Source of the DNA: Myxococcales bacterium 68-20
Lineage (GTDB): Bacteria; Myxococcota_A; Polyangia; Polyangiales; Polyangiaceae
Direction of reading: 5' to 3'
Length of the DNA stretch: 64,000 bases
Assembly (NCBI GenBank): GCA_001899635.1
Contig: MKVQ01000005.1
Span: 1 to 64,000 of the forward strand
Shown one piece after another: positions 1 to 64,000 of the stretch (position 1 is its first letter; each line of letters begins with the position of its first letter). The notes beneath the pieces are model-generated. The model made no database searches. It was not told where the DNA came from and saw nothing but the letters and a program-made list of their open reading frames with translations. The position numbers and the translations under genes are program-made.

Positions 1-31
1 CTCACCGGTTGGAGAAGCGCAGCTGGAAGAT

Positions 32-63
32 GGACGTTTGTCCGCATACGCGGACGAACGTCC
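32..63. terminator. Strong hairpin downstream of the kinase gene
   Basis: Arms GGACGTTTGTCCGC (32-45) and GCGGACGAACGTCC (50-63) pair over 14 positions, with a single G-U wobble, around an ATAC loop. It lies 73 bp beyond the stop codon of the minus-strand kinase gene. There is no T-run on either side, so it may be a factor-independent stop of weak type, an mRNA-protecting structure, or a terminator for a gene to the left of the window. Confidence 0.5.
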
Positions 64-136
64 ATCCTCTTCACGGCGCACCATGTTCGTCATTCTACCC
101 GTCCGCCGGTCGCGCGGGCGAGTGATGTGCCACCGC

Positions 137-1657
137 TCAGAACGGCCGATACAGGTCTTTGCGCGAGGCGGGCGTGGTCGTCCGTTTCTTGACGGCAGCA
201 CCGGTCGTGGGCTTCGCCGCCGGGGTCGCGGTCGTCTTCGGGGCCGCCCCGCTGGTCGGCGGCTCCACGGCCGGCGGCGTCGGGTCGGCCGCCGCGGGCG
301 AACCCGTCGTCCACGACGACGGTGGGAGATCGGAGCTCGCAAGCGTCACGGCTGGCGGCGGAAGATCCGTGGTCGCCCTCTCCTGCGTCGCCGTCTCCGC
401 CGTCTCCGGCGTCTGCTCCTGCCTCGGCGTCTGCTCCTGCCTCGGCGTCGACCCCGCGGCGACCGCCGTCGGGCGCGTCGTGCGAACCGAGAGCACCAAG
501 AGCACGACCCCGGTGACGGCCATGAGCGCGAACACGACCGCCAGCGGGACGAACCACCTCCGCGGCGGCGCAACGAGATCGTAGGCGCCCGGATTCGACG
601 TGAGCGCCATGTTCGCGTCGAGCTCGCCGCTCCGCTCGTCGCGCACGAACGGCAGCGGCGAGCGACGGCTCGACGGAGTCACTCGCCGGCTGCTCGGCGG
701 CGGCAGGGCCCCCGCAGTGACGAACGTCGGCACGTTCGGACTGCTCGGCACGCGATCGGGCGGCGGAGACGTCGACGTCCCGATCGCATGCCCCGGGTTG
801 GCGCGCACGGCCGAAAGCTCCGCGCGCATCGTCGTCGCCGACGACCACCGCTCGGTCTTGTCGAACGCGAGGCAACCAGCGACCAGCGACTCGACGTGCG
901 CCGGAACGCCCGGAAGGGCGCGCGCGAGCGAACGCGCATGCAACGTCGCCGCCTTCACGAGATGCTCCGAGCTCGTCTCGGCGATGTGCACGTGCTCTCC
1001 CGAGAGCAGCGTGAAGACCGTCGCGCCGACCGACCAGATGTCGGTTCGTGCGTCGACGTCACGCGGGCGCGAGAGCGCCTGCTCCGGCGGCATGAACGCC
1101 GGCGTGCCGACCATCTGCCCCGTCTTCGTCGACGTCGCCGACGTATCGTCGACGAGACGTGCGATCCCGAAATCGAGGACCTTCAAACGACCAGCCGTCG
1201 TGACGAAGAGGTTCGACGGCTTGATGTCGCGATGAACGATGTTCTTTGCGTGCGCGATCTCCAGCACGGCGAGCAGCTGATCGCAGAACTCGAGCGTCTC
1301 GCGGAGCTCGAGGCGTCCGCCCACTCGCACGCGCCGCTCCTCGAGCGACTCGCCCTCGAGGAACTCGAGCACGAGATAGGGACAGCCCTCTTCCGTCGAT
1401 CCGTGATCGAGCACGCGCACGGTGCCCGGGTGATCGAGGACGTTGCCGAGCTGACCTTCACGCACGAAGCGACGACAGACCTCCTCGCTTCGACTCAGGT
1501 GGTCGTGAAGGACTTTGACCGCGACGTCCTCACCGTCGAACGTCTGCGCGCGGTACACGACAGCGGTCCCTCCTGCGCCGAGGACCTGCTTGAGCTGATA
1601 CTTTCCGCCGAGTGTCCGCCCGAGCCTGTCTCGAGCAGAGCCGCAGTCGACGTCCAT
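137..1657 (-). CDS. Membrane Ser/Thr protein kinase (Hanks type)
   Basis: A 506-residue eukaryotic-type kinase. The N-terminal domain (about residues 19-285) has the glycine loop GAGGTAVVY (27-35), catalytic Lys48, HRDIKPSN (142-149), DFG (162-164) and an APE-like PPEQA at 190-194, so it should be active. A Ser/Pro/Arg-rich linker follows, then one membrane segment near 368-391 and an outside tail rich in Pro, Thr and Ala with a short QEQTPRQEQTP repeat. The tail has no recognisable sensor domain. This is the common layout of myxobacterial PknB-like kinases, with the kinase in the cytoplasm. Nothing on its flanks names a substrate. The ATG at 1657 fits the domain start; a good ribosome site is not visible. 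Confidence 0.93.
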   Translation of the reverse strand: MDVDCGSARDRLGRTLGGKYQLKQVLGAGGTAVVYRAQTFDGEDVAVKVLHDHLSRSEEVCRRFVREGQLGNVLDHPGTVRVLDHGSTEEGCPYLVLEFLEGESLEERRVRVGGRLELRETLEFCDQLLAVLEIAHAKNIVHRDIKPSNLFVTTAGRLKVLDFGIARLVDDTSATSTKTGQMVGTPAFMPPEQALSRPRDVDARTDIWSVGATVFTLLSGEHVHIAETSSEHLVKAATLHARSLARALPGVPAHVESLVAGCLAFDKTERWSSATTMRAELSAVRANPGHAIGTSTSPPPDRVPSSPNVPTFVTAGALPPPSSRRVTPSSRRSPLPFVRDERSGELDANMALTSNPGAYDLVAPPRRWFVPLAVVFALMAVTGVVLLVLSVRTTRPTAVAAGSTPRQEQTPRQEQTPETAETATQERATTDLPPPAVTLASSDLPPSSWTTGSPAAADPTPPAVEPPTSGAAPKTTATPAAKPTTGAAVKKRTTTPASRKDLYRPF

Positions 1658-1919
1658 CGTCCCAACGTATCAGCTCACGGGACCCCATTCGACCGAAACG
1701 TGCGGTCCAGACTTCGCGCCGCGAAGGCGCGCGGGTGTGAGCATCACGCAGATGACGCCCCGGATGTGCGCGGCACCACCGGGAGCTCGCCTCATCGCGC
1801 AGCCATCGACACGATGGCTCACTCAGGTAGCTCGAGCGCTCGCTTCGCTCGCTCCTCGCGACGCGCGAAGGGCTGCGCCACCCGTCCGGCGCGATGCGGG
1901 ACCGGATAGCGAGGAGGCC

Positions 1920-3053
1920 TCAGCTCGCCTTGTCGACCGTGAGGAGCTTCGCCTTCCACGCCGTGAGCGCCGGACCGAGCTTGGTCTCGACCTCGCGGAT
2001 GTCCTCGGCGAGCTCCTTTTCCGGTGCGCCAGCGGCGAGCGCGTCCTTCAGGCACGCGAACGCCGCGACGTAGCGACCGCGCTGGATGAACGCGCGCGCG
2101 AGCGGAGGCAGCACCTCCTGCGGCAGTCCACCGAAAGCGAGCGCGCGCCGGAGCGGCCCGATGGCCTCGCCCGGACGATCGTTGAGGAGAAGCGCCTCGC
2201 CGAGACGCCGGAACAGCTCCGCCGCGGCCATGCCCTCCTGGGCGTACTGGATGCCGATGCGGAAGACCTCCTCGGCCTGCTCGATCTCACCGACGTGCAC
2301 GCACGCCGAGCCGAGGAGGCCGAGCCCCTTCGCGATGAGCGCACGCGCCTCGGGCGCGAGCATCTGGCCCTCCGGCGTCCGGAGGAAGATCGCGAGCGGC
2401 GCCGGCCACGTGCCGAGGAGCGCGATGACCTTCGGCCACTCCTTCCGGAGCGCGCAGGCCTCCGCGTCGGCGACCTTCGAGAGATCGATCGCAGAGCGCG
2501 CGCCGGTCGTGACGCGATCGAGCTCCTCGCGCACGTGCGCGCGCACGCGAAGGCGGAACGCGTCGAGCTCGTGCTTCTCCTCCAAGCCGTCGTGCAGGAC
2601 GGTGATCTCGGCCTGCGCGTTCTTGCCGCCCTCGAGCGTGAGCGTCACGAGCGAGTACCCGTAGAGCGGGGCGAGCAGCAGGTAGCGAACGCCGATGTAG
2701 AGCTGAATCGCCTCGATGTCCGTGTCGCGCTCGGGCGCGGGCGCCTGCTTCTCCTCCTCGACCAGGAGCGCGCCGACGAGGCGCCGCCGGAAGTCGGCGA
2801 GCGTGAGGCGCTGGGGCTCGAGGTCTCCCTCGGCCTCGGCCGAACCGACGACGAAGTCGACCAGCGTCTGGTCCGGGCTCCGGCGATCGATCGTCAGCGC
2901 GGTGATGCGCGCTCCAACGATGATCGAGAACGCGAAGAAGCGCTCACCGACGATTTCGCAGAGGGCCTGGAAGCTCCCGATGCCCTCGCCGATCCGCTCG
3001 AACCAGCCGTCCGTCCGCAGTGCATCGAGCGGAAATTGTTTCTTGGCAGCCAT
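1920..3053 (-). CDS. Hypothetical protein with TPR-like C-terminal half
   Basis: A 377-residue soluble protein with no signal peptide. I do not recognise the family. The N-terminal half (about 1-190) is a mixed alpha/beta region containing a hydrophobic stretch around IYIGVRYLLLAPLYGYSLVTLTLEGG. The C-terminal half, from about 225, is helical with repeating A/L/G patterns such as EQAEEVFRIGIQYAQ and GEAIGPLRRALAF that look like three or four TPR units. It is the last gene of a minus-strand run that begins at 6122, 62 bp after the DUF2400 gene, so it is probably co-transcribed. A scaffold or adaptor role is only inference from the TPR-like part. Confidence 0.75.
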   Translation of the reverse strand: MAAKKQFPLDALRTDGWFERIGEGIGSFQALCEIVGERFFAFSIIVGARITALTIDRRSPDQTLVDFVVGSAEAEGDLEPQRLTLADFRRRLVGALLVEEEKQAPAPERDTDIEAIQLYIGVRYLLLAPLYGYSLVTLTLEGGKNAQAEITVLHDGLEEKHELDAFRLRVRAHVREELDRVTTGARSAIDLSKVADAEACALRKEWPKVIALLGTWPAPLAIFLRTPEGQMLAPEARALIAKGLGLLGSACVHVGEIEQAEEVFRIGIQYAQEGMAAAELFRRLGEALLLNDRPGEAIGPLRRALAFGGLPQEVLPPLARAFIQRGRYVAAFACLKDALAAGAPEKELAEDIREVETKLGPALTAWKAKLLTVDKAS

Positions 3054-3115
3054 CTAAAGCTCTTGCGGGCAGCGAGCCCAACCGCGTCCAGGATCTCACC
3101 AAATGGCACGTAAAG

Positions 3116-4144
3116 TCACGCCGTTCTTTTCCGCTTCGACGGAGGAGGCGGCGAAGCCGGGCCGGCGCCTTCGCCGCGCCACCGGATGCAGACCGACTTC
3201 ACACCGCAACCTTCGCAGCGGACGGCGTCCTTCCGGGAAGGACAGCGCTGCAGCATCCCCATGTGGCAGAGCGAGAAGTCGTAGCGCGTCGGATCGTCGG
3301 CGTCGTAGCGCGCCAGCGCGGCCGTGATTTCGACGGCCGTCTTCCACGACACGTCCGGGCGCCTCGTGAAGCCGAGGTTCCTCGAAAGCGTATGGATGTG
3401 GACGTCCACGGGCATCAAGAGGCGGCGCGGCGGGACCGGCCAGAGGCCGAGGTCGATCCCGTCGGACGGGCGCACCATCCACCGGAGGAACAGGAGGAGC
3501 CGCTTCGCTCCGCCGCCCGCCCGGGCGTTCGACAAGAGGTTCACCGGCCCGCGGCGGTCCGTCGGCTTCGATTCGCCCGGCAGCGGCAGCCCACCGGCGA
3601 TACGGATGCGGTCGCAGAAGGCCGCCAGCGCCTCGCGCAAACCTTCGTGCTCCGACGGCGCGGTCCGGTCCGCCTCGCGAAGGGCGCGCGCGAACGCGGC
3701 TCCGAGCGAGCCGTCCTCGCGCTGGACGCGTCGCGCGCCGACGAGGAGCCTCGCGACGTCCTCGCCCTTGAAGACGCGGTGCTTCCAGCCCTCGAGCGCG
3801 GCGTGGAGCGCGGCCTCGTCGTCCGCCGCCTTCGCCGGGCTCGGCCCGACGCGCCGCAAGAGGTCCGCGACCTTCATCCGGATCGCCTTCACGTTGCCGA
3901 AGGCCAGGTTCGCCGCAACGAGCGCGACGAGCTCGCGATCGGCTCGACGCTCGTACGCGTGGACGAAGTCGACCGGATCGTTCGCTCGCCGGGCACGCAG
4001 GTCTTCGCGCGCGCGCACGCCGTCGAGGGTCGCTTTGATCGCCGCCTGGCGCGCAGCTTCGCTGTTCGCCGCACGCTTCGACGGGCGCGATGCGCGGTCC
4101 GCGGACAGCGACTGGGGCGTCCTCCTCTGTGCGACGCGGCTCAT
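3116..4144 (-). CDS. DUF2400/TIGR02757 family protein with Fe-S-like cysteine loop
   Basis: 342 residues. The central and C-terminal parts carry the family signature seen in TIGR02757/DUF2400 proteins: KRLLLFLRWMVR, DLGLWPVPP, LMPVDVHIHTLSR, and DDPTRYDFSLCHMG. The biochemical role of the family is not established. Near the end five cysteines occur at 293, 301, 310, 313 and 319, giving C-x8-C-x2-C-x5-C. The last three keep the spacing of the [4Fe-4S] loop of endonuclease III and MutY. The first about 35 residues are basic and low complexity. The ATG overlaps the stop of nothing upstream but its own start (4144) overlaps the TGA of the preceding TPR gene as ATGA, indicating translational coupling. 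Confidence 0.85.
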   Translation of the reverse strand: MSRVAQRRTPQSLSADRASRPSKRAANSEAARQAAIKATLDGVRAREDLRARRANDPVDFVHAYERRADRELVALVAANLAFGNVKAIRMKVADLLRRVGPSPAKAADDEAALHAALEGWKHRVFKGEDVARLLVGARRVQREDGSLGAAFARALREADRTAPSEHEGLREALAAFCDRIRIAGGLPLPGESKPTDRRGPVNLLSNARAGGGAKRLLLFLRWMVRPSDGIDLGLWPVPPRRLLMPVDVHIHTLSRNLGFTRRPDVSWKTAVEITAALARYDADDPTRYDFSLCHMGMLQRCPSRKDAVRCEGCGVKSVCIRWRGEGAGPASPPPPSKRKRTA

Positions 4145-5145
4145 AGCGTGATGTCCTGCCCGATCGGAGCGGGCTGTGGCTCGCGCAGCGCGCGCCTCTC
4201 CGCGCGCTCATGCTCGGACTTCGCCTCCGCGAGGCGTGCCTTGGCGATCGCGAGCCAGGCGTCGCCTTTCGCCTCCCCTCCCTTCACGTATTCGCCGAAC
4301 GACTTCGCTGCCTGGCGCCACAGCTCGGCGGCATCGCGTGCGGACGTCGCCACACGCGCGCGCGCGGCCATGCCGAGCCCCTCGTACCAGTGGATCTCGT
4401 ACTCCGGCGTGAAGAAGACCTCCCCCTTGCTCCGGAGCAGGTGCGGGCGCCCCATCGAGCGCAGCATCTCGATCGCGAACCGCGCCTCCTTCTCGGCGGC
4501 GAGCCGGTCGCCTGAGCGATCGAGCGCGACGGCGAGCCCCCACGTCGCGAGCGGAGCGGTCTCCCGCGCAGGCACGCGGCCGGCGATGCGGAGCGCCTCG
4601 CGGTAGCCCTCGATCGCCTCCTTCAGGTCGCCGAGATGCATCTGCGTCTCCGCGAGGTTCAAGGTCGGCGTCGCGCGCGCGAGCTCCTCGGTCTCGCGCC
4701 TCAGCACCTCGCCGTACGCCTCGCGCTCGCACAGGTGGTCGCCGAGATGTCCGCACGCGAACGCGAGGCGAAGCCATGCTCCATCGACCGCAGGATGGTC
4801 GGGGAACTTCGCGATCGCGGCCTTGAGGACCTGAGCAGCGCGCGGGTAGTTCTCGAGGAGCGAGTAGACCTGCGCGAGGTCGAACCGGAGGAGAGCGTTC
4901 TCGTGGTGCTCGGCGCCCGCGCGCACGAGCATCGCGAGAACGCGCTCGCGTTCGCCGAAGTCGACCTCGGCGACCGCGGTACGGACGAGGCGCTGCTGGA
5001 CCGCCCGATGGAGATCGAAGGCCTCGGCGGCCTCGGGATCGCGCGCGCGCTCCCAGACCGACGGCGGAGTATCCGCGCGCGCTCCAGGCGCGACCGCGAG
5101 CACGAACGCGACAGTCGTGACGAGCGCGCGCGCAAGGCGCTTCAC
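4141..5145 (-). CDS. Exported TPR protein
   Basis: Starting at GTG 5145 the product has 334 residues and begins VKRLARALVTTVAFVLAVAPGARA, a normal signal peptide; an in-frame start at 5256 would add 37 basic residues that lie inside the upstream gene and is rejected. The GTG overlaps the upstream TGA (GTGA). The mature part is almost wholly helical with four or more TPR-like repeats (NALLRFDLAQVYSLLENYPRA, ATPTLNLAETQMHLGDLKEA, WGLAVALDRSGDRLAAEKEA). Periplasmic location is inferred. It sits between another exported TPR protein and the DUF2400 gene with 4-bp overlaps on both sides. The specific role is unknown. Confidence 0.8.
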   Translation of the reverse strand: MKRLARALVTTVAFVLAVAPGARADTPPSVWERARDPEAAEAFDLHRAVQQRLVRTAVAEVDFGERERVLAMLVRAGAEHHENALLRFDLAQVYSLLENYPRAAQVLKAAIAKFPDHPAVDGAWLRLAFACGHLGDHLCEREAYGEVLRRETEELARATPTLNLAETQMHLGDLKEAIEGYREALRIAGRVPARETAPLATWGLAVALDRSGDRLAAEKEARFAIEMLRSMGRPHLLRSKGEVFFTPEYEIHWYEGLGMAARARVATSARDAAELWRQAAKSFGEYVKGGEAKGDAWLAIAKARLAEAKSEHERAERRALREPQPAPIGQDITL

Positions 5146-6122
5146 CGCGCGCCTCCGTTGTTCGTCTTCCCGGCCTTCAGGGCGGGACGCGGCGACGCCG
5201 CCTCTTGCTTCTTCGGCGCGGCGCCGCCCGCGTGCTCGCGCGCGTGATCGGCCCACGGGCCCTTGCCGCCGGCGCCCTCGAGGTACTTGCGCCAGGCATC
5301 CTTCGCCGGCGCCCCCCCTTCGCTCTCGAGCGCGATCGCGACGAGCGCGTCACTCTCGCTCGCCGCGCCCGCGTCAGCCATCGCCTCGGCCACGCGGGGG
5401 TCGGCGAGGAGCGGCCTCACGTCCGCGCGCGAGAGCGACGCGAGGACGGCCTTTGCTTCTTCGCGGAGCCCGGCGCGATCGAGCGCGAGGCCGAGCGCCG
5501 TGACGGTGGCGACCTGCATCGCGTCCTGTGCGTCGCGCCGCGCCTGGCGGAACATCGCGACGGCATCGTCGATGCCGGCGGCCCCTTGTGCCATCACCGT
5601 CATCCCCGCCTCGAACGACGCCGACGAGCGCTCCTGCGCGGTCAGCGCCGACGTACGCGGGAGCGCCGCGCGGTAGGCCTGCGCCGCCTCGGCGAGGTGC
5701 CCCGTGCGCGCGTTCGCTCGCGCCCATGCGAGGAGCGCGACCGGATCGTCGAGCGCGCGATCGTCGCGCCGCTTCGCCTCGCTCAGCGAGACGAGCGCGT
5801 CCTCTGGCCGGCCGAGCCGGAGGAGCGCCCGGCCCTTGAGGACGTGCGGCGACGCGCGGCCGGGCAAGAGCTTGTCCGCCTCGTCGGCGATCTGCGGCAC
5901 CTCCTTCACGAGGACGCTCGACCCCGACCCGACGAGCTTCGCGGTGCCGCTCGCCAGGAGGTCGCAGTAGCGCCGGAGGTTCGGCTCCTTGGCGCGCTCC
6001 CACGCGTTCGTCGCGCGGAAGCCCTCGATCACGCCACACTCTGCCGGGCGAGCCGTCCCGAACGCGCCCTGCGCGGACGCGGGCTGGAGGAGCCAGACGA
6101 GGGCGAGAACGGAGCCGTGCAC
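5142..6122 (-). CDS. Exported TPR protein
   Basis: 326 residues. A short hydrophobic N-terminus (MHGSVLALVWLLQPASAQG) reads as a signal peptide with cleavage after SAQ or ASA. The mature protein contains degenerate TPR units between about 75 and 225 (PHVLKGRALLRLGRPEDALVSL, VALLAWARANARTGHLAEAA, TVTALGLALDRAGLREEAKA), and a Lys/Pro/Ala-rich tail. It is the first gene of the minus-strand run, 120 bp after purA, and its stop codon overlaps the start of the next TPR gene. The pair probably acts together in the periplasm, perhaps as cell-envelope assembly factors, but that is inference. Confidence 0.78.
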   Translation of the reverse strand: MHGSVLALVWLLQPASAQGAFGTARPAECGVIEGFRATNAWERAKEPNLRRYCDLLASGTAKLVGSGSSVLVKEVPQIADEADKLLPGRASPHVLKGRALLRLGRPEDALVSLSEAKRRDDRALDDPVALLAWARANARTGHLAEAAQAYRAALPRTSALTAQERSSASFEAGMTVMAQGAAGIDDAVAMFRQARRDAQDAMQVATVTALGLALDRAGLREEAKAVLASLSRADVRPLLADPRVAEAMADAGAASESDALVAIALESEGGAPAKDAWRKYLEGAGGKGPWADHAREHAGGAAPKKQEAASPRPALKAGKTNNGGAR

Positions 6123-6242
6123 GATCGAGAAGCTAGCGCAGATCCCGGCGGGGCGTGAGCTGCTCCCCGCCGGTCCGAGCCGCGACCCGAGCCCCGCGCC
6201 ACGTACCGCGTGACGAGCGGGGGGCTCCTCGTTGGACGACGG

Positions 6243-7520
6243 TCAGAGCGCGAACGGATCGCGGAGCACGATCGTCTCGTCGCGCCGCGGGCCGATGCTC
6301 GCGAGGACCAGCGGGCAGCCCGCCTCTTCCTCGATGAAGCGCATGTAGTCGCGCGCAGCCGCAGGCAGCTCATCCATCGAGCGCGCCTTGCCCAGCTCTT
6401 CGCTCCATCCGCGGAAGGTCTTCAGCACGGGCTTGGCCGTGTCGAGCTCGTCGATGGGGAAGTCGCTCGTACGGCCGTGCGGCGTGTCGTAGGCGACGCA
6501 GACCGCGATCTCGTCGAGGCCGGTGAGGACGTCGAGCTTGGTGAGCGCGAGCCCGTCGAGGCCGTTGACGGCGACCGCGTAGCGGAGGGCGGGAAGGTCG
6601 AGCCAGCCGGTCCGACGCGGGCGGCCGGTCACCGATCCGAACTCGGCGCCGACCTTGCGGATGCGGTCGCCGACCTCGTCGAAGAGCTCCGTCGGGAACG
6701 GGCCGCTGCCCACGCGGGTCGTGTACGCCTTCACGAGGCCGATGACCTCGTCGATGCGGCTCGGGCCCACGCCGGCTCCGACGCACGCGCCGCCCGCAGT
6801 GGGCGTCGACGACGTGACGAACGGATAGGTGCCGTGATCGACGTCGAGCAGCGTGCCTTGTGCGCCCTCGAGGATGACGCGCTTCTGCGCCTTGATCGCG
6901 CGCTCGACGAGCGGCTGCGTCGCGGCGAGCATCTTCACGATGCGCGCGCGTGTCGGCTCGATCGCCTCGAGCACCTCGTCGACCGTCGGCCCCTTGTTGC
7001 CGAGCGCCGCGAAGATCGGCGCCCAGCCTTCGAGCGCGCTGCCGACGAGATCGCGGAGACGCGCAGGGTCTCGGAACGCGCCGAGCGTGATCCCGCGGCG
7101 GGCGAACTTGTCCTCGTAGCAAGGACCGACGCCGCGCTTCGTCGTTCCGATCGCGCCCTTCCCCTGCTCGCGGAGGCCGTCGATCATGACGTGGTACGGG
7201 AGGATCGCGTGCGCGCGATCGGAGACGATCAGGCGCCCCTCGGCGGCGACGCCGCGCTTCTGGAGGTCGTCGAGCTCGGAGACGAGGCTCTTCGGATCAA
7301 TGACCATCCCCTGCCCGAGGACACACGTGACGTCCTTGCGCAGGACGCCGCTCGGCACGAGGCGCACGACGATCTTCTCGTCGCCGACGACGAGGGTGTG
7401 CCCCGCGTTCGGACCTCCGCCGTAGCGCACGACCATGTCGGCGCGCTCGGTGAAGATGTCGACGATCTTGCCCTTCCCCTCGTCGCCCCACTGAGCACCC
7501 ACGATCACGACGGCCGGCAT
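6243..7520 (-). CDS. purA: Adenylosuccinate synthetase
   Basis: 425 residues, the usual length. It makes adenylosuccinate from IMP, aspartate and GTP, the first committed step to AMP, in the cytoplasm. The N-terminus IVGAQWGDEGKGKIVD is the PurA signature with the GTP-binding GDEGKGK loop, followed by RYGGGPNAGHT. Further conserved blocks are GTTKRGVGPCYEDK and the C-terminal GRPRRTGWLDL. The ATG lies 3 bp after the hisZ stop codon, so the two genes are one unit; a hisZ-purA order is also known from other bacteria. A perfect inverted repeat sits 32-52 bp upstream within the end of hisZ. Confidence 0.97.
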   Translation of the reverse strand: MPAVVIVGAQWGDEGKGKIVDIFTERADMVVRYGGGPNAGHTLVVGDEKIVVRLVPSGVLRKDVTCVLGQGMVIDPKSLVSELDDLQKRGVAAEGRLIVSDRAHAILPYHVMIDGLREQGKGAIGTTKRGVGPCYEDKFARRGITLGAFRDPARLRDLVGSALEGWAPIFAALGNKGPTVDEVLEAIEPTRARIVKMLAATQPLVERAIKAQKRVILEGAQGTLLDVDHGTYPFVTSSTPTAGGACVGAGVGPSRIDEVIGLVKAYTTRVGSGPFPTELFDEVGDRIRKVGAEFGSVTGRPRRTGWLDLPALRYAVAVNGLDGLALTKLDVLTGLDEIAVCVAYDTPHGRTSDFPIDELDTAKPVLKTFRGWSEELGKARSMDELPAAARDYMRFIEEEAGCPLVLASIGPRRDETIVLRDPFAL

Positions 7521-7523
7521 ACT

Positions 7524-8810
7524 TCACGCTCCTTCATCTTCTGCTGCCGAGGGCCGATCATTATGATCGGCCGCGCTGGGATCCTCGCCGCTGCTTAGCA
7601 CGCGGACGACTTCGTCTGTGGTCGTCTTCCGATCGACGGAATCCTCCCAGACGAATGCAAAGCCCCACGACGCCGCATAAGCGCGCGCGCGCGTGGAGTC
7701 CGAAACCGCGACCGCTGGGATCCCCCTCGACCTCAGCTCGAAGACGCGCGGATCCGAATCGGTACCGACGACGACGACTCCGGACTTGCGAGGACGCAGC
7801 CCATGCGCAGCGCGCACCGCCCAGGCGAGCGCGTCGAGGTCGAGCCCGAGGCCAACCGCAGGCCGCGGCGCCCCGTAGCGCGCGAGCAGATCGTCGTAAC
7901 GGCCGCCGCCGCCGACCGGTTCTCCGGGGCCTTCAGCGTAAATCGAGAAGATCGTCCCCGTGTAGTACGACAGACCGCGGACCTCGCCGGGATCGGCCGA
8001 GAGATGGGGCCCGAGCCCACGCGCCGACGCCGCGTCGAAGAGCGCGAGCAGCCGGCTCGCAGGAGCCTGTGCGGGCGTGCCGGCGAGGAGCGACACCGCC
8101 TCGACGAGCGCCTCGCGCCCGCCGTGGAGGCGCGCGAGCGCGCTCACCTGCGGACCGATCGCGAGGCCCCGAGAGAGCTCTACGAGCGCTGGCTCGTCCT
8201 TACGCGCGAGCGCGACCGAAATCTCCGCCGCACGCGCGGCGGGGACGTCCGCGAGGAGCTCGCGCACGATGCCGGCATCGGAGACGTCGATGGTGAAGCG
8301 CTCGAGGCCCGCGCCCGAGCGGATGACGTCCGCGGCGAGACAGAGGAGCTCGAGATCACCCTCGGCGCCGGCGACGCCGCAGAGCTCCACACCGACCTGC
8401 GGGATCTGCCGGTGCTTCTTGGCGCGCGACGATCGGCGACGGACGACCGTCCCCTCGTAGGCGAGCCGGAACGGCGGCTCGCGGTCGCCGAGCCGGGTGG
8501 CGACGATGCGCGCCACCTGAGGAGTCATGTCCGGGCGGAAGACGGCGACCTCTCCGGACTCCGGCTCGATGAAGCGCAGGACGTCGTCGGCGGCCGAGGC
8601 TCCGAGCCCGCGCTCGAGCACGCTGGCGAGCTCGAACGCCGGCGGCGTCACGAGGAGATAGCCGTGCAGCGAGAAGCGCTCGAGGACCGCGCGCGCCAGA
8701 TCGCGACGACTCGCCGCCTCTTCCGGCAGGAGGTCGCGCATCCCCGGTGGTAGCGGATGCTCGAGCGCACCAAAGGGCGTCGACTCGAGGTTCGAAGGAC
8801 CGTCCACCAT
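7524..8810 (-). CDS. hisZ: ATP phosphoribosyltransferase regulatory subunit HisZ (HisRS paralogue)
   Basis: From ATG 8810 the protein has 428 residues (an ATG at 8831 would add seven). It has the class II synthetase-like core: LPPGMRDLLPEEA, motif 2 region FRLAYEGTVVRRR, QVGVELCG, and GLSYYTGTIFSIYAEG followed by GGGRYDDLL. True HisRS has a LDYYT(R/K)TVFE loop and a histidine-contacting Arg that are altered here, and the C-terminal anticodon domain is reduced to a short Rossmann-like end. This favours HisZ, which activates the short form of HisG in histidine synthesis. No hisG is in the window. It lies 3 bp upstream of purA. HisRS remains a less likely alternative. Confidence 0.8.
   Translation of the reverse strand: MVDGPSNLESTPFGALEHPLPPGMRDLLPEEAASRRDLARAVLERFSLHGYLLVTPPAFELASVLERGLGASAADDVLRFIEPESGEVAVFRPDMTPQVARIVATRLGDREPPFRLAYEGTVVRRRSSRAKKHRQIPQVGVELCGVAGAEGDLELLCLAADVIRSGAGLERFTIDVSDAGIVRELLADVPAARAAEISVALARKDEPALVELSRGLAIGPQVSALARLHGGREALVEAVSLLAGTPAQAPASRLLALFDAASARGLGPHLSADPGEVRGLSYYTGTIFSIYAEGPGEPVGGGGRYDDLLARYGAPRPAVGLGLDLDALAWAVRAAHGLRPRKSGVVVVGTDSDPRVFELRSRGIPAVAVSDSTRARAYAASWGFAFVWEDSVDRKTTTDEVVRVLSSGEDPSAADHNDRPSAAEDEGA
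7552..7572. repeat. Perfect inverted repeat in the hisZ 3' end, upstream of purA
   Basis: GGCCGATCA (7552-7560) and TGATCGGCC (7564-7572) are exact reverse complements around TTA. The element is inside the low-complexity C-terminal codons of hisZ and 32-52 bp before the purA start. It could fold in the hisZ-purA mRNA or be a dimeric operator. Function is unknown. Confidence 0.45.
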
Positions 8811-8873
8811 CGCGGAGCAGGCTCGTCGCACGACGCGCTCAACGCGTCAACGCGATCGCTGACGAAGCCGCGA

Positions 8874-9923
8874 TCAGAAGACGCCGCGCAGACCAGCCCA
8901 ACCAGAGCCGATCTCGGGCATCACGTGAATCCCGCTTCGGGCACCCTTCGCCGCGCCAACGGTCGCGCTTGTCGGCGCGCTCGGCGCGGTCAGGTAGAGC
9001 ACGAGGGCCGTGACGAGCGCGGCTCCGCTCACGCCGAACGAGATGTCCGCGATGAGCCCCGTGGTCTCGCCTGCCCTCGTCTTGTCTTGCCCTGCTGGGG
9101 AGCTCGGACATCCGGCCGGGTTCTCTCGCTTCGCGCTCTTCGTGCACTCGTTCGACAGCGTCATCAGCCCGGTCGCCGTACCGATCCCGGCGCCGACGAC
9201 ACCGACGCCCAGGAGGACGAGCGCGACCGTTCGCTGCCCGGACCCGTCGCGCACCTCACCTGCCGGCGTCGACGGCGCACGCTTCGGCTCCTCGACGATG
9301 CGGGGCGCCGGCGTCTCGACCGCGACCGGCACGTTGTCTTCTTCTTCCATCGCAGGCACGACGATGCGCTGCGGACGATCGCCTTTCACGACCGTCACGA
9401 GCTGGACGACCTGCTTCTTTCCCTTCGCGCGGAACGTGAACTTGCGCTGTCCGATCTCGGACGCGAACGTCACGCCCTTCTCGGCCTCGGGGACGTGACG
9501 TTCCTCGACGAGGACTTCGGTGAGCTCCACCTTCTGCTGAGGCTCGACGACGACGCGCGCGAGCGACTTCTCGAGCTCGGCCATCCTCTGCCGAGCGAAG
9601 TCCCTCCGGTCCGCGCGTTTCAGCTCCGTCGCCTTGACCTCCGCCTCCTTGAACTCGACCCACGCCTGCCAGACGGCGCCTTGCTCCTTGTGGCAATAGG
9701 CGAGGTTGAGGAGCGTGCCGAGCTGCTGGTCCTTCCGATACGCGGCCTCGAGCTTCGGACACGCCTCACCGTAGCGACGGTCCTCCATCAGCTTCTGCCC
9801 CTCGCGGAAGAGGCGCTCGGCATCCGCATCTTTGTCGGAAGACTGCGCCGCTGCCGGCGACGCGGTCGACGACCAGACCCCAACGCACAGAACCGCGGCG
9901 ACCAACCGTGACGTTCGCTTCAT
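8874..9923 (-). CDS. Exported TPR-type protein with two membrane segments, kinase partner
   Basis: 349 residues. Signal peptide 1-26 (ending SPAAAQ) is followed by a TPR-like unit at 35-85 (AERLFREGQKLMEDRRYGEACPKLEAAY trimmed here: RYGEACPKLEAAY), then a helical stretch and a beta-rich section at 125-190. Two hydrophobic segments at 232-256 and 292-312 close the protein, separated by a Cys-containing loop. This architecture is common in Polyangiales beside Ser/Thr kinases. Its ATG overlaps the stop of the kinase gene (ATGA), so both are made together. It likely sits in the inner membrane with the TPR outside; what it binds is unknown. Confidence 0.82.
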   Translation of the reverse strand: MKRTSRLVAAVLCVGVWSSTASPAAAQSSDKDADAERLFREGQKLMEDRRYGEACPKLEAAYRKDQQLGTLLNLAYCHKEQGAVWQAWVEFKEAEVKATELKRADRRDFARQRMAELEKSLARVVVEPQQKVELTEVLVEERHVPEAEKGVTFASEIGQRKFTFRAKGKKQVVQLVTVVKGDRPQRIVVPAMEEEDNVPVAVETPAPRIVEEPKRAPSTPAGEVRDGSGQRTVALVLLGVGVVGAGIGTATGLMTLSNECTKSAKRENPAGCPSSPAGQDKTRAGETTGLIADISFGVSGAALVTALVLYLTAPSAPTSATVGAAKGARSGIHVMPEIGSGWAGLRGVF

Positions 9924-11476
9924 TGACCGGAGCGCGTTTGCGGGAGGCCCGCGGGCAACGACCTCGCGGACGGCGTCGAGGTCGCGCCGCCGCCCTTCCC
10001 ACTCGCCCGGGGCGCCGGAGAGGCGGTTCGAGCCGTCGACGCCGCCATGTTGGACTTACTGACCTTGACCGGCATCGCGCTCTGCTCCGGCATCGGCGAC
10101 GCGCCGAGCACCGTGCCCTGCACCGTCGGCGGAAGGTCGTTCTCGACCGACGCGGTCTGCACCGTCACGGGCGCGACGAACACCGGCACCGGCTCGACGG
10201 CGGCCGCCGGCGGCTCCGACGTGACCGCGGGCTCTGCCTCGGCACCGTTCGCCGACGCACTACTTCTAAGGAACGTGGTGACGCCGATGAGGGCAAGGCC
10301 GACGAGCGCCGGAACCGCGATCCCGGCGACGATCCAGCGCCGTTTCGAATCGAAGGCGTTGAAGCGCCGCGCGACGGTGGCCGCAGTGCCATGCAGCTCC
10401 GGCTGGAGCGAGTCGAGGCGGCGTGCGGGGGAAGACGGGATCGCGACCCGCTCCGAGGCCGCGCCGCTGCGGGGACGCATGCCGCTCGACAGGTCGTCCA
10501 TCAACGCACGGGCGAGCGTCGCCTGAACGCGATCGGCGGACTGAATCCACGACCCCGACCCGTACGGGACGAGCGCCTTCGCGAGCTCGGCGACGTCGGC
10601 GAAGCGCTCCTCGCGGTTCTTGGCGAGACACTTCATCACCACGTGCTCGAGCCCCTCCGGCACCCCGGTCACGAGGGCACGGATCGGCGCCGGCTCGCGC
10701 TCGAGGATCTGCGCGAACGTCTCCTGCAGCTCGTCACCGCCGAACGGCATCGAGTTCGTGAGCAGCTCGTACATGCAGATTCCGAGCGACCAGATGTCCG
10801 TACGGTGATCGACGCTCTTCGGGCTCCGGACCTGCTCCGGAGACATGTACGGGGGCGATCCGAGGACCGTGCGCCCGCCCGTGAGCTGCTGCGAGCGCTT
10901 GTCCGTCGGGCTGTCGGTGGACTTCGAGATCCCGAAGTCGAGGATCTTGATCACCTGCGAGCCATCGCCCCTGTTCGCAAGGAACAGGTTCGACGGCTTG
11001 AGGTCGCGGTGGATGATCCCCCTTCCATGCGCATGCGCGAGGCCCTCGAGCGCCTGGAGGATGTAGTCGACGACGAGCCAGCGGGGCAGCGCGCCACGTG
11101 CGTCCGCGATCTGACAGAGATCTGCTCCTTCGAGCAGCTCCATCACGATGAACGGCAGGCCATCCTGGCCCACGTCGACGTCGACGACCCGCGCGACGTG
11201 CTCGCTCTGGAGCTTCGCGGCCGAGCGCGCCTCCAGTAGCAAGCGCGACTGCGCCTCGCGGTCTGCAATGTCTTGATAGAGGAGCTTTACGGCGACGCGC
11301 TGATCGAGGAGCTCGTGGTACGCCTCCACGACGATCCCCATCCCGCCTTCACCGAGAAGTCGCTCGACGCGATACTTGCTCGCGAGCAGATCGCCGACCT
11401 TGAGCAGCGAGCGGCTGCTCTTGGGCATGGATGCCCCGGACGCAGTTCGCTGCGATCGCGCGAGCTTCGCCGCCAT
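9920..11476 (-). CDS. Membrane Ser/Thr protein kinase (Hanks type)
   Basis: From ATG 11476 the product has 518 residues; ATG 11428 (sixteen residues shorter) is equally possible, and a longer in-frame start at 11617 enters a low-complexity non-coding-like region. Kinase motifs: GEGGMGIVV (42-50), VAVK with Lys64, IIHRDLKPSN (154-163), DFG at 180-182, GSPPYMSPEQ (206-215). All catalytic residues are present. A linker leads to one membrane segment around WIVAGIAVPALVGLALIGVT near residues 395-414, then an Ala/Pro/Val-rich outside tail without a known domain. It overlaps the next gene, an exported TPR protein, by 4 bp. The pair may form a signalling unit. Confidence 0.93.
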   Translation of the reverse strand: MAAKLARSQRTASGASMPKSSRSLLKVGDLLASKYRVERLLGEGGMGIVVEAYHELLDQRVAVKLLYQDIADREAQSRLLLEARSAAKLQSEHVARVVDVDVGQDGLPFIVMELLEGADLCQIADARGALPRWLVVDYILQALEGLAHAHGRGIIHRDLKPSNLFLANRGDGSQVIKILDFGISKSTDSPTDKRSQQLTGGRTVLGSPPYMSPEQVRSPKSVDHRTDIWSLGICMYELLTNSMPFGGDELQETFAQILEREPAPIRALVTGVPEGLEHVVMKCLAKNREERFADVAELAKALVPYGSGSWIQSADRVQATLARALMDDLSSGMRPRSGAASERVAIPSSPARRLDSLQPELHGTAATVARRFNAFDSKRRWIVAGIAVPALVGLALIGVTTFLRSSASANGAEAEPAVTSEPPAAAVEPVPVFVAPVTVQTASVENDLPPTVQGTVLGASPMPEQSAMPVKVSKSNMAASTARTASPAPRASGKGGGATSTPSARSLPAGLPQTRSGQ

Positions 11477-11947
11477 CAGAAGCCAATCGTAGCGTTCGTA
11501 GCGGTCCAGCTCCAAGGGAGAAAGCGCCCGCTCCGCCCCGTTGCACCGGCGATCCAGGCGCGCGCGTCCGCGGGTCCTGCCGCCCCCACCGGTCCCACTG
11601 GTCGCTCCCCCGGCCACCGACGCGGGCCGTCGTCCACACCGCGGCTTCCCTCCACTCGGCCGGTGCTCCCCCTGGCTCGGTCCGGGGTCTCCACTCGGGA
11701 CCGGCCCCCGCGGGCCTCCCGCGCTCCCTCCGATGAGCTCTCCGCCACGCCGGTGTCGGACCTGCCGTCCCCCCTGTTCGGCCCGCCTTCAGCTGTCGGA
11801 AAGTCTACAGGGCGCGCGCAGGGGTCGAACGGGCGAGCTTCCGGCCGATTCGTGCATGATCTCGAGCACTCGGCGCATCCCTCGCCGGCCGGACCGGCTT
11901 CGGCACGGCAGTCGCATTGGAGTCCCAACCTAGAAAGGACTCCGATC
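11477..11947. other. Intergenic region between divergent kinase and sigma-factor genes
   Basis: 471 bp. Open frames here are Pro/Arg/Ser-rich in every frame and look like chance frames of GC-rich DNA. It must hold the promoters of both divergent genes, but I see no convincing -35/-10 pair. The only clear element is the ribosome site AAAGG at 11934-11938, nine bases before the sigma-factor ATG. Confidence 0.5.
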
Positions 11948-12544
11948 ATGGCCTTCGCCATCCAGCGCGACATCCTCGATTCAGCGGTCACCGGCGACGC
12001 CGCAGCCCTCGACAGCGTCCTCAAGACGATCACGCCCCACGTCGAGCGGCAGCTCCTCCGGTACCCCGTGAGCGACGAGGACCGGCGCGACCTCCTCCAG
12101 GCGACCCTGATGCAGATCGTCCGCCGCCTCGGCTCGTTCCGCGCAGAGGCGAGCTTCTCGACCTGGCTGTTCCGCGTGACCGCGAACGAAGCGCTGATGC
12201 TCATGCGCTCGCGACGCCGCCATCGCGCGCGCTTCGTCGAGGGCCTCGAGTGGGAAGAGCTCGCGACGCTTCCCGCGATGAACGACACCGATCACGTCGA
12301 CGGTGACCTCGGGATCAGCGCCCGGCAGCGTGACGAGCGCGTCCGCGATGCGCTCGGGGAGCTCCCCGACGACTACCGCGACGTCGTCATCGCCCACTAC
12401 CACATGGACCTCGGCCTCCAGGAGATCGCCGACCGCCTCTCGATCACCGAGAGCGCCGTACGCTCGAGGTTGCACCGCGCACGCTCGCGCCTCCGTTCGC
12501 TGCTCGAAAAGCGAGACCTCGACGCGTACACTGTCGCGGCCTGA
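11948..12544 (+). CDS. ECF-like RNA polymerase sigma factor
   Basis: 198 residues. Sigma region 2 spans about 25-92 (DEDRRDLLQATLMQIVRRL, then FSTWLFRVTANEALMLMRSRRR). Region 4 spans 135-187 (ALGELPDDYRDVVIAHYHMD, LQEIADRLSITESAVRSRL), a typical helix-turn-helix. No region 3 is present, which defines an ECF or ECF-like factor. The ATG at 11948 has AAAGG nine bases upstream and is chosen over a frame open from 11273. No anti-sigma gene adjoins it: the next gene is a HAD phosphatase, whose frame overlaps the sigma stop codon. The regulon is unknown. Confidence 0.92.
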   Translation: MAFAIQRDILDSAVTGDAAALDSVLKTITPHVERQLLRYPVSDEDRRDLLQATLMQIVRRLGSFRAEASFSTWLFRVTANEALMLMRSRRRHRARFVEGLEWEELATLPAMNDTDHVDGDLGISARQRDERVRDALGELPDDYRDVVIAHYHMDLGLQEIADRLSITESAVRSRLHRARSRLRSLLEKRDLDAYTVAA

Positions 12545-13245
12545 GCACCTCTTCTCTTCCCCGTATCGCTCCGCCCTGCGGCGCGCTGCTGTTCGATCTC
12601 GACGGCACGCTCGTCGACTCACGCCGTGACATCGCCGATGCGCTGAACATCGCGCTGGAGGCGACAGGCCGGGAGCCGCTCGCCCTCGAGACCGTGCTCA
12701 CGATGATCGGAGACGGTGCCCGCGCCTTGGTCGCGCGCGCCATCCGACTCCGAACCCCGGCCGAGAGCTCGCCGGAGCACGACGCCCTGCTCGAACGCGT
12801 GCTCGCGCTCTTCCTCCAGCACTACGCGGAGAGGCCGGCGGTCCACACGGCGCTGCTCCCGGGCGCACGCGAAGCACTCTCGCTCGGGCTCCCCGCTGCG
12901 CTCGTGACGAACAAGCCGCGCGCGATCACCCTGCTCGTACTCGAGACCCTCGGGATCGCGTCCGCGTTCGGCGCCGTGTTCGCCGGTGGCGACGGACCGC
13001 TCAAGCCCTCGCCTCACGGCCTCGAGCAAGTCGCGCGCGAGCTCGGCGTGCCTGCCTCCCGCGCATGGATGATCGGCGACGGCCCGCAGGACGTCCTCGC
13101 CGGCCGCGCCGCTGGCTGCTTCACGATCGCGGTGCCCGGGATGATCGCGGACCGCGAACGAGTGCTTGCTGCCGAGCCTCACCTCATCGTGGAGTCGCTG
13201 CACGACGTCGCGAGGCTCGCGAGCGCGAGCCGCACTTCGGCCTGA
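12541..13245 (+). CDS. HAD-superfamily phosphatase, phosphoglycolate phosphatase-like
   Basis: If read from CTG 12541 the product has 234 residues and a full set of HAD motifs: I FDLDGTLVDS (18-27, nucleophile Asp19), II LVTNKP, III Lys in GPLKPSPHGL, IV MIGDGPQDV. A helical cap lies between I and II. This is the pattern of Gph-type phosphatases. The frame contains no ATG, GTG or TTG upstream of motif I; the first GTG (12694) would remove the nucleophile. CTG 12541 overlaps the sigma-factor stop as CTGA, so re-initiation after the sigma gene is plausible. Substrate assignment is by family only. Confidence 0.82.
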   Translation: MSTSSLPRIAPPCGALLFDLDGTLVDSRRDIADALNIALEATGREPLALETVLTMIGDGARALVARAIRLRTPAESSPEHDALLERVLALFLQHYAERPAVHTALLPGAREALSLGLPAALVTNKPRAITLLVLETLGIASAFGAVFAGGDGPLKPSPHGLEQVARELGVPASRAWMIGDGPQDVLAGRAAGCFTIAVPGMIADRERVLAAEPHLIVESLHDVARLASASRTSA

Positions 13246-13471
13246 CCTCGATCTCCTTCAGCCGCAGTACGCCGCCAGCCGCCGTCACATCGGCGACGTG
13301 GCTCGCGTAGCGAAGCTCGCTCGAGGACCGGGAGGCCGTCGGCTCGATCGTCGGAGCCCCCGGATTTCACAAAATCTGCCTCCGGTCTGTCTGGAAAGTC
13401 GTCGCTCGCGGTACTTCGAGAGTGGCCGGGCCCATGCTCGGCGCAACCATCCCTCTCGGAGAGCCTGACGC

Positions 13472-14353
13472 ATGAACTACCGACACCTAGCTTGTTCTTC
13501 TTTGGCGCTCTTGACGCTGTCGCTCATCGGCTGCGGGGAGAAAGCCAACACCTGTGGGGTGAGTCTGCAAGATTCCGCTTTGTTCACGAACAACACGGCG
13601 GTCCTCACGGGCGATGTGGAAGCGGCGCGGACCGCCGCCCTGGCGGCCGAAGGCGCCCGTCACCAAGAGGTCGTCTTCGCGGAGAAGATCGCCGCAATCG
13701 CCAAGGATCCGAAGGCGTCCGAGCAGTGGGCCACGGTGATCAAGCTCAACGGGACGGAGGCTCGCACGAACGCGAAGAAGTCCGGCGTCGCGGTCGATCT
13801 TCCGCTGCAGGCCAGCCGCTTGCGCGCGGCCGGAGTTCCCGCCGACGAGGTCTCGAAGGCAATCGACGCCGCCATCTCCTCGGACATCTCGGTCGACGAG
13901 GCAGCCGCACTGCTGGCGATCTCCGCCACCGCCGCCGAAGAGTCCGGGCCGATTGACGGATTCGGCGGCTGGACCGCAGAACAAGTGAAGCTCGGGCTCC
14001 GCGGCCCCGCACTGGCGCGCGAGCTCAAAGACGAGCACAAAAGTCGTGGCGAGAAGGCGCGTAAGGCCGACGAAGCAAGCGGCAAGAAAGCCACCGTCTG
14101 CCACCGTCCCCCCGGCAATCCAAACAACGCGAAGACGCTCGAAGTCGGACCGTCGGCGCTCGCCGCACACCTCGGGCATGGAGACACGGAAGGCCCCTGC
14201 CCCGAAGGAGCAGCCAAGCGCGACGACAAAGACAACGCGGGCGGCAACGACAAGGACAAGGACAAGGACAAGGACAAGGACAGGGGCAACGCAGGCAACG
14301 ACAAGGACAAGGGCAACGCGGGCGGCAACCACAAGGGCCACGGTCGTCGCTGA
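13472..14353 (+). CDS. Lipoprotein with Cys/His motif and Lys-Asp repeat tail
   Basis: 293 residues. An N-terminal lipobox LSLIGC gives lipidated Cys21. The middle (about 45-200) is helical, Ala-rich. At about 210-250 there is a compact motif beginning VCHRPPGNP and ending AHLGHGDTEGPC, a pattern that I have seen in secreted bacterial proteins of unknown role and which could form a small metal or disulfide knot. The tail is a repeat of DK, GGN and GN units ending in HKGHGRR. The start has GGAG about nine bases upstream (13459 region). Surface or periplasmic location is inferred. Function unknown. Confidence 0.82.
   Translation: MNYRHLACSSLALLTLSLIGCGEKANTCGVSLQDSALFTNNTAVLTGDVEAARTAALAAEGARHQEVVFAEKIAAIAKDPKASEQWATVIKLNGTEARTNAKKSGVAVDLPLQASRLRAAGVPADEVSKAIDAAISSDISVDEAAALLAISATAAEESGPIDGFGGWTAEQVKLGLRGPALARELKDEHKSRGEKARKADEASGKKATVCHRPPGNPNNAKTLEVGPSALAAHLGHGDTEGPCPEGAAKRDDKDNAGGNDKDKDKDKDKDRGNAGNDKDKGNAGGNHKGHGRR
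14249..14284 (+). repeat. GACAAG hexanucleotide repeat
   Basis: Five exact GACAAG units and one degenerate GACAGG encode the Lys-Asp run of the lipoprotein tail. Unit changes keep the frame, so they could vary tail length between strains. Confidence 0.7.
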
Positions 14354-15009
14354 CCGCCAAGATCTGTCGCTAGCCGCCAGGAGCTCTTAGCGAGTGCACA
14401 AGTGCTCGGCGCCTCGAGGCAGGCGTCGAGCACACCTCTTTCAGAGGTGTTGGCAGAACGCTGCGCGCTGCCCCCGCGCGTGCAGTCCAGGTCGCGGGGA
14501 GACGGCCCGGAACGTCTTGCGGGCCGCGTCGAACGTGTCGAGCGCCGTCGCCTCTCCGCTCAGTCTTCCAAACGAACGTGCTTGCCCCTCCGAGCTCACT
14601 CGAGCGCATCCAGGGGCAAGCGTCGTACAAGACATCTGTCGATCAGGCTTTTGGCGTCTCGTCGCGTCCCGCCACGATGTTTCGTCGTTGCTCGCCTGGC
14701 CGACTCGATGCTGCGACGGCGGCGCATGCGCGCGCGGCAGACAGTTTCCGTGACGCTCCTTCACGTCGCGCTCATCACCCATCCGCAAGCCTCGCGCTCG
14801 CCGCGTGCGGCGAAGACTCGCCGGGCGCGTTCACGTCGGGGACCTCGGACGGCGTGCCTTCTCAGCAGTGAGGTGTGCCTCGTCGGGGTCACGTTCGAGT
14901 AGCGCGAAACCCGCGCCCGCGCGCGGCCAGGCGCGAAATGGTATGCGCGCACATGCGGGGAGCGCTTCCATCAACGGGACTCGCCGTTTGTAGAATACTC
15001 GAGCAAACG
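14354..15009. other. Non-coding stretch after the lipoprotein gene
   Basis: 656 bp. Frames here (for example 14402-14902) are Arg/Ser-rich with no family features and poor codon pattern; I reject them. A hairpin ACACCTCT (14432-14439) - TTC - AGAGGTGT (14443-14450) lies 79 bp after the lipoprotein stop and may end its transcript. Nothing else in the stretch can be supported. Confidence 0.5.
14432..14450 (+). terminator. Hairpin downstream of lipoprotein gene
   Basis: Perfect 8-bp stem ACACCTCT/AGAGGTGT with a three-base loop, followed by TTGGC rather than a T-run. A candidate transcript end. Confidence 0.4.
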
Positions 15010-16288
15010 ATGTCCAAGCCGGTGCTTCGTACCCTGACGTGTCCTTCGTGTTCGGCTCCCGTTCCCCCTCCCATGCCCGGCGCAACGCAGCTCCAGTGCG
15101 TCTATTGCCGGTCGACCATCATGATCGAGGCGCCGAAGGTGCCGGTCATTCAGCCGACCGCGCCCCCGCCGAACCTCGTTCGAGCTACGTCAGCGGCGAG
15201 GCGGCCCCTCGCCGCCGTGATCGTGGGGATGGCTTTCGCGATCGTCGCTGCGATGGTGGCGTTCTCCTCGTTCCATATGCGGAGAGCGTCGCGGGGCGTC
15301 GCCTTCGACGACAAGGAGATCGTTTCGTTCCCCGCGGCGTGCTTTGCGAATCGGTCGATGACCATCACCGGCAAGACCTTCGAGGGGACCGGCACGCTGG
15401 TCACGATACACCCCAACTGTAAGCTCACCCATCAAGGACTCCACCCTGAAGGGTGACGTGATCGTGGAGTCGACGGCGGTCAGTGAGGTCACGATCATCA
15501 ACAGCAAGCTCGAGGCGAAGGACGTCGCCCTGAAGTTCGGTCAGAACGGGAAGGTGAAGATCTCCGGCGCGAGCGAGATCACCGGTACCTCGGCGGCGAT
15601 CGACGGCGACATCAACACCGTCGTCAACCTCGAGAACTCGAAGGTGCGGGCGCAGGATGCCGCCATCCACGGAGGAACCAACACGGAGATCAATGCCACC
15701 GGGGCGGAGATCACCGGCAAGAAAAGGGCGCTGGATCTCGGCTTCAATGCCAATGTCGCTCTCATTCAGTCGACGGTCCGCGCCGAGAGCGAGGCCGTGT
15801 TCTGCAAGTCCAATCTCGACTTGAGCGCCGACGGGTCGACCATCGAAGGTGGCAACTCCGGCCTGAAATCGCCTTCGCTAGTGAAGGTGCGCCTCGTGAA
15901 GAAGAGCCGCCTCGCGGCAAAGAGCACCGCCATCGAGTCGGAGTCGAACCTGGATCTCACCGTCGAGGATAGCTCGGTCGAGAGCCAGGACACGGCCATC
16001 CGCACGAAGAGCAACCCGCGCGTCCGAATCGCGAAACAGGGGAAGGTGCACGGCAACAAGACGGGGCTCGTCTGCGAGCACAACCTGGATCTGGCCATGA
16101 ACGAAGGGACGCTCGAGTCGAGCGGCAACGCCGTTCAGTGTGAGATCAACGCCCGCATCGACGTGAAGAAGTCGACCATCAGCGGCGCCAATGCGTTCGC
16201 GCTGTCACGAGCTCCCCAGTCGCTCACCGTCTCCGACGACAGCCAGCTCAAAGGCGCGAAGAACTTCGCGTACAAAGGACCGCGCTGA
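15010..16288 (+). pseudogene. Zinc-ribbon / membrane / beta-helix-like gene split by a frameshift
   Basis: The first part (ATG 15010 to TGA 15456) encodes a zinc ribbon CPSC...CVYC (about 13-35), a Pro-rich linker, one membrane segment (LAAVIVGMAFAIVAAMVAF) and the start of a domain ending NCKLT. The second (open to 16288, continuing from 15431) encodes repeated short units such as VESTAVSEVTIINSKLEAKD and LDLTVEDSSVESQDTAIRT that look like a beta-helix. Removing one C from the CCC at 15428-15430 joins them as NCKLTIKDSTLKGDVIVEST, matching the repeat pattern exactly. So this is one gene of about 425 residues with a +1 insertion, either a real lesion, programmed shift, or sequencing error. 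The repeats would lie outside the cytoplasm. Function unknown. Confidence 0.8.
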
Positions 16289-16333
16289 CGCCGCTTCCGA
16301 CCGACGAGCGGGCGTCGCGCGCGAGCGCGTGCC

Positions 16334-18748
<2,415 letters not shown>

Positions 18749-18791
18749 CGGGACGGTACGAGGAGGAAAATTCAACGCGAGCCGAAGGCCG

Positions 18792-18833
18792 ACCACTGCG
18801 GGTGGTTGGGGCACCACTGCGGGTGGTTGGGGC
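18792..18833. repeat. 21-bp tandem duplication
   Basis: The unit ACCACTGCGGGTGGTTGGGG plus C is present twice without mismatch at 18792-18812 and 18813-18833, just upstream of the sulfatase-like gene. Each unit contains CCAC...GTGG, so it may also fold. It could be in the promoter or leader of the gene at 18748. Confidence 0.75.
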
Positions 18834-18926
18834 GCGAGCCCCAAATTCTAGTAACAGGCCGTAGACCGAACGGCGGAGCGCCGGAACGTTACTAAACCGG
18901 CCTCCTCTTCGCGAGCCCCCGATCCA

Positions 18927-19958
18927 TCATCGCATCCTCTCTTTTCGCGGATCCGCCCCGGCCGCCGGACGGAGCGGCGGCCGAGCGGCCCCCGCCCGCG
19001 CGTCGGCCTGCGACCGCTTGCTCGCGAGCGGATGAGCGGCGTCGTAGACCGAAAGGAGGTGCGCCACGGAGACGTGCGTGTACCGCTGCGTCGTCGACAG
19101 CGACGAATGGCCGAGCATCTCCTGGATCGCGCGGAGGTCCGCGCCGCCGTCGAGCAGATGCGTTGCGCACGTGTGCCGCATCGCGTGCGGGTGGAGGTCC
19201 GCGCGCCCCGCACCCACGAGGCCGTAGCGGCGCACGATGAGCTGAGCCGCACGTGGACCGAGCCTCCGGCCGCGCGTCGAGACGAACACGGCGTGAGGAT
19301 CGATGAAGAGCGTGCGCGCATGCGCGAGCTCGGACCGCACGGCGAGCCACTCGGCGAGCGCTTCCTCGGCCTTGCTGCCGATCGGGACGATCCGCTCCTT
19401 CCTTCCCTTGCCCATCACGCGGACCGTGCGCTCGGAGAGCGAGAGGTTCGCGAGGTCGAGACCGCACGCCTCGGACACGCGGAGACCGGCGGCATAGAGC
19501 AACTCGAGGAAGGCGCGATCGCGCAGCGCGACGGCTTCCTCTGCGCGACGCGCCCCCGTGTTGTCGGGATCGGGCGACTCGATCACCAGCGCGGCGTCCT
19601 CGGCGGAGAGGAACGTCGGCAGCTCGCGGCGTACCTTCGGGCTCGCGAGCTCCGCGGCGGGGTTCACGTCGCTGTGCCCCTTCTGCTTCATCCAGCGGCA
19701 GAACGCGCGCACGCTGGCGATCTTGCGCGCAACGCTCGAAGGTTTGCAGGTACGCGCGAGGTCGCCGAGCCACGCGCGGAGGACGTAGACGTCGAGCCGC
19801 TGGGTCGCGCGGCGGCCGGGGCGCTCGCTCGCGCGCTCGTCGACGAAGGCGATCAACGCGTCGAGGTCGCGCCCGTACGCCGAGACCGTGTTCGGCGAGG
19901 CGTGCTTCTCGGCCTCGAGGTGCGTGACGAACGCGTCCTTCAGCTCGTTCAGCTGCAC
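18927..19958 (-). CDS. xerC: Tyrosine recombinase XerC
   Basis: 343 residues from GTG 19958. The N-terminal SAM-like DNA-binding domain (1-105) is followed by the catalytic domain with all six residues: Arg160 (YAAGLRVSEACGL), Lys184 (GKGRKER), His258-x-x-Arg261 (HAMRHTCATHLL), His284 (LGHSSLSTT) and nucleophile Tyr293 (QRYTH). Length, N-terminus and sequence are those of chromosomal XerC, which resolves chromosome dimers at dif, rather than of a phage integrase. A basic tail of about 40 residues extends beyond the usual end. No dif site is seen near it. Confidence 0.93.
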   Translation of the reverse strand: MQLNELKDAFVTHLEAEKHASPNTVSAYGRDLDALIAFVDERASERPGRRATQRLDVYVLRAWLGDLARTCKPSSVARKIASVRAFCRWMKQKGHSDVNPAAELASPKVRRELPTFLSAEDAALVIESPDPDNTGARRAEEAVALRDRAFLELLYAAGLRVSEACGLDLANLSLSERTVRVMGKGRKERIVPIGSKAEEALAEWLAVRSELAHARTLFIDPHAVFVSTRGRRLGPRAAQLIVRRYGLVGAGRADLHPHAMRHTCATHLLDGGADLRAIQEMLGHSSLSTTQRYTHVSVAHLLSVYDAAHPLASKRSQADARAGAARPPLRPAAGADPRKERMR

Positions 19959-20027
19959 TCCCGACAGGTTACCCGCGAGGCGCGATCGGGGCCACTTCGA
20001 GGCGTGAGGCGGGCGCGGCGCGCAGCG

Positions 20028-20696
20028 ATGTCCTCGACCGAGGCCGAACCTGGCGCTGTGAATCTCGCGCGGCTCGCCGTGCCGATGCTCCCACGGATCG
20101 GCGTTCCGCTGCCCGGAGTGCTAGTCTGCACGACCTTGTTCCGGCGGCTCTGGGAGAAGCTGAAGACGATCTGGAAGCTCGCCAAGTCCGAGCGCGCCTC
20201 ACCGCGTGAGATCGGCTGGGCCGTTGCGATCGGCGCGTTCGCCGGATGCACACCGGCCGTCGGGGTGCACGGTCCCCTCGCCATCGGCCTCGCGACGCTG
20301 TTCAAGAAGAACCGGCTCTTCGCGTGGCTCGGATCACGCGTCTCCAACATCTTCTTCCTCCCGTTCATCACGATCGCGGAGGTCCAGGTCTCCCATCGCA
20401 TCCGGACCGGCGAGTGGGTCACGCTCGACCGCGAGCAGGTCATGGAGCAGGCCGGCAGCCTTTTCCTCGACTGGTGTCTCGGGACGATCCCGGTCGGAGC
20501 CGCGATCAGCACCGTGCTCGGCGTCGCCTCTTGGGCGCTCGCCGTGCGCCGCGATCGGCGCCGCACCGCGAAGGAAGCGGAGTCGACCGCGGCGGAGCCG
20601 GCGGCGATCGCCGCGCTCTCGTCGCCGGCAGCCCTCGGAACAGAGGACGACGGCGCCGCGCCCGAGAGCGCCCCGACCAGCGCGCGCAGCGCGTAG
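20028..20696 (+). CDS. DUF2062 membrane protein
   Basis: 222 residues from ATG 20028; a frame open from 19032 is antisense to xerC and not real. The family core is visible: SPREIGWAVAIGAFAGCTPAVG, GPLAIGLATLFKKNRLFAWLGSRVSN, FLPFITIAEVQV and WCLGTIPVGAAISTVLGVASWAL, giving three or four membrane helices. A charged, Ala/Ser-rich tail ends the protein. DUF2062 proteins have no established function. It is transcribed away from xerC; 70 bp separate them. The last 31 bp, stop included, are repeated imperfectly at 20730-20756. Confidence 0.85.
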   Translation: MSSTEAEPGAVNLARLAVPMLPRIGVPLPGVLVCTTLFRRLWEKLKTIWKLAKSERASPREIGWAVAIGAFAGCTPAVGVHGPLAIGLATLFKKNRLFAWLGSRVSNIFFLPFITIAEVQVSHRIRTGEWVTLDREQVMEQAGSLFLDWCLGTIPVGAAISTVLGVASWALAVRRDRRRTAKEAESTAAEPAAIAALSSPAALGTEDDGAAPESAPTSARSA

Positions 20697-20855
20697 ACCG
20701 CGCCGAGAGCGCCCGACGCGTGCGCCCAGGAGCGCCCCGAGCAGCGCAGCGCGTAGCGACCGTCGCGACGCCAGGCAGGGCGCGGCCGTCGACTCTCCCC
20801 TCGCTCCGTCACGCCAGGTCGGCGCGCGCTGCTCTTGCCGCGCGCGCCGGACGCG

Positions 20856-22172
20856 TCATGCGCAGGCGGACTGGACTTCGGCGACCGTCTTCGGGATCTG
20901 CTTGGTGAGGTTGTCGGGATCGCCGTCCGTGACGAGGATGTCGTCCTCGATGCGAACCCCGATGCCGCGCCACTCGGGCGCGACCTTGTCGTTGTCCTTC
21001 GCGATGTAGATCCCCGGCTCGACGGTGAGCACCATGCCGGGCTCGAGCGGGCGCGCCTTGCCGCCGACGTAGTAGTTCCCGACGTCGTGCACATCCATGC
21101 CGAGCCAGTGACTCGTCTTGTGCATGAAGAACGGCTTGTGCGCGTCCTCCTTGATGAGCTGGTCGACGTCGCCTTGGAGGAGGCCGAGCTTCACGAGCCC
21201 GCGCGTGATCACCTCGACGCACGCGGCGTGGATCTGCTCGAGCGAGCTGCCCTTGCGCGTCTTGTCGATGCCCGCCTCCTGCGCATCGAGCACGAGCTCG
21301 TAGATGGCCTGCTGCTCCTTCGTGAACTTCCCGCCGACGGGGAACGTCCGCGTGACGTCGCTCGCGTAGTAGTCGTACTCGCAGCCCGCATCGATGAGGA
21401 GAAGCTCGCCGTCCTCCATCTTTCGGTTGTTCAGTCGGTAGTGGAGGATGGTCGCGTTCGTGCCCGAGCCCACGATGCTCCCGTAAGCCGGACGCTCCGA
21501 GCCGTGCATGCGGAACGTCTCGAGGAGCATCGCCTCGACCTGGAACTCGTGCATGCCGGGCTTCGTTGCCTTCATCGCGCGGATGTGCGCCTCGGCGGTG
21601 ATGTCCGCGGCGCGCCGCATCGAGGCGAGATCGTCGGAGCTCTTGAAGAGGCGCATCTCGTGGAGGATCGTGCCCGGATCGACGATCTCGACCGGCCACG
21701 AGAAGCCCAGTCGGCCGCGTGCTCGCGCGCGGTCGAGGCCTTCGAGGATCTTGTCGTCGAAGGCGCGGTTCGGGCCGAGCCGGTAGTAGAGGCGCTTCTT
21801 GTTCTGGAAGAGCTTCGGCAGCTCCTCCGCCACCTTGTCGGTCGTGAAGGCCTCGTCCGCCCCGAAGTGAGCCTTCACGCCGTCGACGCCCGCGCGCGGC
21901 CCGTCCCACGTCTCGCGCTCGGGATCGCGGGGGCGGACGAACATCGTCGTCTTCTTCTCCTTCGCATCGAGCACGAGCACCGTGCCCGGCTCGGCGAAGC
22001 CCGTCAGGTAGAAGAGATCGGAGTCCTGCCGGTACTCGTGCTCGACATCGTTGTTCCGGGTGAAGACCGGCGCCGCGGCGAAGACGGCAACGCTGTCCGG
22101 CTCGTTCGCGGCGATGGCCTCGAGGAACGCACGACGACGCTTGCCGTAGAGCTCACTGTGGCACGTGCACAT
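20856..22172 (-). CDS. pepP: Xaa-Pro aminopeptidase (aminopeptidase P, M24B)
   Basis: 438 residues, the usual length. It removes N-terminal residues followed by proline, in the cytoplasm. The AMP_N domain occupies about 1-150 (FTRNNDVEHEYRQDSDLFYLTGF) and the pita-bread catalytic domain the rest. All five metal ligands are present: the two Asp in LLIDAGCEYDYYASDVTRTFP (quoted in parts: IDAG, SDVTRTF), His in HWLGMDVHDVG, Glu in LTVEPGIY and Glu in GVRIEDDIL. A fair ribosome site GAAGAA lies before the ATG. Solitary gene between DUF2062 and FHA genes. Confidence 0.95.
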   Translation of the reverse strand: MCTCHSELYGKRRRAFLEAIAANEPDSVAVFAAAPVFTRNNDVEHEYRQDSDLFYLTGFAEPGTVLVLDAKEKKTTMFVRPRDPERETWDGPRAGVDGVKAHFGADEAFTTDKVAEELPKLFQNKKRLYYRLGPNRAFDDKILEGLDRARARGRLGFSWPVEIVDPGTILHEMRLFKSSDDLASMRRAADITAEAHIRAMKATKPGMHEFQVEAMLLETFRMHGSERPAYGSIVGSGTNATILHYRLNNRKMEDGELLLIDAGCEYDYYASDVTRTFPVGGKFTKEQQAIYELVLDAQEAGIDKTRKGSSLEQIHAACVEVITRGLVKLGLLQGDVDQLIKEDAHKPFFMHKTSHWLGMDVHDVGNYYVGGKARPLEPGMVLTVEPGIYIAKDNDKVAPEWRGIGVRIEDDILVTDGDPDNLTKQIPKTVAEVQSACA

Positions 22173-22386
22173 CGTTCTTCAATGCCACGGGGCTGCGCAC
22201 GACACAACGGGCGCTCCGTGCCGCTTCGAGCTCGAGCCACCGTCGACGGCGAGCGCCGGAGAGGCCCGGCGGCACGAAGGTCCAGCCCGCGCTCATCCCA
22301 CCGACGACGACTCCGACTCCGCGACCGACGACGCGAGCACCACGACCCGCGACGACGGGAGCGCGTCGTGCGCCCTCCGTCCGTGC

Positions 22387-23430
22387 TCACTCCATCAGCG
22401 AGAAGACGACGAAGAGGACACCGAGGATCGCGATCCCGGCAAGAGCGAGGAGTAGGAGCCCCGACGCGCGACCGATCGTCGGGCCGGACTTCTTCCACGC
22501 GGTCCGCGACGCCGCGACGCCCGTCCGCGAGGACGCTCCCATCGCCGTCGGTGGAGGAACGGACGGAAGCATCTGCGGTGGAACCGACGGCATCGCCGCG
22601 GGACGCGACGGAGGGACGCTCGCGGGGATCGGAGACGACGACGGAGGCGGCTGCGGCTTGGCCTCGTAGTGGAAGACGCCGACGTTCGCCGGCAGTCCCT
22701 GCTCGCCGGCCGGCGATGGAGCCGACGGATGCGGCTTGGCGGCTCCCGGACGGACCACGCGCGGCGGCGGCGTCATCGGTGCGCTCACCTGAACGGCGGG
22801 CGCCGCAGCGCGGGCCTCTTCCGGCAGATCGAGCGAGAGCACCGTCGCTCCGAGCTTGAGCATGCGCGGACGCTGCCACTCGACACGCGTGCCCTGGTAC
22901 ACGGCGGAGCGCCCGAGCCACGAGCCGCGAGTGGACGCCGCGTCGTAGATGAAGACGTTGTAGCCGCGGCGGACGACCTTGATGTGCTCGCGCGAGACCT
23001 CGCGATCCTCGAGCACGAGGTCGGCCTTCGGGCTGCGACCGATGACGTATTCGCGGTTCTCCGCCTCGAGGGCGAGCTCGCCACCGAAGTTCTGGCCTTC
23101 CACGACGCGGATCCGCGGCCCGCGGCGACCGCCCTCGGTCGGCGTCGGGTCCTGCCCGTCGAGCGCGAGGACGACGCTGCCGATCTGGATCTCGTCGCCC
23201 GGGATCACGAGGCGGCGCTGCCCGGCGTCGAGGGGAACATCGCCGACGGCGCAGTCCGCCCCCACCGCAATCAGCGCGACCTCGCTGATCTTCGCATGCT
23301 CATCGTCCACGCCGGGCACATCGACGCGAACATCACATCCCTCGGCGCGACCGATCGTCAGGACACGGGCCCCGAGCTCGATGCGGCGCGTCTCGCGGAA
23401 TGAGCCTCCGGGAGGAACGACCAGGTGCAC
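22387..23430 (-). CDS. Double FHA-domain, tail-anchored membrane protein
   Basis: 347 residues from GTG 23430. Two forkhead-associated domains: the first at about 20-95 (TIGRAEGCDVRVDVPGVDDEHAKI), the second at about 125-205 with the full GRSPKADLVLEDREVSREHI and TRGSWLG blocks. The second should bind phosphothreonine. A long Pro/Ser/Ala-rich linker follows and one C-terminal membrane segment (GLLLLALAGIAILGVLFVVF) ends the protein, so the FHA domains face the cytoplasm. Targets may be Ser/Thr-kinase substrates such as those of the three kinases in the window, but no kinase adjoins it. Confidence 0.88.
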   Translation of the reverse strand: MHLVVPPGGSFRETRRIELGARVLTIGRAEGCDVRVDVPGVDDEHAKISEVALIAVGADCAVGDVPLDAGQRRLVIPGDEIQIGSVVLALDGQDPTPTEGGRRGPRIRVVEGQNFGGELALEAENREYVIGRSPKADLVLEDREVSREHIKVVRRGYNVFIYDAASTRGSWLGRSAVYQGTRVEWQRPRMLKLGATVLSLDLPEEARAAAPAVQVSAPMTPPPRVVRPGAAKPHPSAPSPAGEQGLPANVGVFHYEAKPQPPPSSSPIPASVPPSRPAAMPSVPPQMLPSVPPPTAMGASSRTGVAASRTAWKKSGPTIGRASGLLLLALAGIAILGVLFVVFSLME

Positions 23431-23636
23431 GCATCGCTAGTGTCGCACGTTCCCTCGGCGGCTTGTAGTGGCTCGGTCGCTCGTTTGTGCCGCCCCCTCC
23501 ACGGCAATCCAGCCGATGCGGCCCGAGCGCCTCACATGACGAGGTGGCCTCGAGGTGCACTCTTCTTGGCCAGGGCGGGACGGGCGCGGGAGACTTCCGT
23601 TTCGAAGCCGCGACTCTTGCTCTCCGGGAACCGAAC

Positions 23637-24044
23637 ATGGACGACCGCCGCCTCCGCCGTAGCTCCGATCCGCTCGTCGCCTTGCACTACCAGCTGAGCT
23701 CCACCCGCGCGCGGGGCGATCTCGACGCCATCGTGGTCGCCGACCCCTCGGGCGTCGTCGTCGCCGGGGCGGGCTCCTGGCCCGTCTGTGAAGAGCTCGC
23801 GGCCTACGCGCCCCTGCTCGCAGACGGCGAATGGGCCCAGATGAGCTCGCCCGTCTCGTCGCGCGTCGAGGCGCTCCGCCATGAGGTCGACGTCCGCGCG
23901 GTCGCGGTCGGTGGGCAAGAGGTCCTGCTCTGCACGCGCCAGAAGCGCCGGGTCGAGGCGATCGAGGCGATCGAGGCTTCGAACCGCGACCTCGACGAGG
24001 CCGCGCGGGGCGTGAGCCGCATCCTCACCACGGTCGCGGCCTGA
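23637..24044 (+). CDS. Small hypothetical protein, roadblock/LC7-like
   Basis: 135 residues from ATG 23637 (GGGAA seven bases upstream; a longer start at 23487 enters the non-coding leader). The sequence reads as a small alpha/beta domain: LVALHYQLSSTRARG, DLDAIVVADPSGVVVAGAG, CEELAAYAPLLA, VRAVAVGGQEVLLCT, then a helix. The order resembles a roadblock/LC7 fold, which in myxobacteria partners small GTPases, but the match is weak and by eye only. It is divergent from the FHA gene and 95 bp before the next plus-strand gene. Confidence 0.7.
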   Translation: MDDRRLRRSSDPLVALHYQLSSTRARGDLDAIVVADPSGVVVAGAGSWPVCEELAAYAPLLADGEWAQMSSPVSSRVEALRHEVDVRAVAVGGQEVLLCTRQKRRVEAIEAIEASNRDLDEAARGVSRILTTVAA

Positions 24045-24139
24045 GAGTGGCACGCTCCTCACGATGCGCTCGGTCGCTGGGCCCATCCACTCTAACGCGT
24101 CGCGTTGACGCGCTCCACGGCCGGGGCTAAGGACTCGTC

Positions 24140-24733
24140 ATGAGCGACGAGGAAGCGCCGCCTCCGCTGGACAGTGTTCCGCCGCCCGACAGCCCGCACG
24201 ACCGCGGGAGCAGGGACGGCCGTCGGAGACGACTCGAAGGAGTCATTCCGGAGATCGTGCGACGTGCGGTCGAGCTTGGCGTCGAGAAGGCGCAAGAGGC
24301 TCCCGACAACCTGAAGTCGTTCGTCGGCGATCTGAAGCTGCCGAAAGACATCGCGCACTACCTCCTGCAGCAGATCGACGAGACGAAGAACGGTCTCTTC
24401 CGTGTCGTCGCGAAGGAGATCCGCGACTTCCTCGAGCACACGAACTTCGCCGGTGAGGTGCAGAAGCTCCTCACGACGGTCCAGTTCGAGGTGAACACGA
24501 CGATCCGCTTCACGCCGAACGACGGCCGCTCGAAGGCCTCATCGAAAGCGCGCGGCGAAGCCGACGAGGAGAGCGACGAAGAGAGCGGCGAGAGCGCTCA
24601 GGCGGGCGCCGAAGAAGAGGGCGAGCCCGGTGAGCGCCGCCCTACCCCGCTTCCCAAACCGGAAGTGAAGACAGCCGTGCACGTTCGGAGAGACGATCGT
24701 GAACGACGTCGACGGCGCGATCGCGACACCTGA
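24140..24733 (+). CDS. Hypothetical charged protein
   Basis: 197 residues, soluble. I do not recognise the family. The N-terminus is Pro/Asp-rich, the core (35-125) is a helical region (VIPEIVRRAVELGVEKAQEA, LPKDIAHYLLQQIDETKNG, VVAKEIRDFLEHTNFAGE) followed by a beta-like FEVNTTIRFTPND, and the tail is a long acidic then Arg-rich low-complexity segment. The core pattern suggests a conserved helical domain that would bind a partner through amphipathic helices. An AAGGA ribosome site precedes the ATG. It is followed 17-29 bp later by the zinc-ribbon gene, likely co-transcribed. Confidence 0.75.
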   Translation: MSDEEAPPPLDSVPPPDSPHDRGSRDGRRRRLEGVIPEIVRRAVELGVEKAQEAPDNLKSFVGDLKLPKDIAHYLLQQIDETKNGLFRVVAKEIRDFLEHTNFAGEVQKLLTTVQFEVNTTIRFTPNDGRSKASSKARGEADEESDEESGESAQAGAEEEGEPGERRPTPLPKPEVKTAVHVRRDDRERRRRRDRDT

Positions 24734-24750
24734 ATGCGACGTGTTCGAGT

Positions 24751-25227
24751 ATGCTGCGCACCATGAGCAAACCGCTCCGAGCGGGGGGTGAAGTCGATAG
24801 CTGGTGCACGAAGTGCAAGCTTGTCTTGAACCACCGCGTGATCGCGATGGTTGGAGGTACGCCGGTGCGCGTCGAGTGCTCGACGTGCATGTCTCATCAT
24901 AATTTCCGAGCGCGCGCGCCCGGTGAGAAGGCCCCGTCGACGGGGATCTCTCGCGCTTCGTCGGCAAGCCCGCGCTCGCGCGCCACGTCCGCGACGAAGG
25001 CCCAGCAGGCCGCGCTCGATCGCGAGCGATCGTGGGAGAAGGCCGTCTCGGGCAAGGCCGTCAGCGAGTTCAGGAGCTACGGCGTCGATCAGACGTTCGC
25101 CGAGGGCGATCTGATCCGTCACAAGAAGTTCGGCGACGGCATCGTCACGCGGATCCTCGACCCGAAGAAGGTAGAGATCCTCTTCAAGGACGAGCCCCGA
25201 ACGCTCGCTCAGGGCCTGACGGACTGA
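24751..25227 (+). CDS. Zinc-ribbon protein with UvrD-tail-like domain
   Basis: 158 residues from ATG 24751, or 154 from ATG 24763. The N-terminus has SWCTKCKLVLNHRVIAM and VECSTCMSHHNF, a CxxC-CxxC zinc ribbon at about 18-55. A Ser/Ala/Lys-rich linker leads to a C-terminal segment GDLIRHKKFGDGIVTRIL...VEILFKDEPRTL at about 115-158. That matches the order of the Tudor-like tail of UvrD/PcrA (G-x-x-V-x-H-x-x-F-G-x-G-x-V), which contacts RNA polymerase. A nucleic-acid or polymerase-associated role is inferred. It is last in a pair with the gene at 24140. Confidence 0.78.
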   Translation: MLRTMSKPLRAGGEVDSWCTKCKLVLNHRVIAMVGGTPVRVECSTCMSHHNFRARAPGEKAPSTGISRASSASPRSRATSATKAQQAALDRERSWEKAVSGKAVSEFRSYGVDQTFAEGDLIRHKKFGDGIVTRILDPKKVEILFKDEPRTLAQGLTD

Positions 25228-25574
25228 ACTAGGCGCCCTGATCGAACGCGCGTACGTCGAGCTCGAGGAGCGCATGCTCCTCGAGCGGCGCAACGTGTTC
25301 GCTCGATCGAGGCATTCGGTCCGGAACGTTCGCCGTCGGGCGTCCGTCCGTCTGTTCACGCGCGTGGGCGCCGTCGGACGATCGTTCACGTCCGTCGACC
25401 CAGCGCGTCTCGTCGGCGTGCATGCGCGCGAACGCCGGCGGGAAGCTCGGTCGCGAGCTGCCGCTCGCTACGCGGGAGCGGTCGCGTCCGAGCTTCCACG
25501 TCGTCGCGTGGGAGGCGTGCGCTTGCCGCGCGCCGCGGCGACTGCACGCCGATCGTTCGATCACGCGTGGCGGC
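25228..25574. other. Intergenic region between convergent genes
   Basis: 347 bp without a supportable gene. The only clear feature is the hairpin at 25261-25286. Frames on either strand are Arg/Ala-rich shadows. Confidence 0.5.
25261..25286. terminator. 11-bp perfect hairpin between convergent genes
   Basis: GCTCGAGGAGC (25261-25271) and GCTCCTCGAGC (25276-25286) pair completely around GCAT. It lies 34 bp after the zinc-ribbon gene and could end transcription from both sides. No T-run follows. Confidence 0.5.
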
Positions 25575-26174
25575 TCACCACCACATGCCGCCGGTGCATC
25601 CCCACGGTCCGCACCCGCCGAGCCCCACCCCGCCGAAGCCGAAGCCGCCGAAGCGGCCGAAGCCCATGCCGGGGCCGACGAAGCCGGGGGCGCCGAACCC
25701 GAATCCGGGAGCGCCGAACCCGAATCCGGGAACGCCGCCCCACATGCCGCCCCCGCGCCAGAGGCCACCGCCCCAGCCGCCGAGGCCGCCGCCCCAGCCG
25801 AGGCCGCCGCCCCAGCCGCCGAGGCCGCCGCGCCAGAGGCCGCCGCCGAAGCCACCCGGTCCGATGATGATCGCGTCCGACTTGCTGTCGGTAGCGCCCT
25901 CATCGGCCTCCTCCGCCGGAGGAGGTGCCAGAGCGCCGGGATCGGCCTCTGCTGCCTCGAAGGCGGTGGCGACCTCGTCGTCCGGTTGCGCCGCGCTGAC
26001 GTTCTCGTCGACGGCCTCGGTCGTTTGCTCGGTCGGGCTCTCGGGGGTCTCGGCCGTGATGCCTTGCGCCTGCTCCACCATCGGATCGGCGGTCTCGTCG
26101 GTCGGACTGACGCATCCCACGAGCACGAAGCCGGCCCCCACGCCGATCGTCGTGAGTCGGTTGAGAGTAAACAT
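25575..26174 (-). CDS. Gly/Trp-rich lipoprotein
   Basis: From ATG 26174, with AGGAGG at 26185-26190 on the minus strand, the product has 199 residues; a frame open from 26288 lacks a ribosome site. The N-terminus MFTLNRLTTIGVGAGFVLVGC has a lipobox ending at Cys21. A Glu/Thr/Ala-rich middle follows, then from about 115 a Gly/Trp/Phe-rich low-complexity region built of GGGLWRGG, GGWGGGL and GAPGFGF units, ending GCTGGMWW. It is probably an outer-membrane or surface lipoprotein; no enzyme motif is seen. The opposite strand shows Ala/Glu repeats, which I regard as a shadow. Confidence 0.78.
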   Translation of the reverse strand: MFTLNRLTTIGVGAGFVLVGCVSPTDETADPMVEQAQGITAETPESPTEQTTEAVDENVSAAQPDDEVATAFEAAEADPGALAPPPAEEADEGATDSKSDAIIIGPGGFGGGLWRGGLGGWGGGLGWGGGLGGWGGGLWRGGGMWGGVPGFGFGAPGFGFGAPGFVGPGMGFGRFGGFGFGGVGLGGCGPWGCTGGMWW

Positions 26175-26979
26175 GGTCCACGTACCTCCTTCGCGTGCGC
26201 CGGGTGCATTTGCGAGGCCATCATCCAGCTCTGCGCGCTCGAACCACCGCCGTGCGTGCGAGGAGGAGCACCGAACGCGTCGCTTCACCGCATGACGAGG
26301 GCCGAGCCACGGGCAGCGGGCTCTGCCTCTTCCTCGTGATGCGTCGTCGTTGATCAGCAGCCCCGCGCTCGCGGCTCACGCGTGAGGTGGCCGAGAGCGC
26401 AATCGTGAGTCGACGGCAACGCCCATCGCGCCTTCGCCCCGGTGCAGATGTTCGCTCCGTCGCGAGATGCGTCGCATCCGTGAAGCCGAACGCATGCACG
26501 CCGACGCTCACATGCGGAGGGGCGAGTGAAGAGAGCGCAGCTCACTGGCATGTACGGCCTCGTTCGAGGAGGCTGGCAAACCTTCGCCGTGGAAGACCAC
26601 CTCTGCGGATGATCGCGGCGCGAGCCCCAACGCCTCTTGCTCGAGAGCTCGAGATGGTCCAACCGCGGTCGAGCCTCTCGGCGCTCGACGTAGCGAGGCG
26701 ACACGAGCGCTCCGTCACCGGCGCGGCTCGCGCACCCGAGCTCGTGCGCCGGAGTCGGATGAACGCGACGAGCCCAAAAAGAAGCGCCGACGACGAACGA
26801 TGTCGAGCGTCGACGCGAAGGACGAGACACGCCGCGTCGTCGCCCCGAACGTGGACGCATGCGCGCGCCGGCGAGGATGAGCCAGCTTGCCAAGGCCGGT
26901 CGGCCGACGCTAGTCGTCACGAGGCCCGGCGGCTGCGGCGCCTGCGAGGCTCCGCCCGCTGAGCCGATGGAGGCTTACG
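26175..26979. other. Long non-coding region between divergent lipoprotein and cupredoxin genes
   Basis: 805 bp. No frame shows convincing coding features; the longest (26387-26962 and its antisense) are Arg/Ser/His-rich. Supported features are the ribosome sites at 26185-26190 (minus) and GGAGG at 26969-26973 (plus). A perfect 12-bp palindrome CTCACGCGTGAG occurs at 26375-26386 and could be an operator. Regulation of the divergent genes, or a small RNA, could be housed here, but I see no proof. Confidence 0.45.
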
Positions 26980-27351
26980 ATGAAGACGTTCTTGCTTGGA
27001 GCTTGTGCAGCGATCGCGGTCGCGATGATGCCCGCCTGCAGCAGCGGCGATGAGGAGACGGCGCCCGACAACGACGCGGACATCGTCAACGTCCAGTTGA
27101 CGAGCAACCAGTTCACCCCCGCGCAGGTGAAGATCAAGGTCGGTCAGACCGTCCGCTGGACCTGGGCAGGCGGCACGCACAACGTCGTGTCCGGCCCCGA
27201 CTGCAATACCGAGGACGGCAACTTCAAGAGCGGCGCGCCCGTCGGCGGCGGCACCTTCGACAAGAAGTTCGAGACGGCCGGCACCTTCCCCTACTACTGC
27301 CAGCCGCATTGCCAGATGGGCATGAGGGGCGAGATCATCGTCGAGCCGTGA
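26980..27351 (+). CDS. Blue-copper (cupredoxin) lipoprotein
   Basis: 123 residues. The lipobox MMPAC gives lipid-anchored Cys20. The mature domain is a plastocyanin/pseudoazurin-like fold: a first copper ligand His67 in WAGGTHNVV and the C-terminal loop FPYYCQPHCQMGM with Cys107, His110 and Met115. This is the full C-x2-H-x4-M set of a type 1 copper site, so it should carry electrons outside the cytoplasm. A second Cys (111) inside the loop is unusual, and could pair with Cys75. GGAGG precedes the ATG. Its stop overlaps the start of the next gene (TGATG). Confidence 0.93.
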   Translation: MKTFLLGACAAIAVAMMPACSSGDEETAPDNDADIVNVQLTSNQFTPAQVKIKVGQTVRWTWAGGTHNVVSGPDCNTEDGNFKSGAPVGGGTFDKKFETAGTFPYYCQPHCQMGMRGEIIVEP

Positions 27352-30300
27352 TGCGCGCACCGATCCCGCTCGCGCTGCCCATCCTGATGGGGTCCGCGAG
27401 CGGGCTCGTGGCCCTCTCTCTCGTTTCGGTCGTCTCGGCCGATCTGCGACCGCCGAGCGTCGTCGTTGCTACGCCCGATGCCGGCGATGAAGCGACGGCG
27501 TCGCCCGCGCCCACGCCGACCTCGCAGCTCGAGGACGCTGCACGAGCGCCCGCCGTGGACGTGCGGCTCGCGCCTTCGGCCAAAGGCGTCCTCGGCGCCT
27601 GGCTCGTCGCGGGCCCGTTCAAGGCGCCGCGCGCGGCGCTCGACGCCGCGCCTCCGGGGGTCGACGAGAAGGCGCTCGCGCCGGCGCTGAATGCGGTCCT
27701 CGGCAACGACCGCGACCTAGGCAACGGCAAGCGACGTCCGCCGGCGCGGTGGGCTCTCGTCTCGAGCGGTCCGCCGCGAACGGGCACCGGACAAGACCCG
27801 GGCTTGGAGGGCAGCCGCACGATCGATCTGAAGGCGAGCCTGGAGGACGCAGGCGGCTCGGAGCTCCTCGCCTACGCTGCGGGGCGCCTCCATATCGAGA
27901 AGGCCGGCAGGTACTACCTCCTGCTCGGTGTCGACGACGGCGTCCGCGTCTTCGTCGACGGCGCGGTCGTCTTCTCACGCGATGACGCTCGGCCCGTTCG
28001 CGACGACGACGACGTCATCGCGCTCGATCTCGCGGCGGGCGACCACGACATCGTGCTCAAGCTGCATCAACGCGACGGCGCGTGGGCCTTCCGGACAAAG
28101 CTCGTCGACGGCTCGCTCGCCCCGCCCGCCGGCGCCTACCTCGCGCTCCCGGGGACGAACGCCGACGACGCACGCGCGCTCGCCGCGAGGATGTCCTGGC
28201 TCGTCGTCGATCGTGCGTTCGACGCGCGTGCGACACCGCCTCGCTACCGGCCGGTCCTCACCGTGCGTTACCCGGAGGGCGCACCTCGGGGCGTGCCCCT
28301 CCCCGTCACGGCGAAGCTCAGCGGCGTCCCGGAGGCGTCCGCGTTCGACGTCCGCGCGGGCGGCGTCGCGGTGAACGCGAGCGGGGTCTCGGATCTCGTC
28401 GTCTCCCTGCCCGCGATCGATCCGTGGACCGGCACGGCCACGCTCGAGACCACCGTCGCCGGCCGCAGCGTGAAGTCGACGCTGCCGGCCCGCCCCCAAT
28501 CGGAGCGGGCGCTGCTCCGCGCCGAGCGCGCGCGAAGCCGCGTGAAGGGCGACGAGCCCTGGCTCCTGCCCGGCTCGCTCGACTCGTTCCAGCACATCGC
28601 GCATCGACTCTCGCGCTTCCTCGCGCGCGGCGACGGTGACGGCGAGGCGCAAGCCGACGAAGCGCGCGAGCTCGATCGCCTCTCCGCGAACCTCGAGCGA
28701 GGCGTCGACCCCTACGAAGGTCGCTCCGGGATGATGCGTCGCGCGGTGGTGACGCCGTTCGACGGTGCGCCGAGCGAGCTCGGGCTCTACGTCCCGCCGT
28801 CGTACAAGCGCGGCGATTCACGCAAGTACCCGCTCGTCGTCGGGCTCCACGGGATGAACAGCTACCCGATGTCGATGATGCGGGCGCTCTTCGGTCTCGA
28901 CGACGACAAGAAGGCCCCGCTCTGGAAGGACCGCCATCTACTTCCGCCGCAGGACGTTCCATCCGTCGATGCGTTCGTGATCACGCCGTACGCGCACGGC
29001 AACACGATGTACCGGGAGATCGGTGAGGACGACGTCCTCCACATGATCAAGTGGGCATCGACCGTCTTCCCGATCGACGACACGCGGATCACGATCACGG
29101 GGCCGTCGATGGGAGGGATCGGCTCGGCGTCGATCCCATTCCACTATCCGCACGTCTTCGCCGCGTCCGCGCCGCTCTGCGGCTATCACAGCTACCTGAT
29201 CCGCCCGGACATGGCCGCGCGTCCGAAGCGTCCGTGGGAGCGCCTCCTCCTCGAGGAGCGCTCGAACGTGTTCTGGGCCGAGAACGGCGAGCACCTCCCG
29301 CTCTGGATCGTGCACGGGACCCGCGACCACCCCGAGGCGAACAGCGGCGTGCTCATCGAGCGCTACGAGAAGCTGAAGTACTCGATCAAGCACGATCACC
29401 CCGAGGCCGGCCACAACGTCTGGGGGATCACGTACGGCGAGCTCAAGGGAATGAAGTGGCTGCTCTCCCAGCGCCTCGACCCGAACCCCGCGCGGGTGCG
29501 CTTCCGGACGATGCGCACGCGCTACGCGACGAGCGCATGGGTCACGGTCGACGCGCTCGCGACGCCAACCTCGTGGGGCGACGTCGACGCGCGCATCAAG
29601 AGCAGGACGTCGATCGCGCTGACGACCAGCGGCGTCTCGGCCCTCACCCTCGCGCGGAACGAGAAGCTCGTCGATCCTCGGGCGAAGATCGCCGTGACGG
29701 TCGACGGAACGGCGCTCGCATTCGAAGCGAGCGAACCGCTCTCGTTCCACAAACGCCCCGGCGGCGGCGCGTGGGAGCCGGGCGCCGCGAAGCACGAACG
29801 ACTCGTCAAGCAAGGCCGAGTGACCGGCCCGATCCGCGACGTGTTCCACGAGCCGCTCCTCTTCGTCTACGGCGCTGGCGACGACGCACGCGCCAACGAA
29901 CGCGTCGCGCGCGGCTTCGCCGAACGGCCGGGTGTCGTGGCGTCTTATCCGGTGATCAGCGACTCCGAGTTCCTCGCGAGGGGCGAGCCGCTCGCGAACG
30001 ATCGCGCGCTCTTCCTCGTTGGTCGGACGAACAAGGTGCTCGCGGCGCTCGACTCCGCCGCGACGAACGCCGGGACGCCGTTTCCGCTCCACGTCGAGTC
30101 CGGCGCGGTCACCCTCGGGAAAGAGCGCTTCGTCGGTCGTGAGCTCGGCGGTGCGTTCATCCATCCGAACCCCGTACGACCGGACCGCTACGTCGTCGTC
30201 GTCGCGGGTGCGGACATGCCCGGCACCCTCCGCGCGCTCTCCCTTCCCGATCTCCTCCCCGACTTCGTCGTCTGGGACGAAGGCGTCGCGCCGGCGCGCG

Positions 30301-30449
30301 GGCAGATCGTGCTCGGCGCCGGCTCGCTCCGCGCCGGCGGCGTCTTCGAGAACGATTGGTCGCTGCCAGCAGTGCTCGCCGATCCGCTGGCGAAGACGGC
30401 GCGGCCCTCGCCTCGGAGCGAGACCGACGCCACGCCATCACTTCCGTAG
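27351..30449 (+). CDS. Large secreted PA14-like / alpha-beta hydrolase protein
   Basis: 1032 residues from ATG 27351, overlapping the cupredoxin stop by one base. An N-terminal signal or anchor (IPLALPILMGSASGLVALSL) is followed by a Pro/Thr/Ala linker. A PA14-like beta domain lies around 175-260 (GRYYLLLGVDDGVRVFVDG, DLAAGDHDIVLKLHQRDG). The hydrolase domain (about 480-700) reads KYPLVVGLHGMNSYP, ITGPSMGGIGSAS with nucleophile Ser585, WIVHGTRDHPEANSG with Asp660 and AGHNVWG with His688, a full triad, as in carboxylesterases and S9-like peptidases. The last about 300 residues are beta-rich and of unknown fold. The substrate is unknown. Coupling to a cupredoxin is odd. Confidence 0.82.
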   Translation: MRAPIPLALPILMGSASGLVALSLVSVVSADLRPPSVVVATPDAGDEATASPAPTPTSQLEDAARAPAVDVRLAPSAKGVLGAWLVAGPFKAPRAALDAAPPGVDEKALAPALNAVLGNDRDLGNGKRRPPARWALVSSGPPRTGTGQDPGLEGSRTIDLKASLEDAGGSELLAYAAGRLHIEKAGRYYLLLGVDDGVRVFVDGAVVFSRDDARPVRDDDDVIALDLAAGDHDIVLKLHQRDGAWAFRTKLVDGSLAPPAGAYLALPGTNADDARALAARMSWLVVDRAFDARATPPRYRPVLTVRYPEGAPRGVPLPVTAKLSGVPEASAFDVRAGGVAVNASGVSDLVVSLPAIDPWTGTATLETTVAGRSVKSTLPARPQSERALLRAERARSRVKGDEPWLLPGSLDSFQHIAHRLSRFLARGDGDGEAQADEARELDRLSANLERGVDPYEGRSGMMRRAVVTPFDGAPSELGLYVPPSYKRGDSRKYPLVVGLHGMNSYPMSMMRALFGLDDDKKAPLWKDRHLLPPQDVPSVDAFVITPYAHGNTMYREIGEDDVLHMIKWASTVFPIDDTRITITGPSMGGIGSASIPFHYPHVFAASAPLCGYHSYLIRPDMAARPKRPWERLLLEERSNVFWAENGEHLPLWIVHGTRDHPEANSGVLIERYEKLKYSIKHDHPEAGHNVWGITYGELKGMKWLLSQRLDPNPARVRFRTMRTRYATSAWVTVDALATPTSWGDVDARIKSRTSIALTTSGVSALTLARNEKLVDPRAKIAVTVDGTALAFEASEPLSFHKRPGGGAWEPGAAKHERLVKQGRVTGPIRDVFHEPLLFVYGAGDDARANERVARGFAERPGVVASYPVISDSEFLARGEPLANDRALFLVGRTNKVLAALDSAATNAGTPFPLHVESGAVTLGKERFVGRELGGAFIHPNPVRPDRYVVVVAGADMPGTLRALSLPDLLPDFVVWDEGVAPARGQIVLGAGSLRAGGVFENDWSLPAVLADPLAKTARPSPRSETDATPSLP

Positions 30450-30566
30450 CGTGCGGGGGCCAACGATTCACTGCTGGACCACGCAGCGTCGAGCTCTGAA
30501 ACAGCCCGCATACGCGATGGTCGTTGACCGTGACGCGACGGAAAGACGGGATTACATTCCACGCGC

Positions 30567-31433
30567 ATGCCGGTCCTGAGCTCGAAGGCGATGGCGCCCG
30601 GTCGTGAGCGGAGCGCACGGCGTCTGCCTGCGTGGAGCGCACGAAGCGTCCTGCGGTATTTCGCCACGCTCGTCGTCTTCGCGACGCTCTTCGTTTCGAC
30701 GCTCGCGCATGCCGCGCCGTGGACGCCCCCGCCGCTCCGCGGGCATGTCGTCGACGAGGCTGGGGCGCTCACCGACGCGCAAGCGCTTCAGCTCGATCGA
30801 AAGCTCGACCGTGCTCGCCGCGAGACGGGCTTTGCGATTGTGGTCTACGTCCTGCCGCGCCTCCCCGAAGGACGCACGATCGAGGACGTCGGCTACGAAG
30901 CTGGAAACGCGTGGGGCGTCGGCTCGAAGAGCGGCGACGACGGCGTGATTCTGCTCGCTTCGCTCGGCGAGCGGAAGCTTCGCATCGAGACGGGGAAAGG
31001 CGTTGGCGGTGCGCTGACCGATCTCCAGTCGAGCCGCATCAACCGCGAGGTGATCGGCCCGCTGATGAAGCAGGGTCGGACCTACGAGGCGATGAACCGC
31101 GGCGTCGACGCGATCCTCCAGGAGCTCGTCGCAAACACCGAGGGCGGTGCGAGCGAGGCAGGAAGAGATCCGCGCTCCTCCCGCACGGGCCAGGGCGCCC
31201 AGCCGGCGACCACCGCGGACCTCCTACAGCTCGGCGTGGCCGGGCTCGTGCTCCTCGGCGTGATCGTCCTCGCGATCGTCTCGCCGACGTTCCGCAGCCT
31301 CCTCTTCTACCTGCTCCTCTTCGGGCGCGGCGGCGGCGGCGGCGGCGGTGGTGGTGGTGGTGGCGGTGGCGGATCGGGCTACGGCGGTGGCGGCGGAAGT
31401 TTCGGCGGCGGCGGCTCGAGCGACGACTACTGA
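30567..31433 (+). CDS. TPM-domain membrane protein (YgcG-like)
   Basis: 288 residues (ATG 30567; ATG 30591 is a possible shorter start). A signal peptide ends at about 50 (FVSTLAHAAPW). The TPM domain spans about 55-195: GHVVDEAGALTDAQALQLD, TGFAIVVYVLPRLPEGRTIEDV, GDDGVILLASLGERKLRIETG. A Ser/Gln linker leads to one membrane segment (LLQLGVAGLVLLGVIVLAIV) and a poly-Gly tail with SGYGGGGGSFGGGGSSDDY, the usual end of YgcG-like proteins. Role in the family is thought to be in the cell envelope, with no settled activity. It is not obviously tied to the neighbouring hydrolase or to rluB. Confidence 0.88.
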   Translation: MPVLSSKAMAPGRERSARRLPAWSARSVLRYFATLVVFATLFVSTLAHAAPWTPPPLRGHVVDEAGALTDAQALQLDRKLDRARRETGFAIVVYVLPRLPEGRTIEDVGYEAGNAWGVGSKSGDDGVILLASLGERKLRIETGKGVGGALTDLQSSRINREVIGPLMKQGRTYEAMNRGVDAILQELVANTEGGASEAGRDPRSSRTGQGAQPATTADLLQLGVAGLVLLGVIVLAIVSPTFRSLLFYLLLFGRGGGGGGGGGGGGGGGSGYGGGGGSFGGGGSSDDY

Positions 31434-31550
31434 TCGATCGCCGCCACGACCACGAAAGGTCGAGCGGCGATCGCGGATCGATCAATCGCGAGCTGTCGTA
31501 GGCGCGGTGTGCAGTCGACGACGACGGCTCGAGCGGCGATCTCGGATCGA
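31431..31550. repeat. Inverted and direct repeats between convergent genes
   Basis: TGATCGATC (31431-31439, including the TPM stop codon) is the reverse complement of GATCGATCA (31476-31484). In addition a 22-bp sequence at 31460-31481 recurs at 31529-31550 with one mismatch (core TCGAGCGGCGATC). The area lies between the ends of the TPM and rluB genes and may hold the terminators of both. Confidence 0.55.
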
Positions 31551-31575
31551 GCGCCGAGCCGTCCGCTCGTCGTCC

Positions 31576-32946
31576 TCAGCGGCCCTGACGGCCCTTCGCG
31601 CGCGGCGCGGGCTCGCGCTCGCGTGAGCCCTTGCCTCCGGCGGTCGGGCGCCCACGGCCGCCGCCGGCATCGCCACGCGCGCGTGCTGCATCGCCGCGTG
31701 CCGGACCGCGCGTCGAGCCGCGCCCGGCTCCCCCGCCCCGATCCTCACCGCCACGCGTGCGTGCTGCATCGCCGCGTGCCGGACCGCGCGTCGAGCCGCG
31801 CCCGGCTCCCCCGCCCCAACCCTCGCCGCCACTCGTGCGCGATGCATCGCCACGTGCGGGACCACGCGTCGAGCCGCGCGCGGCGCCGCCCCAGTCCTCG
31901 CCGCCGGCGTTTCCGCGGCGCCCAGGTGCTTTTCCACCCTGAGACGGCGCGTAGCCGTCGCGAGCGCCCCGCTCTTGGCCGCGCGATGGCGCTCCTGAGC
32001 GAGCACGATCGCGATCGAAACGGTCCTCCGCCGATCGCTTCGATCGCTCGGCGCCCGGTCCGCCGCCGGCACCGCGCGTGGACGAGCCCCAGTTCTCTTC
32101 GGTCCGCGTCGCTTCGCTGCCGAACGCGCGCTGCGTACGACCGACGGTTCCGCGCAGCGCCGACGGGAGCGTGCGCTGAGTCGCCTTCGAGGGGCTCCGA
32201 GGAATGGCCACCGCCGACGGGATGGAGCGCGGCACGCCGTAGGTCTTCTTCAGCGCGACCAGCTCGTCGCGCGTGAGATGCCGCCACCGTCCGGGCGCGA
32301 GGCCCTCCGCGGAGATCTCCGCGAAGGAGAGGCGCGCGAGGCGCATGACCGGGAAGCCGGTCGCCTCTCCCATGCGCCGGATCTGCTGGTTGCGTCCTTC
32401 GCGGATCGTGAGCTCGAGCCACGTCTTGTCGCCTTCGTGGCGAATCAGCTTGGCGTCTGCGGGGAGCGTCATCCCGTCCTCGAGGCGGACGCCCTTGCGC
32501 CACACGTCGAGGTCGTCCGGGGACATCACGCCCTTCACCTTGAGGACGTACGTCTTCGGAACCGTCTTCCGCGGGTGCATGAGCCCGTCCGCGAGCTCGC
32601 CGTCGTTGGTCGCGATGAGGACGCCACTGGTCGCGAAGTCGAGGCGGCCCACCGGATACACGCGTGCCCCGAGGCTCTCGAGGAGCTCCTTCACCGTCGG
32701 GCGCCCCTCCGGATCGCTCATCGTCGAGACGACGCCGCGCGGCTTGTGGAGGACGACGTAGACCGGCTCTTCGGCAACGACGCGCTTTCCGTCGAGCTCG
32801 ACGCGGTCACGCCGTGGGTCGGCCTTCATGCCGAGCTCCGTGACGACGCGGCCGTTGACGCGAACGCGCCCGGACTTGATTAGCTGCTCGGCTGCGCGAC
32901 GCGACGCGACGCCGCCGTGCGCGAGGATCTTCTGGATGCGTTCCAT
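31576..32946 (-). CDS. rluB: 23S rRNA pseudouridine synthase RluB/RsuA family with repetitive tail
   Basis: 456 residues. An S4 RNA-binding domain (1-58, RIQKILAHGGVASRRAAEQLI) and a pseudouridine synthase domain (60-235) are clear: YVVLHKPRGVVSTMSD, PVGRLDFATSGVLIATNDG with catalytic Asp103, KTYVLKVKG, REGRNQQIRRM. It should isomerise a uridine in rRNA. E. coli RluB is shorter; here a tail of about 210 residues follows, rich in Gly, Arg, Ser and Ala, and containing about three copies of a 26-residue unit (core RGSTRGPARGDAARTRGG). Such RGG-like tails bind RNA in other proteins. The start is ATG 32946, 24 bp from the divergent PHP gene. Confidence 0.9.
   Translation of the reverse strand: MERIQKILAHGGVASRRAAEQLIKSGRVRVNGRVVTELGMKADPRRDRVELDGKRVVAEEPVYVVLHKPRGVVSTMSDPEGRPTVKELLESLGARVYPVGRLDFATSGVLIATNDGELADGLMHPRKTVPKTYVLKVKGVMSPDDLDVWRKGVRLEDGMTLPADAKLIRHEGDKTWLELTIREGRNQQIRRMGEATGFPVMRLARLSFAEISAEGLAPGRWRHLTRDELVALKKTYGVPRSIPSAVAIPRSPSKATQRTLPSALRGTVGRTQRAFGSEATRTEENWGSSTRGAGGGPGAERSKRSAEDRFDRDRARSGAPSRGQERGARDGYAPSQGGKAPGRRGNAGGEDWGGAARGSTRGPARGDASRTSGGEGWGGGAGRGSTRGPARGDAARTRGGEDRGGGAGRGSTRGPARGDAARARGDAGGGRGRPTAGGKGSREREPAPRAKGRQGR
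31660..31870 (-). repeat. 78-bp tandem repeat in the rluB tail
   Basis: Three copies with a period of 78 bp (26 codons) are visible: the sequence TGCATCGCC recurs at 31687, 31765 and 31843. The first two copies are near-identical, the third diverged. Copy number could vary without frame change. Confidence 0.75.
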
Positions 32947-32970
32947 GTTCCGGACTTCTACGATGCTGGG

Positions 32971-34620
32971 GTGAGACCGCTCTCGCGCCCTCGTAGCACG
33001 CTTCTGGCCGCGGCTGTCGCCTGCGCCGCGCTCTCGAGCGCGAATGGCTCAGCTGCAGCCCCCATCGTCTACGAGGCCGAGGTACCCGCGGGCGGGCCGG
33101 ACCACTTCTTCGTCGACTTCGACGTCCCGCCGGGCACCGCCGAGGTCGAGGTCCGCCATGACGACCTCTCCGAGGCGAACATCCTGGACTTCGGCCTCGA
33201 CGACCCCAACGGCTACCGCGGCTGGGGCGGCGGGACGACCGAGCCCATCGTCGTCAACGAGGCCGCGGCCTCCCGCGCCTACGTCCCCGGGCCGATCCCT
33301 GCCGGCCGGTGGCGCGTGATCGTCGGCAAGGCCAAGGTGGTCGAGTCGCCTGCGCGCTACCGGATCGAGGTCGAGCTTCGCACGACGCCGACGCTCGCGC
33401 CCATCGACCGGCGAGCGTACATCCCGCCTCCGCCGCGGAAAACGGAGACGCGCTACTACGCCGGAGATCTCCACGTGCACTCGCGCGAGTCTACCGACGC
33501 GTCCGCAACGCTCGAGGAGAACATCGCGCTCGCCAAGCAGCGCGGCCTCGAGTGGCTCGAGATCAGCGATCACAACACGATCACGCAGCTCGATTTCTTC
33601 GACGCGATCCACGAGAAGGAGCCCGGCTTCCTCCTCATCCCCGGCATCGAATACACGACCTATGCCGGCCACGCGAACGCCATCGGGGCGACGAAGTTCG
33701 TCGACCACAAGATCGGGCAGCCCGGCGTCACGATCGAGGGCGCCGCCGACGCGGTACGCGCGCAAGGCGCGATCCTGAGCATCAACCACCCTGTCCTCGA
33801 CATCGGCGACCTCTGCATCGGCTGCGCATGGAAGCACGATCTCGATCCCTCGAAGATCGGAGGCGTCGAGATCGGCACGCTCGGCATCACGGCCGGCGCG
33901 CAGCTCTTCAGCGAGCGGGCGATCGCGTTCTGGGACGCGCTCCTCGACCGAGGCGCCAAGATCCCCGCCCTCGGCGGCAGCGACGATCACCGTGCCGGAA
34001 CGGCGACGGGCCTGTTCCCCGCCAAGATCGGCAGCCCCACCACCCTGGTTCGGGCGTCCGAGCTCAGCACGCAGGGCATCCTCGACGGGATCAAGAAGGG
34101 CGCGACCGTCGTGAAGCTCGACGGCCCCGACGACGCGATGGTGGAGCTCGAGGCCACCACGCGCCCCACGCAACCCACGCGACCAGACGGACGAGACAGC
34201 GACGATGCGCTCGCCTTCCCAGGCGACTCGCTCGGCGTCCGGACGATCTACCTGCGCGCGAAAGTCACGAACGGCGTCGGTCAGACGGTACGCTTCGTCA
34301 AGAACGGCAAACCCGAAGACGCGGTCGCGGTCACGTCCGATCCGTTCTTCCACGTCGTCCTCGCGCCCGCCCCCGAGCAGGGCGAGGATCGCTGGCGCGC
34401 CGAGGCGCTCGTCGACGACCGGCCGCGCACGGTGACGAGCCACGTCTGGCTACGCCGCGATCCCGCAGGCCCGGAGGCGGAAGCGCCGGCGAGCAGCGAC
34501 GACGGCTGCGGTGTCGCCCCCGACGGTCAGACCCGCACTTCATGGCTCGGCGTCACGCTCGCCGCGATCGCCATCGCGCTCCTCCGCAGCCGGGCCGACA
34601 AGAAGCTACGACGGCGGTGA
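32971..34620 (+). CDS. Secreted PHP-domain phosphoesterase with MYXO-CTERM-like tail
   Basis: 549 residues from GTG 32971, which starts a clear signal peptide (VRPLSRPRSTLLAAAVACAA... ending SAAA); a frame open from 32917 would overlap the rluB start. A beta-rich N-terminal domain (30-150) precedes a PHP metallohydrolase domain with GDLHVHSRESTDAS (His168, His170), ISDHNTI, PGIEYTT, SINHPVLD and LGGSDDHRAGT, a full metal-ligand set. It resembles CehA/McbA-like secreted phosphoesterases. The end reads SSDDGCGVAPDG, a hydrophobic segment WLGVTLAAIAIALL and RSRADKKLRRR, which fits the MYXO-CTERM sorting pattern (Gly-Cys then membrane segment then Arg cluster). Confidence 0.88.
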   Translation: MRPLSRPRSTLLAAAVACAALSSANGSAAAPIVYEAEVPAGGPDHFFVDFDVPPGTAEVEVRHDDLSEANILDFGLDDPNGYRGWGGGTTEPIVVNEAAASRAYVPGPIPAGRWRVIVGKAKVVESPARYRIEVELRTTPTLAPIDRRAYIPPPPRKTETRYYAGDLHVHSRESTDASATLEENIALAKQRGLEWLEISDHNTITQLDFFDAIHEKEPGFLLIPGIEYTTYAGHANAIGATKFVDHKIGQPGVTIEGAADAVRAQGAILSINHPVLDIGDLCIGCAWKHDLDPSKIGGVEIGTLGITAGAQLFSERAIAFWDALLDRGAKIPALGGSDDHRAGTATGLFPAKIGSPTTLVRASELSTQGILDGIKKGATVVKLDGPDDAMVELEATTRPTQPTRPDGRDSDDALAFPGDSLGVRTIYLRAKVTNGVGQTVRFVKNGKPEDAVAVTSDPFFHVVLAPAPEQGEDRWRAEALVDDRPRTVTSHVWLRRDPAGPEAEAPASSDDGCGVAPDGQTRTSWLGVTLAAIAIALLRSRADKKLRRR

Positions 34621-34621
34621 G

Positions 34622-34638
34622 GCCGGCAGAACGCCGGC
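34622..34638. terminator. Hairpin between convergent genes
   Basis: GCCGGC (34622-34627) - AGAAC - GCCGGC (34633-34638), two bases after the PHP stop codon. It may end transcription from the plus and minus sides. No T-run. Confidence 0.4.
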
Positions 34639-34677
34639 GCCTGCGCGTGTCGAAATCGCGGGCTGGCTGCGCGCAGC

Positions 34678-35460
34678 CTAGTGCTTCGACGGGCCCGCGT
34701 CGGAGCTCGCGTTCGAGGCGGACGCGGATGCGCCGGCGTCCGCTTCGGCCGCCGGCTCGCGCGCCTTGCGGTCGGCGGCCTCGGCCTCGTACTTCAGCTG
34801 CTCGTCACGGTCCCAGCGATCGACGTGGCCGTCGCCGTTCTCGTCCATGCCGACGCGCTCGAGGCGTCCCTTCGAGTAGATCTCCCAGACGTCGGGCTTG
34901 CCGTCGCCGTTCCGATCGCGGCGGATGCGCTGGAGCTGGCCGTTCACGTAGAACTTCCAGATGTCGGGCTTGCCGTCCTTGTTCGTGTCGACGTCTTCTT
35001 GGGCGATACGGCCGTCGACGAACTTGAGCCAGACGTCGATCTTCCCGTCGTAGTCGCGGTCGGCCTCTTCGTGGAGGGCCTCGCCCTTCTCGTTGAAGGT
35101 GCGGACGACGTCCTTGATTCCGTCGAGGTTCGTGTCGACCTCGCGGCACACGAGCGTCTTGTGGCGGACCTCGCCCTCGCCGAACGTCTTGTAGACGCGT
35201 CGGATGTTCGGCTTGAGCGCGCCGGGTCCGACGGTCTCCGCGACCTCGAGCTCCGGCTTGTTGCGCCAGTCGCACATCGAGCGATCGTCGGCCGGCCACC
35301 GCGACGGATCCTTCGAGCCGCCCGGCGCGGTCGCCGTCTTCACGGCCCCCTCGTTCGAACCGCCTCCACAGGCAACGCCGAGGCTCACGCAGGCGCCCGC
35401 GATCAGGACGAGGGCGCCGCGCGCCTGCACCGAGAAGAACGTCGGAGACAGTCGGCTCAT
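34678..35460 (-). CDS. Lipoprotein with Ca-binding-like D-rich repeats
   Basis: 260 residues. A lipobox SLGVAC gives lipid Cys31. Residues about 100-225 hold five or six imperfect units of about 22 residues in which a D-x-(N/D)-x-D-G-x-x-D loop is followed by a beta strand: DTNLDGIKDVVRTF, DRDYDGKIDVWLKF, DTNKDGKPDIWKFY, DRNGDGKPDVWEIY, DENGDGHVDRWD. The loops resemble EF-hand or thrombospondin type 3 calcium sites. The tail is Ala/Ser/Asp-rich. Its ATG overlaps the stop of the related lipoprotein gene upstream (ATGA), suggesting a duplicate pair acting as subunits. The role is unknown. Confidence 0.85.
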   Translation of the reverse strand: MSRLSPTFFSVQARGALVLIAGACVSLGVACGGGSNEGAVKTATAPGGSKDPSRWPADDRSMCDWRNKPELEVAETVGPGALKPNIRRVYKTFGEGEVRHKTLVCREVDTNLDGIKDVVRTFNEKGEALHEEADRDYDGKIDVWLKFVDGRIAQEDVDTNKDGKPDIWKFYVNGQLQRIRRDRNGDGKPDVWEIYSKGRLERVGMDENGDGHVDRWDRDEQLKYEAEAADRKAREPAAEADAGASASASNASSDAGPSKH

Positions 35461-36299
35461 CGCTTCGCACCTCCGCGCTTCGGCCCCGTCGCGGCGCCCG
35501 CGTCTCCCGTGCTCGGCGACAACTCGTCCGCGCTCGGAGTCGGAGCCGGGCTCGGGCTCGGCGTCGGCTCGGGCGGTGCGGCGGGCGCACCGGCGTCGGC
35601 GTCCGCCCCTGCTCCTGCTCCTGCTCCTGCTCCCGCACCTGGCGTGGCAACGGCGTTACCTGCGGAGTTCAAGGTGATGACGGCCTCCGGATCCGGCTGG
35701 CCGTCGCCGTTCTTGTCCATCGCGATCGTCACGTGATCGCCGTCATAGGTCCACCACTGGTCGATCCGTCCGTCGCCCGTCGCGTCGCGCTCACGCTTGA
35801 TGCGCTTCCCGGTGGCGGGGTCGAAGGTGTCCCACGTGTCGATGCGACCCTGGTTCGTCGTGTCGATCTCGGCGCGAACGAGCTTACCGTTCTCGTAGAT
35901 CTCGATCGCGTTGACGATCCCGTTGTCGTCGTAGTCGGCCTCACGACGGCGAAGCTGCCCGGTCTTGTCGAAGTACTCGAAGAGGTCCGGCTTGCCGTCC
36001 CGGTTCAAATCGCTGATGCGGCAGACTTCGACGTTGCCGTCGTAGACACGACGGATGTCGGGCTTGCCGTCGTTGTTCACGTCGACGGTCTCGACCCTGT
36101 GGCCGGACTCGTTGCAGGCTTCGTGCTCGATCGTCTGCGAGCGAACGCCGTCGGGCAGCTTCGCGTTCGCGATCGCCGAGTCGCCGCCGCCACACCCGAC
36201 CACCGCCGCGACGAGCACCGACGCGACGCCGAGGCCGACGCCGACGCGCAGCGCTCCAGCGCGCGTCCGACCAGCGCGCTCCCCGCGTCCGGCTCCCAT
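35457..36299 (-). CDS. Lipoprotein with Ca-binding-like D-rich repeats, paralogue
   Basis: From ATG 36299 the product has 280 residues; the frame open to 36395 would add Arg/Glu-rich codons. The lipobox VAAVVGC is near residue 35. Repeats at about 70-200 have the same plan as the next gene: DVNNDGKPDIRRVY, DLNRDGKPDLFEYF, DYDDNGIVNAIEIY, DATGDGRIDQWWTY, MDKNGDGQPDPEAV, with a GK-rich strand after each. The C-terminus is a Gly-Ala and Pro/Ser repeat region. The two genes overlap by 4 bp and probably arose by duplication. An envelope location is inferred; ligand unknown. A 19-bp-period repeat lies 22 bp upstream. Confidence 0.84.
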   Translation of the reverse strand: MGAGRGERAGRTRAGALRVGVGLGVASVLVAAVVGCGGGDSAIANAKLPDGVRSQTIEHEACNESGHRVETVDVNNDGKPDIRRVYDGNVEVCRISDLNRDGKPDLFEYFDKTGQLRRREADYDDNGIVNAIEIYENGKLVRAEIDTTNQGRIDTWDTFDPATGKRIKRERDATGDGRIDQWWTYDGDHVTIAMDKNGDGQPDPEAVITLNSAGNAVATPGAGAGAGAGAGADADAGAPAAPPEPTPSPSPAPTPSADELSPSTGDAGAATGPKRGGAKR

Positions 36300-36742
36300 C
36301 AACGCCCCTGAACCTTTGTGGACTCCGTCCTGCACCTCAGACTCCGTCCGCCTTGGCTCCCCCGCTGAACGCACCTGCCGCATGGCGAAGGTCACGATAG
36401 ACGGCAGGTTACCCCATCCGCAAGGCGCTACGGCGCCGCATTTGCCTTACATCTCAGCACATTCCCCAAACGCCTGAGTTTGCTCGGGTTCGGTCGCGGC
36501 GTCAGAAGCTTGCCCAAACCTGACGGTCGGCCTTGACCGTCACGTATGTTCACGTAGTGTATATCCACGGACGGCGACGGAGCGAATCTCCTGTCCGCGT
36601 GTCCAAGGAGCTGGTGACCGATTCAGGACTGCGTTAGCTAGAGACGCCTGGCATCGCTCTCGTCCCGATTGCAGGTCTAACGCACGAGAAGCCCAGAGGA
36701 ATCAACCCACCGACAGTCAGCGCCGCTCGACGCGAAAATCCC
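36300..36742. other. Intergenic region upstream of the RHH gene
   Basis: 443 bp, more AT-rich than its surroundings between about 36430 and 36740. It holds the leader of the minus-strand lipoprotein pair, with GACTCCGTCC at 36321-36330 and again at 36340-36349. On the right is a candidate promoter for the RHH gene at 36533-36560 and a 7-bp inverted repeat GCGTTAG (36631-36637) / CTAACGC (36677-36683). No gene is seen. Confidence 0.5.
36533..36560 (+). promoter_or_regulatory. Candidate promoter with overlapping CACGTA direct repeat
   Basis: TTGACC (36533-36538), spacer 16, TAGTGT (36555-36560) make a weak sigma70-like pair. CACGTA at 36541-36546 and again at 36551-36556 repeat at a 10-bp interval across the spacer and -10 box. 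One helical turn is the usual spacing for ribbon-helix-helix dimers, and the next gene encodes an RHH protein, so autoregulation is possible. Confidence 0.35.
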
Positions 36743-36994
36743 ATGCGGAAGAAGATTTCCACCACCATCTACGTGACGCCGGAGCAAGCCGACAAGCTGA
36801 AGCTCCTGCACGAACGCACGAAGGTGCCGGTGGCCGTCTACATTCGCGAGGGGATCGATCTCGTCCTTCGACACTACTCTCATCTCCTCCCTGGCCAGCT
36901 CGCGCTCGTCGAACAGACCGAGTCACCGCGACCGCCCGAGGTCAGCGTGCCCGAGTCACCGCCGCCCTCCGTCGCCGCCGGCGGTAAGAAGTAG
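36743..36994 (+). CDS. Ribbon-helix-helix (CopG-like) regulator
   Basis: 83 residues. The first 45 residues form a ribbon-helix-helix domain: a strand ISTTIYVTPEQADKLKLLHE with the DNA-contacting strand TTIYVT, helix A (EQADKLKLLHERT), helix B (VPVAVYIREGIDLVLRHY). The remaining tail is Pro/Ser/Glu-rich and probably disordered. No toxin gene is beside it; the following gene is lepA, 77 bp on. So it is more likely a stand-alone repressor than an antitoxin. No strong ribosome site precedes the ATG. The direct repeat at 36541-36556 is a possible self-operator, 190 bp upstream. Confidence 0.85.
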   Translation: MRKKISTTIYVTPEQADKLKLLHERTKVPVAVYIREGIDLVLRHYSHLLPGQLALVEQTESPRPPEVSVPESPPPSVAAGGKK

Positions 36995-37071
36995 GCATTC
37001 TTCCGCGCGGCCAGGGCGCGCTTCGTCTATGACGAGGCGCCGACAACTCGCGCACAACGCGCCTCCATCCC

Positions 37072-38889
<1,818 letters not shown>

Positions 38890-38900
38890 ATCGCGCGGGG

Positions 38901-38926
38901 GCCGCTCCTCGTCCCCGTGGAGCGGC
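38901..38926 (+). terminator. Hairpin after lepA
   Basis: GCCGCTCC (38901-38908) and GGAGCGGC (38919-38926) form an 8-bp GC-rich stem with a 10-base loop, 12 bp after the lepA stop codon. The usual T-run is missing. Confidence 0.45.
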
Positions 38927-39155
38927 TCACAGGGCGGGTGCGCGCTCGCGCCGAACGGCGCCTGAGGCTTGTGGCCCTCACTGTCGTCGGCAGGGAGCCC
39001 GAGCGTGCGCTTCCCTTCCTCGGGCGCCTTTGTTGCGCTGGGGACTTCAAGTAGTACTGCTCCGCGGCGCGTCGCTGGGGCGGCGCTCCAAATTGTCGCG
39101 CGTCGGCTCCACCCGACGCCCCGACTTACGGTAGCCTGGACAGCGAGCAACTCGG

Positions 39156-41030
39156 ATGCGGAAGACGCCTCTCAAGAAGCGCGTCACGCGCAGCCTCCGG
39201 CCGCGCAGCAACGTCGATCCGACGCGCATGGCGCTCGCCGCGCTCGAGCGCATCAGGACCGTCCTCGTGAAGTCGGGCCACAAGGACCGCCTCGGCGAGC
39301 CGATGAGCATGAAGGAGCTCGCGGCGCAGGCCGAGCTCCTCGGAACCGAGCTGCCGCCGAGCTACGTCGCCGCGATGCGTGTGGCGAGCCGCATCGGCGA
39401 GCCGGAGACTTTCCTTCTCTCCCACGAGATGGAGGCGGAGGCCGAACGAATCATCACGTTCGGCGGCGAGGAAGCCAAGCGCTACGCGCCGTTCTGCAAG
39501 GGCTTCGAGCACGTCGTGTGCTTCGACAAGGGCGGCGGCAAGCGCCTGGTCACCTCGATCCGTCACCAGGGCGAGCTGCCGATCATCGAGTGGCGCGACG
39601 GCACGGCGAGCCCCGTCGCAGCGCACTTCGGCGAATGGCTCGACTCGATCGCCGACGCTCGTGAAGAGTCGGTCGAGACCGCCGCCAAGATGCCGCCGCG
39701 CCTGAAGCGGCTCCTCTACGAGCTCGGCTTCCGGTTCGAGTATCCCGTCGTCGGTCACGTCGAGTCGGGCGACGTCGACGCCATCGTCGAGCTCCTCGGC
39801 AAGGAGCTGGCGCGCACGGTGCGCGGGGACGTCGATCGCCTCTTCGACGCGAGCGGCAAGGCGTCGCTCACGCTCAACGTCGACGAGTTCACGCTCTCGG
39901 TGACGCTCCGCACGGGCGTCCAAGTGTTCGAGGCAGAAGACGTCTTCCGCTGGCTCCGCACGTTCCGCGACGAGAACTTCTTCTCCGACGCCGTGACCGT
40001 TCCGAGCCACCCGGACGTGGTGCGCGACCTGAGGCGCGCTCCACGCGAGGCCCCGCTCGTCCAGCGCGGCGTCCTCCAGGTCGCCGTCGTCCCCGCCAGG
40101 AAGGTCGCCTTCCGCGCCGCCAGCGGCAGCGGCGCCGACGACTTCTATCTCCTCGGGCGGACCGCCGGCGCGCATGATCGCTCGCCGAGCGTCATCCTGC
40201 ACGTCGTCGACGGTGAGATCGCGACCTCGCACGAGGTCGACGAGCCGCTCGTCGACCTCCACGTCAGCCGCGACGGAACGATCTGGGGGCTCACGACGAC
40301 GCATGCGGTCCGCGTGAGCGGCGGTCGCGCACAGAGCTACCCGCTCCAGCGCCCCACGCGTGGGCGGCCGTGGTGGCACGGCATCGGCGGCAGCGGCGAT
40401 CGCGTGCTCGTCTGGGGCACGGGCGCGCTGCTCGAGTTCGACGGCAGTCAGTTCGTACCGTTCGAGCCCGACGCAATGCTCGACGACGACGAGTCGGTCG
40501 TCGCCCTCCAGGCGCAAGGGCTACGGCTCTCGATGCTCGTCTGCGGCGATCGCGTCGGCGCCGTCGCGCGCTTCGATTCGGTGCAATGGCAGCCCATCAC
40601 CGAGAACCAGGTCATCGACGCCAACCTCATCGACCTCGACGTTTGGCGCGGCGTCGCGCACGTCCTCGATCGTGAAGGCGGCGTCTGGAAGATCGAGAAC
40701 GGTCCACCGCATCCCGTCGGTCTCCTCACCTATCATCAGGCTTATCTCACCGAGAGCGGCGCGGCGCGCCCGCTCCATGGCATCCGCGCCTACGACGGAG
40801 GGCTCCTCCTCGCGAGCACCGGCGGTGTCATCGCCGTCGGCGGCGCCGAGCCGCTCTTCCACGCGGTACCGAACGGGCGCGACCCGGTGCGGCTCGTCCG
40901 CATCGGAGGTCGTTCGGGCACGACGACCGACGGTGAAGCGCGCGAGACGGGCATCGTCGCGCTCTCCGGCCCGAACGCCTGGATCTGGCAGAAGAACGGC
41001 TTCAGCGTCATCGACGCCAACGAGTGGTAG
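39156..41030 (+). CDS. SUKH-like N-terminus with propeller-like repeat domain
   Basis: 624 residues, no signal peptide, soluble. A basic N-terminus (1-20) is followed at about 45-170 by a SUKH/SMI1-KNR4-like stretch: MKELAAQAELLGTELPPSYV, FLLSHEMEAEAERIITFGGE, VTSIRHQGELPIIEWRDG, HFGEWLDSIADA. From about 285 the sequence is beta-rich with repeating short blades (LVDLHVSRDGTIWGLTTTHA, GDRVLVWGTGALLEFDGSQF, LDREGGVWKIENG, GLLLASTGGVIAVGG), consistent with a beta-propeller. SUKH domains are immunity or scaffold modules; the fusion is unusual. No toxin gene is beside it. The call is by eye, with the propeller less certain than the SUKH part. Confidence 0.7.
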   Translation: MRKTPLKKRVTRSLRPRSNVDPTRMALAALERIRTVLVKSGHKDRLGEPMSMKELAAQAELLGTELPPSYVAAMRVASRIGEPETFLLSHEMEAEAERIITFGGEEAKRYAPFCKGFEHVVCFDKGGGKRLVTSIRHQGELPIIEWRDGTASPVAAHFGEWLDSIADAREESVETAAKMPPRLKRLLYELGFRFEYPVVGHVESGDVDAIVELLGKELARTVRGDVDRLFDASGKASLTLNVDEFTLSVTLRTGVQVFEAEDVFRWLRTFRDENFFSDAVTVPSHPDVVRDLRRAPREAPLVQRGVLQVAVVPARKVAFRAASGSGADDFYLLGRTAGAHDRSPSVILHVVDGEIATSHEVDEPLVDLHVSRDGTIWGLTTTHAVRVSGGRAQSYPLQRPTRGRPWWHGIGGSGDRVLVWGTGALLEFDGSQFVPFEPDAMLDDDESVVALQAQGLRLSMLVCGDRVGAVARFDSVQWQPITENQVIDANLIDLDVWRGVAHVLDREGGVWKIENGPPHPVGLLTYHQAYLTESGAARPLHGIRAYDGGLLLASTGGVIAVGGAEPLFHAVPNGRDPVRLVRIGGRSGTTTDGEARETGIVALSGPNAWIWQKNGFSVIDANEW

Positions 41031-41281
41031 CCGTGGTAGCCGGGCTCGAGCGACACGAGCGCGACGCCGCACATCGCGTCTGCGTGCCCGTGTAGCGCGC
41101 ACCGATCCGCCGAGGCCGAGCTCACGATCGTCGGGCGAAAGCACGCCTGTCGGCTCCGAGCGACGCGCCTTGGCTCGTTCGCGCTCGAGCCGGCTCTATC
41201 GCGCTCGAGGCCTGATCTGATTGACAAGAGCGGCAAATCCGTCTTCCGTGCCGCGGAGCCTCCTGCGAGGCACGTGAAGCC

Positions 41282-42691
41282 ATGTCCGATGCGAAGCTTG
41301 CCACCCTCGTCGATCGTCTCAACGACGACGCCCCCTCCCCCTCTGCGAAGTGGGCGTTCGAAGGGGCCGTCGCGTTCGGCGATCCCGACGGCGGCCTCGG
41401 AGTCGAGCTGCCGCGGGTTTTCCGCTTCCGGCTCGGCAACGGGCTCCGTCTCCTCCTGCTCGTCGACAAGAGCGCTCCCGTCTTGAGCTACTTCACCTGG
41501 TTCCGGGTCGGATCCCGCCACGAGAAGCCGGGCAAGACGGGGCTCGCGCACCTGTTCGAGCACCTCATGTTCAACGAGACGGAGAGGCTCGCCGCCAGCG
41601 AGTTCGACCGCAAGCTCGAGGAGAACGGGGCCGAGTCGAACGCAGCGACGTGGCTCGACTGGACCTACTATTACGAGTCGCTCCCCAAAGATCGCTTCAA
41701 GCTCGCAGTCGAGCTCGAGAGCGAGCGCATGGCGCGCCTCGTCCTCCGCGAGCCGCAGGTCGCGAGCGAGAAGGAGGTCGTCGCGAACGAGCGCCGGATG
41801 CGCGTCGACGACGACGTCGAGGGGACCGCGAACGAGATCCTCTACAAGACGGCCTTCACCTGCCATCCGTACCACTGGCCCACGATCGGGTGGATGAAGG
41901 ACATCGAGAACTTCACCCCGGAAGATTGCGTCGCGTTCTACCGGACGTATTACGCGCCGAACAACGCGACCGTCGTCGTCGTCGGAGACGTCTCCGAGAA
42001 GGACGTCCTCACCCGCGTGCGCGACGCGTACGGCGCGATTCCTTCGTCGGACATCCCGGAGGAGGACACGCAGCCCGAGCCGCCGCAGAGCGAGCTCCGA
42101 ACGGTGACTCTTCGCAAGCCGACGCCGAGCGAGAAGCTGCTCGTCGGCTACCGAGGTCCTGCCCTCGGCGACGCGGATCATGCGACCTGCGTCGTGCTCA
42201 ACGAGATCCTCTTCGGAGGAAGAGCGTCGCGCCTCTATCACGACCTCGTCACCACACGCGAGGCATGCACGGAGGTCCGCGGTTGGGTGTCGACCTTCCG
42301 CGATCCCGGCCTCTACGAGCTGTATTTCACCGCCCGCCCCGGCATCTCGGGCGACGCCATCCTCGCCGCGCTCGACACCCAGCTCACGCGCGTGAAGTCG
42401 GAGCTCGTCGACGCCGAGGAGCTCGATCGCGCCAAGGCTCGCCTCGAGCTCGGCCTGCTCCAGTCCCTCGAGACCACGAGCGGCAAGGCCGAACAGATCG
42501 GCTTCTACGACACCGTCCTCGGCGATCCCGCCGCCGCATTCCGCCGCCTCGAGCGCTACCGCCGCGTGACGGCGGGCGAGGTGCGGACCGCCGCTCGCCG
42601 CTACTTCGTGGACGAGGCGCGCACGATCGTCCGCGTCCATCCCGAGCCAGAGACCGAGGCGTCGCCCGTCTCCGAGGAGGCAGGGGCATGA
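41282..42691 (+). CDS. M16 family zinc metallopeptidase (catalytic)
   Basis: 469 residues. The inverted zinc motif HLFEH is present at 90-94 (TGLAHLFEHLMFNE), with the distal Glu of SEKEVVANERR further on, and the usual M16 core FRLGNGLRLLLLVD, GSRHEKPGKTG. It degrades peptides or processes precursors. There is no N-terminal signal sequence, so a cytoplasmic site is likely. The gene overlaps the next M16 gene by 4 bp (ATGA). Such pairs in bacteria form heterodimers in which one subunit has lost zinc. Cys/Asp-rich stretch at the end is not conserved. Confidence 0.92.
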   Translation: MSDAKLATLVDRLNDDAPSPSAKWAFEGAVAFGDPDGGLGVELPRVFRFRLGNGLRLLLLVDKSAPVLSYFTWFRVGSRHEKPGKTGLAHLFEHLMFNETERLAASEFDRKLEENGAESNAATWLDWTYYYESLPKDRFKLAVELESERMARLVLREPQVASEKEVVANERRMRVDDDVEGTANEILYKTAFTCHPYHWPTIGWMKDIENFTPEDCVAFYRTYYAPNNATVVVVGDVSEKDVLTRVRDAYGAIPSSDIPEEDTQPEPPQSELRTVTLRKPTPSEKLLVGYRGPALGDADHATCVVLNEILFGGRASRLYHDLVTTREACTEVRGWVSTFRDPGLYELYFTARPGISGDAILAALDTQLTRVKSELVDAEELDRAKARLELGLLQSLETTSGKAEQIGFYDTVLGDPAAAFRRLERYRRVTAGEVRTAARRYFVDEARTIVRVHPEPETEASPVSEEAGA

Positions 42692-43995
42692 CGACCCGGT
42701 TCGATCTCGATGGTGGCGCAGTCGGATTCGTGGAGAGCTCCTCCGCGGTCCCGCTCGTCTCGTTGGTCGTGTCCGTGCGGAGCGGCGCGCTCGCCGACCC
42801 CGAGGGCAAGGACGGCGTCTGTCGCTTTGCCGCCCGCATGCTTCGTCGCGGCGCCGACGGGATGACGGCGCAGGAGATCGAGGCGACGATCGACCGGCTC
42901 GGGGCCGAGCTCGCGCTCGACGTCGGTCCGTCGACCGTCAGCTTGCACGGCCAGGTGATCCGCCGGAACGTCGAGCCGTTCGTCGAGCTGATCACACGTC
43001 TCCTCGGCAAGCCTGCGTTCGCCGATGAGGAGATCGCCCGGCTCCGCCGCGAGACGGCCGCCGAGCTCGTCGAGTCGCGCGACAGCGATCGCGCGCTGGC
43101 GAACCTCGCGTTCCGCCGCGCGCTCTTCGCGGGGCACCCCTACTCCCGCTCGGCCGCCGGCCGACCGTCGACCATCGCGGGGATCGAGCGTGACGACGTC
43201 GTCGCGGCCTACGAGAAGCACTTCGTCCGCGGCGACGTCGTCATCGGCTTCGCTGGGGCGATCACCGAGGACGAGGCCAAGCGCCACGGAGATTCGCTCG
43301 CTGCTGCGGTGCGCGAGGGCGAACGCGTCGCCACACGGCCGCCCGAGCCGGAGAAGAAGGAAGGCCGCCGCCTCGTCTTCGTCGACAAGCCCGAGCGCAC
43401 GCAGACGCAGACGCTCATCGGCAGCCTCGGCACCTGGCCCCACGACGACGACCACTTCCCCCTCGTGACCGCCACCGCCGTCCTGGGCGGTACGTTCACG
43501 TCGCGGATGATGCGCGAGATCCGCAGCAAGCGTGGATGGTCCTACGGCACGAGCGCGCGTCTCTCCATCGAGCGCCGTCGCCACGCCTTCACGATGTCCG
43601 CCGCCCCCGGCGCCGCCGACTGCGCGCCGTGCGTCGAGCTCGAACTCGCGCTCCTGGAGGACTTCGTCGGCAAGGGGATCACGAAGCGGGAGCTCGGGTT
43701 CATCAAGAACTACCTCGTCCGCTCCTACGCGTTCGAGGTCGACACCGCGCCGAAGCGCCTCGGGCAGGCGGTCGAGACCGAGCTCCTCGAGCTCCCCGCC
43801 GACTACCACACGCGCTACGTCGACCACGTGCGCGCGGTCACGCTCGAGACCGCCAACGCGGCGGCGGCGACGCGTCTGTCCGCCAAGGACGTCGTCATCA
43901 TCGTCGTGGGCACCGCCGCCGATACGCTCGAGGCCGTGCAGAAGAAGATCCCCGACCTCGCCTCCACCGACGTCGTCCCGTTCGACGCGGACTGA
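42688..43995 (+). CDS. M16 family peptidase subunit, non-catalytic
   Basis: 435 residues from ATG 42688, overlapping the previous stop; the frame is open from 41350, antisense-like, and rejected. It shows the M16 fold (VPLVSLVVSVRSGALADPEG, HPYSRSAAGRPSTIAGI, VTATAVLGGTFTSRMMREIR, KRGWSYGTSARLSIE), but the zinc motif is replaced by CRFAARMLRRGAD, so it cannot bind zinc. It should support the catalytic partner by closing the substrate chamber. The RRGWSYG and R/Y pair of the C-terminal half that binds substrate is present. No signal peptide is seen. Confidence 0.9.
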   Translation: MTTRFDLDGGAVGFVESSSAVPLVSLVVSVRSGALADPEGKDGVCRFAARMLRRGADGMTAQEIEATIDRLGAELALDVGPSTVSLHGQVIRRNVEPFVELITRLLGKPAFADEEIARLRRETAAELVESRDSDRALANLAFRRALFAGHPYSRSAAGRPSTIAGIERDDVVAAYEKHFVRGDVVIGFAGAITEDEAKRHGDSLAAAVREGERVATRPPEPEKKEGRRLVFVDKPERTQTQTLIGSLGTWPHDDDHFPLVTATAVLGGTFTSRMMREIRSKRGWSYGTSARLSIERRRHAFTMSAAPGAADCAPCVELELALLEDFVGKGITKRELGFIKNYLVRSYAFEVDTAPKRLGQAVETELLELPADYHTRYVDHVRAVTLETANAAAATRLSAKDVVIIVVGTAADTLEAVQKKIPDLASTDVVPFDAD

Positions 43996-44028
43996 TCGTC
44001 GATCACGAGCGGCTACGGCTACTCACTC

Positions 44029-44991
44029 ATGGAAACCGTCTTCGTCAGCGGAACACTGCCTGGCGACGCGCTCGACGTCCTTCGCGAGGCGCCCTTCGAG
44101 GTCGTCCAGCACGAGGGCGGCGTCGCCTCGGATGCCTTCGCCGCGTGCGCCGATCGCGTCCGCGGGCTCGTCGCGCTGCTCACCGACCGGATCGACGACG
44201 CGCTGCTCGCGCGCGCACCGCGCCTCGCGATCGTCGCCAATGTCGCCGTCGGCGTCGATAACATCGACCTCGCTGCCTGCGCCGCGCGCAACGTCGTCGT
44301 GACGAACACGCCGGACGTGCTCACGGAGGCGACCGCGGATCTCGCGTTCGGCCTCCTCATCGACGCGGCGCGGCGCATCTCCGAAGGCGACCGGCTCGTC
44401 CGCGCCGGCGGCTGGCAGCGCTGGACGCCGACCTTCCACCTCGGCGCGCCCGTCCACGGGATGAAGCTCGGTCTCGTCGGCTTCGGTCGCATCGGCAAGG
44501 CGATGGCGCGGCGGGCGCGAGGGTTCGGCATGCACGTCGGCTACACGCAGCGCCGTCGTGAGCCCGAGGCCCTCGAGCGCGCGCTCGGGGCGACCTACGT
44601 GGCGTCGCTCGACGAGCTCTGCGCGACATCGGACGCGATCTCGCTGCACCTCCCGCTCACGCCCGAGTCACGACACCTGTTCGATGCGGCCCGCCTCGCG
44701 CGAATGCGTCCCGGATCGATCCTGGTGAACACGGCGCGCGGGCCGATCGTCGACGAGGCCGCGCTCGCTCACGCGCTCGAGCACGGCCCGCTCGCGGCCG
44801 CGGGTCTGGACGTGTTCGAGCACGAGCCGAAGGTCCATCCCGAGCTCCTCGCCCGCGAAAACTGCGTGCTCGCCCCGCACATCGGCAGCGCCGATCGCCC
44901 GACACGCGAGGCGATGTCCTCGCTCGCGGCCGCAAACGTGATCCGGATGCTGCAGGGCCAGCCGCCGCTCACGCCGATCAGGCCCGCCTAG
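44029..44991 (+). CDS. D-2-hydroxyacid dehydrogenase (glyoxylate/hydroxypyruvate reductase-like)
   Basis: 320 residues, usual length. NAD(P)-dependent reduction of 2-keto acids in the cytoplasm. Features: substrate-binding VGVDNIDLAACAARNVVV, GVFG-like Rossmann GLVGFGRIGKAMARRA (about 149-164) and the triad Arg in VNTARGPIVDE, Glu in HEPKVHP, His in LAPHIGSA. The residue after the second glycine and QRR in GYTQRRR suggest NADP preference, which is inference. Glyoxylate, hydroxypyruvate or 2-ketogluconate are likely substrates. It lies 33 bp after the M16 pair and may share its transcript. Confidence 0.92.
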   Translation: METVFVSGTLPGDALDVLREAPFEVVQHEGGVASDAFAACADRVRGLVALLTDRIDDALLARAPRLAIVANVAVGVDNIDLAACAARNVVVTNTPDVLTEATADLAFGLLIDAARRISEGDRLVRAGGWQRWTPTFHLGAPVHGMKLGLVGFGRIGKAMARRARGFGMHVGYTQRRREPEALERALGATYVASLDELCATSDAISLHLPLTPESRHLFDAARLARMRPGSILVNTARGPIVDEAALAHALEHGPLAAAGLDVFEHEPKVHPELLARENCVLAPHIGSADRPTREAMSSLAAANVIRMLQGQPPLTPIRPA

Positions 44992-45030
44992 AGCGTTCGC
45001 CTCCGCGCAGCGCCAGAGATAGAGACAACA

Positions 45031-45067
45031 GGAAGACGGGATGGATTTTTTTGATCCTCTCTCTTCC
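45031..45067. terminator. T/A-rich hairpin between convergent genes
   Basis: GGAAGA (45031-45036) pairs with TCTTCC (45062-45067); inside, GGAT (45043-45046) pairs with ATCC (45054-45057) around a seven-base T-rich loop. The seven-T run (45046-45052) stands out from the GC-rich surroundings. It lies between the dehydrogenase and biotin carboxylase ends. Confidence 0.4.
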
Positions 45068-45188
45068 GGCTGCTGCCCTCCTGTTCACGCTCCATCGCAG
45101 TCCTCTTCGCGCTCGAGGGTGGAGCGACGCGCAACGCTCGGATGGATAGCTGCCGCTCTCGAATGACAGCAGAGACCGCGACACTGGC

Positions 45189-46586
45189 TCAAGGGCGCTT
45201 CGCGAGAATCTCGGCGAACTTCGTATCGTAGTTGCCTGCGCGGAACTCCTCGCTCGCGAGGAGCTTCCGGACGAACGCGACGTTCGTCGTCGCGGGAGCG
45301 ATCACCGTGCCGGCGAGCGCGCGATCGAGCTCGCCGATCGCGGCGTCGCGGGTCTCGCCCCACGCCACGACCTTCGCGATCATCGGATCGTAGTACGGCG
45401 TGATCTTGCTGCCGGCCTTCACGCCGGACTCGACGCGCAGAACGCGGGACTGTACCTCGCCCGCGCCCCCGGCCCACACGAGCTCGTCGATCGACCCGGG
45501 CTTCGGGATGAAGCCCTTGCTCGGATCCTCCGCGTAGATGCGCGCCTCGATCGAGTGTCCCTTCCGCGTGAGGTTCGAGAGGTCGGGCAGCTTCTCGCCC
45601 GCCGCGACGCGGAGCTGGAGCTCGACGAGATCGAGACCGGTCACCATCTCCGTGACGGGGTGCTCGACCTGGAGGCGCGCGTTGACCTCGAGGAAGAAGA
45701 GGTTGCCCGCGTCATCGGCGATGAACTCGCACGTGCCCGCGCCGACGTAGCCGACCTTCTTCACCACGCGGAGCGCCGCGGCGTAGAGCTCCTGACGCCG
45801 CTTCTCGCCTTCGGGGCCCGCGAAGAACGCCGCCGGCGAGGGCGACTCCTCGACGATCTTCTGGTGGCGGCGCTGGACGCTGCACTCGCGTTCACCGAGC
45901 GCGAAGGCCTGCCCGTGGGTATCGCAGAACACCTGGACCTCGATGTGACGCGGCTGCGAGACGTAGCGCTCGAGGTAGACACGCGGGTCCGCGAAGCTGG
46001 CCTTGCCGCGATCGGAGCACGACTTGAGCGCGCGCTCGACACCGGCTTCGTCGGCGACGACCTGCATCCCGATGCCGCCACCGCCGCCGACCGCCTTCAC
46101 GACGATCGGGTAGCCGACGCTCGCCGCGATCGCCTTGGCGTGCGCGATGCCCTCGGGGGTGTCGATCGCGATCGGCTCGTCGGTCCCCGGCACCGGGCTC
46201 GTCCCTGCAGAGAGCGCGACGTGACGCGCCTTCATCTTGTCCCCGAACGCGTCGAGGGTGTCCGGCGACGGTCCGATGAAGACCGCCCCCGCGTCCGCGA
46301 CGGCGCGCGCGAACGCCGACTTCTCGCTCAGGAAGCCGTAGCCGGGATGCACCGCCTTTGCGCCCGTCTTCCGGAGCGCGCCGAGGATGGCGTCGACGTT
46401 CAGGTACGAGTCCTTGGGCGGCGCGGGGCCGACCAGGACCGCCTCGTCGGCATCGGTGACGTGCGGCGCATCGGGGTCCGCCTCGGAATGAACGGCGACC
46501 GTGGCGATGCCGAGTCGCTTGCAGGTTCGGATGACGCGGCGAGCAATCTCACCGCGGTTGCACACGAGGACCTTCTCGAAGGGCAT
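45189..46586 (-). CDS. accC: Biotin carboxylase subunit (acetyl/acyl-CoA carboxylase)
   Basis: 465 residues from ATG 46586; a frame open to 46928 is not used. It carboxylates biotin on a separate carrier protein using ATP and bicarbonate. Features: N-terminal KVLVCNRGEIARRVIRT, KAVHPGYGFLSEKSAFARA, ATP-grasp glycine loop KAVGGGGGIGM, CSVQRRHQKIVEESPSPA, FLEVNARLQVEHPVTEM, and the biotin site region. No biotinyl (BCCP) or carboxyltransferase domain is attached. It acts in fatty acid or propionyl/acyl-CoA metabolism. No partner genes are nearby. It is 97 bp downstream of the GGDEF gene, on the same strand. Confidence 0.95.
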   Translation of the reverse strand: MPFEKVLVCNRGEIARRVIRTCKRLGIATVAVHSEADPDAPHVTDADEAVLVGPAPPKDSYLNVDAILGALRKTGAKAVHPGYGFLSEKSAFARAVADAGAVFIGPSPDTLDAFGDKMKARHVALSAGTSPVPGTDEPIAIDTPEGIAHAKAIAASVGYPIVVKAVGGGGGIGMQVVADEAGVERALKSCSDRGKASFADPRVYLERYVSQPRHIEVQVFCDTHGQAFALGERECSVQRRHQKIVEESPSPAAFFAGPEGEKRRQELYAAALRVVKKVGYVGAGTCEFIADDAGNLFFLEVNARLQVEHPVTEMVTGLDLVELQLRVAAGEKLPDLSNLTRKGHSIEARIYAEDPSKGFIPKPGSIDELVWAGGAGEVQSRVLRVESGVKAGSKITPYYDPMIAKVVAWGETRDAAIGELDRALAGTVIAPATTNVAFVRKLLASEEFRAGNYDTKFAEILAKRP

Positions 46587-46683
46587 GGCGCTCGATGGCT
46601 CCGTCGACCGACGTCGACTTCGATGTGGAGGGTCGGGTTCATCCCGAAATAGCATGCTCGGAAGGGCGTGGTCATGAGGCGCC

Positions 46684-47775
46684 TCAGCTCCCCCCGCCGA
46701 CTCCGGGGTCCGACGGGCGCGGCGTCGGCGTGGCGACCGCGACGCGGTTTCGCCCGAGCCGCTTCGCCTCGTACATCGCCTCGTCTGCACGTTGCTCGAG
46801 CTGCTCCGGGGTCTCGCGCCGATCCCAGGTCGCGACGCCGATCGACACCGTCTGCCGGATGCGGAGACCTCCGTCGATCTCGAGGTCCTCGGCCGCGAGC
46901 GTCTGCTGGATCCGGCTCGCAGAGGCATGCGCTTGCGTCGCGCCCGTCGCCGGCATGACGAGGACGAACTCCTCCCCGCCGCGCCGCACGAGGATGTCGA
47001 CGCGGCGGACAGCCTTACGGACGCGATCGGCGAAGAGGCGGAGCACGACGTCGCCAGCCGCGTGGCCGTGCTTGTCGTTGACGGACTTGAAGTGATCGAG
47101 GTCCATGTAGAGGAGCGAGAGGTCTCCGCCCGATCGGGTGGCGCGCTCCATCTCCTCCAAGATGCGCGGGACGAGATAGCGATGGTTGAAAGCCAGCGTC
47201 ATGTCGTCGAACATCGCGAGGCGCCGGAGGCGCGCCCGCTCGATCGGCGGGGCCGAGCAGTTCGCGAGGAGACGCAGCATCAGCTGTTCGTCGTTGCCGA
47301 AGGCCTTCCCGTTCGGCGATGTCACCGCGAGGACGCCGATCACCTCGCCGCTCGACCAGAGCGGCTCGGCCATGATCGAGCGCACCGGAAAGCTCAGTGG
47401 CTTGCCGCGAACCCAGCGCGGATCCTCGTCGACCTCGTCGATCCGGACCGGCTGCCCGTGCTCGACGACCCATCCGAGGACGCCCTCGTCTCGCCGGAAC
47501 TCCATCGGTCGGCCGATGTCGCCGGTCCCCGACCGAGCTCCGGAGAGGAGCATCGATCGCGAGGTATCGAGCAGACGGATGCTCGCGTGATGGGCGCCCA
47601 GCATCTCGCGCGCCGCGTTCGTCACCGCCTCGAGGAAATCCTCGAGCGGCAGGTCGCCGGTGAGCTGCGCGGTGAGCTGCAGGAGGATCTCGAGGGTCCT
47701 CTCCGGATCACGCGTCGGGGTGGCCGGTATGCTCGAGCTCAACCCGGCGAGCATAGCCGAGCTTGCCCTCTGCAC
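46684..47775 (-). CDS. GAF-GGDEF diguanylate cyclase
   Basis: 363 residues from GTG 47775 (ATG 47754 is an alternative). A GAF domain spans about 25-180 (FLEAVTNAAREMLGAHHASIRL, GVLGWVVEHGQPVRIDEVDED, SIMAEPLWSSGEVIGVLAV). The GGDEF domain spans about 190-350: DDMTLAFNHRYL, YMDLDHFKSVNDKHGHAAGD, the active site RRGGEEFVLVMP, and DEAMYEAKRLGRNRV. The RRVD four residues before the signature is a full RxxD inhibitory site, so the enzyme should make c-di-GMP with product feedback. No membrane segment. It starts 12 bp after the dnaE2 stop on the same strand, so may be read from the imuA promoter. Confidence 0.95.
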   Translation of the reverse strand: MQRASSAMLAGLSSSIPATPTRDPERTLEILLQLTAQLTGDLPLEDFLEAVTNAAREMLGAHHASIRLLDTSRSMLLSGARSGTGDIGRPMEFRRDEGVLGWVVEHGQPVRIDEVDEDPRWVRGKPLSFPVRSIMAEPLWSSGEVIGVLAVTSPNGKAFGNDEQLMLRLLANCSAPPIERARLRRLAMFDDMTLAFNHRYLVPRILEEMERATRSGGDLSLLYMDLDHFKSVNDKHGHAAGDVVLRLFADRVRKAVRRVDILVRRGGEEFVLVMPATGATQAHASASRIQQTLAAEDLEIDGGLRIRQTVSIGVATWDRRETPEQLEQRADEAMYEAKRLGRNRVAVATPTPRPSDPGVGGGS

Positions 47776-47787
47776 ACACCGCTCGCT

Positions 47788-51402
<3,615 letters not shown>

Positions 51403-51420
51403 CGCTCCCTGCCTCGCCCT

Positions 51421-53169
51421 TCAGTCGAACCAACCGCGCACGCGCATCGCGCCGGTCGTGCGGTCGATCTCGAGCATCGCTGCGCCGTCGTCGGTCCACG
51501 CCTGGACGTAGTCCACGGCGCCTCTCCGCGCGCTCGAGCCGTTCGCCTCCCCACTCTTCTCCCGCGGCGCGGCCTTCCACCACTCGATGGACTCGAGGCG
51601 CGACAGGTGCCGCGTGACGCGAACGCCCTCGCGCGCGATCGGACGCGGCTCGGTGAGGAGACGGGTGGGCTCGGGGACGCTCGCCAGCATGCGCCGCTTC
51701 CTCTTGGTGTTCCCCCTCGAGCTGCCCGTCGTGTCCCGCGCGCTCTTCGCAGTGGCTTCGAACGCGACGAGGCGGGAGCGCTCTTCGGGCACCCAGCTGT
51801 CGCCGAGGACGAGCGAGGTGACCGCCTCGGGTCCGAGATCGGAGACGAGCTCGGCCACGAGCCGCGGCAGTGCCCGCTCGGCCTTGGGCTGCGGCTCGAA
51901 GAGCGAGAGCGCCGCCGCTCGCTTGTGGACGAGCACGGGGGCACGCAGCTTCGCGCCGAGCACCGGGGCGGCGAGGACGAGACGCTCGATCTTCGGGCGA
52001 AGCGCAGCGAGGAGATCGCTCGCAGCCCCGAGCGGCGCGGGCAGATCGAGCTCGACGAGGGCGACGCGGCTCTCGCCGTTTCGTCCTTCGCCGGGCGGGT
52101 CGGTCGCGATCGACGACCCGGCCTCGCGGAGCATCGCCGCGTCGAGGAGGAGCTCGAGCTCGAGACGCGCAGCCGCGACCGCGCGGCCTTGGAGGCGTGC
52201 CGAGAGCCGATCGGTGAGCGTCTTCGCGACGAACGTGAGCGCCTGCGTCCCCTCGATGCCGTACTCGAGCTCGGCTTCTTCTTCCGGGATCTCGGGCGGA
52301 ACGTAGGGCGCGAGCGGCGCGCGGTCGTCGCCGTCGACGAGCGAGAGCACGTCACGGGCGCGCGCGCCGAGCCGGGCCCCGAGGCCGGCGCGCGGCAGGG
52401 CCCGCATCTCCTCGATGGTGCGAACGCCGACCTTCGCGAGCCAGCGGACGTCCTCGGCAGGCAGCGGCAGCGCGGCGACGGCGAGCGAAGCGATGGCCCG
52501 TGCGTTGTCCCCCGGGCGCACGACGAGCGGCTCGAGATCGAGAAGCGCGCTCGCCGATGAGCGCCGACTCCGCGATCCGAGGGCCGCGCGCGCTGCGGAC
52601 TCCGCCCGAGCGCGCGCGAGCATCGCGGCGACGCGCGGCCCGTCGGCGATCGCGACGGCACAGGTGTGACCGAGCGACGTGATCACGCCGGCGAGACGCG
52701 AGGCGAGGATCGTCTCGCCGTCGAAGATGGACGACGACGAACGCGGCGCATGCAGATGCGCGCAGCCGGTCACGTCGATCCACACGATGTCACCGAAGCC
52801 GGGCGTGAAACTCGAAGGCCGAACGACCTCGCCATCCATGCTGCTCGAGAACGAGACCGTGGCTCCGAACGCGAGGCCCACCTCGGCGAGGCGGGCAAGG
52901 ACGTCATGGACCGCGTCTGGCCGGACGACGCGAACGGCGAGATCGCCTGCGCGCGCCCGTGCCTGCGCGATCGTCTGGCCCGGCAAGACGCCGAGCGCTC
53001 GCGCCTCGCGCGAGACGACCGACAGCCGCGTGTTGCCGAGGAGCTTCGCCTCCGTCATCGGTGGAGACGCGACGACGACGGCAAGAGGTCGCTCGGCGCT
53101 CGCCGGATCCAGATCTGCACGCACGAGCTCGATCCGGAGCTCGGGCAGGCTCACCGCACAGACGCGCAT
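51421..53169 (-). CDS. imuB: Y-family-like mutasome subunit ImuB
   Basis: 582 residues from ATG 53169. ImuB is a Y-family polymerase relative without catalytic residues that links DnaE2 to the beta clamp. Here the N-terminal block RVCAVSLPELRIELVRADL has no acidic catalytic pair (polymerases read DxDxFF there). GVLPGQTIAQARAR, SFTPGFGDIVWIDVTGC and the thumb-like section VGVRTIEEMRALPRAGLGAR are family features. The long C-terminal part has the clamp/ImuA-interaction region. It overlaps imuA by 19 bp and precedes dnaE2 by 18 bp. Confidence 0.94.
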   Translation of the reverse strand: MRVCAVSLPELRIELVRADLDPASAERPLAVVVASPPMTEAKLLGNTRLSVVSREARALGVLPGQTIAQARARAGDLAVRVVRPDAVHDVLARLAEVGLAFGATVSFSSSMDGEVVRPSSFTPGFGDIVWIDVTGCAHLHAPRSSSSIFDGETILASRLAGVITSLGHTCAVAIADGPRVAAMLARARAESAARAALGSRSRRSSASALLDLEPLVVRPGDNARAIASLAVAALPLPAEDVRWLAKVGVRTIEEMRALPRAGLGARLGARARDVLSLVDGDDRAPLAPYVPPEIPEEEAELEYGIEGTQALTFVAKTLTDRLSARLQGRAVAAARLELELLLDAAMLREAGSSIATDPPGEGRNGESRVALVELDLPAPLGAASDLLAALRPKIERLVLAAPVLGAKLRAPVLVHKRAAALSLFEPQPKAERALPRLVAELVSDLGPEAVTSLVLGDSWVPEERSRLVAFEATAKSARDTTGSSRGNTKRKRRMLASVPEPTRLLTEPRPIAREGVRVTRHLSRLESIEWWKAAPREKSGEANGSSARRGAVDYVQAWTDDGAAMLEIDRTTGAMRVRGWFD

Positions 53170-54038
53170 TGCTCGATCCGATCACGTGAAAGCGTCTGCG
53201 TCTGCGTCTCGTGGATGGGAGTGGGAGTGGGAGTGGGAGTGGATTCGAAGGAGGGAGTCTGGTCGAGGAGCCGCACGACGTGCGCAGACGAGCCACCGCC
53301 GCGGCGATCCTTGGTCACCCGGAGCGAGAGCGCGTTCGGACGGCGCTCGACCTCGATACGCATCGCGACCGGCCAGGGCACGGAGCGCGGCGAGAGCGCG
53401 CTCGTGAGGAGAAGCGACGAGGTCCCGCTCTCCTCGGCCGCGAGGGCCAGCTTGCGGACCACGACCGCGCCCGCATCGTGGGCTCCCCCCAGCTCCGCTG
53501 CACCGCGCGAGGACTTCGAGGACGACCTGGTGACGCCGAAGTCGTTCCGGTGCGGGACATCGATGACGATCAGCGCAAACGCTCCCGACGCGGCGACCTT
53601 CACCACGGTGCGTGCGAGCGCCTGCGGCGAAGGCCGAACGACGAGCAAGCGATCGAGATCGACGCCCGCCTGCACGAGCGCCGGCGCATAGAGCGACGGC
53701 ATGCCCGCATGCGCCGGCGTGATCCACGCGCACCACGCATGCTCGTCCGCCGCGTGCACCGAGCGCATCGCCGAGATGGCGATCGTCGTCGCGCCGCCGC
53801 GCATCGACTCCGGACAGCGCAGAGCGGAGGCTGCGTGCGAGGCCTTGCCGTGAAGACGCGGGAGCGCCGCGATCTCTACGACCCCACGCGGCAACCCTTG
53901 GTCGGGGAGCGCATCTTCGAGCTCTGGCCAGCCGAGCGCGAGGACCTCGCGCGCAGGAAGGAGGGCCTCGGTTCCCTGGAGGACGCCCAGGCGCGCGAGC
54001 GCCGTTGCATCGAGGTGCGAGGTGGCCAGCGCCGACAT
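53151..54038 (-). CDS. imuA: Mutasome protein ImuA (RecA-like)
   Basis: 295 residues from ATG 54038 (a TTG at 54098 would place the LexA-like box inside the gene and is rejected). ImuA is a RecA-fold protein without a Walker motif that assists ImuB. Features: GTEALLPAREVLALGWPELEDALP, the short loop QGLPRGVVEIAALP in the Walker position, YAPALVQAGVDLDRLLVVRP, GAFALIVIDVP, and SLRVTKDRRGGG. The C-terminus has hexanucleotide-encoded repeats TPTPTPTP and TQTQT. It is the first gene of the three-gene cassette, with the SOS-like box just before the ATG. Confidence 0.92.
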   Translation of the reverse strand: MSALATSHLDATALARLGVLQGTEALLPAREVLALGWPELEDALPDQGLPRGVVEIAALPRLHGKASHAASALRCPESMRGGATTIAISAMRSVHAADEHAWCAWITPAHAGMPSLYAPALVQAGVDLDRLLVVRPSPQALARTVVKVAASGAFALIVIDVPHRNDFGVTRSSSKSSRGAAELGGAHDAGAVVVRKLALAAEESGTSSLLLTSALSPRSVPWPVAMRIEVERRPNALSLRVTKDRRGGGSSAHVVRLLDQTPSFESTPTPTPTPIHETQTQTLSRDRIEQCASVR

Positions 54039-54039
54039 A

Positions 54040-54055
54040 CTGAACACACTATCAG
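54040..54055 (-). promoter_or_regulatory. LexA-like SOS box over the imuA -10 region
   Basis: On the minus strand CTGATAGTGTGTTCAG (54055 to 54040) has the CTG-N10-CAG plan; arms extend to TACTGA/TCAGTA. As I recall it the M. xanthus LexA motif is CTRHAMRYBYGTTCAGS; this sequence agrees at 15 of 17 positions. TTGCGC (54074-54069) and TAGTGT (54051-54046) have 17 bp between them, so the box lies on the -10. The predicted start then falls at or next to the imuA ATG (54038), suggesting a leaderless mRNA. Confidence 0.7.
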
Positions 54056-54307
54056 TACCCTTGTCCCTGCGCAAGGTCGCGGCTCTTTTAATAACCAATC
54101 TGGCAACTTACGACCCATCCACGCACAGTGGTGGGCCTTCGCCCTGCGCGAGGTCCGAAGACCCGAGGTCGGGCGCGCCCCCCAGCTCGTGAGCTTGCTT
54201 GGAGGGGGCTCGATGGCTGGACGGGCTCCCCTCCGATAGCTACGTGGCGGATGGATCCCGCCACCTTCGATCGGTCCTGCAAGCTCGGGCGTCACTTGAT
54301 TACTTTA

Positions 54308-54333
54308 GTTATCTTTTTGCGCTAAAAGATAAC
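54308..54333. promoter_or_regulatory. Operator-like palindrome abutting the hipB start
   Basis: GTTATCTTTT (54308-54317) and AAAAGATAAC (54324-54333) pair perfectly around TGCGCT, four bases before the hipB GTG. The sequence is AT-rich in GC-rich surroundings. HipB-type proteins bind TATC...GATA palindromes of this kind (E. coli uses TATCC-N8-GGATA), so autoregulation of hipBA is likely. No good -35/-10 pair with correct spacing is apparent. Confidence 0.65.
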
Positions 54334-54337
54334 CATC

Positions 54338-54733
54338 GTGAGCTTTTCAACCGGATCGACGCTACGCAGTGCACGCCGCGCAGCAGGGCTCAGCCAGGAA
54401 GACCTGGCCGCTCGTGCTGGGCTCTCACGCATGACGGTGCAGAAGCTCGAGGCCGGCAGCATCGATCCACGGATGTCGACCATCGCCGTGCTCCTGCGCG
54501 TCCTCGGACTGGAGCTGATGCTCGTCCCCGCGGGACTGAAACCCGCCGTCGAAGACTTCCTCCAGTCGGGCGGTCGCATCGTGGCGCAGCCGGCCGGTGT
54601 CGGCGCCCCGGCGTCCATCGTCGAGGTCCTCTCCCGCATGCCGCACGCGAAGAAGACGAAGAGGAAGCAGAAGAAGAGCGCGACCGGAGAGCCGCTCACG
54701 CAGCAGGAACGGAGCAACCGGCGTAAGCAATGA
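54338..54733 (+). CDS. hipB: HipB-like antitoxin / repressor (XRE HTH)
   Basis: 131 residues from GTG 54338. An XRE helix-turn-helix occupies 6-70: LRSARRAAGLSQEDLAARAG, LSRMTVQKLEAGSIDPRMST, VLLRVLGLELMLVPAG. The tail (75-131) is basic, with KKTKRKQKKS and NRRKQ, and may cover HipA or DNA. In this family it represses its own operon and neutralises HipA. No ribosome site is visible and the start is four bases after an operator-like palindrome. Its stop overlaps the hipA ATG (ATGA), the standard coupling for this system. Confidence 0.9.
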   Translation: MSFSTGSTLRSARRAAGLSQEDLAARAGLSRMTVQKLEAGSIDPRMSTIAVLLRVLGLELMLVPAGLKPAVEDFLQSGGRIVAQPAGVGAPASIVEVLSRMPHAKKTKRKQKKSATGEPLTQQERSNRRKQ

Positions 54734-56031
54734 CGATCTCGATCCGCTACCTGCGCCTCTACTTGCACGTGCCGAGCGGCGATCGTCGCCCGATCGGATA
54801 CCTCTCGCAGTTCGGCGACATCCTCCGTGTCTCGTTCGACGAGAGCTACATCGAAGACGCGTCCCGACCGACGCTGTCGCTGATGTTCCGTGGCGCGACC
54901 GAGGCCGACACGAAGGCGATCCTTCGCTCGACGCGCGACGTACGACTCGTGCGAAGCGATGGACACTGGCCGAGCTGGTTCGCGAACCTGCTCCCCGAGG
55001 GACACAACCGCGAGCGCCTGGCGCGCGAACGCGGTTGCGAGGTCGATGACGACTTCGAGCTCCTCGCCGCCGCCGGGCGCGACCTCGCCGGCGCGGTGGA
55101 GGTCGAGCCCGTACCGGTGGCCGACAAGATCCCCGAGTCCGTGCTCGCGTGGCACGCCGCGATGGGCATCGACGTCACCCATCCCGAGGTCGTCGCGAGC
55201 CCGGTCGAGGACGCCGCGAGCCTCGCCGGAGTCGTGACCAAGTTCTCGGCGATCAAGGACGGCCGACGCTACATCGTGAAGCGCCACGGAAGACCGGGCG
55301 CGTACATCCTCAAGCTGCCCTCGTCACGCCACCCGGATCTCGTCGACAACGAGCTGACTGGCTATCGGCTCGCCGGAAGCCTGGGGCTCGATTGTGCCGA
55401 GGCCGCACGCATTCCGTTGAGCGAAGCCGAGCTGCCCGAGCAGGTGGAGTTTCCGCACGTGCTCGCGGTGAAGCGCTTCGATCGCGGTCCCGACGGGCGG
55501 CGCGTCCACATGGAGGAGCTGGCGCAAGCGATGGGGTACACGCCGCGAGAGAAGTACGGACGCGGGCTCGCGACCGATCTGCCGACGATGCTGCGCCTGC
55601 TCGATCGCCTGTCCGCACGTCCGGCAAACGACGTGCGCGAGGTCGTTCGCCGTCTCGTGGCCTTCGTGCTCATGGGCAACGCCGACGCGCACCTCAAGAA
55701 CTGGGCGCTCGTCTATCCGACCGGTGACGCGCCCGTGCTCTCACCGCTCTACGATCCGGTCTGCGTCACGGCGTGGTTCGACGAGCTCGCACCGCACGAA
55801 TATGCGCTCAACCGGAAGGTGGATCGCGCGCTCTCGGAGCTCGACTGGCCGGACCTGCGCGCGCTGCTCGACACGGCGGGCGTGCCGCGCTCGTCGCGCC
55901 TCGTCCAGATCGCGAAGGACACGGTCAAGCAGGCCAAGGCGACGTGGCCCACCGTGTTGCGCGACGCGCCGGACAACCTGCGCACCTCGATCGAAACGCG
56001 CCTCGCGGGTGGTGTCGCGCTCGCGCGTTAG
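54730..56031 (+). CDS. hipA: HipA-like Ser/Thr kinase toxin
   Basis: 433 residues, normal HipA length. HipA phosphorylates a target (glutamyl-tRNA synthetase in E. coli), causing growth arrest. Features: N-subdomain GYLSQFGDILRVSFDESYI; the autophosphorylation loop SLAGVVTKFSAI; Lys in YILKLPSSRHPDL; VLAVKRFDRGPDGRRVHMEE; catalytic VLMGNADAHLKNWALVY (Asp and Asn present); DFG-equivalent LSPLYDPVCV. All key residues are there, so it should be active unless bound by HipB. The pair's codons are as GC-rich as the neighbours. Confidence 0.92.
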   Translation: MTISIRYLRLYLHVPSGDRRPIGYLSQFGDILRVSFDESYIEDASRPTLSLMFRGATEADTKAILRSTRDVRLVRSDGHWPSWFANLLPEGHNRERLARERGCEVDDDFELLAAAGRDLAGAVEVEPVPVADKIPESVLAWHAAMGIDVTHPEVVASPVEDAASLAGVVTKFSAIKDGRRYIVKRHGRPGAYILKLPSSRHPDLVDNELTGYRLAGSLGLDCAEAARIPLSEAELPEQVEFPHVLAVKRFDRGPDGRRVHMEELAQAMGYTPREKYGRGLATDLPTMLRLLDRLSARPANDVREVVRRLVAFVLMGNADAHLKNWALVYPTGDAPVLSPLYDPVCVTAWFDELAPHEYALNRKVDRALSELDWPDLRALLDTAGVPRSSRLVQIAKDTVKQAKATWPTVLRDAPDNLRTSIETRLAGGVALAR

Positions 56032-56192
56032 GGGCTGCCCCACGTTGGGCCGCTCCGACTGAGCGGATGCCCAGTACCTCGACCGCACGAGGCGCCGGTC
56101 GCCGCCGATGACTCAGCCGCAGGCGGGACAGGCCCTGGCCGTTCGGCGACATACAAGATGGTTCTTTCGAACGCCGGCGCTAGATAGGAAGC

Positions 56193-57074
56193 GTGGACGC
56201 CTCTTTGGCAATGCCCGACGACCCCCGCCTCGACCGCCTCGTTGCCATCCTCAAGGAGATGGGCTCGGTGCTCGTCTGCTACTCGGGCGGCATCGACAGC
56301 GCCTTCGTGCTCGCCGTGGCGCATCGCGTGCTGGGCGAGAACTGCATCGGGATGACCGCGGTGAGCCCGAGCCTGGCGCCCTTCGAGCTCGAGGACGCCG
56401 TATCGATCGCGCGCGGCATCGGCGCTCGGCACGAGCTCGTCGACTCACACGAGATCGACGACGAGGCATACGCGAAGAACGACGTCGATCGGTGCTTCCA
56501 CTGCAAGAGCGAGCTCTACCGACTGAGCGCGAAGAAGCAGGCCGACTGGCAAATCGCCCACGTCGTCAACGGCACCAACCTCGACGATCTCGGCGACTAC
56601 CGCCCCGGCCTCGAGGCCGCCAAAGAGGCCGGCGCCCGGAGCCCGCTCGTGGAGGCGCAGCTGACGAAGGCGGACGTTCGCAGCCTCGCGCAGGCGATCG
56701 GGCTCGGGATCTGGGACAAGCCTGCCGCCGCATGCCTCTCGAGCCGCCTCCCCTACGGCACCCGCGTCACCCGCGAGCGCCTCGCTCAGATCGGATCGCT
56801 GGAGGACGAGCTCCACAAGCTCGGAATCCGTCAGGCGCGCGTGCGCTGGCACGCTTCGTCGAGCGAGACCGTCACCGCGACGAAGGAAGCGGCGATCGCG
56901 CGCATCGAGATCGGCCGTGACGAGATGCTGAAGGCGTTCGACGCCCGCGACGCGATCGTGGCCGCAGGCAAGCGCCTCGGCTTCGCGTACGTGACCCTCG
57001 ACCTCGCGGGCTACCGCACCGGCAGCCACAACGAGGTGCTCACGTCGCGCCGAACGCTCCCCGTCCTGTCCTGA
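56193..57074 (+). CDS. larE: ATP-dependent sacrificial sulfur transferase LarE
   Basis: 293 residues from GTG 56193; ATG 56211 is a good alternative (the usual LarE start is about RLVAILKEMGS). LarE donates sulfur for the nickel-pincer cofactor of lactate racemase. The PP-loop SGGIDSAFVLAVAHRVLGE is at about 30-48. The Cys pair RCFHCKSELY (about 107-116) and AACLSSRLPYGTRVTRERL (Cys near 180, the donor position) are present. Without larA, B or C beside it, it may serve another enzyme. It is 162 bp after hipA and not obviously linked to it. Confidence 0.88.
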   Translation: MDASLAMPDDPRLDRLVAILKEMGSVLVCYSGGIDSAFVLAVAHRVLGENCIGMTAVSPSLAPFELEDAVSIARGIGARHELVDSHEIDDEAYAKNDVDRCFHCKSELYRLSAKKQADWQIAHVVNGTNLDDLGDYRPGLEAAKEAGARSPLVEAQLTKADVRSLAQAIGLGIWDKPAAACLSSRLPYGTRVTRERLAQIGSLEDELHKLGIRQARVRWHASSSETVTATKEAAIARIEIGRDEMLKAFDARDAIVAAGKRLGFAYVTLDLAGYRTGSHNEVLTSRRTLPVLS

Positions 57075-57136
57075 GCGAAGCGCCACCCGCGCGCCGCCCC
57101 CCGAAGCGCGCGCGAACGGTCGTCATCCTCATCCAC

Positions 57137-58210
57137 TCATCCAGGGCGCTGCGAGCGCCACGTGCGCGCGACCGTCTGGACGATCGGGATCCGCGCGAGC
57201 GGGTTCGGATGCGTCCGGAGGAACTGCACCGGATTGAGAAGACTGAGCGGCCCGCCGCCTCCGCCCGCGGACTCGATCCGCGCGAAGTAGTCGAGGAGGA
57301 GGACGCCGCCGGTCTCCGACCACTCGTATTGCGGACGGCGCGCGCGCCCGGCGTCGAGCGCGTTGACCGCACCGGCGGAGTCCGACGCGGCCTCGCCCGC
57401 CTGGTTGAACAGCGGCACGACGGAGAGCAGCCGGCCGAGGCGCGCCGGATCGGGCGCGTTGCCCATCGCCTGCCCCTTCGCACAGCCGGTATGCCCGAGG
57501 TAGTGATGGGCGAGCTCGTGGCCGAACGTGAACGCGATGATGTCGTCGAAGAGCTCGCGGGCACGTGACCAGCGACGCGCATCGCCGCCGAACTGCGCCG
57601 GGATGATCCCGGCGGGCAGCGCCGCGCGCGCATTGGGGTTCCGCACCATCTGGGGCAGGACCGCGTTGCAGTAGGCGTCGTACGTCTTCGTGCCGAAGAG
57701 CTCGTCGGTCGCCTTCGTCTGCGCGATCGCGTCGACGGCCTCGAGCATGCCCGTCGTCGCGGCGAGGAACGGCGTTCCCTGCTCGTCGCATCCGGCGAAC
57801 GCGTTGACCTCGAGCGTGGGATCGAACGTCAGCGGGATGCCACGCACGAGCGACTGGTTCTGCGGCGACAGCACGTTGATCAGCTCCGCGAGGATGTTCC
57901 GCACCTCCTGCTGCTGCGCGGCCACACCGATGAGCGGCGGGAGCAGCGGACGCTGGGCGACCGGCGGGGGCTGCTGCGGGTACGGCTGCTGCGGGTACGG
58001 CTGCTGCGGGTACGGCTGCTGCGGATACGGCTGCTGCGGATACGGCTGCTGCGGGTACGGCTGCTGCGGATACGGCTGCTGCGGAGCCGTCGACGCCTGG
58101 GTCGACGTTCGACACGCCCCCGCTCCGAGCGAGAGCCCGGCGACGAGCACAGCCGTTCCACACGAGCGCAAGAACCGAGAGGAGAAGAGCGGAAGCTTCA
58201 GCACGACCAA
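57137..58210 (-). CDS. M48-type zinc peptidase lipoprotein with PQQPY repeats
   Basis: 357 residues. The lipobox LSLGAGAC gives lipid Cys33. A disordered linker of seven PQQPY units plus PQQPPP follows (about 44-85). The peptidase domain starts near 95 and has HELAHHYLGH with two His and catalytic Glu, and EAASDSAGAVNA, where the third ligand Glu is followed by a Asp as in M48 family members. Cys-containing DAYCNAVLP and GCAKGQAMG loops are nearby. The end is basic (RTWRSQRPG). It probably acts in the periplasm on misfolded or envelope proteins. The gene is isolated; the kinase lies 177 bp upstream. Confidence 0.9.
   Translation of the reverse strand: MVVLKLPLFSSRFLRSCGTAVLVAGLSLGAGACRTSTQASTAPQQPYPQQPYPQQPYPQQPYPQQPYPQQPYPQQPYPQQPPPVAQRPLLPPLIGVAAQQQEVRNILAELINVLSPQNQSLVRGIPLTFDPTLEVNAFAGCDEQGTPFLAATTGMLEAVDAIAQTKATDELFGTKTYDAYCNAVLPQMVRNPNARAALPAGIIPAQFGGDARRWSRARELFDDIIAFTFGHELAHHYLGHTGCAKGQAMGNAPDPARLGRLLSVVPLFNQAGEAASDSAGAVNALDAGRARRPQYEWSETGGVLLLDYFARIESAGGGGGPLSLLNPVQFLRTHPNPLARIPIVQTVARTWRSQRPG
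57971..58075 (-). repeat. 15-bp tandem repeat (PQQPY)
   Basis: Seven units of CTGCTGCGG(G/A)TACGG at 57971-58075, coding PQQPY in the M48 lipoprotein. Units differ at one position (GGG or GGA). Copy number could change in frame. Confidence 0.9.
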
Positions 58211-58279
58211 CTTCTACCAGAGTCCCTTCGAGGGGCGAGCATCCCGTTCGACGCTATCCGCGACCATATCTTCACTCCC

Positions 58280-58388
58280 TCCGGCTCGGCCTTCGCCGTG
58301 CCTCCGTGGACCTTCGTAGACTCCGTCCAGCGATCTGGACTCCGTCTACCTACTTCGTTCGATCCGGCTCGGCCTTCGCCGTGCCTCC
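58280..58388. repeat. Direct repeat and hairpin between M48 and kinase genes
   Basis: A 26-bp sequence (core GGCTCGGCCTTCGCCGTGCC) is found at 58280-58305 and 58363-58388 without mismatch; the second copy runs to the kinase stop codon. Between them GTAGAC (58316-58321) and GTCTAC (58344-58349), with GTCCAG (58325-58330) and CTGGAC (58335-58340), form a hairpin with CGAT loop and a 3 by 3 internal loop. GACTCCGTC also repeats at 58319 and 58338, a 19-bp period also seen at 36321/36340. Confidence 0.7.
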
Positions 58389-60217
58389 TACGACTCGCCG
58401 GCGCTGCGCGGCGGCTTCGCGTCGACGCGCTCGATCGCACGAATCGCCGTGAGCATCGCACGGGCGTCCTGGAAGCGATCTTCCGGGCGCTTCGCGAGCG
58501 CGCGCTCGACGATCGCTCGCCACTCCGCGGGCACCTCGATCCGACCGGACGACGCGCGGCCACCCCGCACGTCGGCTGCCTCCGGCTCCGCGTCGGGGCC
58601 TGCCGGCGCGACGCTCGGCATGCGGCGCGACGCAGGCTGGACGCCCGAGTCGGTCCGCATTCCTCCCTCCGCGAGGCGCATCGCAAACGAGCCGCTCGGT
58701 GGACGCGTGTTCGGCGTCCACATGTCTCGGGGAGAGACGGGCGGCGGCTCACCGACGAGGCATTCGTAGAGCACGGCGCCGGCAGCGTAGATGTCGCTCC
58801 GGTGATCGACCTCGAGCCCGCCCTCCTGCTCCGGCGACATGTACCCGGGCGTCCCGAGCGGCGCGCCCATGTTCGTGATGCGCATTTCTTCCCACTCGAC
58901 ACGTGCGATGCCGAAGTCGAAGACCTTCACGCGCTCCTTGCTCGGCCCGTCGGCTTCCTCGTCCGGCACGAGGTAGATGTTCGACGGCTTGAGGTCGCGG
59001 TGCACGACGCCCGCGGCGTGGATCGCGACGAGCGCCTCGGCGACCTGCTTCGCGACCGGGAGCACCTCGCGCGCCGGGAGGCGAACGCGATACTTGAGCC
59101 GGGTCGCGAGCATCTCGCCCTGGAGCAGCTCCATCACGAGGTACGACGTGCCGTCCGGGAGGTGGCCGTGGTCGATGACCTCGACGACGTTCGGATGCCA
59201 CGAGAGGCCGAGCGCCTCCGACTCGCGACGCAAACGATCGGACGCGGTGACGTCGTGCGCCGTCGCCGCGCGCAGCAGCTTGATCGCGACCGGTAGACCG
59301 TCGGTGATGCGCGTCGCCTCGTAGATGACGCCGCTCGCGCCCGATCCCATCCGTTCGCCGATCCGGTACTGCCCCGCGATCACCGAGCCCTCGAGATCGC
59401 CCGCGCCGGCGCGGCTCTCGTTCTCGCGAAGCGCGAGGCTCCGCTCGAGCGCGCTCACGCGCACCGACTGCGCGGCCGACTCGACCCGCCGCAGGCGATC
59501 GCGAGTCCAGAAGAGGCCCGCCGCTGCACCGAAGATGGGGGTGAACAGCGCCGCCAGCGTGGAGGCCGTTCCGGGATGCACCGCGAGCGCGGCGCCTCCC
59601 GCAATCGCGCCCATGACCGCACCCGCAACGACGCCGCGTACCGGCGCCGGGAGCGGCCAGCGCACCTCGAACTCCTGTGCGTCGTCGTCCTTCTTGCTTT
59701 GCGCGACGGTGCCGCGCGGGTATCCGAAGAGCGTCGGGACGATCGACAGCTCCACCGCACGCGCGCGCGCCAGGAGACCGTCGGCCTCGAGCTTCGGATC
59801 GTGTGCGATGCGGACGCGCCCGCGCCAATAACCGGGACGAGCCTCCAGCCGCTCCCAGAGCGTCGTGCGGCCGTATTCGCTGTCGGAGGAGTCGATCCGG
59901 GCGAAGGCGTCCTCCGGCGCGCGGGTGCCTCGAAGCACGCGCGCCCAGACGCCGAGGTTGTCGCGCGCAGCGAGATACGACGCGGTACGGTCGAGACCGC
60001 CGTCCGAGACCTGCTCGACGAACGCGACGAGCGCCGAGTGGAGCGCGACGAGCGGAAGCAAGCGCGTCTCGTCTTCGAGATCGCCGCGCGCGAGCCGCAG
60101 CTTCGCGAGCCACGCCTCCGCGGCGGCCTCGCCCTTCTCGGCCTCGAGACACGAGAGCAACGCCTTCAACCTGGAGGCGCTCGTCTGTCCCGCGGGGTAC
60201 GTGTGCCGGGCCTTCAC
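58388..60217 (-). CDS. Membrane Ser/Thr protein kinase with N-terminal sensor-like domain
   Basis: 609 residues from GTG 60217. Residues 40-190 form a domain whose end (GLLARARAVELSIVPTLFGYPRGT, trimmed; then QEFEVRWPLP) resembles the end of 4-vinyl-reductase/heme-NO-like sensory domains, though the Cys of that pattern is absent. Two hydrophobic helices at about 193-213 and 219-237 follow, then a kinase domain (284-600): GSGASGVIYEATR, Lys313, HRDLKPSN (406-413), DFG 434-436, GTPGYMSPEQ. Catalytic residues are complete. A Ser/Pro-rich insert interrupts the C-lobe at about 500-560. Unlike the other kinases its extracytoplasmic part is minimal, so it may sense from inside. Confidence 0.9.
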   Translation of the reverse strand: MKARHTYPAGQTSASRLKALLSCLEAEKGEAAAEAWLAKLRLARGDLEDETRLLPLVALHSALVAFVEQVSDGGLDRTASYLAARDNLGVWARVLRGTRAPEDAFARIDSSDSEYGRTTLWERLEARPGYWRGRVRIAHDPKLEADGLLARARAVELSIVPTLFGYPRGTVAQSKKDDDAQEFEVRWPLPAPVRGVVAGAVMGAIAGGAALAVHPGTASTLAALFTPIFGAAAGLFWTRDRLRRVESAAQSVRVSALERSLALRENESRAGAGDLEGSVIAGQYRIGERMGSGASGVIYEATRITDGLPVAIKLLRAATAHDVTASDRLRRESEALGLSWHPNVVEVIDHGHLPDGTSYLVMELLQGEMLATRLKYRVRLPAREVLPVAKQVAEALVAIHAAGVVHRDLKPSNIYLVPDEEADGPSKERVKVFDFGIARVEWEEMRITNMGAPLGTPGYMSPEQEGGLEVDHRSDIYAAGAVLYECLVGEPPPVSPRDMWTPNTRPPSGSFAMRLAEGGMRTDSGVQPASRRMPSVAPAGPDAEPEAADVRGGRASSGRIEVPAEWRAIVERALAKRPEDRFQDARAMLTAIRAIERVDAKPPRSAGES

Positions 60218-60482
60218 GCGCTTGTCGCCGAGCGTACGCCGATGCCGCTACGTCGCGCCATGGCGCGCTCGCGATCCAGGGTGCGACGTTCCCACCCGCG
60301 ATCTCTGCCGTTCCGGCCCCCGGTCACCTCGCCGTCGGGGCGGGAGCGGCGCCGAGGCACTACGGCTGTGTTGGGGCGTGGGCCCCGGCGAGCCCCCGTT
60401 TGGCGGGTGCGAGCATGACGTGACGAGCGCCCCCGCGATCGAATCGCCGTCCGTCCCCAAGCGCGCGGGCTAACATCGGCGC

Positions 60483-61856
60483 GTGAACGAGGACACCCCG
60501 CACGACGACTCGGGACCGAGCGCGCTCGTCCAGGAAGCTTCGTGCGCCGAGCGCGTCCTCGTGCTCAAGGTCCGCGTCCCCGGCCGCACGTCGCTCGTCA
60601 TCGTCGGCGCGGCGAGGTCGGGCGCGTCGGGCGCGTCGGGCGTAGGGCTGATCACGAGCGAAGGGCGCCGAGAGATCTGGGGCGGACGCCTCCCAGCGGG
60701 CGAGGCCCGCCAGCGGGGTCGCGAGGACGCCCTCACCGGTGCCCGCGTGATCGCGCTCGGAGAGGCCGAGGCGTACATCGATCAGCACGGCTCGGCACGC
60801 GTCATCCGTGCCGCCGGCGGACGCGTCATCGTCACGGACGAGGCCCTCCCCGCCGAAGCAACACGGTTCGTCGACCTCTCGGACGACGAACGCACACGCC
60901 TCGAGGAGCGCGGCCTCGCGATCGCACGCGCGATCGCCCGCGATGCGGTGTCGTCGCGGCGCACCGAGATCGGCCGCATCCTCGAGCGCGCTGCGCAGCG
61001 CATCGAGCGCCGCCGCGACGCCATTCGCGGCGACCTCGACAAGATCGGTCAGGCCGATCGGCTCGCTTCGCAGGCGCAGTGGCTGATCGCCGAAGCGACG
61101 AGGGCGCCGCGGGGCGCGACCAAGCTCGTCGTCACGGACTGGTCGAGCGGTGAAGCGGTGCCGCTCGAGGTGCCGCTCGACCCGTCGAAGAGCGCGAAGG
61201 ACCAGATCGCGGCGATGTTCAAGCGAGCAAAGCGGCTCCGCCTCGGCGCTCGCATCGCAGAGGAGCGGCTCGAGCAGGCGGACAGACAGCGCGCTGCGGT
61301 AGAGGCCGGACGGCAAGCACTTGCGGACGCCAGCGACCTCGTCGCCCTCGAGGACGTGCTCCAGCAAGCGAAGCGCGCCGCCCCCCGCGACGTGACTCTC
61401 GTCGGTGGTGCACGCGGATCCGCCGAAGGCGGGGCCTCCGCGAAGGCGAAGGGTAAGCCGGGTCGCACGCCGTACCGGACGTTCTTCGCGCGGAGCGGGA
61501 GGAAGCTCCTCGTCGGAAAGGGCGCCGCCGACAACGATGCGCTCACTCTGCACGTCGCACGACCTCACGATCTCTGGCTGCACGCGAAGGACCGCACCGG
61601 CGCGCACGTCATCGTTCCGCTCGACAAGGGACAGACATGCGCCTCCGAAGACCTCATCGACGCCGCGCACCTCGCGGCGCATTTCTCGGACGGTCGCGAG
61701 GAGAAGGTCGTCGACATCCAGTACACCGACCGGCGCTACCTGCGGAAACCCAAGGGCTCGCCGCCCGGGTTCGTGGTGGTCGATCGCGAGAAGGTGCTGG
61801 TCCTCCGCGTCGAGCTCGAGCTCCTTCGCGGGCTGCTCGAACGCGAAGAGCTGTGA
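60483..61856 (+). CDS. NFACT-R domain protein (RqcH/Tae2-like)
   Basis: 457 residues. The C-terminal NFACT-R RNA-binding domain is clear at about 335-435: PYRTFFARSGRKLLVGKGAA, DNDALTLHVARPHDLWLHAK, GAHVIVP, EDLIDAAHLAAHFSDGR, VDIQYTDRRYLRKPKGSPPG. The middle (about 145-300) is a long coiled-coil (ERRRDAIRGDLDKIGQADRL, IAEERLEQADRQRAAVEAG). The N-terminal part is diverged from RqcH NFACT-N, and its fold is unclear. RqcH tags stalled nascent chains with alanine tails in ribosome quality control; whether this one does is not settled. A dynamin-like GTPase gene follows 103 bp later. Confidence 0.85.
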   Translation: MNEDTPHDDSGPSALVQEASCAERVLVLKVRVPGRTSLVIVGAARSGASGASGVGLITSEGRREIWGGRLPAGEARQRGREDALTGARVIALGEAEAYIDQHGSARVIRAAGGRVIVTDEALPAEATRFVDLSDDERTRLEERGLAIARAIARDAVSSRRTEIGRILERAAQRIERRRDAIRGDLDKIGQADRLASQAQWLIAEATRAPRGATKLVVTDWSSGEAVPLEVPLDPSKSAKDQIAAMFKRAKRLRLGARIAEERLEQADRQRAAVEAGRQALADASDLVALEDVLQQAKRAAPRDVTLVGGARGSAEGGASAKAKGKPGRTPYRTFFARSGRKLLVGKGAADNDALTLHVARPHDLWLHAKDRTGAHVIVPLDKGQTCASEDLIDAAHLAAHFSDGREEKVVDIQYTDRRYLRKPKGSPPGFVVVDREKVLVLRVELELLRGLLEREEL

Positions 61857-61959
61857 TCGCCCGCTCCAGGCAGCCGCACGGCGCCGTCGCGCGCGACGGA
61901 TCGGCCATGCCGCCGGCCGGCACCGAGAAAGACGGCAGGCGCTGTGGTAGACACGTGCC

Positions 61960-64000
61960 ATGCGTCTCGCGGAGACCATCGCTGGTTGGTTCGGTCGCGT
62001 CGAGGTCGTGCTCGCAGGCGTCGAGGGCTACCTCCGCGAGGGTGAGGAGGCCCTCGCCCGCGGGGACGCGATGACCGCGCGGCGCGCCGCGAAGGCGATG
62101 CTCCAGCGCGTGCCGCAATCGCCTCTCGGGCTCGCGCTGCTCGCCGATGCCTGCGAGGCTGCGCGCCTCGACGCCGAGCTCGCGCTCACGCTCGAGGAGC
62201 TCGCCGGCCGAGTCGCCTCGCGCGCGGAGGTCTGGGTCCGCCTCGGCCGTGCGCGCGAGCGTGTCGGCAGCCCGACCGAGGAGACACGCGACGCGTTCCT
62301 GCGCGCGCTGGCCGTCGCGGAGGCGGGGAGCGACGCGCGCCGAGAGGCGCTCCTCTGGCTCGCCGATCTCGACCTCGCCAATGGAGACGGCGCTCGCGCC
62401 GAGCTCTGGCTCGAACGCCTCGGCGTCACCAAGGACGCGGATGTCCAGCTCCGCCGTGCGGAGGCGCGGCTGCTCCAGAACGACCTCGCCGGTACGCGCG
62501 CCGTGCTCGACGACCTCGAGGCCGATCCCACCGACGGCCGCGCCGCGCTCCTCCGCGGGCGCGCGCTCGCGATCGGTGGCGACACCGCTGCCTTTCCGCT
62601 CCTGGTCCGCGCGATGGTCCTCGATGCAGCCGGCGCGAGCGAGGCCCTCTCGTCCGCGCTCGCCTGGATCCCGACCGACGAGGCGATCCGCGCCAAGGTC
62701 CGCACCGTCGTCGAGGGCCGCGGACAGATGGATCTCGCGCGCTGGAAGGCGGCCTTCGCCCGGGCCGAGGGGCGTCGCGACGAAGCGCGCGCCGCCCTCG
62801 TCAGCGCCGTGCGAAGCGGCGATCTCTCGGCGGCGCGGCCGCTGCTCGACGCGGCGCTCGAGGACCAGGACCACGCGTCACTGGCGGTCGCTCTTGGTGC
62901 GTTTGCCGCTCTTGCCGCACCTGCCGCGCCTACCGAGCCTTCGATCAACGCGGCCCTGCATGTCGATCCGGTCGTCGATGATGCACGACTCCTCCCCTCG
63001 CCTGCCCGGCTCCGCGATCCCGGCGAGGCATCCGCCATCCTCGACGAGCTCGCCGGTGTCGCGACCGCACGCGCGCGAGCATGGGCCGACGCCGCACGCG
63101 CGACCGCGCTCGCAACGTGGATCCCGACCTCGGGGGAGCCGAGCGACTGGACAAAGGTCCTGACGCGGCTCGACTTCCACGCACGCGGCCTCCATGCCCT
63201 CGACGCGACCGCAAAGGTCGCCGAGCTCGCGGTGGAGCGCTCGCGCCCGGTGCGCGTCGCGATCGTCGGCGAGTTCAACGCCGGCAAGAGCACCTTCATC
63301 AACGCCGTCATCGGCGCCGACATCGCACCCACCGGCGTGCTCCCGACGACGGCGACGCTGCACCACCTCCGCTATGCGCCCGATCCGTTCGCGCGGATCC
63401 AGTTCCACGCCGATGCTCCCACGGAGGTGAAGGAGCGCATCGTCCCGTCGAGCGAGCTCCGCGCAGCGCTGAAGGGTGCCGACTCCGAGTGGGTGAAGCG
63501 CGTCGAGATCCTCCAGCCGATCGCGTCGCTCACGCGCGTCGAGATCCTCGACACGCCGGGCTTCAACGCGCCCGACACGCGGCACACCGAGGCGGCACGC
63601 TCCGCGTTCGAGGAGGCCGATGCCGCCATCTGGCTGCTCGACGCCGGACAACCGATGAAGCAGACCGAGCGCCGAATCCTCGAGGAGGCCAAGGTGACGA
63701 GCCTCCCGGTGCAGATCCTCGTCAACAAGGCCGACCGCCTGAAGCCCGAAGATCTCGACAAGGTGATGGCGACCGTGGGCGAGTCGCTCGACGCGACCGG
63801 ACTCCGCTCGTGGGCCACTCCGCTCGCGCTCTCGGCGCGGCTCGCCCTCCAGGGCAAGCTGGGAGACGCGGACGCGCTCACGCGCTCCGGCTGGGACGAG
63901 GTGCAGAAGCTCCTCGACGAACAGATCGTCGGACGAAGCGACGACCTCAAGGAACGAGGTCTTCGGCGGCGCGCCGGACGCGTCGTCACGATGATGCTCG
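61960..64000 (+). CDS. TPR/dynamin-like GTPase, truncated by window end
   Basis: Partial; ATG 61960 to beyond 64000, at least 680 residues. The N-terminal about 390 residues are alpha-helical with TPR-like repeats (ARGDAMTARRAAKAMLQRVP, RREALLWLADLDLANGDGAR, RRAEARLLQNDLAGTRAVLD). The dynamin-type G domain begins near 430: GEFNAGKSTFIN (G1), LPTTATLHHL (G2), LDTPGFNAPDT (G3) and LVNKADRL (G4). Bacterial dynamin-like proteins remodel membranes or defend against membrane damage; the repeat domain fusion to it is unusual. No membrane helix is seen in the part available. It follows the NFACT-R gene by 103 bp on the same strand. Confidence 0.88.
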   Translation, partial: MRLAETIAGWFGRVEVVLAGVEGYLREGEEALARGDAMTARRAAKAMLQRVPQSPLGLALLADACEAARLDAELALTLEELAGRVASRAEVWVRLGRARERVGSPTEETRDAFLRALAVAEAGSDARREALLWLADLDLANGDGARAELWLERLGVTKDADVQLRRAEARLLQNDLAGTRAVLDDLEADPTDGRAALLRGRALAIGGDTAAFPLLVRAMVLDAAGASEALSSALAWIPTDEAIRAKVRTVVEGRGQMDLARWKAAFARAEGRRDEARAALVSAVRSGDLSAARPLLDAALEDQDHASLAVALGAFAALAAPAAPTEPSINAALHVDPVVDDARLLPSPARLRDPGEASAILDELAGVATARARAWADAARATALATWIPTSGEPSDWTKVLTRLDFHARGLHALDATAKVAELAVERSRPVRVAIVGEFNAGKSTFINAVIGADIAPTGVLPTTATLHHLRYAPDPFARIQFHADAPTEVKERIVPSSELRAALKGADSEWVKRVEILQPIASLTRVEILDTPGFNAPDTRHTEAARSAFEEADAAIWLLDAGQPMKQTERRILEEAKVTSLPVQILVNKADRLKPEDLDKVMATVGESLDATGLRSWATPLALSARLALQGKLGDADALTRSGWDEVQKLLDEQIVGRSDDLKERGLRRRAGRVVTMML

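What the first reader, a model, noticed from the sequence alone, without database searches (positions are those of the whole stretch)
46684..54038. Diguanylate cyclase 12 bp behind the SOS mutasome genes
Seen: imuA, imuB and dnaE2 overlap or abut, and a GAF-GGDEF gene with intact RRVD and GGEEF begins 12 bp after dnaE2 on the same strand; accC follows 97 bp on. If it is read from the LexA-controlled promoter, c-di-GMP output would rise with DNA damage, linking mutagenesis to surface or developmental behaviour. I do not know of this arrangement as a described system.
Basis: inference. Interest (0 to 1): 0.5.

Follow-up and report, generated by a model that had tools for sequence, protein, structure and literature searches.

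The report
Diguanylate cyclase behind SOS mutasome genes
In one group of bacteria related to myxobacteria, a gene for making the signal molecule cyclic di-GMP sits directly behind the genes that cause mutations after DNA damage; the arrangement is real and inherited, but the evidence does not show that damage controls the signal gene.

Summary
In detail: imuA, imuB, dnaE2 and an intact GAF-GGDEF gene lie in tandem, the longest cyclase reading starting 12 bp after dnaE2. A LexA-type box abuts imuA (25.6 bits; next best site in the window 9.8), and a like box precedes recA. An orthologue occurs in 34 of 108 family genomes, behind dnaE2 in 13 of these 34, all in one clade. Against a dedicated damage-to-c-di-GMP operon: four same-genus genomes with dnaE2 lack the cyclase, including the two nearest by DnaE2, and in three of the four accC sits 18-90 bp behind dnaE2; a neighbouring clade keeps the cyclase near CoA-transferase genes; -10-like elements are enriched before the cyclase (own TATGCT, 47755-47750) but not before imuB; no strong LexA box precedes the non-adjacent orthologues. 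Most likely the cyclase has its own weak promoter and also receives some LexA-controlled read-through. A damage response is plausible but undemonstrated.

The parts
54039..54056 (-). LexA-type palindrome ACTGATAGTGTGTTCAGT immediately 5' of the imuA ATG
   Evidence: 2 mismatches to the M. xanthus SOS box CTRHAMRYBYGTTCAGS (consensus seen in PMC9705874); 25.6 bits on a family-derived matrix that includes it, next best window site 9.8
53151..54038 (-). imuA (RecA-like accessory gene of the mutasome)
   Evidence: ImuA_translesion 1.4e-11, below the curated cut-off; order conserved in relatives
51421..53169 (-). imuB (IMS domain)
   Evidence: IMS 7.5e-07
47788..51402 (-). dnaE2, error-prone polymerase
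   Evidence: PRK05672, 1247.7 bits against a cut-off of 939
47776..47787 (-). 12-bp gap between the dnaE2 stop and the GTG of the cyclase ORF; no terminator-like site, and none of the 12 best LexA-like window sites lies here
47750..47755 (-). candidate -10 element TATGCT of a separate cyclase promoter (inside the longest ORF reading)
   Evidence: p=0.07 alone; combined p 4e-5 over 13 adjacent orthologues, which are related rows; for the place
46684..47775 (-). GAF-GGDEF diguanylate cyclase with RRVD and GGEEF; start GTG 47775, ATG 47754 or TTG 47742
45189..46586 (-). accC-like biotin carboxylase, 97 bp after the cyclase; neighbour, probably not part of the unit
   Evidence: 18-90 bp behind dnaE2 in three relatives without the cyclase

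Best explanation
A LexA-controlled imuA-imuB-dnaE2 cassette is followed by a conserved, probably active GAF-GGDEF diguanylate cyclase. The cyclase came to lie behind dnaE2 probably once, in an ancestor of several genera of one family (inferred from tree and synteny). It is probably transcribed from its own weak promoter at the start of the gene and in addition receives read-through from the LexA-controlled transcript, because it is co-directional, close and not preceded by a recognisable terminator. A modest rise of the cyclase after DNA damage is therefore expected, but the position is more likely inherited than kept as a dedicated damage output. Shown: gene order, LexA-type box, intact motifs, one clade, losses, -10 enrichment. 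Inferred: LexA binding, transcription, enzyme activity, damage response.
For: Gene order and gaps. LexA-type boxes before imuA or, where dnaE2 has no imuAB just upstream, before dnaE2: a box ahead of the unit in 9 of 13 adjacent genomes, none found in 2 (G020, G087), not testable in 2 (G012, G065, contig ends); the boxes were picked by eye. A like box lies before recA of this genome between TTGACA and TATAGT. 13 of 34 orthologue-bearing family genomes have the cyclase behind dnaE2; in 11 of 13 a possible start lies within about 90 bp. All 13 keep RxxD and GG[DE]EF. dN/dS 0.28-0.34 in 4 same-genus pairs. Tree: the 13 adjacent rows fall in one clade of 15 (97/92). -10-like elements: combined p 4e-5 (13 adjacent loci), 0.007 (24 non-adjacent loci), against 0.40 (18 imuB starts) and 0.90 (9 dnaE2 starts chosen as in-operon).
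Against: The own-genome -10 candidate is p=0.07 alone, and the strict sigma-70 scan of 45000-54400 found no promoter at all; only 3 of 13 adjacent loci are below 0.05 alone; the combined p treats related rows as independent; the matrix was recalled from E. coli. LexA control itself is by motif only: in M. xanthus a recN site with two differences from the same consensus was not bound by LexA (PMC9705874, passage), and the imuA box here also has two. There are no expression data for this genome.
Confidence: 0.5

Rival explanations
1. Dedicated output: the cyclase is a functional fourth gene of the SOS mutasome operon, expressed mainly from the LexA promoter, so DNA damage raises c-di-GMP and switches motility, biofilm or development.
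For: Close co-directional spacing in 11 of 13 genomes. The cyclase stays behind dnaE2 where no imuAB was found in the fetched upstream stretch (G001, G002, G035, G116) and where the far flank is smc, accC, a kinase-like gene or, in G002, none of these. A LexA-type box ahead of the unit in 9 of 13.
Against: -10 enrichment before the cyclase. No strong LexA box before the non-adjacent orthologues. Cyclase missing in G003, G006 (nearest by DnaE2), G008 and G010, which keep dnaE2. In G004 the cyclase is present with no dnaE2 in the 1.7 kb upstream; dnaE2 was not found in that 72%-complete genome. Other neighbours are conserved too.
Confidence: 0.2
2. Independent neighbour: the cyclase is transcribed only from its own promoter for an unrelated purpose; its place behind dnaE2 is an accident preserved with the syntenic block.
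For: smc lies convergent downstream of dnaE2 in genomes without the cyclase (14 bp away in G023; within about 1.4-2.6 kb in G016, G017, G029) and downstream of the cyclase in G020, G035, G065, G087, G116. In a neighbouring clade 6 genomes share an upstream gene near the cyclase, a CoA-transferase pair in G030. accC is 90, 71 and 18 bp behind dnaE2 in G003, G006, G010; in G008, the fourth, no accC was found in the locus. -10 enrichment.
Against: No terminator-like site between the genes, so some read-through is expected. The cyclase stayed with dnaE2 while the far flank varied within the genus.
Confidence: 0.28

Closest known systems
imuA-imuB-dnaE2 mutagenesis cassette (Caulobacter and mycobacteria, as SOS cassette: recalled; Myxococcus xanthus)
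   Same: Same three genes, LexA-type box at the head; the box fits the M. xanthus consensus CTRHAMRYBYGTTCAGS at 15 of 17 positions (PMC9705874, passages).
   Different: A GAF-GGDEF gene is appended. In M. xanthus imuA and imuB form an operon and dnaE2 is activated by DdiA, directly or indirectly (PMC12288472, passages); among LexA-repressed genes there only recA2 and lexA had fully matching boxes (PMC9705874, passage).
pafB-pafC-cyaA operon of M. xanthus
   Same: A nucleotide-cyclase gene in an operon whose promoter has an SOS box (PMC9705874, abstract and passages).
   Different: Adenylate, not diguanylate, cyclase; LexA bound that box weakly; no mutasome genes.
LexA-linked c-di-GMP turnover in Dinoroseobacter shibae
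   Same: A proposed SOS to c-di-GMP link (PMC6473078, passages).
   Different: LexA sites were predicted in silico and tied to c-di-GMP breakdown, in an alphaproteobacterium, not to a synthase behind dnaE2.
Diguanylate cyclase of PDB entry 4zmu (P. aeruginosa GAF-GGDEF protein Dcsbis: recalled)
   Same: Best sequence match among solved structures; covers positions 25-331 of the 340-position profile, E 4.4e-41.
   Different: Different gene context; the ligand of the GAF domain here is unknown.

Membership tests
Diguanylate cyclase (GGDEF) | GGDEF domain with GG[DE]EF active-site motif | tested here: met
   Pfam PF00990 2e-40; GGEEF in the window, GG[DE]EF in 12 of 12 adjacent relatives
Diguanylate cyclase (GGDEF) | Allosteric I-site RxxD five residues before GG[DE]EF | tested here: met
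   RRVDILVRRGGEEF; RxxD in 13 of 13 adjacent genomes, own included
Diguanylate cyclase (GGDEF) | Synthesis of c-di-GMP from GTP | not testable with these tools
   needs an enzyme assay
ImuA-ImuB-DnaE2 SOS mutasome | Three genes present and collinear | tested here: met
   the ImuA match is below the NCBIfam cut-off and ImuB rests on the IMS domain and position
ImuA-ImuB-DnaE2 SOS mutasome | LexA box at the promoter | tested here: met
   by motif only: 25.6 bits at 54040-54055, 2 mismatches to the M. xanthus consensus; like box before recA; LexA binding not tested
ImuA-ImuB-DnaE2 SOS mutasome | Damage-inducible, LexA-dependent transcription | not testable with these tools
   needs expression data
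SOS regulon (cyclase gene) | LexA box in its own upstream region | tested here: not met
   best site 8.5 bits or less in the 450 bp (94 bp in L134) before 36 of 36 relative cyclases; true-site leave-one-out scores 13-27; the lexA gene's own weak site scores 8.4, so a weak box is not excluded
SOS regulon (cyclase gene) | Co-transcription with dnaE2 | not testable with these tools
   needs RT-PCR across the junction; no terminator-like site found

The most novel reading that the evidence does not exclude
In one family of myxobacterial relatives the SOS mutasome transcript carries a diguanylate cyclase, so that induction of error-prone repair and a rise of c-di-GMP (surface attachment, development) are one switch: cells mutate and settle at the same time.
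Probability: 0.18. Interest if true: 0.65.

Novelty: new variant of a known kind. Interest (0 to 1): 0.32.

Why it matters
If the cyclase is damage-inducible, it would join mutagenesis and lifestyle in one transcript in relatives of bacteria known for surface motility and development, and a single junction RT-PCR could test it. If not, it is a clear example of how close co-directional spacing and conservation can arise from inherited gene order, with accC and CoA-transferase genes as comparisons.

Tried and rejected
Rejected: a strong LexA box of the cyclase's own. Rejected: LexA boxes near the other GGDEF genes of this genome: the 17 sites of CTGNNNNNNYGTTCAG compared by eye with the GGDEF places; apart from the window's own site the nearest were about 13 and 18 kb off. 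That pattern is not enriched over its reversed control (17 against 16), nor is the wider palindrome (32 against 39), so most such sites are chance; the recA and imuA sites stand out by place. The named-genome scan was swamped by general GGDEF genes: the first 4 of its 80 loci look like this family. Rfam: nothing in 44000-58000. Sigma-70 promoter scan of 45000-54400: 0 sites, 0.5 expected. The published consensus alone does not single out the imuA boxes of most relatives (shuffle p up to about 0.5); the family matrix was built from 19 sites, the own one included, that I picked by eye mostly, so it is partly circular. The search for dnaE2 over the whole family failed twice, so dnaE2 places are known only for genomes and for fetched loci; the match list was cut. 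Structure prediction was not run: it would not separate the explanations.
Full report
Observation. The gene order is as described. On the minus strand imuA (54038-53151) overlaps imuB (53169-51421) by 19 bp, dnaE2 (51402-47788) follows after 18 bp, the GAF-GGDEF ORF (47775-46684) after 12 bp and an accC-like gene (46586-45189) after 97 bp. Domain searches agree. The cyclase has RRVD and GGEEF with the I-site spacing. Its start is uncertain: GTG 47775, ATG 47754 and TTG 47742 are in frame, and homologue N-termini fit the TTG best, so the real gap may be 45 bp.

SOS control of the cassette. An 18-bp palindrome at 54039-54056 abuts the imuA ATG. It fits the M. xanthus SOS box at 15 of 17 positions (consensus in PMC9705874, passages seen). 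On a matrix of 19 family sites, itself included, it scores 25.6 bits; the next best site in the 64-kb window scores 9.8. The recA gene of this genome has a like box between TTGACA and TATAGT; lexA has only a weak one, 8.4 bits. In six relatives a box lies just before dnaE2: G001, G002, G007, G009, G035, G116. In G009 imuAB lie upstream with a box of their own and a 1.6-kb gap before dnaE2; in G001, G002, G035 and G116 no imuAB was found in the fetched 3.4-5.7 kb upstream; in G007 the contig ends about 190 bp before dnaE2. Against this: LexA binding is inferred from the motif alone. In M. xanthus a recN site with two differences from the consensus was not bound by LexA, and a pafBC site was bound weakly (PMC9705874, passage); the imuA box here has two differences as well.

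Distribution of the cyclase. 34 of 108 family genomes hold an orthologue at E<=1e-55; in the own genome the next best match scores 126.9 bits against 793.8 and is 34% identical. Of the 34, 13 have it behind dnaE2 on the same strand: own, G001, G002, G005, G007, G009, G011 of the same genus, and G012, G020, G035, G065, G087, G116 of six other genera. A possible start lies within about 90 bp of dnaE2 in 11 of 13; G116 has 350-430 bp, and G001 about 0.9 kb with no ATG, GTG or TTG found before the homologous part. In the other 21 genomes (24 loci) no dnaE2 was found in the fetched stretch before the cyclase; locus L134 begins only 94 bp before it and cannot be judged. Among the 36 genus and family genomes (own included) dnaE2 was found in 34 (not G004, G028); of these 34, 15 have the orthologue, 10 adjacent and 5 not (G018, G025, G030, G033, G034), and 19 have none at that threshold. 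In the order, 53 of 183 genomes match the profile at E<=1e-75, 20 of them outside the family. For 7 of these 20 a dnaE2 place is known: in 6 (G036, G037, G043, G047, G050, G057) the cyclase is elsewhere; in G053 dnaE2 runs off its contig and adjacency is not excluded.

Evolution. In a tree of 37 orthologues the 13 adjacent rows fall in one clade of 15 (97/92); the other two rows are G004 and the long-branch G059. A single origin is the simplest reading, though the label needs three changes on the tree, which may be one gain and two losses. dN/dS is 0.28-0.34 in four same-genus pairs, so the gene is under purifying selection. It is dispensable: G003, G006, G008 and G010 of the same genus keep dnaE2 and have no cyclase at the locus or in the genome at the thresholds used.

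Synteny comparison. Divergent larE lies next to imuA in relatives (LarE identity of the window gene). Convergent smc lies downstream of dnaE2 without a cyclase in G016, G017, G023 and G029: 14 bp away in G023, within about 1.4-2.6 kb in the other three. It lies downstream of the cyclase in G020, G035, G065, G087 and G116 (SMC confirmed by NCBIfam for G023 only). So the cyclase was probably inserted between dnaE2 and smc; this is inference. In the window's genus the far side holds accC (own, G005, G009), a kinase-like gene (G001, G007, G011; label by eye) or neither (G002). Of the four same-genus genomes without the cyclase, accC lies 90, 71 and 18 bp behind dnaE2 in G003, G006 and G010, and was not found in the locus of G008. 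In a neighbouring clade, six genomes (G018, G030, G085, G090, G108, G109) share homologous sequence within the 2.5 kb before the cyclase; in G030 it is a CoA-transferase pair directly before it. So close, co-directional, conserved neighbours occur here without an evident shared function. For the opposite view: the cyclase stayed with dnaE2 while the far flank varied and where imuAB is not upstream.

Own promoter. Orthologues, adjacent or not, often show a TANNNT element just before the start codon. In 100 nt before a fixed anchor, the best -10-like score against dinucleotide shuffles gives a combined p of 4e-5 for 13 adjacent loci (3 of 13 below 0.05 alone) and 0.007 for 24 non-adjacent loci (3 of 24), against 0.40 for imuB starts (18 usable of 32 loci given) and 0.90 for 9 dnaE2 starts that I chose as in-operon. 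Positive controls gave 0.049 (19 imuA of the same 32 loci) and 0.040 (6 dnaE2 with a box of their own), so the test is weak even for real promoters. In the window the element is TATGCT, 47755-47750, p=0.07. The rows are related and the matrix is an E. coli one from memory, and a strict sigma-70 scan found no promoter in 45000-54400; this is suggestive only. No terminator-like site was found on the minus strand there.

LexA and the cyclase. No site above 8.5 bits lies in the 450 bp before any of 36 relative cyclases (94 bp in L134), where picked boxes score 13-27 when left out; since lexA's own site scores 8.4, weak boxes are not excluded. No strict box lies within 12 kb of the other GGDEF genes found in this genome. 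The cyclase is therefore most likely damage-regulated, if at all, by read-through.

Literature. 'diguanylate cyclase' + 'dnaE2' (3 papers), 'GGDEF' + 'imuB' (3), 'diguanylate cyclase' + 'SOS regulon' (13), a c-di-GMP, DNA damage and mitomycin search (7) and a c-di-GMP, SOS response and LexA search (29, of which 20 listed) gave no title or abstract start that describes this arrangement; the full texts were not read. Nearest precedents are the M. xanthus pafBC-cyaA operon (PMC9705874) and LexA-linked c-di-GMP turnover in Dinoroseobacter (PMC6473078), both seen as passages.

Verdict. A real, clade-specific gene order behind a cassette with a LexA-type box. The regulatory idea is testable but is weakened by the synteny comparison, by the losses and by the candidate separate promoter.

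Noticed in passing
54338-56031: An XRE-HipA (HipBA-like) pair lies between larE (56193-57074) and the imuA promoter, divergent from imuA. No match at E<=1e-10 in 36 relative dnaE2 loci, of which about 9 show the whole larE-imuA interval.
   Followed up: partly
54033-54056: The imuA ATG directly abuts the LexA-type box, as the assumed start does in four relatives (L038, L039, L040, L044), so the true imuA start or a leaderless transcript is an open question.
   Followed up: no
L146 3671-4144 (own genome, contig C24): A 157-aa ORF without Pfam match begins 6 bp after a strong LexA-type box (23.3 bits): a possible unknown SOS gene. Other ORFs overlap it.
   Followed up: partly
47788-51402: DnaE2 carries a low-complexity insert at about residues 633-690, where the alignments of several relatives break.
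   Followed up: no
L038, L040: The two closest relatives by DnaE2 (G003, G006) have no cyclase at the locus or in the genome at E<=1e-55.
   Followed up: yes
L036 2528-3446 (minus strand): In G001 about 0.9 kb separates dnaE2 from the cyclase; it may hold another gene.
   Followed up: no
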